The position numbers and the translations under genes were made by a program. Source: an uncultured Prevotella sp. (GTDB lineage: Bacteria > Bacteroidota > Bacteroidia > Bacteroidales > Bacteroidaceae). Taken from it: a stretch of DNA of 40,644 nucleotides. Positions 1 to 40,644 of the stretch are shown here, one piece after another. The DNA lies in the NCBI GenBank assembly GCA_944319945.1, contig CALUFN010000020.1, forward strand, positions 1 through 40,644, written 5' to 3'. A model generated the notes under the pieces. That model saw only the letters and a program-made list of their open reading frames with translations, ran no database searches and was not told the origin of the DNA. Positions within the stretch are counted from its first letter, which is position 1. Each line of letters begins with the position of its first letter.

Positions 1-133
1 GAAAAAGCCGTCTATGAATATCGACATCATTGACAAAAGCCGGCTTATTACGTAAGGTTCTTACATCGAACTCACGTAGTTTTAGGATTGAGACTTACGG
101 ATTGCAACAGTACAAGACAAAATCAATGACAAA
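1..133. other. Left-edge non-coding stretch
   Basis: I see no convincing gene here. One plus-strand frame is open from the edge to a stop near base 55, so the last 17 or so codons of a gene lying left of the window are possible, but the peptide is too short to recognise. A short palindrome, AAGCCGGCTT, lies near base 38-47. Confidence 0.3.
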
Positions 134-174
134 ATAAAAGGTTACCTTTCGGCCGTCGAAAGGTAACCTTTTAT
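134..174 (-). terminator. Hairpin terminator after the porin gene
   Basis: Two perfect 18-nt arms (134-151 and 157-174) enclose a 5-nt loop. The hairpin lies about 100 bp beyond the porin stop codon on the minus strand. The arms end in AT-rich sequence on both sides, so it could act in either direction. It is built entirely from two units of the 22-bp repeat family. Confidence 0.6.
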
Positions 175-179
175 GCTTC
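136..179. repeat. 22-bp-period dyad repeat, array 1 (2 units)
   Basis: Two 22-bp units (136-157 and 158-179) share the pattern AAAGG-nnn-CCTTT followed by about 9 variable bases. The two cores are reverse complements of each other, so the array also forms an 18-bp perfect stem. The same unit recurs in three other intergenic arrays in this window. Known repeat-family membership cannot be checked here. Confidence 0.8.
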
Positions 180-274
180 AATATGCCTCGTTTCAGACTA
201 TGATCAACGGCGTTTCACAAGCCACGAAGCTCCGTTTTCAACTCATAAGGTAAATACGCCGCAGCATGCGCAGG

Positions 275-2614
275 CTAATTAAAGAAATTCCATGACACGC
301 CGAAACGGAACACACGGCCATTGATAGGATAATGCGGCACGAGGAAACTGTCGCCGCTGCTTGCATTGACATGGCTCATCATCACGAAAAACCTCGTATG
401 CTTAAGATGCATGTTGGCATAAACGTTTACTATTGGGTAATTGCCTATCTCAACGTTTGCATCGCCGTTGTCCTGCACCGCATATTGGCCTAATGCCGGG
501 CTGTAATCCAACGCCTTGTATTTCGTGAAGAAGCGCACGTCGCCTCCCAAATCAACGGTCAGCACCTTAGCCAACCTGAAGTGTAAATACAGGTTGGAAT
601 AAACGTTGAGTTGCGGAAGAGGCAAAACGTCTTCGTTGCTCGACTTCTGGTAAGTTATCATATTCTCCCAGTTAAGCGGCCCCAGCTTGAAATCCTGTGA
701 TAATTGCAACGTGAGCAGGCTGATGTTACCTGAATGCTGCCTTACGGCCACCGTATTATCCGTGCGCCCGTAATTGTTGGTGACATTATAGCTTTGGGCG
801 AAATACGTAAGGTTCTGCAAGTTGTCATACGCTACGCGTAATTTAGTGCGCGTGCGCCTCAATGAGAAAAGCCCCTCGATGTGTGTACGCAACTCTTGGT
901 CGAGCCCGTCGTTGTCCCACCAATAATGCTTAGAATGGTAATGGCGGTAATAAAAAGTGGGGTTTACCCTGTGGAAATACGCCTTTGCCGCAAGCGTCAC
1001 CGTATCCTTAAACAAGCGAAAATTAAGATCGGCGTTGCCGTCAATCTTCAACTGCCCTGCATCTTCTCCGAGCAGCCATGCCTCAGCCGTGACATCATAG
1101 TGCAACGTTTTTCCCTGGGCCTTAATCAGCTGTCCGCCAACACTCAGGTTATGCTCGTTGTACGAGTTTCTGCCACCGAGCGAATCAGGAAGCGTGAAAT
1201 GCCGCAAGTCTGAAGTGACGAACGCCCTCAATCCGGCCTTTGCCCACTTGTTAAACCCTTCGAGCAAAGCTACGGCAAACGTATTCTTCAACGAATAATG
1301 AGTTGTTCGGTCATATATCGAATCGCCCGAAAATTTTTCATTTACGGGGAATGTCGACGCATAGTAGCCTTCAGGGGTCTCATAGGCTTGGTATATGCGT
1401 GAATAATTGTCAAACTTAAGAGTGTGTATAAAACTTGTCACGGGCACGTATTCATCCTTAAGCCAAGCCGTATCGGGCGTTTGGGTGGTAGCCTCACGCT
1501 CTTTCGACGCAGCTATCAGGCTGTCGGCAGCGGCTTTGTCTACCGATATTCTACCTGTAGAAGTCGTGGTCGTATCGGCCGGCTCGTTACCTGCTATCAC
1601 GGCATCGTCAGGACGCCCGGCGAAGGTCTTTTTCTCTTCAAACTCCTCCTCGTCAAACTCCACGCCGGCCTTTCTCGCTTTTTTCCTCGCTTCCTCTTTT
1701 GCCTTCTTTTCCTCGTTCTCCTTTTGTGACGCAAGGGCGAACTTCTTCGCGTTAATCTCGTCCTCGGTCATCTTAACCTTCCGGTTGAAACCCAGACTAT
1801 ACCTATGCGAGAAAAACAAATGCTGGTTGTCATTACGGTTCCAGTTCTGCTGCAGCACGGTCGGAATCTCGTTGTTACGGAAATTGTCGTCAAAAACTTC
1901 AGGATGCGTCACGTATCGGTCGTCCGTGATACCGCCGTTCTCGGCCACCTTCTCATGATTGGTCGAAAACAACAAATGGGCATTATACCTGTCGCCGATA
2001 TAAGACCCGTAGACTGAATAATTGAAATGCGCAGTGCTTTGATTCTGGAAATATCCGCGACCGTAAATATAATCAAACTTAAAGCCTACTCCTATCTTCT
2101 TGCCCGCATTAACTCCGAAAAGCGCCCGGAAATGGTTTTCACCGTTTTCCCTGTTACCGCATTCATTATACGATATGTTCGTTATCGGCGAAAGGGTGTT
2201 GGTGAAATGAAACTGGCTCACAGGAGTTATGAAATAGTCATAAGGCTGCGTAAAGACAAACTGGTCTGCCTCGCTGCGGTCTATGAAAATACGGTTTATG
2301 CGCGGCGAGCCCACATTACCCAGCGTGGTGTATTCACCGCGTAAACCTCCGTCGAAAATAGTGTTCATGAACATGTGGGGCATAGTGTCGGGCTCAGCCG
2401 CAATACGTTCGCCGAAACGTTCGTCTACCGTCCACACCTTAAGTCCCTTAGGTATCTCCTTGTTCCCTGACGACAAAGAGTCACGCTTCGTTGCGCTGTT
2501 TCCGCTCGTAAATTGGCCCGAATCAGTCAGCTGGTTGAAGTTCTGCGCGAAACCGGGAACCAGCATTCCCGACACTAATGATATGACAAAAGCTATGAAT
2601 ATCTTTGTTTTCAT
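275..2614 (-). CDS. Putative outer-membrane porin (Porin_10-type)
   Basis: This 779-residue protein resembles the putative porin family of Bacteroidota, expected to form an outer-membrane beta-barrel for passive solute entry. The chosen start is the internal ATG at 2614. It gives a clean Sec signal peptide (MKTKIFIAFVISL..., cleavage near GFA-Q) and an ATGA overlap with the upstream gene; a longer reading to 2635 would add eight residues ahead of the signal. A highly charged Lys/Glu-rich stretch, probably coiled coil, lies around residues 290-340 and is followed by a Thr/Ala-rich linker. The rest alternates hydrophobic and polar residues as in beta-strands. The protein ends with the aromatic sequence FGVSWNFFN, as expected of a barrel assembly signal. 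It is the last gene of a three-gene minus-strand cluster. The substrate is unknown. Confidence 0.85.
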   Translation of the reverse strand: MKTKIFIAFVISLVSGMLVPGFAQNFNQLTDSGQFTSGNSATKRDSLSSGNKEIPKGLKVWTVDERFGERIAAEPDTMPHMFMNTIFDGGLRGEYTTLGNVGSPRINRIFIDRSEADQFVFTQPYDYFITPVSQFHFTNTLSPITNISYNECGNRENGENHFRALFGVNAGKKIGVGFKFDYIYGRGYFQNQSTAHFNYSVYGSYIGDRYNAHLLFSTNHEKVAENGGITDDRYVTHPEVFDDNFRNNEIPTVLQQNWNRNDNQHLFFSHRYSLGFNRKVKMTEDEINAKKFALASQKENEEKKAKEEARKKARKAGVEFDEEEFEEKKTFAGRPDDAVIAGNEPADTTTTSTGRISVDKAAADSLIAASKEREATTQTPDTAWLKDEYVPVTSFIHTLKFDNYSRIYQAYETPEGYYASTFPVNEKFSGDSIYDRTTHYSLKNTFAVALLEGFNKWAKAGLRAFVTSDLRHFTLPDSLGGRNSYNEHNLSVGGQLIKAQGKTLHYDVTAEAWLLGEDAGQLKIDGNADLNFRLFKDTVTLAAKAYFHRVNPTFYYRHYHSKHYWWDNDGLDQELRTHIEGLFSLRRTRTKLRVAYDNLQNLTYFAQSYNVTNNYGRTDNTVAVRQHSGNISLLTLQLSQDFKLGPLNWENMITYQKSSNEDVLPLPQLNVYSNLYLHFRLAKVLTVDLGGDVRFFTKYKALDYSPALGQYAVQDNGDANVEIGNYPIVNVYANMHLKHTRFFVMMSHVNASSGDSFLVPHYPINGRVFRFGVSWNFFN

Positions 2615-2841
2615 TTCAAGAAACGGAAAACACATTCGACAATCTTAAACGCCATAGCTATCAATATTATTATCGTACCGGTGTTTTGGTTACCGTAAAA
2701 ATACACTACGATGCCTATCACTGCGACAACCATGAAAATGATATTCAAAATATTGCGCAACACGATATACTTATCGTTAACTTTTTCCCGTCTATCCTTA
2801 AAAGCCTTATTCTCGGCCGGGTTGTCCTGATTAGTAATCAT
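2611..2841 (-). CDS. Small membrane protein of unknown function
   Basis: This 76-residue protein is not recognised. It has a charged N-terminal third (about residues 1-26) and then two hydrophobic segments, roughly residues 28-49 and 54-70, suggesting a two-helix inner-membrane hairpin. Its TGA stop overlaps the porin ATG (2611-2614), so translation of the two is probably coupled. The upstream DUF4468-type gene ends 34 bp before its start. It could be a small helper of the porin or simply a co-transcribed passenger; the sequence does not decide. Confidence 0.7.
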   Translation of the reverse strand: MITNQDNPAENKAFKDRREKVNDKYIVLRNILNIIFMVVAVIGIVVYFYGNQNTGTIIILIAMAFKIVECVFRFLK

Positions 2842-2875
2842 TTAAATGAGTTATTCGTTAATATGCAAATAAAAA

Positions 2876-3517
2876 TCACCTAATAACAGCTTCTTTAAGC
2901 GTTGAAAAAATAAAATCCTTCCTATCAATGGTCTTACGGCGGAACTTGCCTGAATTTCCGCGTAACAATTTGGTTTTCTTACGGTTTAGCGCATTGTCAT
3001 CGGTAATCAGGTCTTCAGCCTTATAGAAATATCCACCGCGCACACGTGCCTCCTCGTAACGGTAAGAAATCCTGTTCATCGTCATTTTCAGATGACCGTC
3101 ATCACAATATGCTATTAGCGTGTAAAAGAACTTTGTCCTGTCAAAATCCAACAACTTGTCACTGAATACAAGCCACTCACGGACATCGGCCACCACCACA
3201 TGTTCGTCCTCGTCTGTCAATGACACATGGCTGCCTTCAAGCTGGTTATCGGTCTTCGTAAGATTAGTAAAGCACTTTAATACGATATCATATATTTGTT
3301 CCGACGTCTTACTTGGCACGTCAAAGTCTAAGACCCACTCTACCCTTCCGCCGTTCAACGTCACGGCACCGGCCAAATACTTTTCATCCACACCAGCCTT
3401 TTCCGCCTCTGCTCCGTCGCCCGTATTGACATCCACATCAAACCGCTCCCATTCCGTTTGCGCATATCCGCAAACGGAAAGCATGCATGCCATTATGATT
3501 AAAACAACTTGTTTCAT
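2876..3517 (-). CDS. Secreted DUF4468-type protein
   Basis: This 213-residue protein starts with a Sec signal peptide (MKQVVLIIMACMLSVCGYAQ). The body resembles the DUF4468 (TBP-like fold) proteins common in Bacteroidales: a beta-strand with hydrophobic and acidic residues, then a helix containing a Cys-Phe, then strands describing a small alpha/beta domain (about residues 55-155). The last 50 residues are basic (RKKTKLLRGNSGKFRRK). No enzymatic motif is visible. It is probably periplasmic or surface-attached. It is the first gene of the cluster leading to the porin and has a TAACTTTG promoter box about 15 bp upstream. Family assignment is by general pattern only. Confidence 0.6.
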   Translation of the reverse strand: MKQVVLIIMACMLSVCGYAQTEWERFDVDVNTGDGAEAEKAGVDEKYLAGAVTLNGGRVEWVLDFDVPSKTSEQIYDIVLKCFTNLTKTDNQLEGSHVSLTDEDEHVVVADVREWLVFSDKLLDFDRTKFFYTLIAYCDDGHLKMTMNRISYRYEEARVRGGYFYKAEDLITDDNALNRKKTKLLRGNSGKFRRKTIDRKDFIFSTLKEAVIR

Positions 3518-3531
3518 CGGAAATATTTTTG

Positions 3532-3539
3532 CAAAGTTA
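3532..3539 (-). promoter_or_regulatory. -7 promoter box for the DUF4468-type gene
   Basis: On the minus strand this reads TAACTTTG followed by C, matching the Bacteroides -7 consensus TAnnTTTG. It predicts a leader of about 10 nt. No clear -33 TTTG was seen at the right distance. Confidence 0.5.
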
Positions 3540-3608
3540 ATAATTTAAAACAGACATACATAGCAATAAGCATAATTTAACGTGATTTCAATATAAGAAA
3601 ACGAAACT

Positions 3609-3666
3609 ATCGGCATGCGCTAAAACCGTATCCAACCATACATAAACGGTCTTAACGCATGCCGAT
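3609..3666 (-). terminator. Hairpin terminator after the TonB-family receptor gene
   Basis: An 11-bp perfect inverted repeat (ATCGGCATGCG at 3609-3619 with its complement at 3656-3666) continues inwards with 8 of 10 further pairs. It lies 24 bp beyond the stop codon. The sequence beyond it on the minus strand is only moderately T-rich. Confidence 0.65.
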
Positions 3667-3690
3667 AATCACATTACATCATCGTTCAGG

Positions 3691-6627
3691 TCATCTGCCG
3701 CCGAACCCACCACGCATCCCGCGAGGTCCGCCCATGGGCCGTGGTCCGCGCGGTCTGGGACCGTCATGCCTGCCGGGTTGCGGAGCCTTGCCGCCGAAGA
3801 TATTGACACGGTACACGGCATGCAACATTGCGTAGCTGTTAACGCTGTTGTATTGAGTGTCGCTACGCTGCATTGCGTTTATCGTCCGGCTGAAATTGCT
3901 TTGGTTCTGAAGCACGTCATACAACTGCAACGATACCGTTAAAGCGTTACCCTTAAGAAAACTTTGGCTTAACTGCAAATTCCATATCAGCTCGTTAGTG
4001 TTCATCGAATTATCATTAAAGCCCCGTCTACTGTTCTGATGAACGTCGGTCGAAAGGCTTGTCCCCCACGGAAAATACAACGTTAAGTACCCACCATAAG
4101 AGAACTGCCACGTGTCGAGATTGCTTTGGCTCTGCAGCATATTCCTTGTATGCGTATAATCAAGCGACCCGTCAAGCGACACTTCAAGCCAGCTGTTTCG
4201 GTAACTTGCCGTCAACTGCTCGCCCACTTGCATGGTCTTAGTCGTATTTTTTTGCGAATCCGAATTTCGGTCAAGAGACAAGTATCCTACATAATTATTA
4301 TATCTTACATTTGTAAACGTACTAACCGTCCAATAACCTACGGAGTCGAGAGCGGTGTTGAACATAAAAGCACCCGAAGCATTCCAGTTGCCGTTTATAT
4401 TCTCAGGTTTAGTAGTGCGTCCACCTGTTTGCTCGTCGTAAGTCACCATATTACTTATGCTGTTACGGGTATTACTATAATTAAGGTGTGCCATTATCGC
4501 ACGCTGATGATCTTGTATGTAATTATTGTAAAACAGTCGGAAAGTATTGGTGAAAGAGGGCTTCAATCCCGGGTTACCCATTGTTATGTTGAGCGGGTCG
4601 CTGTCGTCAACTATGTCAAGCAGATCGGTCATGCTCGGCTGCGAAGTGGTACCTCGATAGTTTATGCGTAAATTGCTCAGCTTTGAGAAACGATACCTGA
4701 AATCAAGAGTCGGCGTCACATTCATCACGTTCCTTGTAGTATCGGTATCAACACCTTGATAATGTTGAACGAAACGAGTCTCCTGCGGTTGAGCCATGAC
4801 TCCTACGTTCAGATTATATTTAGGCCTAATGACACGCAACATGAGCTGAATGTCGTGTATGTAATTCTTATACTCAGAGAATCTGCTCAGATCTTCATCA
4901 AGATAATCGCCTAAGTCCGCATTAAGACGTGAGAAATAATTACCCCAACCACGGTATCCCAACGGAACACCGTCAAAAAAGCTCTCTCCGAGATTACTGA
5001 AATCATACGTTGACCTATCGCTTTTGTTATACTTGTAACTGAACTTATAGCTAAACTGCAGAAACATCGCCTTGAATATCGGTTCGCTATAAGTGAACTG
5101 CAAGCTGTAATTAAGATTCCTTGTCGGTGTCGTGTTGAAGCGGTTGGTCTGATATGTCGAATCATTACCAAAAGCATTTTCGACCTGATACAAATGCACG
5201 TTTGACGTACTCAAACTTTTGCTTCCGCTCTCTCCGTAACTGAAATCGGCCCTCAACGTAGCATTACGCCCCTTGCTGTTCAGCTTACGGTTAATTTGCA
5301 ACATTCCTCCAACGGTCTTACTGTCCGAATACGAAATCGAATTGTTCGACCTGGAGTTTACCATCAAGCTGTCGGCCGCCATCTTGCTTATTGATTCTGC
5401 CGAAAGAGGATCTGATACGTATAAATACGGGTCGTCGTTGTACGACGCGCTCGTACTTGTAGAAATACCGTCGCTTGTGGAATAGCTGAAATTCGGACGG
5501 AACATGATGTTAGTCATCGTGTCCGGTGTCCATTCGAGACGCATGCGGGCGTTCCAACTGTCCGAACGGCTGTAACTTTGGCTGATGCTGTTAGAAAAAG
5601 AACCTACCGTGCTGACGAAATTCTCAGACGACTGCTCCGTGCGCACATCACCGTCAGAATGATTCCACCTTACGCTGCCATCGAGTTTCAGCTTTGAGCT
5701 CGGTTCCAGATTAAAGTTTGCACCAACCATTTTAGAAGAGTTCAATCCCTGACGCCCGCCGAAACGACCGCCGCCACCGCCTCCGGGGAAGCCACGGTCG
5801 TTCACGTTGTTGGCGTTACCCATAAGCATAACTCTCGTCTTATCCTTGAACAAAGCCCCCATAAGGCGCTCAGAATAACGATTGTGCGTGCCTGCGGACA
5901 AGTCAGCATTACCAAAAAAGCCTTTATTCATTCCACGCTTTATGCCAAAATCGAGTACGGTCTGCTCTTCGCCGTCGTCAATGCCGGTAACTTTAGCGAG
6001 ATCGCTCTTTTCGTCATAAGTCTTTATCTTATCGATTATCGACGTAGGCAGGTTCTTCAGAGCCGTCTTAATGTCGCCGGTCATAAACTCCTTGCCGTCT
6101 ACAAGCACTTTCTTCACCTCCTTGCCGTTAATGGTCACGGTGCCGTCGTCACTGACCTGCGCACCCGGTATCCGCTTTACGAGTTCTTCAACAACAGAGC
6201 CTTCAGGCGTCCTATACGCCGAAGCATTATATACAAAGGTGTCTTCTTTAACCGTAACACGCGCCGCATGACCTACTACGGTTGCGCCTTTCAGCATTAT
6301 CGCGTCAGCGCCAAACGTAATGTCGCCAAGAGCGACATCATCCTTTCCCGACACTTCCACGTTCTTCGTAAGAGTAATATATCCGACACTCGTAAACTTA
6401 AGAATATACTTACCAGGCTTTGGAGCCGTTATCGAGAACCTACCATTGTCGTTACTTAACGTCCCTTTCACGTATGTGCTATCGCTTTTCAACATCTGTA
6501 CGGTGACAAGCTCAACGCCCTCCTTAGTGTCGCGGTCGACCAGCGTACCGGTAATTTTCACGTTTTGGGCCGATGCCGACAATACGGCCATCAGCACAAA
6601 ACAGATCATGATGATTATCTTTTTCAT
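3691..6627 (-). CDS. TonB-dependent-receptor-like outer-membrane beta-barrel protein
   Basis: This 978-residue protein resembles the OMP_b-brl_3 / CarboxypepD_reg-like proteins of Bacteroidota. A Sec signal peptide (residues 1-20, ending ASA-Q) precedes a beta-sandwich regulatory domain (about 22-105, with VKITGTLVDRDTKEGVELV and FTSVGY). A plug-like segment follows at about 110-220 (RTPEGSVVEELVKRIPGA, VTINGKEVKKVLVDGKEF). The remaining 700 residues are barrel strands rich in Tyr, Asn and Ser. A Gly-rich insertion (GFPGGGGGGRFGGR, about residues 277-292) lies early in the barrel. A Gly/Arg/Pro-rich tail of about 34 residues follows the last apparent strand. The gene stands alone with its own terminator. 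It has no SusD partner, so its ligand cannot be inferred. Confidence 0.88.
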   Translation of the reverse strand: MKKIIIMICFVLMAVLSASAQNVKITGTLVDRDTKEGVELVTVQMLKSDSTYVKGTLSNDNGRFSITAPKPGKYILKFTSVGYITLTKNVEVSGKDDVALGDITFGADAIMLKGATVVGHAARVTVKEDTFVYNASAYRTPEGSVVEELVKRIPGAQVSDDGTVTINGKEVKKVLVDGKEFMTGDIKTALKNLPTSIIDKIKTYDEKSDLAKVTGIDDGEEQTVLDFGIKRGMNKGFFGNADLSAGTHNRYSERLMGALFKDKTRVMLMGNANNVNDRGFPGGGGGGRFGGRQGLNSSKMVGANFNLEPSSKLKLDGSVRWNHSDGDVRTEQSSENFVSTVGSFSNSISQSYSRSDSWNARMRLEWTPDTMTNIMFRPNFSYSTSDGISTSTSASYNDDPYLYVSDPLSAESISKMAADSLMVNSRSNNSISYSDSKTVGGMLQINRKLNSKGRNATLRADFSYGESGSKSLSTSNVHLYQVENAFGNDSTYQTNRFNTTPTRNLNYSLQFTYSEPIFKAMFLQFSYKFSYKYNKSDRSTYDFSNLGESFFDGVPLGYRGWGNYFSRLNADLGDYLDEDLSRFSEYKNYIHDIQLMLRVIRPKYNLNVGVMAQPQETRFVQHYQGVDTDTTRNVMNVTPTLDFRYRFSKLSNLRINYRGTTSQPSMTDLLDIVDDSDPLNITMGNPGLKPSFTNTFRLFYNNYIQDHQRAIMAHLNYSNTRNSISNMVTYDEQTGGRTTKPENINGNWNASGAFMFNTALDSVGYWTVSTFTNVRYNNYVGYLSLDRNSDSQKNTTKTMQVGEQLTASYRNSWLEVSLDGSLDYTHTRNMLQSQSNLDTWQFSYGGYLTLYFPWGTSLSTDVHQNSRRGFNDNSMNTNELIWNLQLSQSFLKGNALTVSLQLYDVLQNQSNFSRTINAMQRSDTQYNSVNSYAMLHAVYRVNIFGGKAPQPGRHDGPRPRGPRPMGGPRGMRGGFGGR

Positions 6628-6739
6628 TACAAGACTTTAAATTAAACATTCAGAGGTTTAGACGATTTTAGCCTTTTGTGGTTTAATCCATATAATAGTG
6701 AAATCGACGAAAAAATTTATTTTATTGACGAAAAATAAC

Positions 6740-6751
6740 TAATTTTGCGCC
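6740..6751 (+). promoter_or_regulatory. -7 promoter box for aroB
   Basis: TAATTTTGCGCC fully matches the extended Bacteroides -7 consensus TAnnTTTGCnnC. The aroB ATG is 18 nt beyond its final TTTG, so the leader should be about 10-15 nt. The -33 region is weak. Confidence 0.7.
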
Positions 6752-6764
6752 TTTAAATATCTTT

Positions 6765-7820
6765 ATGAAAATGGAACAAAGAATTATCATATCCAAATGT
6801 CTTAATCAAGATATCGCCGAAGCAGTCTCAAGATGCGAGCACGACAAGCTGTTCGTCATTGCCGACGAAACGACTAAGGAATTATGCCTGCCTGTAATAA
6901 ATGATTTTGCCTGCATAGAAGGCTTCACGCTGATAAGCATACGCCCCACAGACGCGAATAAGAATTTAGACTCGCTTGCCCACATTTGGACAGAGCTGAG
7001 CAACAATGAGGCTACGCGCCATTCATGCATAATAAACATTGGCGGAGGAATGGTGACCGATATCGGTGGATTCGCGGCCGCCACTTTTAAGCGCGGCGTA
7101 AACTACGTCAACATCCCCACGACGCTGCTTTCAATGGTAGACGCTTCGGTCGGCGGCAAGACGGGAATTAATTTTAACGGACTGAAGAATGAAATAGGAG
7201 TATTCAGTAATCCTAAGACTGTAATCATCAATACGGACTTCCTCAAGACGCTTGACGCGGACAACCTCAATTCAGGTTACGCCGAGATGATAAAGCACGG
7301 CTTAATAAGCAGTGAGGCAATGTGGGCCGAACTAATGAGATACGACATAACACGTCCCGACTTCGCCTGTCTACAAGAGATGGTGGCTCAAAGCATTAAG
7401 GTAAAGGAGAGGATTGTGGAAGAAGACCCTTATGAAAAAGGCATAAGGAAAGCCCTTAACTTAGGACACACGATAGGCCACGCATTCGAGTCGTTCGCCC
7501 TGAAGTCCGGCAGGCCGATACTCCACGGATATGCCGTAGCATACGGACTGGTTTGCGAACTGTACTTAAGCTGCATAAAAACCAAATTCCCGACAAGCAT
7601 AATGCACCAGACAGTAAGATATATTAAGGATACATACGGTACGTTCGCGTTCACATGCAAGGACTACGACACTCTCGTAGAACTCATGAAGCATGACAAG
7701 AAAAATACTTTCGGGACCATCAATTTCACACTTCTCGGCGGAATAGGTGATGTAAAGATAAATCAAACCGCCACGGAAAAAGAGCTTTTCGAGTCGTTGG
7801 ACTTCTTCCGTGAAGGATAA
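6765..7820 (+). CDS. aroB: 3-dehydroquinate synthase
   Basis: The enzyme converts 3-deoxy-D-arabino-heptulosonate 7-phosphate to 3-dehydroquinate in the cytosol, the second step of the shikimate pathway, using NAD and a divalent metal. The 351-residue length is normal. The NAD-binding glycine motif is seen as NIGGGMVTDIGGFAA, followed by the substrate region IPTTLLSMVDASVGGKTG. Metal ligands are expected in SGYAEMIKHG (Glu), LNLGHTIGHAFE (His) and HGYAVAYG (His), and all are present. The ATG at 6765 follows a strong -7 box; an ATG two codons later is an alternative. truA and a DMT-type transporter follow on the same strand (gaps of 74 and 32 bp), and a strong terminator closes the group. Confidence 0.97.
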   Translation: MKMEQRIIISKCLNQDIAEAVSRCEHDKLFVIADETTKELCLPVINDFACIEGFTLISIRPTDANKNLDSLAHIWTELSNNEATRHSCIINIGGGMVTDIGGFAAATFKRGVNYVNIPTTLLSMVDASVGGKTGINFNGLKNEIGVFSNPKTVIINTDFLKTLDADNLNSGYAEMIKHGLISSEAMWAELMRYDITRPDFACLQEMVAQSIKVKERIVEEDPYEKGIRKALNLGHTIGHAFESFALKSGRPILHGYAVAYGLVCELYLSCIKTKFPTSIMHQTVRYIKDTYGTFAFTCKDYDTLVELMKHDKKNTFGTINFTLLGGIGDVKINQTATEKELFESLDFFREG

Positions 7821-7894
7821 ACCGAAAATATCCAAGCCACGCAGTCCACACAGATTATTCCCAACAGCGACAATAAAAACAAGAAATCGCAGAC

Positions 7895-8626
7895 ATGCAG
7901 AGGTATTTCCTTTATTTCAGATATGACGGTACGGCATATCACGGATGGCAGATACAGCCGAACTCAAACACCGTGCAAGAGGAATTGCAGAAAGCGCTGT
8001 CAACGCTTCTACGCCAAGAAACCAACGTAACGGGAGCCGGACGCACGGACACCGGCGTGCATGCAAGAATGATGGTGGCACACTTCGACACCGAGCTTAC
8101 GCTCGATTGCGGCCAACTAATATACAGACTTAACCGCATCCTGCCCCACGGCATCGCCGCAGACAAGGCCATGCCCGTAGCTGAAGACATGCACGCAAGA
8201 TTCAGCGCCGTATCAAGAACATACCATTATTATATACATCAGCACAAAGACCCGTTCAAGCGCGCTTACTCATGCGAGTTGTTTTACAATCTCGATTTCG
8301 ACAAGATGAACCAAGCTGCGGCGATGCTCTTGGGGTATGACGACTTTGCGGCGTTCTGCAAAAGCAATTCAGACGTAAAGACGACGCTGTGCGACATCAC
8401 CGAAGCGCGCTGGATTCAGGATGACGACTACAGTTGGCATTTCAGGATAACGGCCAACAGATTCTTACGCAACATGGTGCGCGCCATAGTGGGCACATTG
8501 GTAGACGTTGGCCGTGGGCGCATTGACATTGACGGATTCAAGAGAATAATAGAGGGCGGCAAGCGTACAAACGCCGGCGAAAGCATGCCAGCAAAAGCCC
8601 TCTTTCTTGAAAACATAGAATATTGA
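7895..8626 (+). CDS. truA: tRNA pseudouridine(38-40) synthase
   Basis: TruA isomerises uridines 38-40 in the anticodon arm of many tRNAs to pseudouridine. This protein has the family's usual size, 243 residues. Its N-terminus (YFLYFRYDGTAYHGWQIQ) is typical, and the catalytic aspartate is Asp52 in GAGRTDTGVHA. The C-terminal half carries the conserved FLRNMVRAIVGTLVDVGRG helix. It lies between aroB and a transporter gene; no functional link is apparent. The ATG at 7895 begins directly before the conserved domain. Confidence 0.97.
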   Translation: MQRYFLYFRYDGTAYHGWQIQPNSNTVQEELQKALSTLLRQETNVTGAGRTDTGVHARMMVAHFDTELTLDCGQLIYRLNRILPHGIAADKAMPVAEDMHARFSAVSRTYHYYIHQHKDPFKRAYSCELFYNLDFDKMNQAAAMLLGYDDFAAFCKSNSDVKTTLCDITEARWIQDDDYSWHFRITANRFLRNMVRAIVGTLVDVGRGRIDIDGFKRIIEGGKRTNAGESMPAKALFLENIEY

Positions 8627-8658
8627 CACATAATTAAGAAATAAGCAAACATCAGATC

Positions 8659-9576
8659 ATGTGGTTGGTTTTAGCATTCTTATCGGCGACACTGCTCGGC
8701 TTCTACGATTCGTTTAAGAAAAAATCGCTCGACGGCAATGCCGTGATTCCCGTTTTGTTTCTCAACACTTTATTTTCATCACTGATTTTCCTGCCGTTCA
8801 TAATATTGTCGGCCACCACCGGCCTGCTTGACGGCACGATATTCCACGTAGCAAGCGGAGGCTGGGAAGTGCACAAGTACATCATACTGAAAAGCGTCAT
8901 CGTATTGTCGTCATGGGTTTTCGGGTATTTCGGGATGAAACACCTGCCGTTGACCATCGTAGGCCCCATCAACGCCACACGGCCGGTAATGGTGCTCGTG
9001 GGAGCCTTCATCGTGTTCGGCGAGCGCCTGAACATCTACCAATGGATAGGCGTGGCGTTGGCCGTGGCCTCATTCTTCATGTTGAGCCGCAGCGGGAAAA
9101 AGGAGGGCATCGACTTCAAGCACGACCGCTGGATTTACTTCATCGTGCTCGCAGCCTTGCTCGGAGCCGTCAGCGGACTTTACGACAAATACCTTATGGC
9201 CCCCGTAGGCCACGGCGGCGTGGGCCTTGACAGAATGATAGTGCAAAGCTGGTACAACATATACCAATGCTTCATGATGGCCGTGATGCTCCTCTTGCTT
9301 TGGTGGCCAAAGCGCAAACACACCACGCGGTTTCGCTGGGACTGGTGCATCATACTTATAAGCATATTCCTCAGCGCGGCCGACTTTGTATACTTTTACG
9401 CCTTAAGCCTGCCCGGCGCAATGATAAGCATCGTGTCAATGATAAGGCGCGGCAGCGTAGTGGTGTCATTCCTGTTCGGCGCAGTATTACTGCACGAGAA
9501 AAACCTTAAGAGCAAGGTGGTAGACCTCATCCTCGTGCTGCTCGGAATGTTATTCCTGTACATCGGTTCAAATTAG
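8659..9576 (+). CDS. DMT-superfamily (EamA-type) transporter
   Basis: This 305-residue inner-membrane protein has about ten hydrophobic segments arranged as two EamA-like repeats (about residues 1-140 and 155-305). The first half ends in GPINATRPVMVLVGAFIVFGERL followed by a membrane helix; the second half has the matching pattern RRGSVVVSFLFGAVLLHEK. The Glu-x-x-x at the end of each repeat is typical of drug/metabolite transporters. A cytoplasmic loop around residues 145-155 (SRSGKKEGIDFKHD) separates the halves. The substrate cannot be read from the sequence. The gene follows truA by 32 bp, and its stop codon abuts a long perfect terminator hairpin. Confidence 0.88.
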   Translation: MWLVLAFLSATLLGFYDSFKKKSLDGNAVIPVLFLNTLFSSLIFLPFIILSATTGLLDGTIFHVASGGWEVHKYIILKSVIVLSSWVFGYFGMKHLPLTIVGPINATRPVMVLVGAFIVFGERLNIYQWIGVALAVASFFMLSRSGKKEGIDFKHDRWIYFIVLAALLGAVSGLYDKYLMAPVGHGGVGLDRMIVQSWYNIYQCFMMAVMLLLLWWPKRKHTTRFRWDWCIILISIFLSAADFVYFYALSLPGAMISIVSMIRRGSVVVSFLFGAVLLHEKNLKSKVVDLILVLLGMLFLYIGSN

Positions 9577-9617
9577 GCCTTGTGGCGTATGGCGGTGCCG
9601 CCATACGCCACAAGGCC
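9576..9617 (+). terminator. Long perfect hairpin terminator after the aroB-truA-transporter group
   Basis: Two perfect 20-nt arms (9576-9595 and 9598-9617) are separated by only two bases, followed by a pyrimidine-rich run (CGTCTTTTCACTTTTC). The left arm begins on the last base of the transporter stop codon. Confidence 0.88.
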
Positions 9618-9653
9618 CGTCTTTTCACTTTTCGATTAAAAGATGTTATTTGT

Positions 9654-9684
9654 TTTGCGTTTTGACATAAAAATAGTATTTTTG
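9654..9684 (+). promoter_or_regulatory. dapA promoter (-33 and -7)
   Basis: TTTG at 9654-9657 and TATTTTTG at 9677-9684 (followed by C) are separated by 19 bp, a textbook Bacteroides promoter. The expected leader is about 28 nt before the dapA ATG. Confidence 0.8.
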
Positions 9685-9715
9685 CATCCGATTATAACGA
9701 GAAATCCGTAATTTT

Positions 9716-10600
9716 ATGGCACATAACATATTCAAAGGCTTAGGCATAGCCCTCGTCACACCTTTTACTTCCGACAACTTAGTTGATTATACGGCACTGA
9801 AGAAACTGATAACATACCAACTTGAAAACGGTGCCGACTTTTTTTGCATACTTGCCACGACCGGCGAGACCCCCACACTGACAAAAGAAGAGAAGGCCAA
9901 GATCAAGCAAATAGTAGTAGAGACGGCCGGCGACAAGGTGCCGATCCTTATGGGATGCGGCGGCAACAACACGGCAGAAGTGGTCAACGAGCTGCAAACG
10001 GCCGACTTCGCCGGCATCGACGGCGTGCTCAGCGTATGCCCTTATTACAACAAGCCGTCACAAGAAGGACTATACCAGCACTTTAAGACAATAGCGGCAG
10101 CGACCAAACTGCCAGTGGTGTTATACAACGTGCCCGGGCGTACAGGCGTAAACATGAAAGCGGAGACCACGCTGCGCCTCGCACACGACTGCCCTAACAT
10201 CGTAGGCATTAAGGAAGCCGCCGGCAGCCTTGAGCAGGTGGACGAGATAATAAAGAACAAACCTGACAGATTTGACGTGATCAGCGGCGACGACGCCCTC
10301 ACCTTCCCCATGATTGCATGCGGAGCGGCCGGAGTGATATCAGTGATAGGCAACGCCCTGCCAAAAGAGTTTTCACGCATGATACGCCTTGAAATGAATG
10401 GAGAAATAGAAAGCGCACGCAAGATACACCATAAGTTTACAGACCTCTTCAACCTGCTCTTTGTAGACGGCAACCCTGCGGGAGTAAAAGCCATGTTGCA
10501 CGAGATGGGCATGATTGAAAACGTGTTGCGCCTCCCGTTGGTGCCTACAAGGCTTACGACGATGCAACGCATCAGCGAATGTCTCAAGTTCAGACTGTAA
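9716..10600 (+). CDS. dapA: 4-hydroxy-tetrahydrodipicolinate synthase
   Basis: DapA condenses pyruvate with aspartate semialdehyde, the first committed step to lysine and meso-diaminopimelate, in the cytosol. At 294 residues it has the normal length. The TIM-barrel hallmarks are visible: ATTGETPTL near residue 48, CPYYNKPSQEG near 107, YNVPGRTG near 137, and the Schiff-base lysine Lys166 in GIKEAAGS. The SGDDAL and GAAGVISVIGN segments are also typical. It has its own promoter 32 bp upstream and its own hairpin terminator, so it is probably a single-gene transcript. Confidence 0.97.
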   Translation: MAHNIFKGLGIALVTPFTSDNLVDYTALKKLITYQLENGADFFCILATTGETPTLTKEEKAKIKQIVVETAGDKVPILMGCGGNNTAEVVNELQTADFAGIDGVLSVCPYYNKPSQEGLYQHFKTIAAATKLPVVLYNVPGRTGVNMKAETTLRLAHDCPNIVGIKEAAGSLEQVDEIIKNKPDRFDVISGDDALTFPMIACGAAGVISVIGNALPKEFSRMIRLEMNGEIESARKIHHKFTDLFNLLFVDGNPAGVKAMLHEMGMIENVLRLPLVPTRLTTMQRISECLKFRL

Positions 10601-10629
10601 CCCTTCCGCGCTTTATGACATAACCGAAC

Positions 10630-10660
10630 AACGCCCGATAAGCACTTGCTATCGGGCGTT
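10630..10660 (+). terminator. dapA terminator
   Basis: An 11-bp perfect stem (AACGCCCGATA and its complement) with a 9-nt loop starts 30 bp after the dapA stop codon and is followed by CCTCTT. Confidence 0.75.
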
Positions 10661-10735
10661 CCTCTTACAATTCATATCCACATCCGCAACCGTCTGTAGC
10701 ACAATGCATTACGGAAGACGGTACCAGTCGTTGGC

Positions 10736-10823
10736 AAAAGGATGCCTTTTAGCGTATGAAAAGATACCTTTTACGGCACGAAAGGATAGCTTTTACCACA
10801 TGAAAGGACACCTCTTACCGAAC
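10736..10823. repeat. 22-bp-period dyad repeat, array 2 (4 units)
   Basis: Four consecutive 22-bp units (10736, 10758, 10780, 10802) each contain a diverged AAAGG-nnn-CCTTT dyad, then TTA and a variable 6-bp end. A degenerate fifth unit (10824-10845) may extend into the last codons of the nitroreductase gene. The array sits between convergent dapA and nitroreductase genes, 11 bp from the latter's stop codon. Confidence 0.85.
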
Positions 10824-10833
10824 GGCAAGGCGG

Positions 10834-11466
10834 CTAATAGCCTACCGGCATGTAAACCAAAGGCACGATGCTCGGCTTTATGCCCAAAAACTTCTGAACG
10901 CTCTCAGGCTTTTCGCCGGCATAACAGCAAACCGTACCCAAGCCGTTTGCCGCACAATACAAATAAACATTCTGGACTACGGTCCCGGCATCTATTCCGC
11001 AAAGGGCCATGTTGCCGTTCTGCAGTTCGGTGTCAGACGCTATGACAAGCACCATCGGCGCAGTTTTGATAAACTGATTACGGCCGGCAACGGCCTTACG
11101 CAAGTCGCTACTTCCGATCTTCACCAGCTTGTTGGCTTTTGCGTCATACCTGAACGTGCCGTCGGCCTTACCTACATATATTATCACATCCTGCATATTA
11201 CGTGCCGACGGGGCCGTGCGCTTGCCGTCGGCACGGTTTACGCCGTTAGCCGCCCAAAGCAAATCGGAAATGGTCTGATCCGAGATTTCCTTATTCGTAA
11301 AGGCCCTTGTAGAGCGCCTGTCGAGCAAGGCTTTTGTCAAACTCCCGTTTACCTCGCTCTTCGTCGGAGCCGGTAATGACACCTCCTGCCCGTTGGCCTG
11401 TCCGCAAAACGCCACCAAACCTATAACCGTTGAAAATGCCATTGATAACAATCTGTTCTTCATCAT
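10834..11466 (-). CDS. Exported nitroreductase-family (SagB/ThcOx-like) protein
   Basis: This is a protein of about 210 residues with an FMN-dependent nitroreductase fold. The core begins with LDRRSTRAFTNKEIS, the usual FMN-phosphate-binding arginines, and continues with LLWAANGVNR, TAPSARNMQDV and a C-terminal NGLGTVCCYAGEKPESV segment. An N-terminal Sec signal peptide (KNRLLSMAFSTVIGLVAFCGQANG) points to export, unusual for a flavin oxidoreductase. The chosen start is ATG 11466; ATG 11463 is equally possible, and a longer reading to 11523 would put extra polar residues before the signal. A TATATTTG box lies 28 bp upstream. The substrate is unknown, and the physiological reaction may be oxidation rather than nitro reduction. 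Confidence 0.82.
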   Translation of the reverse strand: MMKNRLLSMAFSTVIGLVAFCGQANGQEVSLPAPTKSEVNGSLTKALLDRRSTRAFTNKEISDQTISDLLWAANGVNRADGKRTAPSARNMQDVIIYVGKADGTFRYDAKANKLVKIGSSDLRKAVAGRNQFIKTAPMVLVIASDTELQNGNMALCGIDAGTVVQNVYLYCAANGLGTVCCYAGEKPESVQKFLGIKPSIVPLVYMPVGY

Positions 11467-11493
11467 ATTACATTCTTTTATTAGTTTAGCATG

Positions 11494-11501
11494 CAAATAT
11501 A
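11494..11501 (-). promoter_or_regulatory. -7 promoter box for the nitroreductase gene
   Basis: On the minus strand this reads TATATTTG followed by C. It supports the start at 11466/11463 because the longer ORF start would lie upstream of the promoter. No clear -33 element was seen. Confidence 0.55.
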
Positions 11502-11656
11502 TTACTTTATAAGTAAAATACATAATTAATCAACCTTATTTTTATTTTGTTATATCTAACTAACTATTTACGCACAAACGTTTACCAATGCATTAGCGGC
11601 AATCACATAATAAACACATCGACTTTCGCGAAAAGCGAATATTATTATCCCGTAGA

Positions 11657-11692
11657 ATTGGAATTTTCGGGAAATAATCATACCTTTGCATC
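11657..11692 (+). promoter_or_regulatory. Promoter of the 115-residue protein / ygiQ group
   Basis: TACCTTTGCATC (11681-11692) fully matches TAnnTTTGCnnC. ATTG at 11657-11660 is a near-match to the -33 TTTG at 20-bp spacing. The leader would be about 52 nt long and contains a ten-codon open frame (11710-11742) that ends one base before the next ATG. Confidence 0.7.
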
Positions 11693-11709
11693 GATAGATC
11701 AGGCATTTT

Positions 11710-11742
11710 ATGCAAAAAATTCAACGAATAAAAAACATATAA
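11710..11742 (+). other. Possible upstream mini-ORF
   Basis: ATG at 11710 opens ten codons (MQKIQRIKNI) and stops at 11740-11742, one base before the start of the next gene. It could be a leader peptide or chance; only position supports it. Confidence 0.2.
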
Positions 11743-11743
11743 T

Positions 11744-12091
11744 ATGAAAACTTTCAAGATCCAAACTAACGCGTCGGGCACAAGGAGCATGATGATAAGC
11801 GAAGAACATCTCAATACGATCAAAAAATACTCGCTGCTAAAGAATCTCATTGACAGTAACGGAATCATAGACGAAAGCGTGCTCGACAAATTGAAATTCA
11901 ACGTCAGGGCCATGCTTGAGTCAGAACAAGAGACCAACAAGGAGTTGCTCAACCTTTGCCTTGACGTAATATACAACAATAACATGAAAGCATTCGGATT
12001 ACATCAGCTCGTAATGCTTTACATCAAATGGGAGGAAGAGAACAGGTCGGCGGCGGTACAAGCTGACGGCAACGCCCCCTGTGGTGAATAA
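11744..12091 (+). CDS. Uncharacterised 115-residue protein
   Basis: I do not recognise this protein. It is soluble, with no signal peptide or membrane segment. It looks mostly helical: charged and leucine-containing stretches at about residues 18-40, 45-78 and 82-100, for example SEEHLNTIKKYSLLKNLID and LNLCLDVIYNNNMKAFG. The last 15 residues are Ala/Gly-rich and probably disordered. The gene has a well-formed promoter and a 56-bp gap before ygiQ, so the two are probably co-transcribed. Codon use looks like that of its neighbours. A regulatory or accessory role to YgiQ is possible but unsupported. Confidence 0.65.
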   Translation: MKTFKIQTNASGTRSMMISEEHLNTIKKYSLLKNLIDSNGIIDESVLDKLKFNVRAMLESEQETNKELLNLCLDVIYNNNMKAFGLHQLVMLYIKWEEENRSAAVQADGNAPCGE

Positions 12092-12146
12092 GCACTACCG
12101 CAAACGCCACATAATTAACACAAAATATCAGACACTTTTACGGATA

Positions 12147-14099
12147 ATGACATCTTCACCGACAAACTTTCATCCGGCAGCAAGGAAAGAAGACTGGCTC
12201 CCTACGACAAAAAAAGAGGTCGAACTAAGAGGATGGGACTCGCTTGACGTCATCATCTTCTCGGCCGACGCATACGTAGACCATCCGTCGTTCGGAGCTG
12301 CCGTAATAGGAAGGACGCTGGAGGCACTGGGCTTACGCGTAGCCATCGTCCCGCAACCTGACTGGCACGGAGACTTCAGGGACTTCAAGAAACTGGGGAA
12401 GCCAAGATTGTTTTTCGGCATAGCACCAGGATGCATGGACTCAATGGTCAACAAATACACGGCTAACAGGAGGCTTCGCTCCGAAGACGCATACAGCCCC
12501 GACGGAAGACACGACTGCAGGCCTGAATACCCGACCATCGTATATAGCAAGATATTGCGCAGCCTGTTCCCCGACGTGCCGGTCATTCTCGGCGGCATAG
12601 AAGCCTCGCTCAGGCGGTTGACCCATTATGACTATTGGAAAGACGAACTGAGGAAGAGCATATTATGCGATTCTGAGGCTGACATGATAATCTACGGTAT
12701 GGGCGAGAAGCCCATCACAGCCCTGTGCGCAGAAATGAGCAGCGGTAAGTCGATCAACGAAATACACGACATACCGCAGACCGCTTACCTCTGCCGCGAG
12801 AGCGAGATTCCCGGCGGAATATCGGCTGACGACGTAGTGCTGCATCCGCACGAGACATGCTTGCACGACAAGAAGGCACAAGCCGAAAACTTCAAGCACA
12901 TCGAAGAGGAGTCAAACAAGCTCCACGCCAGCCGCATACTACAGGAAGTAGACGATAAATACGTAGTGGTCAATCCTCCGTATCCGCCGATGACGACGGA
13001 GGAAATAGACAAATGTTACGACCTGCCGTACACAAGATTGCCCCACCCCAAATACAAGGGTAAGCGGATACCGGCATACGAGATGATAAAACATTCTGTC
13101 AACATCCACCGCGGATGCTTCGGCGGCTGCGCCTTCTGCACGATCAGCGCCCATCAAGGTAAGTTTATCTCGTCGAGAAGCAAGGAAAGCATACTTAAGG
13201 AAGTGCGTCAAATAATCAAGATGCCAGACTTCAAGGGATACCTAAGCGACTTGGGCGGACCGTCGGCCAACATGTACGGCATGGGAGGCAAAGATTGGCG
13301 TGTATGCGAAAAATGCAAACGGCCTTCATGCATAAATCCGGCGGTATGCCCCAATCTCAACACCGACCACGGCCAGTTGCTCGACATATACCACGCCGTT
13401 GACGCGCTTCCTGAAATCAAGAAGAGCTTTATAGGCAGCGGCGTAAGGTATGACCTGCTGCTACATAAGAGCAAGGACGAAAACTGCAATAAGACCGCCA
13501 AGACATACACCCGCGAGCTTATATGCAAGCATGTAAGCGGCAGGCTCAAGGTAGCACCCGAGCATACGTCGGACAAAGTGTTGCGGCTAATGCGGAAACC
13601 GTCATTCAAGCAATTTGAGGAATTTAAGAAGATCTTCGACGAAATTAATACAAAAGAAAACCTCAGGCAGCAGATAATCCCGTATTTCATTAGCAGCCAC
13701 CCGGGATGCACGGAAGAAGACATGGCCGAACTCGCCGTAATAACAAAGAAACTGAATTTTCATCTTGAGCAGGTGCAAGACTTCACGCCTACCCCGATGA
13801 CCGTTAGCACGGAAACATGGTACACGGGTTTTGACCCGTACACATTGCAACCGGTATATTCAGCAAAGACCCAACGTGAGAAATTGGCACAAAGGCAATT
13901 CTTCTTTTGGTACAAACCGGAGGAAAGGCGCAATATAGAAAGAGAGCTGACAAGAATAGGACGGCCCGACTTAATAAAAAAGCTATACTCGGGTGTCAGC
14001 ATTCATAAAAAAACATTTACGCAAGATGACGATAATAGAACAAAGCATCGTAGGGAAGAAAAACCAACAGGAATGCGAAGACGGAATAGCCGTAAATGA
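12147..14099 (+). CDS. YgiQ-family radical SAM protein
   Basis: This 650-residue protein belongs to the YgiQ radical SAM family, whose reaction is still unknown. The chosen ATG at 12147 gives the family-typical start MTSSPTNFHPAARKEDWLP; an upstream frame extension to 12081 would add 22 residues with no family resemblance. A cobalamin-binding-like N-terminal domain (about residues 25-200, VIIFSADAYVDHPSFGAA and VILGGIEASLRRLTHYDYW) precedes the radical SAM core. The [4Fe-4S] cysteines are Cys324, Cys328 and Cys331 in HRGCFGGCAFC. A further Cys cluster (CEKCKRPSCINPAVC) lies near residue 388-402. The tail is basic and likely disordered; its last 74 bp also encode the start of the next gene in another frame. 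Confidence 0.93.
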   Translation: MTSSPTNFHPAARKEDWLPTTKKEVELRGWDSLDVIIFSADAYVDHPSFGAAVIGRTLEALGLRVAIVPQPDWHGDFRDFKKLGKPRLFFGIAPGCMDSMVNKYTANRRLRSEDAYSPDGRHDCRPEYPTIVYSKILRSLFPDVPVILGGIEASLRRLTHYDYWKDELRKSILCDSEADMIIYGMGEKPITALCAEMSSGKSINEIHDIPQTAYLCRESEIPGGISADDVVLHPHETCLHDKKAQAENFKHIEEESNKLHASRILQEVDDKYVVVNPPYPPMTTEEIDKCYDLPYTRLPHPKYKGKRIPAYEMIKHSVNIHRGCFGGCAFCTISAHQGKFISSRSKESILKEVRQIIKMPDFKGYLSDLGGPSANMYGMGGKDWRVCEKCKRPSCINPAVCPNLNTDHGQLLDIYHAVDALPEIKKSFIGSGVRYDLLLHKSKDENCNKTAKTYTRELICKHVSGRLKVAPEHTSDKVLRLMRKPSFKQFEEFKKIFDEINTKENLRQQIIPYFISSHPGCTEEDMAELAVITKKLNFHLEQVQDFTPTPMTVSTETWYTGFDPYTLQPVYSAKTQREKLAQRQFFFWYKPEERRNIERELTRIGRPDLIKKLYSGVSIHKKTFTQDDDNRTKHRREEKPTGMRRRNSRK

Positions 14100-14844
14100 C
14101 CGCTTCGCCGCCATTATCGACGGCAGCACAAGCAAGACGCCGCTAAAGATAAGCGAAAAAACGAGCAATGGCCGTTATTGCATGGAGTTGATAAGACAAT
14201 TTATCTGCGATATGCCGTCAGACATCAGCCTTGAAGGATTTTGTTCCGAGATAACCAAATTAATACAAGCAAGATATAGGGAACTGCACGCTGACTTGGA
14301 ACGCTTAAAGAAGAATCCCATAGAACGCCTCACGGCAAGCGCGATAATATTCTCCGACTATTACAAGCAGATATGGATGATCGGCGACTGCCAGTGCATG
14401 GTTGGCAATGCGTACTACGACAATCCCAAGCCACAAGAAAAGGTGCTAGCCGAAAAGCGAGCGCAATATCTTCATTCGGTAATAAAGAACGATGATGACA
14501 TTAACGACATGCAGACCGTCGACAAAGGTCGGAAATATATATTAAACGACCTGATTGAAAGCTGTAACGGGCAAAACATTACGTATGCGGTGATCGACGG
14601 CTTTGACATTCCGCTTGATAAAATAAGGGTCATCAACGTTGAAGACGAAAAACAAGACATTGTACTTGCCAGCGACGGTTACCCAGTATTAAAACCCACT
14701 CTTGATGATAGCGAGAAGGCCTTATCAGCACAACTGACAAGCGACCCGCTCTGCATAAACGCATTTAAGGCTACAAAAGGGTTGATGAAAGGCAACAAGT
14801 CTTTCGACGACAGAAGCTACATCAGACTCAAATTGACAGTCTGA
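14026..14844 (+). CDS. Divergent PP2C-like (PPM) protein phosphatase
   Basis: The 272-residue protein shows the metal-binding motifs of PPM/PP2C serine/threonine phosphatases in order: ECEDG (about residue 16), AAIIDGST (replacing the usual DGMGG), WMIGDCQ (about 115), VLASDGYP (about 215) and SFDDRSYIRL near the C-terminus. The acidic metal ligands are all present, so activity is plausible. The target is unknown. No signal peptide or membrane segment is seen. ATG 14026 is the only start that keeps the first motif close to the N-terminus; it overlaps the ygiQ 3' end by 74 bp. An in-frame ATG at 13993 would overlap further. A shared terminator separates it from the convergent rprY. Confidence 0.72.
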   Translation: MTIIEQSIVGKKNQQECEDGIAVNDRFAAIIDGSTSKTPLKISEKTSNGRYCMELIRQFICDMPSDISLEGFCSEITKLIQARYRELHADLERLKKNPIERLTASAIIFSDYYKQIWMIGDCQCMVGNAYYDNPKPQEKVLAEKRAQYLHSVIKNDDDINDMQTVDKGRKYILNDLIESCNGQNITYAVIDGFDIPLDKIRVINVEDEKQDIVLASDGYPVLKPTLDDSEKALSAQLTSDPLCINAFKATKGLMKGNKSFDDRSYIRLKLTV

Positions 14845-14858
14845 CAACCGGGAACGAT

Positions 14859-14905
14859 AATCCCGTAAGTTTCACTCCGTTTCAGAAATGATAACTTACG
14901 GGATT
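14859..14905. terminator. Bidirectional terminator between the phosphatase gene and rprY
   Basis: A 13-bp perfect stem (AATCCCGTAAGTT at 14859-14871 with its complement at 14893-14905) lies between two convergent genes, so one hairpin probably serves both. Confidence 0.8.
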
Positions 14906-14929
14906 TCAATTCACTCGATCGCAAGCTCA

Positions 14930-15628
14930 TTAATCTTGCTCAGGGGTTATCAGCTTATAGCCCTTACCGTGAATATTGATGATTTCTATTTGGTCGTCAT
15001 CCTTCAGGTGCTTACGCAACTTAGTGATGTAGACATCCATAGAACGGGCATTAAAGTAATTGTCGTCGATCCAAATCGTCTTCAATGCAAAATCACGCTG
15101 CAAGATCTCGTTAGCATGAGAGCAAAGCAATGCAAGAAGCTCATTCTCCTTAGTTGTCAGCTTGGTCTGCTTGTCACCGATTGTAAGGAGCTGTTTTTGC
15201 GTATCAAACGTAAAGCGTCCGATATGATAAATCGTATTCTCCTTGTTCTTCTTGCCGCGAACGCGACGTAGAATGGCCTCGATACGGAACACAAGCTCTT
15301 CCATAGAGAAGGGCTTGGTGATATAATCGTCAGCTCCGATCTTGAAACCGTCGAGGATGTCTTCTTTCAAAGTCTTCGCCGTAAGGAAGATTATCGGAAT
15401 CTCAGCATTTGCCTGACGTATCTCCTGGGCAAGCGTAAAACCATCTTTCTTGGGCATCATTACATCAAGCACGCAAATGTCAAACTTGTTCTTCAGGAAT
15501 GCCTTATATCCAGCTTCGCCGTCGGGACAAAGTTCTGCACTATAACCTTTAGCTTGCAAATATTCGCGAAGCAACATTCCGAGATTCTCGTCGTCTTCGC
15601 ACAATAGGATCTTCAATTTCTCATCCAT
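14930..15628 (-). CDS. rprY: OmpR-family response regulator RprY
   Basis: A 232-residue response regulator. The receiver domain (residues 5-120) has the acidic pair Asp12/Asp13, the phospho-acceptor Asp55 in VLDVMMPKKDG, Thr-Ala in FLTAKT and Lys in YITKPFS. A winged-helix DNA-binding domain (about 135-228) ends with SMDVYITKLRKHLKDD and INIHGKGYKLI. Identity to Bacteroides RprY is judged from overall likeness and pairing with an RprX-type kinase. The start is ATG 15628; an in-frame TTG at 15634 is less likely. It begins 7 bp after the rprX stop codon, so the pair is one operon. In Porphyromonas gingivalis RprY has been linked to sodium and redox stress and to the nqr promoter; an intact nqr operon lies in this window. 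Confidence 0.9.
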   Translation of the reverse strand: MDEKLKILLCEDDENLGMLLREYLQAKGYSAELCPDGEAGYKAFLKNKFDICVLDVMMPKKDGFTLAQEIRQANAEIPIIFLTAKTLKEDILDGFKIGADDYITKPFSMEELVFRIEAILRRVRGKKNKENTIYHIGRFTFDTQKQLLTIGDKQTKLTTKENELLALLCSHANEILQRDFALKTIWIDDNYFNARSMDVYITKLRKHLKDDDQIEIINIHGKGYKLITPEQD

Positions 15629-15635
15629 AGTCAAT

Positions 15636-17195
15636 TTATTTTTTTATTATTGGTAATGATATTATAAAATTCGTTCCTTTTCCACGTTCACTTTCTACGT
15701 GTATCTCGCCTTTATGCAGGTCTACCATTTTCTTAACATAAGCCAATCCGAGGCCGAAGCCTTTCACGTCATGCACATTTCCCGTATGGACACGATAGAA
15801 TTTCTCAAATATCTTCTTAAGATTTTCCTTCTTTATGCCCATGCCGTTGTCCTTAACGGAGAGATAAAGTTTCTCTTTATCATTCCATGTTTTTACCGTC
15901 AACTCAACCGGCCGCTCCGGATCACGGTATTTCACGGCATTATCAAGCAGGTTGAAAATAACATTCGTAAAGTGCATTTCGTCTACGTATATAGTCGGTT
16001 CGGTGGCGTCCAGGGCAGTCGTAATATGTCCTCCGGTATGCTCCACGCGTAGCGTGAACGTATTTGCGACACTCTCCACAAGCTCGTTCAAGTTGAGTTC
16101 CTTCTTATTAAAGATCGCCTTCTTCCTGTCAAACATCGACATCTGCAACACTTTCTCCACGAGGAAACGCAATCTTTTAGACTCATCGTTGATTACGCCT
16201 CCTAAATGTTTCATCATAACGGGGCTTTTCGTCACAGCCTCGTCGTTAAGCATCTGGGCGGCAAGAGATATGCTGCTTATAGGCGTCTTCAACTCGTGCG
16301 TCATGTTATTGATAAAATCGTTCTTTATTTCCGTATAACGTTTCTGCCGGAAAATAACGACTATGGTAAAAATAAACGTAACAAGCAACACCACGGTAAA
16401 CGCCACGGAAGGTACCATAAACCTGACTCCGCTGAAAATATAACTGCCCATATCAGGGAAATGTATCTTCACGACTCCCATCTTATTAGAGGGATCATTT
16501 CTGAACAGCACTTGTGAGTACGTATAATCTTCGCCTTCTTCGGTATAATCGGGACAACGGTACACCTCCCTACCATCTTGCGTGGATACTGTGAAATGAT
16601 AAGGTATGTCAATGCCGTTGTTCATCAATTCGGTCTTAATGTCCTGATCAAGCATCTTGAAATTGATTCTCTCACGCAGCGGTTTGTCAGAGGCTGTGTA
16701 CAATATGCTGTAAACCACCTCGTCGAGCAGGGCTTTCTGGTAGATGTAACGATTCTTTACAATCTCCCTCATCGATTTCGTTGCCTCCGAAATCGAGTTC
16801 TTATCGCTACGTAGGATCATAGCTTTCGGCATTGACGACGGCTTCATGGCAATCGTTTTCAGTTCAAACGAGGTGTAAGGATATCCGCCTTTTCCCTGTT
16901 CAACGTACTGATGCGAATGGCCTAAAGCCCCGTCGTCACCATTGTTGACGCCAATATCCACCACATCCTTTTTCGAGTTGCGCTCGGATGCATTAACGTC
17001 ACGTTCAAGATACCTCAAAGTCTCATTAAGTTCAAGGTTGCGTGACGCTTGGTAAAGGGCCTTATTGACAGACTCGTCAAACTGCTCCTTCTTCATCTGC
17101 ACCATCGCTTGGATGTATTTTAATTGGAGGAAAAGCAATCCGAGAAATGCCAATCCCATTATTATCGCTATCAACCAAATCGTCGTTTTCTTCAT
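15636..17195 (-). CDS. rprX: Sensor histidine kinase RprX
   Basis: A 519-residue inner-membrane sensor kinase, partner of RprY. One transmembrane helix lies at residues 5-25, followed by a periplasmic domain of about 240 residues and a second helix at about 265-288. The dimerisation/phosphorylation helix carries His300 in NNMTHELKTPISS. The ATPase domain shows the N box (NVIFNLLDNAVKYRD), G1 (VKDNGMGIKKEN), the F box (FEKFYRV) and G2 (KGFGLGLAYVKK). The signal it senses is unknown. A TATATTTG promoter box ends only 5 bp before the ATG, implying an almost leaderless transcript. Confidence 0.9.
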   Translation of the reverse strand: MKKTTIWLIAIIMGLAFLGLLFLQLKYIQAMVQMKKEQFDESVNKALYQASRNLELNETLRYLERDVNASERNSKKDVVDIGVNNGDDGALGHSHQYVEQGKGGYPYTSFELKTIAMKPSSMPKAMILRSDKNSISEATKSMREIVKNRYIYQKALLDEVVYSILYTASDKPLRERINFKMLDQDIKTELMNNGIDIPYHFTVSTQDGREVYRCPDYTEEGEDYTYSQVLFRNDPSNKMGVVKIHFPDMGSYIFSGVRFMVPSVAFTVVLLVTFIFTIVVIFRQKRYTEIKNDFINNMTHELKTPISSISLAAQMLNDEAVTKSPVMMKHLGGVINDESKRLRFLVEKVLQMSMFDRKKAIFNKKELNLNELVESVANTFTLRVEHTGGHITTALDATEPTIYVDEMHFTNVIFNLLDNAVKYRDPERPVELTVKTWNDKEKLYLSVKDNGMGIKKENLKKIFEKFYRVHTGNVHDVKGFGLGLAYVKKMVDLHKGEIHVESERGKGTNFIISLPIIKK

Positions 17196-17200
17196 GTCGG

Positions 17201-17208
17201 CAAATATA
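17201..17208 (-). promoter_or_regulatory. -7 promoter box for rprXY
   Basis: On the minus strand this reads TATATTTG followed by CC. Its last base is only 5 nt before the rprX ATG, so transcription should start at or next to the start codon. No clear -33 element was found. Confidence 0.55.
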
Positions 17209-17385
17209 TCGTAAAAACAAACACGTTGTTTCTCTTTTGTTAATTATTTCAATTCATTTTATCTATATTAACTATAAATATCGGTTATACTTAACAATTA
17301 TCAACTAATAAAATTCATCAAGACATTAAGATGAATGCTTGGCAAATACGGAACGCACGCTAGCCACACTTTATGAAAACAGAAT

Positions 17386-17410
17386 AAGGGCGCGGAATGC
17401 CCGCGCCCTT
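17386..17410 (-). terminator. Terminator after the EF-G2-type gene
   Basis: A GC-rich 10-bp perfect stem (AAGGGCGCGG and complement, 5-nt loop) lies 50 bp beyond the stop codon. On the minus strand it is followed by ATTCTGTTTTC. Confidence 0.8.
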
Positions 17411-17460
17411 TATCAAGACCATACGACCACGGCTTGCACCGTATGCCTACATACGTTTCA

Positions 17461-19623
17461 TCATTCGTCCTTATCGGCCATTTCACCCTCATGCTCCTTA
17501 ATGAGTTCCTGCTGGATTTCGTTAGGAACAAGCTCGTAACTTGCAAACTTCGTAGTGAACGAAGCACGTCCGCCGGTAAGTGAACTTAAGGCTATTGAAT
17601 AGCTGGCAAGTTCCTTCTGCGGTATCTTAGCCTGCAACTTCTGGTATCCGGCCTCGCTGTCCATGCCCATGATAAGGGCGCGGCGGCTCTGCAAGTCGCT
17701 CATCACATCACCCATGAAATCAGCCGGAACGTAAACCTCCAAATCGTAAATAGGCTCAAGAATCTTCGGGCCAGCATTCTTGAACGCATCCGAGAAGGCA
17801 TGGCGGGCTGCCAACATGAATGAAAGTTCGTTACTGTCTACCGGGTGCATCTTGCCGTCATACACCACCACGCGCACGTCGCGTGCGTAGCTTCCGGTAA
17901 GCGGACCCTGCTCCATGCGCTCCATTATACCTTTTAATATGGCAGGCATAAAACGCGTATCAATAGCACCGCCGACAACGGAGTTGATGAACACGAGCTT
18001 GCCTCCCCACTCAAGGTCGACCACTTCCTTGCTCTTGATGTTCATCTTAAACTCCTGGCCGTTAAACTTATAGGTAACAGGATCGGGCATTCCGTCGGCA
18101 TAAGGCTCAACGATGAGGTGCACTTCGCCGAACTGTCCGGCGCCTCCCGACTGCTTCTTGTGGCGGTAGTCGGCACGGGCGGCCTTAGTTATCGTCTCGC
18201 GGTAAGGAATCTTGGCGTCGACAAACTTAACAGGCAGTTTCTCGTTGTTCTCCAAACGCCACTTCAATGTGCGTAGGTGAAATTCGCCTTGACCGTGTAT
18301 TATGGTCTGCTTCAATTCCTTACTCTGCTCTACCACCCACGTCGGGTCTTCCTGGCGCATCTTGGTGAGCGCAGCCATGAGTTTTTCAGTGTCGGCCTCG
18401 TTTACCGCCTTAATTGCGCGTGAATATTTAGAGTTGGGGTATTTTATGAAGTCAAACCTGTTGTCACAATCTTTTCCGTTAAGCGTATTTCCGGTTTTCA
18501 CGTCCTTCAGCTTCACGGTGCAGCCGATATCGCCAGCGTTCAGGCAGTCAACCGGCTGGCGGTTGGCTCCTGCGCAAACGTAAATGTTAGCCATGCGCTC
18601 CTTAGAGCCACGGTCGGCGTTGTTCAAGTCGTCGCCCGGCTTAACGCTTCCGCTCATCACCTTAAAGTAAGACACCTCGCCGATATGCGGCTCTACGCCC
18701 GTTTTGAAGAAATAAAGCGACTCTGGACCCGACGCGTCGGCAGGCACCTCTTCGCCGCGAGTGTTATGCACCTTTGGCATTTCGCTCACGAACGGCACCA
18801 CGTTGCCTAAGAACTCCATCAACCTGCGCACGCCCATGCTCCTGCCGGCGCACACGCAGAATACGGGGAATATGGAGCGTGTGACAAGCCCCTTACGTAT
18901 GCCTTCACGCATTTCGTCTTCCGTGAGGGTCTCCTCTTCAAAGAATTTCTCCATCAATGTCTCGTCGTTCTCGGCCGCAGCCTCAACGAGAGCCTTATGC
19001 AGCTCCATGGCCTTGTCCATTTCCTCGGCGGGAATGTCCTCTATGATGGGAGCGCCGCCTTCGGGTTTCCATGAATACTTCTTCATCAGGAGCACGTCGA
19101 TGAGGGCGTTGAAGCCATCACCTGTCTCTATCGGGTATTGTATCTCGACGCATTTCGGACCGTAGATGTCCTTCATGCTGTGTATTATCGCATCAAAGTC
19201 ACACTTTTCGCTGTCGAGCTGGTTGATAAGGAATATCACCGGCTTCTTCAGCTTCTCAGTATAACGGAAGTTGTTTTGAGTCCCCACTTCGGGACCGTAT
19301 TGGCCGTTGATCAGGATCAAAGCCTGATCAGTAACGTTCAGTGCCGTTATGGCTCCTCCGACGAAGTCGTCAGAACCGGGACAATCGATGATATTAAGTT
19401 TCTTGTTGTTCCACTCTACATTAAAAACGGTTGAGAATACCGAGTAGCCGTATTCCTGCTCAACCGGGAAATAATCACTTACGGTGTTTTTAGCCTCGAC
19501 GCTTCCGCGACGTTTGATCACACCACTTTCATACAACATTGCTTCGGCAAGAGTAGTCTTGCCCGAACCCGCACTGCCAAGCAGGGCGATGTTTTTAATC
19601 TCATTAGTTTGGTAAACTCTCAT
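17461..19623 (-). CDS. fusA2: EF-G2-type elongation factor G paralogue
   Basis: A 720-residue protein with all five EF-G domains. The P-loop is GSAGSGKTT (residues 16-24) and the G4-like motif is NQLD. Two features set it apart from canonical EF-G. The switch II motif DTPGH is here DCPGS (residues 80-84), so the catalytic histidine is serine. The switch I region ERGITIT reads EYGYSVF. Domain IV and V motifs (YRHKKQSGGAGQFGEV, SYARDVRVVVYDG, LIMGMDSE) remain EF-G-like. This matches the Bacteroides EF-G2 class, reported to support translocation with little or no GTP hydrolysis and to matter under carbon limitation. Assignment to that class is inference from the substitutions and length. Divergent from hemW, closed by its own terminator. 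Confidence 0.88.
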   Translation of the reverse strand: MRVYQTNEIKNIALLGSAGSGKTTLAEAMLYESGVIKRRGSVEAKNTVSDYFPVEQEYGYSVFSTVFNVEWNNKKLNIIDCPGSDDFVGGAITALNVTDQALILINGQYGPEVGTQNNFRYTEKLKKPVIFLINQLDSEKCDFDAIIHSMKDIYGPKCVEIQYPIETGDGFNALIDVLLMKKYSWKPEGGAPIIEDIPAEEMDKAMELHKALVEAAAENDETLMEKFFEEETLTEDEMREGIRKGLVTRSIFPVFCVCAGRSMGVRRLMEFLGNVVPFVSEMPKVHNTRGEEVPADASGPESLYFFKTGVEPHIGEVSYFKVMSGSVKPGDDLNNADRGSKERMANIYVCAGANRQPVDCLNAGDIGCTVKLKDVKTGNTLNGKDCDNRFDFIKYPNSKYSRAIKAVNEADTEKLMAALTKMRQEDPTWVVEQSKELKQTIIHGQGEFHLRTLKWRLENNEKLPVKFVDAKIPYRETITKAARADYRHKKQSGGAGQFGEVHLIVEPYADGMPDPVTYKFNGQEFKMNIKSKEVVDLEWGGKLVFINSVVGGAIDTRFMPAILKGIMERMEQGPLTGSYARDVRVVVYDGKMHPVDSNELSFMLAARHAFSDAFKNAGPKILEPIYDLEVYVPADFMGDVMSDLQSRRALIMGMDSEAGYQKLQAKIPQKELASYSIALSSLTGGRASFTTKFASYELVPNEIQQELIKEHEGEMADKDE

Positions 19624-19732
19624 GTTATTATAGATTTAAGTTTATTACAAATATTGGGCTCTAAGTTACACATTTTTACGCTTACAAACAAAATAAACGG
19701 CCTAAAAGAGACTAAAAATTAAAACATATTAG

Positions 19733-19740
19733 TACTTTTG
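19733..19740 (+). promoter_or_regulatory. -7 promoter box for hemW
   Basis: TACTTTTG followed by CAT matches TAnnTTTGC. The hemW ATG is 45 nt further on, giving a leader of about 40 nt. No clear -33 element was seen. Confidence 0.6.
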
Positions 19741-19784
19741 CATTAAAATAAAGAAAACGGGGCTTATTTTTCACCACATTCACC

Positions 19785-20909
19785 ATGGCCGGAATATACA
19801 TACACATACCTTTCTGTAAGAGCCGCTGCATTTATTGCGGATTCTATTCAACCACGATGCTTTCCTTGCGGCATAAGTACGTAAAGGCCGTTTGCCGGGA
19901 AATGGAACTAAGGCACGGTTACGTCGACGAAGCCGTAGAGACCGTCTACCTCGGCGGAGGCACGCCGTCGCTGCTCGGCGCAAGCGAGCTTGACATGCTG
20001 TTCCAATATATATATAAGGTGTTCAAGGTGTCAGACGACGCGGAGATAACAATGGAATGCAATCCCGACGACATTAATGAGAACTTTACCGACATGCTTG
20101 CACGAACCCCTGTAAACAGAGTAAGCCTCGGGGTGCAAACATTCTCAGACGCACGCCTGAAACTGCTGCGCCGCCGACACGATACCGCCGAAGTGACAAA
20201 AGCCGTAGACCAGCTGCGCCGATGCGGCATAGGCAACATCAGCATAGACCTTATGTTCGGTTTTCCAGGCGAGACCTCAGACGACTGGACTGCCGACATT
20301 AACAAGGCTCTCGAGCTAAACGTGGAACACATCTCTGCCTACAGCCTGATGTATGAGGAAGGTACAAAGCTGTTTGACATGCTGGAACGTGAACAGATAC
20401 ATGAAATAGACGACGAGCTAAGCCTCAAGATGTACGACGAGCTGACCGCCCGCCTTACGCTCAACGGCTACGAGCACTACGAGATCAGCAATTTCGCACG
20501 GCGCGGATACCGCTCGCGCCACAACGGCAACTATTGGCGGCAAGTGCCTTACATAGGGCTCGGGGCGGCAGCGCACTCGTTTGACCTAAAGTCAAGGCAA
20601 TGGAACGTGGCCGACGTAGCGTCGTATATCGAAGGCATCGACATGGGAGAAGTAAGGGCAGAACGCGAGACGCTTACGCCCGAAACCACGTTCAACGACA
20701 TTATCACCACGGCCATGCGCACGCGCGAAGGCGTAGACATGGAATACATCGAGCGGCATCTCGGCAAGCGATACAAAGACTTCTTAACCGCCAACTCGGC
20801 AAGATACATATCTGAAGGACTAATTGAGACCGACGGCTCGCACGTAAGGCTTACGCATAAGGGCATATACATCAGCGACATGATAATGAGCGAGCTGATG
20901 ATAGTATGA
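19785..20909 (+). CDS. hemW: HemW-type radical SAM heme chaperone
   Basis: A 374-residue protein of the HemW family (formerly annotated as oxygen-independent coproporphyrinogen oxidase-like), which binds heme and is thought to deliver it to membrane targets. The N-terminus YIHIPFCKSRCIYC gives the [4Fe-4S] cysteines Cys11, Cys15 and Cys18. The SAM-binding GGGTPSLL and the segment VNRVSLGVQTFSDARLKLLRRRHD are typical. It has no N-terminal extension of the kind seen in HemN. The gene is transcribed alone, divergently from the EF-G2-type gene, and is followed by a 22-bp repeat array whose first units form a hairpin. Confidence 0.92.
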   Translation: MAGIYIHIPFCKSRCIYCGFYSTTMLSLRHKYVKAVCREMELRHGYVDEAVETVYLGGGTPSLLGASELDMLFQYIYKVFKVSDDAEITMECNPDDINENFTDMLARTPVNRVSLGVQTFSDARLKLLRRRHDTAEVTKAVDQLRRCGIGNISIDLMFGFPGETSDDWTADINKALELNVEHISAYSLMYEEGTKLFDMLEREQIHEIDDELSLKMYDELTARLTLNGYEHYEISNFARRGYRSRHNGNYWRQVPYIGLGAAAHSFDLKSRQWNVADVASYIEGIDMGEVRAERETLTPETTFNDIITTAMRTREGVDMEYIERHLGKRYKDFLTANSARYISEGLIETDGSHVRLTHKGIYISDMIMSELMIV

Positions 20910-20942
20910 CGCCGTCCGCCGACCATAAAATCCGAAGCCTCA

Positions 20943-20981
20943 CGAAAGGTAACCTTTGGCACCATCAAAGGTTACCTTTCG
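20943..20981 (+). terminator. Hairpin after hemW formed by two repeat units
   Basis: Perfect 15-nt arms (20943-20957 and 20967-20981) enclose a 9-nt loop, 34 bp after the hemW stop codon. No T-run follows, so activity as an intrinsic terminator is uncertain. It is made of units 1 and 2 of array 3. Confidence 0.55.
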
Positions 20982-21031
20982 CCGTCTAAAAGGCTATCTT
21001 TAACACGCCCAAATGCGGCCTTTCGCAAGGG
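20944..21031. repeat. 22-bp-period dyad repeat, array 3 (4 units)
   Basis: Units start at 20944, 20966, 20988 and 21010. The first two carry perfect AAAGG-nnn-CCTTT dyads; the third and fourth are diverged but keep the 22-bp register and the CTTT half. It lies directly downstream of hemW. Confidence 0.8.
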
Positions 21032-21358
21032 TGCTGATAAAAGATTGATTTCCAAACACTTACCAATATAGCAAAAATCACGGTCGCTGCAGAATGGTGC
21101 AAAAGCCGCGCGCGGCCGCCAAACGCCGGCAAGACGCGTGCGGCCGACGTGCCGTTACATTATGAAAACATTTCAAAGAATATCGTTTCATTCTTTTGCA
21201 AATCTTAGTTTATTCTACCTATTTTTCGTAAATTTGCAGCTGTTTAAAATACAAAAACACCGTAGGGCCGACAAGACAGGCCGGCGGCAAGGCAGCGGGC
21301 ACAGCCCGCAAAAGCCTCCGCGGCAAGGTCAAAAAAGCCCCGGACTAAATTAACGACC
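21032..21358 (+). other. Non-coding leader region with GC-rich islands
   Basis: No gene is supported. A GC-rich island at about 21100-21155 contains the 12-bp palindrome GCCGCGCGCGGC (21105-21116). An AT-rich promoter segment follows, and then a second GC-rich stretch (21260-21340) holding a small hairpin, GCGGGC-aca-GCCCGC (21295-21309), just before the aminotransferase gene. A 71-codon frame crosses the region but spans the promoter and has no protein-like features. Confidence 0.4.
21229..21240 (+). promoter_or_regulatory. -7 promoter box for the aminotransferase-permease operon
   Basis: TAAATTTGCAGC fully matches TAnnTTTGCnnC. It predicts a leader of about 115-120 nt, long for this window and GC-rich. 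The -33 region is weak. Confidence 0.65.
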
Positions 21359-22564
21359 ATGCCCCAAATATCAGTACGCGGACTTGAAATGCCCGAGTCA
21401 CCTATCAGGAAGCTCGCCCCTCTAGCGGCGGCGGCAAAGCAACGCGGAATAAAAGTGTATCACCTCAACATAGGACAGCCCGACCTGCCCACACCGCAAG
21501 TGGCACTCGACGCAATACGCGGCATAGACCGCACCGTGCTCGAGTATTCGCCCTCGCAAGGATACCTTAGCTACCGCAAGAAGCTGGTAGACTATTATAA
21601 GAAATACGACATAAACGTTGACGCCGACGACATAATTATAACCTGCGGCGGCAGCGAGGCGGTGCTGTTCGCATTCATGTCATGCCTCAACCCGGGAGAC
21701 GAGATCATAGTGCCCGAGCCGGCCTACGCCAACTACATGGCGTTCGCCATTTCGGCCGGTGCAAAGATACGCACCATAGCCACGACGATAGAAGAAGGAT
21801 TCTCGCTGCCGAAAGTGGAAAAGTTTGAAGAGCTTATCAACGACCGCACACGGGCCATACTGATATGCAACCCCAACAACCCCACGGGATATCTCTACAC
21901 CCGGAGGGAGATGCACCAAATACGCGACTTGGTGAAGAAATACGACCTTTACCTGTTTTCTGACGAGGTTTACCGCGAATACATCTATACCGGCTCGCCC
22001 TACATCAGCGCATGCCACCTCGAGGGAATAGAGCAAAACGTAGTGTTGATCGACTCCGTGAGCAAGCGTTACAGCGAATGCGGCATACGCATCGGCGCGC
22101 TGATAACCAAGAACGCGGAGGTGCGCCGGGCCGTGATGAAATTCTGCCAGGCAAGGCTTTCGCCTCCGCTCATCGGACAGATAGCCGCCGAAGCCTCGCT
22201 CGACGCTCCCGAAGAGTACTACCGCAACGTCTATGACGAATACGTGGAAAGGCGCAAATGCCTCATAGACGGGCTCAACCGCATACCCGGAGTCTATTCG
22301 CCCATACCGATGGGAGCGTTTTACACCGTAGCAAAACTTCCCGTGGACGACAGCGAGAAGTTCTGCCGCTGGTGCCTGGAAGAGTTCGCCTACGAGGGCG
22401 AAACAGTAATGATGGCTCCAGCCTCGGGATTTTACACTACGCCCGGAGCCGGGCGCAACCAGGTCAGGATAGCCTACGTGCTGAACAAGGAAGACCTCTC
22501 GCGCGCACTCGTAGTGCTGCGCAAGGCACTTGAGGCGTACCCGGGAAGGGAGGACGACGAATGA
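21359..22564 (+). CDS. Class I/II PLP-dependent aminotransferase
   Basis: A 401-residue fold-type I aminotransferase of the aspartate-aminotransferase superfamily. Visible motifs are HLNIGQPDLPTP (residues 36-47), the cofactor-ring region CGGSEAVLFAF, CNPNNPTGYLY, the PLP-phosphate segment SDEVYREYIY and the Schiff-base lysine Lys236 in DSVSKRYSECGIRIGA. The GAGRNQVRIAYV segment supplies the carboxylate-binding arginine. Which amino acid it uses cannot be decided; aspartate or aromatic substrates are possible. Its stop codon overlaps the permease start by ATGA, so the two are translationally coupled although no shared function is obvious. Confidence 0.9.
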   Translation: MPQISVRGLEMPESPIRKLAPLAAAAKQRGIKVYHLNIGQPDLPTPQVALDAIRGIDRTVLEYSPSQGYLSYRKKLVDYYKKYDINVDADDIIITCGGSEAVLFAFMSCLNPGDEIIVPEPAYANYMAFAISAGAKIRTIATTIEEGFSLPKVEKFEELINDRTRAILICNPNNPTGYLYTRREMHQIRDLVKKYDLYLFSDEVYREYIYTGSPYISACHLEGIEQNVVLIDSVSKRYSECGIRIGALITKNAEVRRAVMKFCQARLSPPLIGQIAAEASLDAPEEYYRNVYDEYVERRKCLIDGLNRIPGVYSPIPMGAFYTVAKLPVDDSEKFCRWCLEEFAYEGETVMMAPASGFYTTPGAGRNQVRIAYVLNKEDLSRALVVLRKALEAYPGREDDE

Positions 22565-23808
22565 ACCTGCCACTGTTCATAGCCGGCAAGATATACAAGG
22601 CCGGCGAAAGCGGAAAGAAGGTAAGCCGCCCCGCCATACGCATAGCTACAGCCGGAGTGGCCATAGGCCTCGCGGTGATGCTCGTGTCGGTAAGCATCGT
22701 GATGGGATTCAAGCACACCATACGCGACAAGGTGGTAGGCTTCGGTAGCCATATCACCGTGGCCAACGTCACCGCATTACACGGAAGGGAAGTGCGCCCC
22801 GTATGCATGGGCGACAGCATGATGCGCGCGCTGAAGGCCATACCCGGCGTAAGCCACGTGCAAAGATACGCCATGACGCAAGGCATACTCAAGACCGACG
22901 ACGACTTTATGGGCGTAGCGTTCAAAGGAGTGGGCGAAGAGTATGACACAACGTTCATACACGACAACATGGTAAGCGGTTCGATACCGAAGTTCAGCAG
23001 CTCAAAATCGGGCAACAAGATACTTATCTCAAAGATTATGGCCGACCGCCTGAGGCTTGACACGGGCGACAAGGTGTTCGCGTATTTCATCGACGACGGC
23101 GGCGTGCGCACACGCAGGTTCACGATAAGCGGCGTCTACCGAACCAACCTGACACGCTTCGACGAGACACTCTGTTTCACCGACCTTTACACCACACTGC
23201 GTCTGAACGGCTGGGAGCCCGACCAGGCAGGCGGGGCGGAAGTTACGGTGACCGACTTCAACCGCCTTGAAGAGACGGCCGAGCAGTTCGTCACGAAAGT
23301 AAACCGCACCGTAGACAAATACGGCGAGACCTACTCTACCGAGACCGTGCAGGAATCTAATCCGCAGATATTCACATGGCTCGACCTGCTCGACCTGAAC
23401 GTGTGGATAATACTTGCGCTGATGCTTTGCGTGGCAGGCTTCACCATGATTTCAGGATTACTCATAATAATCCTTGAACGCACGTCGATGATCGGCCTGC
23501 TGAAGGCCCTCGGAGCGCGCAACGGCCTGATACGAAAAACATTCCTTTGGTTTGCCGTGTTCATCATAGGTCGCGGCATGGCCGTTGGCAACATCATAGG
23601 CATAGGCTTGACGGCGTTGCAGGCACTGACGGGGATCGTTAAGCTCGACCCGGCCACTTACTACGTAGAGACCGTACCCGTGGAGTTCAACCTGCCCGTA
23701 ATAATACTAATCAACGCAGCCACGCTGATAGTAAGCGTGTTCGTGCTCATCGCCCCGAGCTATCTCGTGTCACGGGTGCATCCGGCAAGGTCGATGAGAT
23801 ACGAATGA
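22561..23808 (+). CDS. FtsX-like permease, LolC/LolE type
   Basis: A 415-residue inner-membrane protein resembling the LolC/E subunits that extract lipoproteins from the inner membrane with the ATPase LolD. One transmembrane helix lies near residues 28-50 (ATAGVAIGLAVMLVSVSIVMGF). It is followed by a periplasmic domain of about 220 residues and three C-terminal helices (about 282-308, 325-350 and 380-402) in the FtsX layout. The end HPARSMRYE is typical of the family. No lolD lies next to it. GGGAGG sits 7 bp before the start codon, which overlaps the aminotransferase stop. Confidence 0.87.
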   Translation: MNLPLFIAGKIYKAGESGKKVSRPAIRIATAGVAIGLAVMLVSVSIVMGFKHTIRDKVVGFGSHITVANVTALHGREVRPVCMGDSMMRALKAIPGVSHVQRYAMTQGILKTDDDFMGVAFKGVGEEYDTTFIHDNMVSGSIPKFSSSKSGNKILISKIMADRLRLDTGDKVFAYFIDDGGVRTRRFTISGVYRTNLTRFDETLCFTDLYTTLRLNGWEPDQAGGAEVTVTDFNRLEETAEQFVTKVNRTVDKYGETYSTETVQESNPQIFTWLDLLDLNVWIILALMLCVAGFTMISGLLIIILERTSMIGLLKALGARNGLIRKTFLWFAVFIIGRGMAVGNIIGIGLTALQALTGIVKLDPATYYVETVPVEFNLPVIILINAATLIVSVFVLIAPSYLVSRVHPARSMRYE

Positions 23809-23835
23809 GCAAGCGCAGGCTCGGCCTGCCCGTAC

Positions 23836-23914
23836 ATATCAAGGTAAATGACGCTCAACGCCTAAGACTCCGACCTGCATTAAAGCGTTGCGCCTCATTT
23901 ACCTTGATATTTTA
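23836..23914 (+). terminator. Terminator after the permease gene
   Basis: Two 26-nt arms (23836-23861 and 23885-23910) pair with only two mismatches around a 23-nt loop, followed by TTTTATG. It starts 28 bp after the stop codon. Confidence 0.85.
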
Positions 23915-23958
23915 TGTAATATTATGACACTTTTTTCGTCTGTTACAACAATATTTTC

Positions 23959-23966
23959 TATCTTTG
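23959..23966 (+). promoter_or_regulatory. -7 promoter box for the lplA-gcv-lpd operon
   Basis: TATCTTTG matches TAnnTTTG. The leader would be about 75 nt. I see no glycine-riboswitch-like structure in it; it is too short for a tandem aptamer. Confidence 0.6.
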
Positions 23967-24045
23967 TCCGTGAAAACACGTAGTAATCACGCTATTGTTG
24001 CTAACCATTTGACACATAATACAAACAAAGTTCAAGAAATACGGA

Positions 24046-25029
24046 ATGTTATACGTCACTTTACCTGAAGAAAAGACACGAAAAGCGTCGTTTTATCTGG
24101 CAATGGAGGAGTTCGTGGCCCGCAACGTCCTTGATGACGACTGTCTGTTTTACTGGCAGGTAGAGCCTTCCGTCATCTTCGGCCGCAACCAGCTAATAGG
24201 CAACGAAGTAAACCTTGGATACTGCAAATCACACGCCATAGACATTTTCAGGCGCAAAAGCGGCGGAGGTTGCGTGTATGCCGACAAGAACAATGTAATG
24301 TTCTCGTTCATCACCGGCGAAGAGAACGTAGGGCTTACGTTCAACCGCTACATCAACATGATGGTGCTGATGCTTAAGCGCATGGGGGTAAACGCATCGG
24401 CAACGGGCCGAAACGACATCGTGGTAGACGGAAGGAAAGTGTCGGGCAACGCATTCTACCACATACCGGGACGGAGCATAGTGCACGGGACGATGCTTTA
24501 CGACACCGACATGGACAACATGACACGCAGCATAACCCCGCAGGGCGACAAGCTGAAAAGCAACGGAGTGGAAAGCGTGCGCCAACGAGTGGCCCTCCTG
24601 AAAGACTATGTGGGATTAAGCATTGATGACTTTAAGGCATATATCAAGGAAAATCTTTGTGACGGAGAGCATGCCTTAACCAAGCACGACATCAGCAAAA
24701 TAGAGCGCATAGAGCAAGACGTGTATGCGTCTGACGAGTTCATTTACGGCAAAGACCCACGTTGCGCCGTAACTTGCAAGCGCAGGATAGAAGGCGTAGG
24801 CAACATGGAGGCCCACATGGAGATTAAGGGAGGAAAGATCAAGGACATCAGGCTGAGCGGCGACTTTTTCGCCATAGGGGATATCACGGGTAAAATATGC
24901 GACGGCCTGAAAGGCGTAGAGTATGAGCGCGGAGCTGTGGGCAAGGCCCTACCCGGCCGTCTTGACGACGTAATAATGAACTTGGGCAAGGACGATTTCG
25001 TAAACCTTCTCTTCAACACGAATCATTAA
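24046..25029 (+). CDS. lplA: Lipoate-protein ligase A
   Basis: LplA activates lipoate with ATP and attaches it to lysines of lipoyl domains, here presumably GcvH. The 327-residue length fits a ligase with both catalytic and accessory domains. The catalytic domain shows VIFGRNQL, the lipoate-binding RRKSGGGCVYADKNNVMFSF (the RRxSGGGxVYHD-type motif), GRNDIVVDGRKVSGNAFY with the catalytic lysine, and HGTMLYDTD. The C-terminal part, from about residue 240, is the accessory domain. It heads the glycine-cleavage operon; gcvT starts 17 bp after its stop codon. Confidence 0.94.
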   Translation: MLYVTLPEEKTRKASFYLAMEEFVARNVLDDDCLFYWQVEPSVIFGRNQLIGNEVNLGYCKSHAIDIFRRKSGGGCVYADKNNVMFSFITGEENVGLTFNRYINMMVLMLKRMGVNASATGRNDIVVDGRKVSGNAFYHIPGRSIVHGTMLYDTDMDNMTRSITPQGDKLKSNGVESVRQRVALLKDYVGLSIDDFKAYIKENLCDGEHALTKHDISKIERIEQDVYASDEFIYGKDPRCAVTCKRRIEGVGNMEAHMEIKGGKIKDIRLSGDFFAIGDITGKICDGLKGVEYERGAVGKALPGRLDDVIMNLGKDDFVNLLFNTNH

Positions 25030-25046
25030 CAACCTTATAATAAATT

Positions 25047-26138
25047 ATGGGAAATAAGAAAACTTGTTTACACGACAAACATGTGGCATTAGGAGCCTTG
25101 ATGCAGCCTTTTGCAGGTTATGACATGCCAATCCAGTATTCTTCAATCATAGAAGAGCACAACGCCGTCCGCACAGCATGCGGAGTGTTTGACGTCTCAC
25201 ACATGGGCGAAGCCATAGTTACCGGTCCTGACGCTGAGCGTTACGTCAATCACATCTTCACCAACGACGTCGCCTCAATAAACAACGGCCAAATACTATA
25301 CGGAATGATGCTGTATCCCGACGGAGGTACGGTTGACGACATGCTGGTGTACAAAATGGAGGCCGAACGCTTTTTCATCGTCATCAACGCTTCAAACACA
25401 GACAAGGACATCGCATGGATGAAAGACAACGCCGAAGGATACGACGTAAGCATTGAAGACGCTTCAGAACGCTACGGACAGCTTGCCGTACAAGGGCCCG
25501 ACGCAGAAGCCGTAACCGAGGAAGTACTCGGACTGAAATGCAAGGAACTTGTTTTCTACACTTCAAAAACCATTTGCGTAGACGGCGAGGAAATAATAAT
25601 AAGCCGCACGGGATACACGGGTGAAGACGGCTTTGAGATTTACGCAAGCGCCGACATAATCAGGCTTTACTGGGACAGGTTGATAAACAGCGGACGTTGC
25701 AAGCCCTGCGGCCTGGGTTGCCGTGACACGCTGCGCTTTGAAGTAGGCTTACCCCTATACGGCAACGAGCTAAGCAAAGACATAAGTCCGGTAATGGCGG
25801 GCTTAAGCATGTTCTGCAAACTCGACAAGGCCGAATTTATCGGGAAGGAAGCCGTTGCCGAACAGAAAGCCAACGGCGTAAGGCAAAAAGTTGTAGGCAT
25901 AGAGCTTAACGACCACGCCGTGCCGCGCCACGGATACAGCGTCGTCGTAAACGGCACGGTAATCGGCACGGTTACCACCGGTTACCAGTCGATATCCACG
26001 CATAAGAGCATCTGCATGGCACTCATTGACGCAGCCTACGCAAAACTCGGAACACAAGTGGAAGTGCAAATCCGCAAGAAGACATTCGCCGGAACGGTGG
26101 TAAAGAAAAGATTCTACGACAAACATTATAAGAAATAA
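25047..26138 (+). CDS. gcvT: Glycine cleavage system T protein (aminomethyltransferase)
   Basis: GcvT releases ammonia from the aminomethyl-lipoyl arm of GcvH and transfers the methylene to tetrahydrofolate, making 5,10-methylene-THF. The 363-residue length is standard. The conserved N-terminal segments MPIQYSSIIEEHNAVR and GVFDVSHMGE (with the catalytic aspartate), ISRTGYTGEDGFEIY and the folate-site region GCRDTLRFEVGLPLYG are present. The C-terminal domain contains TTGYQSISTHKSICMAL. It lies between lplA and gcvH (17- and 31-bp gaps). Confidence 0.96.
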   Translation: MGNKKTCLHDKHVALGALMQPFAGYDMPIQYSSIIEEHNAVRTACGVFDVSHMGEAIVTGPDAERYVNHIFTNDVASINNGQILYGMMLYPDGGTVDDMLVYKMEAERFFIVINASNTDKDIAWMKDNAEGYDVSIEDASERYGQLAVQGPDAEAVTEEVLGLKCKELVFYTSKTICVDGEEIIISRTGYTGEDGFEIYASADIIRLYWDRLINSGRCKPCGLGCRDTLRFEVGLPLYGNELSKDISPVMAGLSMFCKLDKAEFIGKEAVAEQKANGVRQKVVGIELNDHAVPRHGYSVVVNGTVIGTVTTGYQSISTHKSICMALIDAAYAKLGTQVEVQIRKKTFAGTVVKKRFYDKHYKK

Positions 26139-26169
26139 AACATAATAACATAAAATAATTTACAAGAAT

Positions 26170-26550
26170 ATGGCAAAAGTTATTGAAGGGCTCTATTATT
26201 CAGAGTCGCACGAGTATGTAAAGGTTGAAAACGGATTCGGCTACATCGGCATAACCGACTACGCCCAAAACGCACTCGGAAACGTTGTATATGTAGACAT
26301 GCCCGACGTTGACGACGAAATTGAAGCCGGCGAGGAGTTCGGAGCAGTTGAAAGCGTCAAGGCTGCAAGCGACCTCATCGCGCCGATAAGCGGTACGGTT
26401 GTGGAAGTCAACGAACAGCTGAACGACTCACCCGAACTTATCAACCAAGACGCATACGCTAATTGGATCATAAAAGTTAAGCTATCTGACGAAAGCGGAC
26501 TTGACAAACTCATGGACGCAAAGGCTTACGAAGAATTTTGCAATAAGTAA
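26170..26550 (+). CDS. gcvH: Glycine cleavage system H protein
   Basis: GcvH is the 126-residue lipoyl carrier that shuttles the aminomethyl group and electrons between the P, T and L proteins. The lipoylated residue is Lys64 in FGAVESVKAASD. The N-terminal SESHEYVKVENG and GITDYAQNALG segments and the C-terminal NWIIKVKLSDE are typical. It is the expected target of the LplA encoded upstream. A stable hairpin follows its stop codon before gcvPA. Confidence 0.97.
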   Translation: MAKVIEGLYYSESHEYVKVENGFGYIGITDYAQNALGNVVYVDMPDVDDEIEAGEEFGAVESVKAASDLIAPISGTVVEVNEQLNDSPELINQDAYANWIIKVKLSDESGLDKLMDAKAYEEFCNK

Positions 26551-26563
26551 CTCTATCATTCAC

Positions 26564-26619
26564 GGTTATACGGTCATGGGAGAAAGCATGGCAAATAGCT
26601 GTCTCATGGCCGTATAACC
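26564..26619 (+). ncRNA. Intra-operon hairpin between gcvH and gcvPA
   Basis: Fifteen-nt arms (26564-26578 and 26605-26619) pair with one G-U wobble around a 26-nt loop. There is no T-run afterwards, so full termination is unlikely. It may be a partial terminator or an RNA-stability element that keeps the upstream gcvT-gcvH message more abundant. Function is inference. Confidence 0.55.
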
Positions 26620-26658
26620 ATATTAACCCAATGACCTTAAATTTAAATTACGACTAAA

Positions 26659-27975
26659 ATGGCTTTTAAATACTTTCCCCATACAGAACAAGACATTAAC
26701 AACATGTTGAGCCGTGTGGGAGTAAAGTCGTTAGACGACTTATATGCCGACGTTCCCGAATCGATACGGCACAAAGGCGATTACGATTTACCTAAGGCAA
26801 TGAACGAAATCGAAATAAGACAATATTTCGACAAGTTATGCCGTAACGACAAACAACTTACATGCTTTGCCGGCGGCGGCGTGTACGACCACTACACACC
26901 ATCGATAATACCTTACATCGTGGAGCGGTCGGAGTTTCTGACAAGCTACACGCCGTATCAAGCTGAGATATCGCAAGGCACCTTACATTATATATTCGAG
27001 TATCAAACAATGATGGCCCGCCTTACGGGCATGCCCATATCAAACGCATCAATGTATGACGGCACTACGGCAACGGCCGAAGCCGTGATAATGGCCGTAG
27101 CCGCAGGAAAGAAAGCCGACACCGTGCTCGTATCTGAGACGGTCGACCCGAAGACGGTAGCCGTAGTAAAGACATACGCCCACTTCCACGGTATTAACAT
27201 CAAACTAATAAGACAAGACAACGGCGTTACGGATATCAACGACATGGAAAACCAGCTTGCGGAAGGTGGCGTGGCCGGCGTCGTGGTACAACAGCCTAAC
27301 AGATATGGAGTAATCGAAGACTATACCGGAGTGTCGGAGACGTGCCATAACGAAAAGGCATTATTAATAATGAACGCCATAGCAGCGGACCTTGCCCTGC
27401 TGAAGACACCCGGCGAATGGGGAGCCGACATTGCCGTAGGCGACGGCCAGTCGCTTGGAATACCAATGTCGTTCGGAGGTCCTTACGTAGGCTACATGTG
27501 CTGCACGGAGAAGCTGATGCGCAAGATGCCCGGACGCATAGTTGGCGAAACACGCGACAGCAACGGCAACCGTGCCTTTGTCCTTACACTGCAAGCCCGC
27601 GAACAACACATCAGAAGGCAAAAAGCCACATCAAACATCTGCTCTAACGAGAGCCTCATGGCCTTATATGTCACCATATACATGTCGGTCATGGGCAAAC
27701 AAGGCCTCAAGGAGGCTGCAAAGCTATCATACGCCGGAGCGCATTACCTTTGCGACGGACTCATAAATACCGGCCGCTTCAAACTCTCTTATGCTCATCC
27801 TTTCTTCAATGAATTTTGCGTAAAATACGACGGCGACACCGATGCGTTACGCAAAAGGCTTGAGGATAACGGCATATTGGGAGGCATTAAAACTGCCGAC
27901 GACGAGATTATGTTCGCAGTAACGGAAAAAAGGACTAACGAAGAAATTGACAAACTCATTGACCTGTGCAAATAA
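26659..27975 (+). CDS. gcvPA: Glycine dehydrogenase (decarboxylating) subunit 1
   Basis: The 438-residue N-terminal half of the P protein, the PLP enzyme that decarboxylates glycine and loads the aminomethyl group onto GcvH. Its conserved N-terminal segment reads FPHTEQDINNML, followed by CFAGGGVYDHYTPS, YTPYQAEISQGTLHYIFEYQTM, NASMYDGTTATAEA and a GDGQSLGIPMSFGGPYVG region. The PLP lysine is not in this subunit. In many bacteria P is a single chain near 950 residues; here it is two genes, with the PLP-binding half encoded next (49-bp gap). Confidence 0.96.
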   Translation: MAFKYFPHTEQDINNMLSRVGVKSLDDLYADVPESIRHKGDYDLPKAMNEIEIRQYFDKLCRNDKQLTCFAGGGVYDHYTPSIIPYIVERSEFLTSYTPYQAEISQGTLHYIFEYQTMMARLTGMPISNASMYDGTTATAEAVIMAVAAGKKADTVLVSETVDPKTVAVVKTYAHFHGINIKLIRQDNGVTDINDMENQLAEGGVAGVVVQQPNRYGVIEDYTGVSETCHNEKALLIMNAIAADLALLKTPGEWGADIAVGDGQSLGIPMSFGGPYVGYMCCTEKLMRKMPGRIVGETRDSNGNRAFVLTLQAREQHIRRQKATSNICSNESLMALYVTIYMSVMGKQGLKEAAKLSYAGAHYLCDGLINTGRFKLSYAHPFFNEFCVKYDGDTDALRKRLEDNGILGGIKTADDEIMFAVTEKRTNEEIDKLIDLCK

Positions 27976-28024
27976 CAATCAGTGACGTTGAATGAGTTTT
28001 CACACCAATTAAATAATAGAGAAC

Positions 28025-29470
28025 ATGAATAATAAACTATATGGGAAACTGATATTCGAGCTTTCACATGAAGGACGTAAGGCATACTCGTTGCCCGAAA
28101 ACACCTTTGGGGAATACGAATTACCAGACGAAATGACGCGCAAGACTGACATGCAGCTGCCTGAATGCGACGAGCTGACCGTAGTGCGCCACTATACTAA
28201 CCTAAGCGGAAACAACTTCGGCGTGGACAACGGCTTCTACCCCTTAGGAAGCTGCACGATGAAATACAATCCGTACATTGACGAAGAGATTGCCGCAAGG
28301 CCTGAATTTACGTCAATCCACCCTGCACAACCGACTGAAACATGCCAAAGCGCATTAGCCGTGTATTATAATCTGCAAAAGTCATTGTCTGAACTGACGG
28401 GCTTAAGCGAGTTCACGCTCAACCCGTTTGCCGGAGCACACGGAGAACTTACAGGACTGATGATTATCAGGGCTTACCACGAGAGCAGAGGTGACGGTAA
28501 ACGCAACAAGGTAATAGTGCCCGACTCGGCGCACGGAACTAATCCGGCATCTGCCGCAGTATGCGGTCTCGAAGTGGTGGAAGTAAAAAGCAAGCATGAC
28601 GGCACGATAGACGTTGAGCACTTGAAGACGCTGCTTGACGACACCATAGCCGCAATCATGATGACCAATCCAAACACTCTCGGCCTGTTTGAACCTGCCA
28701 TACCTGAAATCGCGGAACTCGTGCACGGCTGCGGAGCGTTGCTTTACTACGACGGAGCCAATCTGAATCCGATGCTCGGCGTTTGCCGTCCCGGTGACAT
28801 GGGATTTGACGTAATGCACATCAACCTGCATAAAACATTCTCAACTCCTCACGGTGGCGGAGGCCCAGGTAGCGGTCCGGTAGGCGTGAGAAAGGGACTC
28901 GAACAATTCCTTCCTACGCCCAAAGTGGTCAAGAACGGTGACAAATACGAAATAATCACCAACGATGAGGGAATACACGTAGGAGCTTTTCTCGGAAATT
29001 TCTGCGTCGACGTAAAAGCATACACGTACATACTGACTCTCGGCAAGGAATACATCAAATCGGTAGGTCCTCTCGCCACACTCAACGCAAACTACATAAA
29101 GGAAAGCCTGAAAGACGTTTACGAGTTGCCTATAGAAGGTTTGTGCAAGCACGAGTTCGTATTCAACGGCCTTAAGGACAAGAGTACAGGCGTAACGACG
29201 ATGGACATAGCCAAACGACTGCTCGACTTCGGCTTCCACGCCCCGACAATATATTTCCCGCTCCTATTCCACGAGGCAATGATGATAGAGCCTACAGAGA
29301 ACGAAAGCAAGGAAACAATCGACGGCTTCATCGCCACGATGCGCCAAATAGCTAACGAAGCGGCTACGAATCCGGATATCGTGAAAAGCGCACCGCACAA
29401 CGCCCCAATCGGACGGGTTGACGACGTGCTGGCGGCCAAACACCCCATACTGACTTATCAAAAGGGTTAA
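28025..29470 (+). CDS. gcvPB: Glycine dehydrogenase (decarboxylating) subunit 2
   Basis: The 481-residue C-terminal, PLP-binding half of the P protein. The Schiff-base lysine is Lys270 in HINLHKTFSTPHGGGGPG. Upstream lie YPLGSCTMKYNP and PFAGAHGELTGLM, and the PLP-binding aspartate region LLYYDGANLN. With GcvPA it forms the active heterotetramer. An upstream gap of 49 bp and a following gap of 58 bp to lpd support one transcript. Confidence 0.96.
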   Translation: MNNKLYGKLIFELSHEGRKAYSLPENTFGEYELPDEMTRKTDMQLPECDELTVVRHYTNLSGNNFGVDNGFYPLGSCTMKYNPYIDEEIAARPEFTSIHPAQPTETCQSALAVYYNLQKSLSELTGLSEFTLNPFAGAHGELTGLMIIRAYHESRGDGKRNKVIVPDSAHGTNPASAAVCGLEVVEVKSKHDGTIDVEHLKTLLDDTIAAIMMTNPNTLGLFEPAIPEIAELVHGCGALLYYDGANLNPMLGVCRPGDMGFDVMHINLHKTFSTPHGGGGPGSGPVGVRKGLEQFLPTPKVVKNGDKYEIITNDEGIHVGAFLGNFCVDVKAYTYILTLGKEYIKSVGPLATLNANYIKESLKDVYELPIEGLCKHEFVFNGLKDKSTGVTTMDIAKRLLDFGFHAPTIYFPLLFHEAMMIEPTENESKETIDGFIATMRQIANEAATNPDIVKSAPHNAPIGRVDDVLAAKHPILTYQKG

Positions 29471-29528
29471 ATAAAAACGGATAATAAGTCTGTTACGGCA
29501 AGACAAAACCGTAAAAACGAACAACAAT

Positions 29529-30854
29529 ATGGAAACAGACATAATCATAATAGGCGCAGGCCCGGGCGGATACCACACTGCGGCATACGCCGCGAACAAG
29601 GGCCTGAGCGTCACGATAATCGAAAAGAGCGACGTAGGCGGCACATGCCTGAACCACGGTTGCATACCGACAAAGGCCATGTGTCATGACGCCAGGCTTA
29701 TAGACGCGGCCGTAGGTGTCTGCGGTTCGAGACCTGTCGTTGATTTCAACAAGATAACTGAAAGGAAACGCACCGTAGTGGAAAAGCTGCGCAAAGATGT
29801 CGAATCGCTGATGTCGCAGCCGAAAATAACGTTAGTGCGTGGAAACGCCTGTTTCATCGACGAGCACACCGTTGCAGTCAACGACCAAACATATACGGCA
29901 AACAACATCATCATTGCCACCGGCTCACGCCCCAAGATGCCGCCGATTGAGGGCATAAGCCTGCCGGGCGTGATGACTTCTGAAGAAATGCTTGAGATAA
30001 GGGAGCTGCCTTCATCCTTATGCATTATCGGAGCAGGCGTGATAGGACTCGAATTTGCCTCGATATTCAACAGCTTCGGTTGCCGTGTAACCGTAGTTGA
30101 ATATATGAAAGAATGCCTTCCCCCATACGACGCAGACATATCAAGACGCGTGCGCAAGGCAATGGAACGGCGCGGGGTAGAGTTCATAATGCAAGCCCAA
30201 GTATCATCCGTCAGGCAAGCAAGCGGCACTCTTGAAGTGGGCTACGAGAGCAAGGGCAAGACCGGAACCGTTATGGCTGACAAGGTATTAGTGGCTACGG
30301 GCAGGGCTGCAGCAACTGACGGTCTGTCAATAGAACGTGCCGGCATCACTCTCGATAAAGGACGCATACCCGTTGACGGCAACATGGAGACATGCATAAA
30401 AGGCGTCTATGCCGTAGGCGACGTAAACGGACGCCAGATGCTGGCCCATGCCGCCATAATGCAAGGCATGCGCACTGTGAACCACATCACAGGCGAATCG
30501 GACAACATCAACACCGAACTCATCCCGTCTGCCGTGTTCACCGTGCCTGAAGCTGCCGCTGTCGGACTTACAGAAAGCCAATGCCGCGCTGACGCCATTG
30601 ACTATAAGGTACGTAAGATACCATTCCGTGCCAACGGGCGCGCCGTGGCCGACGAATCAGACGAGGGAATCATCAAATTAATATATGATTCAGACAAACG
30701 TATCTTGGGTTGCCATGCCTGTGGTAATCATTCAGCAGACATCGTTCAAGAGGCAACAGTACTGATGGCTCTGAACTGCACTACCGACAAACTGCGCGAC
30801 ATCACCCACATTCATCCTACAATAGCCGAACTGCTGCACGATGCGGCAGATTGA
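29529..30854 (+). CDS. lpd: Dihydrolipoyl dehydrogenase (L protein)
   Basis: A 441-residue flavoprotein that reoxidises the dihydrolipoyl arm of GcvH and reduces NAD+. The FAD-binding GAGPGGYHTA (residues 9-18), the redox pair Cys40/Cys45 in GGTCLNHGCIPTK, the NAD-binding GAGVIGLEFASIF and the C-terminal HIHPTIAELLHDA with the catalytic His-Glu pair are all visible. It is about 25 residues shorter than the usual 465-475, apparently through shorter loops rather than a truncation. It closes the gcv operon and is followed by a very strong terminator. Confidence 0.95.
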   Translation: METDIIIIGAGPGGYHTAAYAANKGLSVTIIEKSDVGGTCLNHGCIPTKAMCHDARLIDAAVGVCGSRPVVDFNKITERKRTVVEKLRKDVESLMSQPKITLVRGNACFIDEHTVAVNDQTYTANNIIIATGSRPKMPPIEGISLPGVMTSEEMLEIRELPSSLCIIGAGVIGLEFASIFNSFGCRVTVVEYMKECLPPYDADISRRVRKAMERRGVEFIMQAQVSSVRQASGTLEVGYESKGKTGTVMADKVLVATGRAAATDGLSIERAGITLDKGRIPVDGNMETCIKGVYAVGDVNGRQMLAHAAIMQGMRTVNHITGESDNINTELIPSAVFTVPEAAAVGLTESQCRADAIDYKVRKIPFRANGRAVADESDEGIIKLIYDSDKRILGCHACGNHSADIVQEATVLMALNCTTDKLRDITHIHPTIAELLHDAAD

Positions 30855-30879
30855 CGAAAAGCCGGAAATAATTAATCAT

Positions 30880-30938
30880 GACGCAGGCTCTGCATAGGCA
30901 TCATATATTAGACATGATGCCTATGCAGAGCCTGCGTC
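30880..30938 (+). terminator. 25-bp perfect terminator of the gcv operon
   Basis: Perfect arms of 25 nt (30880-30904 and 30914-30938) enclose a 9-nt loop and are followed by GTTTTT. It lies 26 bp after the lpd stop codon. Confidence 0.92.
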
Positions 30939-31270
30939 GTTTTTCGGCATGTATTGTTTAATTTCTGAAATTAACCCATTACGGAATTATGTTCGCTTCG
31001 TTAAAATGGCGCTTCTAATTTGATACATTCCGGCTGCTTTTACTTACGGTTTCAACTTATTCCCGACACGTTTGCAAGAAGCGGTCTTTTACAGCGTAAA
31101 AGGTCATCTTTCAAAAGGCAAAAAGCCATGTTTTGAAGGCTGAAAGGATACCTTTTGAAATGGTAATCATCCGCATGTGCCACTAAAATAATAATTACGT
31201 CAACATGTAAAATTACGTGGGGTATGAATATTGTTCATTAGATTTATTCATATTTCACCGAAAAAATTAC
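30939..31270. other. Intergenic region with repeat array 4
   Basis: No gene is supported. Besides the 22-bp repeat array (31076-31163) it holds a direct repeat of AATTACGT (31193-31200 and 31211-31218, 18 bp apart) upstream of the glycosyltransferase promoter box. I see nothing else. Confidence 0.4.
31076..31163. repeat. 22-bp-period dyad repeat, array 4 (4 units)
   Basis: Units start at 31076, 31098, 31120 and 31142. The last is the best match (GAAAGGATACCTTTT); the others are diverged but keep the register. Some spacers are themselves complementary around the third unit (TTCAAAA with TTTTGAA). Confidence 0.75.
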
Positions 31271-31278
31271 TACTTTTG
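31271..31278 (+). promoter_or_regulatory. -7 promoter box for the glycosyltransferase pair
   Basis: TACTTTTG followed by C lies only 4 bp before the ATG at 31283. This fixes the start there rather than at the earlier in-frame ATG (31217) and implies an almost leaderless mRNA. Confidence 0.65.
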
Positions 31279-31282
31279 CACT

Positions 31283-32236
31283 ATGAGCGCAAACAAACGT
31301 CCGTTAATAAGTTTCATAATTACATATTACAACCTGCCGACAGACATGCTTGTAAAATGTACGGACAGCATCTTAGCCTTACCGTTAGGAAATGACGATA
31401 GGGAAATAATCCTCATTGACGACGGCTCTGACACCAGCCCGCTTAACGCCCTTGACGAGCGTAACAAGCTAATCAAATACATCAGGCAACAGAATGCCGG
31501 ACTGAGCGCAGCAAGAAATAAGGGAATAGAAGCTGCACAAGGTGACTACATACAGTTCGTAGACGGTGACGACATGCTTCTAACCGAACCTTACAAGCAA
31601 TGCCTGGACATAATCAGACAAGACAAGCCCGACATGTTGATGTTTAAGATGACGAACGACAATAAACATTATCATATCGACGAAGGCCACAACCTGCGGA
31701 CAAACGGGGCACAATACATGACAAGGCACAACCTGCGTGCGTCTGCCTGCGGATACGTATTCAAGCGGAACATATTAAACGGCTTACGCTTCACCATAGG
31801 CATATTGCATGAGGACGAGGATTTCACACCCCGGTTGATGCTTAACGCAAACAGTCTTTACGTGATAAGAACTACGGCGTACTTTTACAGGGAAAGGCGT
31901 TCATCAATCACCCACAGCATCGACGAGACATCGGTATCAAAAAGACTTGACGACGTAAACGGCATAATAACAAGCCTGAGCTGCACGGCCGAAAAACTTA
32001 ACGGAGCTAAAAAAGACGCACTGGAACGGCGAACCGCCCAGCTGACTATGGATTATATATACAACACCATTAGACTGACAAAATCGTCAGCCGGGCTTGA
32101 AGCAAGACTCGACAAACTTAAGGCGGGCGGTTTGTTTCCGCTACCCAAACGATATTACACGTTAAAATACTTCTTATTCAGAAGTATGACAACAAACAAA
32201 ACTACAAGAAGAATCCTTAAACACCTTTTAAGCTAA
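31283..32236 (+). CDS. Family 2 glycosyltransferase
   Basis: A 317-residue GT-A-fold glycosyltransferase. The nucleotide-sugar domain begins LISFIITYYNLP and includes EIILIDDGSDTS, NAGLSAARNKGIEAAQG and the DxD-type metal site in FVDGDDML. The C-terminal region (about 200-317) is helical, basic and without membrane segments. An in-frame ATG at 31217 would add 22 residues across the promoter box and is rejected. A second glycosyltransferase follows by 23 bp; together they suggest surface polysaccharide or glycan synthesis. Donor and acceptor are unknown. Confidence 0.88.
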   Translation: MSANKRPLISFIITYYNLPTDMLVKCTDSILALPLGNDDREIILIDDGSDTSPLNALDERNKLIKYIRQQNAGLSAARNKGIEAAQGDYIQFVDGDDMLLTEPYKQCLDIIRQDKPDMLMFKMTNDNKHYHIDEGHNLRTNGAQYMTRHNLRASACGYVFKRNILNGLRFTIGILHEDEDFTPRLMLNANSLYVIRTTAYFYRERRSSITHSIDETSVSKRLDDVNGIITSLSCTAEKLNGAKKDALERRTAQLTMDYIYNTIRLTKSSAGLEARLDKLKAGGLFPLPKRYYTLKYFLFRSMTTNKTTRRILKHLLS

Positions 32237-32259
32237 CGACCCCGATTAATATCTACAAC

Positions 32260-33369
32260 GTGAAAATACTGTTATTAGGCGAATACAGCAACGTACATGC
32301 CACGCTTGCGGAAGGATTGCGGCAGCTGGGACATACGGTAACCGTCGCATCAAACGGCGACTTTTGGAAGGACTATCCGGCAGACATCTCATTAAAACGC
32401 ACGCCGGGCAAAATTGGCGGTATGATGTTCATGCTGAGATTAGCCGGAGTGTTGCACAAACTTAAGGGCTACGACATAGTACAATTAATTAATCCGATAT
32501 TCATGGAGCTAAAGGCCGAACGCCTTTTCAAGATATTCGATTACATAAAAAGGAATAATAAGGCAGTCATACTGGGAGCCTTCGGCATGGATTGGGCGTG
32601 GGTGCATACGTGCACATACGAAAAGCCTTTAAGGTACAGCGACTTCAATATCGGCGAGACGCGACGGACGAATAAGGACGCAATACGCGAACAGGCCGAC
32701 TGGCTTGGCACTGCGAAGGAACTGCTAAACCGTAAGATAGCTGCGGAATGCGACAGGATTGTAGCAGGATTATATGAATATTGGGTATGTTACGACTATC
32801 TGTATAAGGACAAGACCACATTCGTCCCCTTCCCCATCAAGGCACATGAAACGAAAGCCGTATCAAAAAACAAGAAACTGAAAATATTCATCGGGATTAA
32901 CAAAACCCGAAACGAATATAAGGGCACGGACATAATGCTGAAAGCAGCCGAAGACGTAGAAAGGGCGTATCCCGACAAAATAGAACTGATAAAAGCCGAA
33001 TCCGTTCCATTTAACATCTATCAGAAAATGATGGACGGCAGCGATGCGATATTAGACCAACTGTATAGCTATACGCCCGCGATGAACGCGCTGCTTGCGA
33101 TGTCGAAGGGAATAATATGCATAGGCGGAGGCGAGGAGGAACAATACGGCATAATACATGAAGACAAATTACGCCCGATAATCAACGTAACACCTGACTA
33201 TCAAAGCGTTTACGAAAACATCAAGCGCTTGGCTACCGCATCCGACGAGGAAATAATCAACCTGAAACAACAAAGCATCAAATATGTCGCCAAGCATCAT
33301 AACTACATAAAAGTGGCAAAACAATATTCCAACTTATATGAAGCGGTGCTGTCAAATAAGACGAAATGA
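32260..33369 (+). CDS. GT-B-type glycosyltransferase
   Basis: A 369-residue protein that begins with GTG and the typical N-terminal Rossmann motif KILLLGEYSNVHATLAEGLRQLGH. The C-terminal half resembles GT4-like domains: LKIFIGINKTRNEYKGTDIML, then DGSDAILDQLYSYTPAMNALLAMSKGI and a Glu-rich GGGEEEQYG where the donor-binding glutamates are expected. It follows the family 2 enzyme by 23 bp and ends at a terminator shared with the convergent glycosyltransferase gene. Specificity is unknown. Confidence 0.82.
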   Translation: MKILLLGEYSNVHATLAEGLRQLGHTVTVASNGDFWKDYPADISLKRTPGKIGGMMFMLRLAGVLHKLKGYDIVQLINPIFMELKAERLFKIFDYIKRNNKAVILGAFGMDWAWVHTCTYEKPLRYSDFNIGETRRTNKDAIREQADWLGTAKELLNRKIAAECDRIVAGLYEYWVCYDYLYKDKTTFVPFPIKAHETKAVSKNKKLKIFIGINKTRNEYKGTDIMLKAAEDVERAYPDKIELIKAESVPFNIYQKMMDGSDAILDQLYSYTPAMNALLAMSKGIICIGGGEEEQYGIIHEDKLRPIINVTPDYQSVYENIKRLATASDEEIINLKQQSIKYVAKHHNYIKVAKQYSNLYEAVLSNKTK

Positions 33370-33389
33370 AGTAAGAGGAAGTCAGACGC

Positions 33390-33419
33390 AGAGTTAACAG
33401 GCAAACGCCTGTTAACTCT
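33390..33419. terminator. Bidirectional terminator between convergent glycosyltransferase genes
   Basis: A 13-bp perfect stem (AGAGTTAACAGGC and complement) with the 4-nt loop AAAC lies between convergent genes. On the plus strand CTTTTACTTT follows shortly afterwards. Confidence 0.85.
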
Positions 33420-33429
33420 TGCGCATCTT

Positions 33430-34377
33430 TTACTTTATTGCATATTGGAGCTTGTTAAACCGGCACACACTTTGTATGCCAAAAGCATGATAAACTACAA
33501 ACTTCAACGCCCAAATCACTCCTGAAGACTTAAGAAGGCAACGCAATGAACTGAAAAAAGGGAAGTCTACATACGGCAACATTATCTCGGAACCAGTCAG
33601 GCGAAAGACATCACACTGTATGTTCAATACATGCATATAATATTTAACGAAATCAGGCGAATCTGCCAAACGTCCGTCCACATGCCGTATCACGCCCACA
33701 TGCGCTGACAACAACGAAGCCAAAGCTCCGCCGTCGGCCGTAGCGGTTATGCCTCCTGCATTCCAGCAATAATAATACATGCCGACATCAGCCGTGGCGA
33801 TAATCTTAGTGTTCATTAAAAGCATGGGCAAGACGTGCATGTCTTCAAAAACTTTTCCGCGAGGAAACTTCACCCTGTCAAACAAACATCTTTTGAAAAT
33901 CTTATTACAGGCATAAGAATGGTTGTAGGCCATTCCTGAAAGGAAATAATCAAGAGGGGAACGATAAACTTTACGCCCTGGATTAAACACGCGTTCCTCT
34001 GAAGAACCGTAATGAATGAATATCGGAAATTCCAATATGTCATATTCCCGATGTTCGTCAAGAATGCGCATAAGCCGACGATAAGTGTCATCGCCAATGA
34101 AATCATCCGAATCTACGAAGGTGACATATTCCCCTTCAGCAACAGCAAGTCCTGAGTTGCGGGCATAGCTAAGCCCGCCGTTCCCTTTGTGTATTACTTT
34201 TACATTTTGATGTTCAATGGCGTATCCGTCACACATCTTCCCGCACGAATCAGGAGAACCGTCGTCAACCAAGATAATTTCACAATCCCGGATTGTCTGA
34301 GCCAACACACTCTTGACACAACGGTCAAGGGTGTGTTCGACTCGATAAACCGGTATTATGATGCTCAATCGTACCAA
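33430..34377 (-). CDS. Family 2 glycosyltransferase downstream of nqrF
   Basis: A 315-residue GT-A glycosyltransferase: RLSIIIPVYRVEHTLDRCVKS, EIILVDDGSPDSCGKMC, KGNGGLSYARNSGLA and the metal site VDSDDF. The C-terminal third has weakly hydrophobic, basic sequence. The start appears to be TTG (34377), 12 bp after the nqrF stop; the nearby ATG at 34385 is in another frame and stops after six codons. A start error or a one-base frameshift is possible. The gene is probably read through from the nqr operon but has no evident link to the sodium pump. Confidence 0.82.
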   Translation of the reverse strand: MVRLSIIIPVYRVEHTLDRCVKSVLAQTIRDCEIILVDDGSPDSCGKMCDGYAIEHQNVKVIHKGNGGLSYARNSGLAVAEGEYVTFVDSDDFIGDDTYRRLMRILDEHREYDILEFPIFIHYGSSEERVFNPGRKVYRSPLDYFLSGMAYNHSYACNKIFKRCLFDRVKFPRGKVFEDMHVLPMLLMNTKIIATADVGMYYYCWNAGGITATADGGALASLLSAHVGVIRHVDGRLADSPDFVKYYMHVLNIQCDVFRLTGSEIMLPYVDFPFFSSLRCLLKSSGVIWALKFVVYHAFGIQSVCRFNKLQYAIK

Positions 34378-34389
34378 AACGTCATGTAA

Positions 34390-35658
34390 TCAGCCAAAAT
34401 TATCATACATTATCGACTCCGGTTCTACGCCAAGGCCGTAGAGCATCTGAACCACGGCGTTGCTCATCGGCCCGGGGCCGCACATGTAATACTCAATATC
34501 CTCAGGCGCGTCAACGTCTTTCAGATAAGTATCGTACATCACCTTATGCACGAATCCGGGCGTATATTTCACTCCCGCCTTATCAGCTTCAGGGTCAGGC
34601 CTGTCAAGTGCAAGGTGGAAATGGAAGTTGTCGAACTCTTTTTCCAACTCAATAAAGTCATTAAGGTAGAACACCTCCGACAGTGAACGTGCACCATAAA
34701 AATAATGCAGTTCCCTATCACGGGTGTTAAGCGTTTTCGTCATGTGCATTATTTGCGAACGCAAAGGAGCCATACCTGCGCCTCCGCCTACCCAAATCAT
34801 TTCTTTTTTACTGTTGAATATCGGGTGGAAATCTCCGTAAGGACCGCTCATCACCACCTTGTCACCGGGCTTACGGCTGAATATATACGACGAGGCTATA
34901 CCCGTGGGAACGTCTTGGAAGCCCACTTGCGGCCGCGGCTTGAACGGTGGCGTGGCTATACGCACCGTAAGCATTATCCTATCGCCTTCGGCAGGATAAT
35001 TCGCCATTGAATAAGCCCTGATGGTAGGTTCGGGATTATGCGCCTTTATGGAAAACATATCAAACTTATTCCACATCGGCAGATACTCGTCACCGATGTC
35101 GGCCTTTACAAAATCTCGGTCATAATCAATCGTATCATAAGCCGGTATCTTGATTTGGGCATACGAACCAGGAATGAAATCCATGTGTTCGCCCGGAGGC
35201 AACGCAACTATGAACTCTTTGATAAAAGAACTTACGTTCTTATTGCTTATCACCGTACATTCCCATTCCTTTACGCCGAGCACGCTCTCGGGCACCTTGA
35301 TTTTCAAGTCGCCTTTTACCTTACACTGGCACCCCAATCTCCAATGCTCCTTGATCTGTTTACGAGAAAAGTGTGGACGCTCCGAATCAAGTATCTCACC
35401 TCCCCCTTCAAGGACCTGCACCTTACATTGTCCGCAGCTCGACTTGCCGCCGCAGGCCGAAGGCAGGAATATTCCGTTCTCCGTCAACGTGCTCATCAAC
35501 GATGCGCCCTGAGGCACCGAAAGAGTCTTTTCGCCATTAATTTCGATATTCACATTGCCGCTCGGCGAAAGATATTTCTTTGCAATAAGCAGTATTATTA
35601 CAAGCAAAATGATTATTACCAAAAAAACACTTATACTCGCTAATATGAACTGTAACAT
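34390..35658 (-). CDS. nqrF: Na+-translocating NADH:quinone oxidoreductase subunit F
   Basis: NqrF is the electron-entry subunit: it oxidises NADH with FAD and passes electrons through a [2Fe-2S] cluster. The 422 residues begin with a membrane anchor (about 3-26). The ferredoxin domain has Cys69, Cys75, Cys78 and Cys110 (SACGGKSSCGQC...GC). The FAD-binding RAYSMANYP and the NADH-binding VGGGAGMAPLRSQI, FYGARS and YYMCGPGPM segments follow. The C-terminus ends DNFG, as in the family. AGAGGCTT, 1 bp before the ATG, resembles a Shine-Dalgarno motif. It is the last nqr gene. Confidence 0.97.
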   Translation of the reverse strand: MLQFILASISVFLVIIILLVIILLIAKKYLSPSGNVNIEINGEKTLSVPQGASLMSTLTENGIFLPSACGGKSSCGQCKVQVLEGGGEILDSERPHFSRKQIKEHWRLGCQCKVKGDLKIKVPESVLGVKEWECTVISNKNVSSFIKEFIVALPPGEHMDFIPGSYAQIKIPAYDTIDYDRDFVKADIGDEYLPMWNKFDMFSIKAHNPEPTIRAYSMANYPAEGDRIMLTVRIATPPFKPRPQVGFQDVPTGIASSYIFSRKPGDKVVMSGPYGDFHPIFNSKKEMIWVGGGAGMAPLRSQIMHMTKTLNTRDRELHYFYGARSLSEVFYLNDFIELEKEFDNFHFHLALDRPDPEADKAGVKYTPGFVHKVMYDTYLKDVDAPEDIEYYMCGPGPMSNAVVQMLYGLGVEPESIMYDNFG

Positions 35659-35724
35659 AAGCCTCTAACTATTTTTGTTTTTATTACCAGAACATACGAA
35701 AACACCAAAGCATGCCGGTCGCCA

Positions 35725-36351
35725 CTATATCTTAAGTCCTGAGAAACACATCATCGCCATAGCCATAAGCCCGACAGTAATGAAAGTTATGCCCAAGCCC
35801 TGCAAAGGTCGCGGCACGTCGCTGTATTGCATCTTCTCGCGGATGGCTCCCATTGCCACGATTGCCAAGGTCCAGCCAAGACCGCTTCCCACTGCATAAG
35901 CAACGGCATCACACACGCTTCCGATGTATTGTGAGTTGGCAGGATCAAGGTTAATGCGTTGCTGCATAAACAGCGATGCTCCCATAATGGCGCAATTGAC
36001 GGCTATGAGCGGAAGGAAGATACCTAACGACGCATACAACGACGGAGAAAAGCGTTCTACCACCATCTCCACCAGCTGGGTTATTCCGGCTATAACGGCA
36101 ATAAACAAGATAAAGCTCAAATACGACAAGTCGACGCCTTCAACAATACAATCGGGCCCCAACACGTAAACTTGCAACAAATAATCAACCGGAACGGTGA
36201 TAAGTAGCACGAACGTAACAGCCAGTCCCAATCCTAAAGATGTCTTCACGTTTTTTGAAACGGCAAGAAACGAACACATGCCGAGAAAGAACGCGAATAT
36301 CATGTTGTCAACGAAGACGGACCTGAAAAATAAACTTATAATATGCTCCAT
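35725..36351 (-). CDS. nqrE: Na+-translocating NADH:quinone oxidoreductase subunit E
   Basis: A 208-residue integral membrane subunit with six expected helices. With NqrD it holds an intramembrane iron-sulfur site on Cys residues; the matching cysteines are seen in [10 protein letters not shown] and [10 protein letters not shown]. It shares the fold of NqrD in inverted topology. The ATG at 36351 is 24 bp after the nqrD stop. Confidence 0.97.
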
Positions 36352-36375
36352 AACAATGTCAAGTCTTTAAAATAA

Positions 36376-36999
36376 TCAATCCTTATGCAAATAAGCACGA
36401 TGAACCCATATCACGCATCCCAACAAGATGAGCGCCATTGCAGGCATCGTCATCATGCCGTTGTTGATATAGCCGGCATCATAAAAACTTTCAGGGATTA
36501 TACGGTAACCTAAAAGCGAGCCTCTACCGAGAAGTTCGCGCACGGTACCTACCACCACAAGTATAAGCGCATATCCCAAGCCGTTTGACAAGCCGTCAAT
36601 AAAACTCGGCAAAGGCTTGTTCATCATGGCGAATGCCTCCAAGCGTCCCATTAGGATGCAGTTGGTTATGATCAAACCGACGTAGACAGACAGTTGCACG
36701 CTCACGTCGTAGGCGTAGGCTTTCAGCACCTGGCTTACGACGGTCACAAGAGCCGCGACGACGACCAGCTGGACTATTATCCTTATGCGGTTTGGAATGG
36801 TGTTCCTGATTACGGATATTATCAAGTTCGAGAAAGCGGTAATAACGGTCACCGCAAGCCCCATCACAATAGCAGGTTTCAACTGCGAAGTTACGGCCAA
36901 AGCCGAACAGATGCCCAACACTTGCACGAGAATCGGGTTGTCTGCGCTTAGCGGCTTAACGAAAACTTCCTTATTTTTCTTAGAAAAAATCTCACTCAT
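36376..36999 (-). CDS. nqrD: Na+-translocating NADH:quinone oxidoreductase subunit D
   Basis: A 207-residue, six-helix membrane subunit paired with NqrE. The conserved cysteines are in LGICSALAVT and ITNCILMGRLEAFAM. The start is ATG 36999, preceded at 9 bp by a strong GGGAGG; the longer frame to 37014 uses TTG and would lie across this ribosome-binding site. Confidence 0.95.
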   Translation of the reverse strand: MSEIFSKKNKEVFVKPLSADNPILVQVLGICSALAVTSQLKPAIVMGLAVTVITAFSNLIISVIRNTIPNRIRIIVQLVVVAALVTVVSQVLKAYAYDVSVQLSVYVGLIITNCILMGRLEAFAMMNKPLPSFIDGLSNGLGYALILVVVGTVRELLGRGSLLGYRIIPESFYDAGYINNGMMTMPAMALILLGCVIWVHRAYLHKD

Positions 37000-37017
37000 T
37001 ACGTAGCCTCCCAAAAA

Positions 37018-37743
37018 TTATTTATCCTTCAAAAACTCAAGATACTTGCTTAGGCAGTCTTTCAACATCAAGCTGACACCGTCTGTGGTAAGAGTAGCAC
37101 CGGTAACGGCGTCACATTGCACGGTTGGGTCGGTCACCTCGTTTTTCTTCACTACCTCAAGAGCTATTCCGTCACGATCGGGCAAAGTCAGCTTCTTACC
37201 CCTAAACTGCTCCTGCCAAGCTACGTTGTCCTTAATCTCGGCACCAAGTCCGGCTGTCTCGCTTTCATGGGTAAAATATGCGCCGTAAACCGTATTCTTA
37301 TCATAATCGATGGCGATGTATCCGCTTATGGGGCCCCAAAGCCCCATGCCGTAAACGGGTATGACATACTTTGTCTCGCCGTCCACCCTGCATACGTACA
37401 ACGCCAACTTACCAGCCTTATAGTCGGCACTGTTTAATTTGAATCCGGCCTGCTCTCCTCCTTGAGCACCTTTTTCCACGATATTGTTCTTATCGTCGAT
37501 GATATCGTCGCTCATCACTATCTCGCCGTATTTTCTTGCCACGTCGGCATTGTCAAGATCGCGGATGTTGAGCGCAGCGAGAATCTGCCGCTTCTTATCC
37601 AAAGCCACGTTAACGTCCTGTACGGACTTAAGATAGCTCGACACGAAAGCCAGCAAGAACGCCACTATCACGACAAGAACGGCCGAATACACCAACGTGT
37701 AGACATTTGAATTGGTATTCAATTTCCCCTTATTTTCAGTCAT
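37018..37743 (-). CDS. nqrC: Na+-translocating NADH:quinone oxidoreductase subunit C
   Basis: A 241-residue membrane-anchored flavoprotein. One N-terminal helix (about 13-36) precedes a periplasmic domain. The covalent FMN site is Thr217 in the motif TGAT (AVTGATLTTDG), where ApbE-type transferase attaches FMN. The GLGAEI segment is also typical. AAGGAGA lies about 10 bp before the ATG. The nqrB stop is 19 bp upstream. Confidence 0.96.
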   Translation of the reverse strand: MTENKGKLNTNSNVYTLVYSAVLVVIVAFLLAFVSSYLKSVQDVNVALDKKRQILAALNIRDLDNADVARKYGEIVMSDDIIDDKNNIVEKGAQGGEQAGFKLNSADYKAGKLALYVCRVDGETKYVIPVYGMGLWGPISGYIAIDYDKNTVYGAYFTHESETAGLGAEIKDNVAWQEQFRGKKLTLPDRDGIALEVVKKNEVTDPTVQCDAVTGATLTTDGVSLMLKDCLSKYLEFLKDK

Positions 37744-37762
37744 TGGACAAATCTCCTTTCCT

Positions 37763-38917
37763 TTATTTTTTTACGGCACGCCTACTTCTCATCGAGATGT
37801 TGCGCTGCACTACACAATAATCAATCAGCGGGGCGAACATGTTCATGAACAATATCGACAGCATCATGCCTTCGGGATAGCCGGGGTTCATGACACGTAT
37901 CACTATTGCCATAAAGCCTATCATGAATCCGTAAACATACTTGCCGGTCTCGGTACGTGCGGCAGTCACGGGGTCGGTAGCCATGAACACGGCACCGAAG
38001 CAGAAACCGCCGAGGAACAAATGCTCATACCAGTCAATCGGAGTATAACCCAATGAATTGAACATCCATGCCGTCAACGCACCTCCGACAAACACGCTGA
38101 GCATGATCTTCCAGCTTGCTATGCCCGTAAACAACAATATCAAGGCACCTATACCTATCGCAACGACGCTGGTCTCGCCGACGGAGCCGGGTATGAACCC
38201 AAGTATCATGTCTAAAAGGCTGCATCCTGCGTCCATGCCTTTTGACACGAACGCCAAAGGAGTGGCCTGCGTGAAGGTGTCCGGCAGGGTATTGCCAAGA
38301 CCGAATATCGACTCACGGGGCACCCACACGCTGTCGCCGCTCATCTCGGTAGGATATGAGAAGAACATGAAAGCGCGCGCGGCAAGAGCCACGTTGAATA
38401 TGTTCATGCCGGTACCTCCGAATATCTCCTTGACGAAAATCACCGAGAAGGCCACGGCCAACGCCAATATCCACAGCGGACAGTTAACGGGAACGATAAG
38501 CGGTATCAGTATTCCGCTGACGAGATAGCCCTCTTGTATTTCCTCGCCTTTCATTTGGGCCCAGGCGAACTCGATGCCAAGTCCGACGACGTAGCTCACC
38601 AGCAGCTTCGGCAAGACGGCAAGGAAGCCGTAAGCGAACATCTCAAAAAACGACGCTTCAGCCAGCCTACCGGCTGCGGCGTAGTTTTGCCAGCCTACGT
38701 TATACATTCCGAAGAGCAAAGCCGGCAACAAGGCTATCACGACAATGCTCATTATTCGCTTTGAGTCAATGGAGTCATGTATGTTCGTACCGCTTTTCGA
38801 CGTGGTATTAGGAACATACAAGAACGATTCGAACCCTTCAAAAAAACTGCGGAAACAGTGTAATTTCCCTTCTTCCTCAAAAGCAGGTCTGATCTTATCT
38901 AAATATTTTTTCAGCAT
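37763..38917 (-). CDS. nqrB: Na+-translocating NADH:quinone oxidoreductase subunit B
   Basis: NqrB is the main membrane subunit, carrying a covalent FMN and riboflavin and forming the sodium pathway. The 384-residue protein has about ten hydrophobic helices. The segment PDTFTQATPLAF occupies the position of the FMN-attachment motif. The start is ATG 38917, preceded by AGGA; an upstream in-frame GTG at 38947 would add ten residues and is less likely. It lies 58 bp after nqrA. Confidence 0.96.
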   Translation of the reverse strand: MLKKYLDKIRPAFEEEGKLHCFRSFFEGFESFLYVPNTTSKSGTNIHDSIDSKRIMSIVVIALLPALLFGMYNVGWQNYAAAGRLAEASFFEMFAYGFLAVLPKLLVSYVVGLGIEFAWAQMKGEEIQEGYLVSGILIPLIVPVNCPLWILALAVAFSVIFVKEIFGGTGMNIFNVALAARAFMFFSYPTEMSGDSVWVPRESIFGLGNTLPDTFTQATPLAFVSKGMDAGCSLLDMILGFIPGSVGETSVVAIGIGALILLFTGIASWKIMLSVFVGGALTAWMFNSLGYTPIDWYEHLFLGGFCFGAVFMATDPVTAARTETGKYVYGFMIGFMAIVIRVMNPGYPEGMMLSILFMNMFAPLIDYCVVQRNISMRSRRAVKK

Positions 38918-38975
38918 AATCCTAATTGGTTTTATTTCGGTAAGCACGGTTGCCTATCAAGACGTCATTCGGGTC

Positions 38976-40328
38976 TCAGCCGTTCTCCTTCCGCAACATG
39001 TCAAGCCCGCGACGTATTATAGACTGAAGCTCCAACTTCGACGAGTCAACAAACTCAGCCAGGGCGAAATCCTCGGGAGCCACCTCGTAAATGCCGAGCG
39101 CCTCCATCTTGTCGATGTCTCCCGCTATTACCGCCTTTACGAGATACTCGGCGTAAATGTCCATCGGCATCACCTTATCATACTCGCCGCTCATTATCAT
39201 GTGCCGCTCGCCGCCCTTTACGCGAGCGTCGAGGGCGTACTCCTTACCGCCGGCAAGCCAGCTGAAATAGCTGCGGCTGGTGGAATACTGCCCCAAGCGC
39301 GGCATTATCCAGCCTAAGAACTCGTCGGCGTCGTCTCCTTCTGGTATCACGGTCAGCTCTGACGCATGGGCGTCAAGATAATCGTCTGCCGTACATTTCG
39401 CACCCGTAAGCACGTTGCCGTTGATTATCCTCAGGCTTCCGCCGTTGTGGGTCACGTTGCCTTCCAGCAGTGTCGAGATTTTCTGACCTATCATGATGTC
39501 GGCATAAGCCGGCTTTACCACCTCGCTGCCCACAACGGCAACCGTGCGGCGCAGGTCCACCCGGCCGGTATTCAACAAGCGGCCGAAGAATATCACCGCC
39601 GTAGGTTCCACCGTCCATACCGTCTCGCCCTTGTTTACGGGGTCGAGATGATTGACCTGCACGCCGACATTACCTGCCGGGCATGGACCGTCGAAGATGT
39701 TTACCTCCACGTCTTTGGCGCGGCGCAGGCACTCTGAACCTTGCCTGCGGCCTATGCCGAGGTATGTCTTGGCTATCTTCGACAAGGCCGTCAGGCCTGT
39801 TTGGAAATCACGTTCGTTGCCTATCAGCTCAAACTCGAAGTCGGCCGCCAAAGGCTTGTCCCTCAGGGCACTTACGAATATCGACTTAGGCAATGCTTTA
39901 GGTGTCGTAGTTACGGCGTAGGGCAACTGGTTGATATACCCGAAAAGCCCTGCCGCGAGCAACGCCTCGACAACTTCGCCGCCCGACAATGACTCGACGT
40001 CCTTAACGCCGAAATCAACGTGTTCCTGTGCTGCGTCGGGCTTGACTATCACGTTTTTCACTTTCCTGCGTTCGCCCCTTACCACGGCCGTCACCGTTCC
40101 GCTCACAGGCGAGGCGAACCTAACGTCGGGACACATCTTGTCTACAAACAGCGCGTCGCCGGCTTTCACACGGTCGCCTTCACGTACCACGACTTTCGGC
40201 TTCAACCCCGGGAACGACTCGGGAGACAAACCGATTTCGTCACTTAGCGCAATTGTCCGCTTCACTCTTTCGGCCTTACCTTTCAAGTGAATGTCAAGTC
40301 CCTTGCGTATCTTCACTACTTTCGTCAT
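38976..40328 (-). CDS. nqrA: Na+-translocating NADH:quinone oxidoreductase subunit A
   Basis: NqrA is the 450-residue soluble cytoplasmic subunit of the pump, associated with quinone binding. The N-terminus KVVKIRKGLDIHLKG and the biotinyl-like region RVKAGDALFVDK and VRFASPVSGTVTAV are typical, as is GPCPAGNVGVQVNHLDPV in the middle. It is the first gene of nqrABCDEF; a TATTTTTG box lies about 125 bp upstream. Confidence 0.96.
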   Translation of the reverse strand: MTKVVKIRKGLDIHLKGKAERVKRTIALSDEIGLSPESFPGLKPKVVVREGDRVKAGDALFVDKMCPDVRFASPVSGTVTAVVRGERRKVKNVIVKPDAAQEHVDFGVKDVESLSGGEVVEALLAAGLFGYINQLPYAVTTTPKALPKSIFVSALRDKPLAADFEFELIGNERDFQTGLTALSKIAKTYLGIGRRQGSECLRRAKDVEVNIFDGPCPAGNVGVQVNHLDPVNKGETVWTVEPTAVIFFGRLLNTGRVDLRRTVAVVGSEVVKPAYADIMIGQKISTLLEGNVTHNGGSLRIINGNVLTGAKCTADDYLDAHASELTVIPEGDDADEFLGWIMPRLGQYSTSRSYFSWLAGGKEYALDARVKGGERHMIMSGEYDKVMPMDIYAEYLVKAVIAGDIDKMEALGIYEVAPEDFALAEFVDSSKLELQSIIRRGLDMLRKENG

Positions 40329-40555
40329 AACTTTTACATTAATTCACTTCTAAGTACATGTAAGCTAACGCCGACATATACCTTACCGACAAACCCACGC
40401 ACTACGGCCGCCGCCGAGACGGCAGACAGTCAAAACGTTTGTTACGGATGCGCAAAAATACATAAAATATTGATACTATTTGAATGAAATCTGCTAAAAA
40501 ACACCAAACGTAATATATTTTTAATTCAACCATATTAATAAGGTCGTGCGGTTTT
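40329..40555 (-). other. nqrA leader and upstream region
   Basis: There is no gene here. The first 125 bp form the predicted nqrA leader, with a short GC-rich patch at about 40407-40428. The AT-rich part beyond the -7 box shows no further motif that I can identify before the tandem repeat begins at 40556. Confidence 0.4.
40453..40460 (-). promoter_or_regulatory. -7 promoter box for the nqr operon
   Basis: On the minus strand this reads TATTTTTG followed by C, matching TAnnTTTGC. No convincing -33 TTTG was found at 19-21 bp, which could mean that an activator is needed. The leader would be about 120 nt. Confidence 0.55.
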
Positions 40556-40644
40556 ACGGTTATGCGATTTACGGTTATGCGATTTACGGTTATGCGATTT
40601 ACGGTTATGCGATTTACGGTTATGCGATTTACGGTTATGCGATT
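40556..40644. repeat. 15-bp tandem repeat, about six copies, cut by the window edge
   Basis: Five exact copies of ACGGTTATGCGATTT start at 40556, 40571, 40586, 40601 and 40616. A sixth from 40631 is cut at 14 bases by the window end. A degenerate part-copy may precede them. No start codon or ribosome-binding site supports translation. The array begins about 95 bp upstream of the nqrA promoter box. Confidence 0.92.

Follow-up and report, generated by a model that had tools for sequence, protein, structure and literature searches.

Paired 22-bp palindromic units with a one-sided, phased flanking motif form a dispersed intergenic element in Prevotella

The genome of an uncultured Prevotella sp. 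contains a dispersed, intergenic element that typically consists of four palindromic units spaced at intervals of 22 bp. The centers of units 1 and 2, and those of units 3 and 4, tend to be complementary, and one side of the array carries a further motif (the head) at distances that increase in steps of about 11 bp. This element may be a DNA-level architectural element of a new type, kin in kind to the BIME and RIB repeats of enterobacteria, the most likely of the readings considered, though tentative and at somewhat short of an even chance. The window (i.e., the entire 40,644-nt stretch analyzed, contig C20 of the host genome G000) contains four such arrays. A preliminary description of this DNA had listed all four, with starts that were one base early, and had missed the four-unit design, the pairing of units 1 + 2 and 3 + 4, the end motif in helical phase, and the restricted range of genomes that have the element. 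The features in the window are as follows.

Array 1, 137..193, no strand: units at 137 and 159 exact, with a degenerate third at 181; 3' of a Porin_10 gene (275-2635, minus strand); no head found; covariance model R1 match at 106-221 (+), E 3.2e-9; DNA fold z -6.75.
Array 2 (the array under study), 10737..10815, no strand: units at 10737, 10759, 10781, and 10803; between a DHDPS-family gene (plus strand, ends at 10600) and a convergent nitroreductase-family gene (10834-11523, minus strand); R1 match at 10707-10821 (+), E 3.6e-9; DNA fold z -2.82.
Head motif of array 2, 10685..10704, minus strand: offset 32 from the array edge, the third phase position; matrix score 11.1, cut-off 8.4.
Array 3, 20945..21023, no strand: units at 20945, 20967, 20989, and 21011; tandem gap flanked by genes of the radical-SAM/HemN_C and aminotransferase types; R1 match at 20939-21058 (-), 79.1 bits, E 2.4e-16; DNA fold z -5.45.
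Head motif of array 3, 21045..21064, plus strand: offset 21 from the array edge, the second phase position; matrix score 15.6, cut-off 8.4.
Array 4, 31077..31155, no strand: units at 31077, 31099, 31121, and 31143; tandem gap between a Pyr_redox gene (ends at 30854) and a glycosyltransferase gene; R1 match at 31071-31184 (-), E 3.5e-10; DNA fold z -3.12; best head score 5.5, below the cut-off of 8.4.

The unit period in these arrays is exactly 22 bp, composed of a 13-bp dyad and a 9-bp spacer, as previously proposed; the count of 14 units becomes 15 when the degenerate third unit at 181 is included. At the ten half-site positions, six of the 15 units match exactly, six differ at a single position, and the units at 181, 31077, and 31121 each differ at three. 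Tandem Repeats Finder (minimum score 30) reported only the 10737 array among the four. When the window arrays are folded as single-stranded DNA, the first hairpin forms only in arrays 1 and 3, and the full two-hairpin fold, which is seen at locus L031:4202, forms in no window array. The gene upstream of array 4 has orthologs in several relatives that are also followed by a hairpin or an array, and the relative L016 has a head at offset 10. For Rfam families, the window arrays have no match; elsewhere in the window, the P10 sRNA model gives a hit at 16767-16874 (E 0.06), under its gathering score. In addition, a second flank type (about GTCGGAAGCAAGTGAAAACCGTAAGCAAAAGCC) is found beside some arrays without a clear head, namely left of 31077 in the window and at L028:4231, L041:6701, and L108:16245. 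The window ends within a perfect 15-bp tandem repeat (TTTACGGTTATGCGA; 6.1 copies at 40553-40644), and similar DNA is present in L067.

The host genome assembly (2,581,549 bp in 88 contigs; 91% complete) was sampled through the window and 40 further stretches, which total 838,318 bp with 60 kb of N and 778 kb readable. This sample produced 107 calls, including 20 single units and 10, 17, 59, and one arrays of two, three, four, and five units, respectively (i.e., 87 arrays of at least two units). The distance between adjacent good units is 22 bp in 164 cases, 44 bp in eight, and 110 bp in one. The first 20 stretches were chosen partly for holding listed matches. However, the first set with the window (50 arrays of at least two units in 438 kb) and the second set (37 in 340 readable kb) have similar densities, indicating that the choice of stretches did not inflate the density. 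Extrapolation gives roughly 290 arrays per genome. As the preliminary description had suggested, a scan was extended to the whole genome and to relatives, and unit counts were compared with shuffled DNA. The 2.58-Mb genome has 220 occurrences of the exact two-unit pattern and none of its reversed control. In 20 stretches, 46 arrays have at least two units and 40 have at least three, whereas each of three first-order Markov shuffles had none of either. Single units are not in excess (11 of 57 calls in the first 20 stretches, compared with 9, 10, and 14 in Markov shuffles), and a role as an uptake sequence (DUS/USS) was rejected on this ground. The same design is present in five other genomes. 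Arrays of at least two units number 24 in 400 kb of G361 (11 with four units), 32 in 400 kb of G374 (18 with four units), and 34, 19, and 18 in G350, G206, and G291 (14, 11, and 14 with four units). Among the 214 arrays of at least two units in the six genomes, 127 have four units and only four have more. Separately, the first 40 kb of contigs C4 and C5 of the host genome together contain only two arrays of at least two units in 80 kb, below other contigs; these contigs may represent foreign DNA, islands, or a binning error.

In the host genome, the unit can be written as AAAGG(YNR)CCTTT every 22 bp. Among 33 four-unit arrays, conservation starts and stops with the array, except for a short TTGCA/TGCAA edge. 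The mean identity between four-unit arrays is 0.88 at half-sites and 0.42 at variable positions. These values bear out the earlier proposal of selection on spacing rather than recent copying. It had also been stated that centers and spacers vary while half-sites are kept, which holds except that the centers covary between units 1 and 2 and between units 3 and 4. In a scan of dyad centers in 57 of the 59 four-unit arrays (two near-duplicates were dropped), the two highest excesses of complementarity were at the midpoints of spacer 1 (z 5.5) and spacer 3 (z 3.9). Among 87 head-oriented arrays, the 3-bp centers are exact reverse complements for units 1 and 2 in 33 (null 7.9) and for units 3 and 4 in 26 (null 8.0), but for units 2 and 3 in only five (null 7.4); the four pairs other than 1/2 and 3/4 give 9, 11, 5, and 7. 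When the 70 four-unit arrays are considered alone, the values are 26 for units 1 and 2, 24 for units 3 and 4, and 3-10 for other pairs. Because reverse complementarity links units 1/2 and 3/4 but not 2/3, the element can be described as two tandem 16-bp hairpins. Furthermore, the 2/3 pair has the same geometry without the excess, suggesting that template-switch correction of palindromes would be insufficient by itself to explain the pattern.

In alignment A1 (44 rows; four-unit arrays whose head has an offset of 9 or 10), the combination of both hairpins and the head palindrome exceeds all 500 shuffles (79.0% paired compared with 75.8%; covariation score 0.214 compared with 0.163). A full-length dyad (units 1-4 and 2-3) is weaker than the two-hairpin fold in these tests and was rejected as the main fold: its percentage paired was reached by 41 of 500 shuffles and its covariation score by 33, whereas its number of further pair types was reached by only two. 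By eye, the full-length dyad does suit individual elements (e.g., L031:17050 and L103:929). An apparent decay of unit 4 was given little weight (1.75 mismatches when three-unit arrays are included; 0.96, compared with 0.61-0.70, in four-unit arrays only). Variant units were also observed. An end unit AAAGRCGGCAAACGGCGTTGC (hairpin AACGGCAAACGCCGTTGC) adjoins normal units in L122 left of 750 and at L125:5024, L030:4644, and L119:430. The variant half-site GCATAT/ATATGC recurs (e.g., L027:17211 and L108:6453), and in some arrays it is matched by its complement in a second unit.

The head is a 20-bp motif (YTGRNNNYCARNNNGTTRC) obtained from aligned outward flanks and located on one side of the array. 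Using a cut-off set at 95% of the null, a head was recognized on one side in 88 of 121 discovery arrays (at least three units; G000, G361, and G374), on a second side in none, and on neither side in 33. The distance from the array to the start of the head is 9-10 bp in 53 cases, 20-21 bp in 22, 32-33 bp in eight, 43-44 bp in two, and elsewhere in three (29 once and 46 twice), such that 85 of 88 heads follow steps of about 11 bp. The same matrix was next run, with no retraining, on three genomes outside the training set (G350, G206, and G291). In these genomes, 43 of 53 arrays have a head (one array on both sides), with offsets of 9-10 in 27, 21 in 11, 22 in one, 32 in two, and 43 and 45 in one each; in comparison, 13 of 400 random stretches have the motif, with scattered offsets. 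Of these 43 heads, 41 fall within the offset windows of the discovery set (p 1.5e-32), as do 14 of 16 when the main peak is removed (p 4e-12); these p values assume that arrays are independent of one another, whereas some may be common to related species through descent. By arithmetic from the offsets, the head dyad is about 22, 33, 44, or 55 bp from the first-unit dyad, which places it on the 11-bp lattice that the array itself follows. In tandem gaps, the head points toward the upstream stop in 30 cases and toward the downstream start in 18, with no clear preference.

The right half of the head coincides with the IHF consensus WATCAANNNNTTR as given in PMC8942017; a table in PMC6907758 has this string in the H-NS row and another string for IHF, which looks like a swap. 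Allowing at most one mismatch, the strict consensus is present in 48 of 121 discovery arrays (40%) and 21 of 53 non-training arrays. The background is 229 of 2000 array-free intergenic samples and 78 of 2000 samples drawn at random from the genome. When the array flanks are read on the opposite strand, 30 of 121 and 17 of 53 qualify, in part owing to the palindrome within the head. Given these counts, the head is described as IHF-like, a motif that appears to resemble an IHF site in part, rather than as an IHF site. Another sequence was noted near arrays: a 70-bp stretch at L063:6-75, which contains ATCCAACAGATTTGCGGATGAACC, has at least 10 matches of 90-96% in G361, and the reverse complement of ATCCAACAGATTTGCGGATGAACC words flanks several G361 arrays.

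The orthologous places of ten arrays from two chosen stretches were inspected by eye in up to four genomes. For nine of the ten, one or more of the other genomes appears to have a complete or partial array at roughly the corresponding place, with numerous misses; for scale, the host genome has 78 arrays over 339 gaps. Neighboring genes at such shared positions have, for example, 74-86% nucleotide identity. The divergent-gap array L063:14974 has counterparts in G374 and G361; in G206 two units were called, and G350 has one unit, displaced by about 450 bp. G374 and G361 also share L063:19944, which differs between TTA|TAA (G000 and G374) and CCG|CGG (G361), corresponding to three paired changes. 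L063:3206 has an array in G361 and a single unit in G206, with none seen in G374 or G350, while L063:6615 is present in G350 and absent from G374 and G206. L063:8462 is absent from G361, the sole genome examined there. L030:13671 is present in G350, with none seen in G374, G361, or G206. L030:12154 has two units in G350, is uncertain in G374, and has no counterpart in G361 or G206. L030:18270 is present in G374, G350, and G206 and absent from G361, and L030:8009 is present in G361 and absent from G374. Comparisons of random stretches yielded 12, 25, and 30 conserved gaps; arrays were present in both genomes at one gap and in a single genome at another, numbers too small to weigh.

Only one case of recent copying is apparent among the four-unit arrays of the host genome that were compared. 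L031:4202 and L031:12122 have 0.95 identity at variable positions (the next-closest pair has 0.79), and this likeness spans from about 6 bp outside the array to about 5 bp beyond it. The flanks of the two arrays are unrelated, and their heads differ in both sequence and phase (offsets 10 and 32), indicating that an array can be copied without its head.

The distribution of the element is limited. The exact pattern is present in four of 301 genomes in a family sample, all of one genus, and in 13 of 299 genomes in a genus sample (G000 is counted in both). A cultured strain, Marseilla massiliensis An824, also has an array (L012). Model R1 was run on 14 genomes with exact pairs and 10 without. Matches at E <= 0.001 were found in 22 of the 24, with at least 22 matches in 15 (including G310, which has no exact pair) and 0-11 in nine; these counts are among 150 scored candidates, often both strands of one element, and are not copy numbers. 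At the G310 loci viewed, the 22-bp period and the hairpins are kept, while the cores are AAAGC/GCTTT or mixed, and a fifth unit is found in L190 and L194. Mixed cores also occur in G421 and G440. Across lineages, the core has drifted and the geometry has been kept. Among viral contigs, one has the exact two-unit pattern: a 4.2-kb contig of a viral catalog (L147; IMGVR_UViG_3300037400_005844) carries one element at 1134-1267, and may be misassigned chromosome. Other intergenic inverted-repeat families were seen at L030:10487-10574, 16572-16692, 17931-18007, and 18589-18663, at L125:4940-5470, and at L082 near 6820-6960; examples of such families are GTAGGGACATAATTTATTATGTCC..., TCATTCCGGGCTTAGACCCGGAAT..., CCTCCCCTTGGGGAGG..., and TTCATTATTCATTTTTCAT....

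Genomic location bears on two of the alternative explanations. Based on gene calls from a simple hexamer-based finder rather than curated annotation, none of the 87 host-genome arrays is inside a called gene and one overlaps a gene end by 16 bp, so that the earlier phrase "only between genes" holds for this genome; G361 and G374 have one array each that overlaps a called gene by 35 bp. Among gaps of at least 100 bp in the host genome, tandem gaps have 49 arrays in 75.9 kb, divergent gaps 22 in 30.5 kb, and convergent gaps seven in 11.4 kb (0.65, 0.72, and 0.61 arrays per kb, respectively); nine arrays were unplaced by gap type, eight of these near stretch ends. The preliminary description had offered an RNA element at transcript ends as one possibility. 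Such an element (i.e., a bidirectional terminator or 3'-UTR stabilizer of two hairpins) would be consistent with the strong hairpins, the A-tract before and T-tract after them, the location of 41 of 49 tandem-gap arrays in the stop-proximal half, and the hairpin in L013-L017, which begins 32-35 bp past the Pyr_redox stop codon as counted by eye. However, the three types of gaps are about equally dense, which argues against the elements being mainly terminators, and 22 of 87 arrays are between divergent genes rather than at transcript 3' ends. Moreover, among 50 transcription-oriented tandem arrays, mismatched variable pairs are depleted alike for G-T (92 compared with 113.0 expected) and A-C (79 compared with 99.1 expected), such that G-U is no better tolerated than A-C, and Rfam provides no match for the window arrays. 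A difference in center pairing in the discovery genomes (4.20 of 6 in convergent, 3.48 in tandem, and 2.25 in divergent gaps; p 0.0006, found after looking) was not replicated by the same measure in further genomes (4.00, 3.77, and 4.00; n = 6, 22, and 9), and this context dependence was dropped, although only nine divergent arrays were available. A terminator or other RNA role was thus rejected as the main function, and the RNA-level explanation is considered improbable. An operator array through which one regulator controls a regulon is highly improbable. Palindromic sites of 13 bp that share a helical register, together with a motif of the bend type, would suit it, but the extrapolated copy number of about 290 per genome does not. 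Furthermore, promoter-bearing gaps are not preferred, convergent gaps are included, and the nearest start in divergent gaps is at a median of 205 bp from the array.

Comparisons with known repeats bear on a third alternative, namely a selfish REP/MITE-like element that is mobilized in trans by a putative hairpin-reading enzyme, has no host role, and is kept similar by continued copying. Like the GTAG and CGTC REP superfamilies, the element is a short, high-copy, intergenic palindrome; the tag and RAYT features of REPs are lacking. GTAG is found at none of the three hairpin feet in 87 arrays (2.5-3.6 in shuffles), and CTAC at 0, 0, and 2. CGTC is at 2, 1, and 4 (0.9, 4.3, and 5.0 in shuffles), and its reverse complement GACG at 0, 8, and 1 (2.8, 2.2, and 1.8), raised at one foot only and far from a conserved tag. 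CGTC REPs, which PMC3733652 reports in Bacteroidetes, have stems of 8-9 bp and loops of 4-5 bp as described there, whereas the element here has 16-bp stems and 3-nt loops. Genes for Y1/RAYT transposases (PF01797) were found in 10 of 26 genomes but not in G000 (91% complete) or G374, the two genomes richest in the exact pattern. Beside the Y1 genes examined in relatives, L071-L076 (flanks up to 1.5 kb) have no units or R1 matches, L225 and L227 have none, and the nearest element matches in L082, L226, and L228 are more than 1.5 kb away; mobilization by RAYT has no support. HuH subclass 2.6 of the same phylum, characterized in PMC6006769 by atypical secondary structures and hairpin copies elsewhere in the genome, is set apart by this absence or non-adjacency of Y1 genes, as far as its description goes. 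The BrickBuilt MITE of Porphyromonas gingivalis is likewise a Bacteroidales tandem array with a unit of similar length (23 nt, AGAYCATARTATCCTCTCRTRTG; with leader and tail, and 18 full repeats in one element; PMC4596501); based on that account, it differs in period and has an unrelated consensus. High copy number, sharp edges, intergenic location, the recent copy pair with unrelated flanks, uneven distribution between species, and lineage-specific cores such as that of G310 all favor a selfish element. Nevertheless, near-identity is confined to one pair among the compared four-unit arrays, some positions appear to be common to species, and phasing of the head at several distances is unexpected of plain copying. 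A selfish origin is regarded as rather unlikely.

The architectural reading would accommodate the near-fixed unit number, the pairing within two hairpins, the one-sided head that is phased in both the discovery and non-training genomes, the similar density in all types of gaps, the several arrays with a counterpart at the corresponding place in other species (three paired changes in one of them), and the near-identical arrays with heads at different offsets. BIME-1/RIB elements are dispersed intergenic palindromes with an IHF-type site in hundreds of copies, according to PMC2817692 and PMC6907758, and the Prevotella element similarly combines such palindromes with an IHF-like motif. It differs in usually having four 22-bp units as two hairpins, in having the bend-like motif beyond the array edge, at distances that are phased, and in the lack of a GTAG tag and, in G000 and G374, of a Y1 gene. 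While RIBs are at 3' ends according to the title of Boccard and Prentki (1993), the Prevotella element is also found between divergent genes. HU/IHF-family genes are available (six PF00216 matches in G000) and are present in all nine genomes examined, both element-rich and element-poor. On the other hand, these genes are at least as common in element-poor genomes, the strict IHF consensus is also frequent on the opposite strand, and more than a quarter of the discovery arrays (33 of 121) have no recognized head.

The earlier suggestion of protein-binding arrays is compatible with a DNA-protein architecture, given that the one-sided, partly IHF-like motif shares the 11-bp lattice of the units. 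From these sequence patterns, we infer the bound proteins, bending, insulation, and every functional step as follows. A putative dimeric protein would occupy the dyads on one face of the DNA, while a putative HU/IHF-family protein would bind and bend the head, and the resulting complex may organize the chromosome or topologically isolate neighboring transcription units. Extrusion of hairpins or a cruciform would account for why unit 1 pairs with unit 2 and unit 3 with unit 4, and new copies can arise, as in the one case, when the array alone is copied or gene-converted. A more specific hypothesis, which is possible but doubtful, is that of a hitherto undescribed, chromosome-wide Bacteroidota boundary element, with up to four dyad sites and a bend site on an 11-bp lattice and a core that would change by lineage together with its putative protein, independent of RAYT/REP.

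The expectation that this repeat belongs to no described family agrees with the open-access literature searched, in which no description of the element was found. Among the papers searched, the exact unit string was found in one only, an unrelated human cancer paper. A microbiome survey of structured RNAs (PMC8040213) reports 250 palindromic candidates, several of them in Bacteroidetes. Likewise, no REP/BIME-type nucleoid element was found described for Prevotella in the open-access literature. Taken together, the near-fixed unit number, paired units, and helical phasing provide direct sequence evidence for a multi-protein DNA complex, many per genome, and the element makes the search for a nucleoid-organizing protein of Bacteroidota directly testable.
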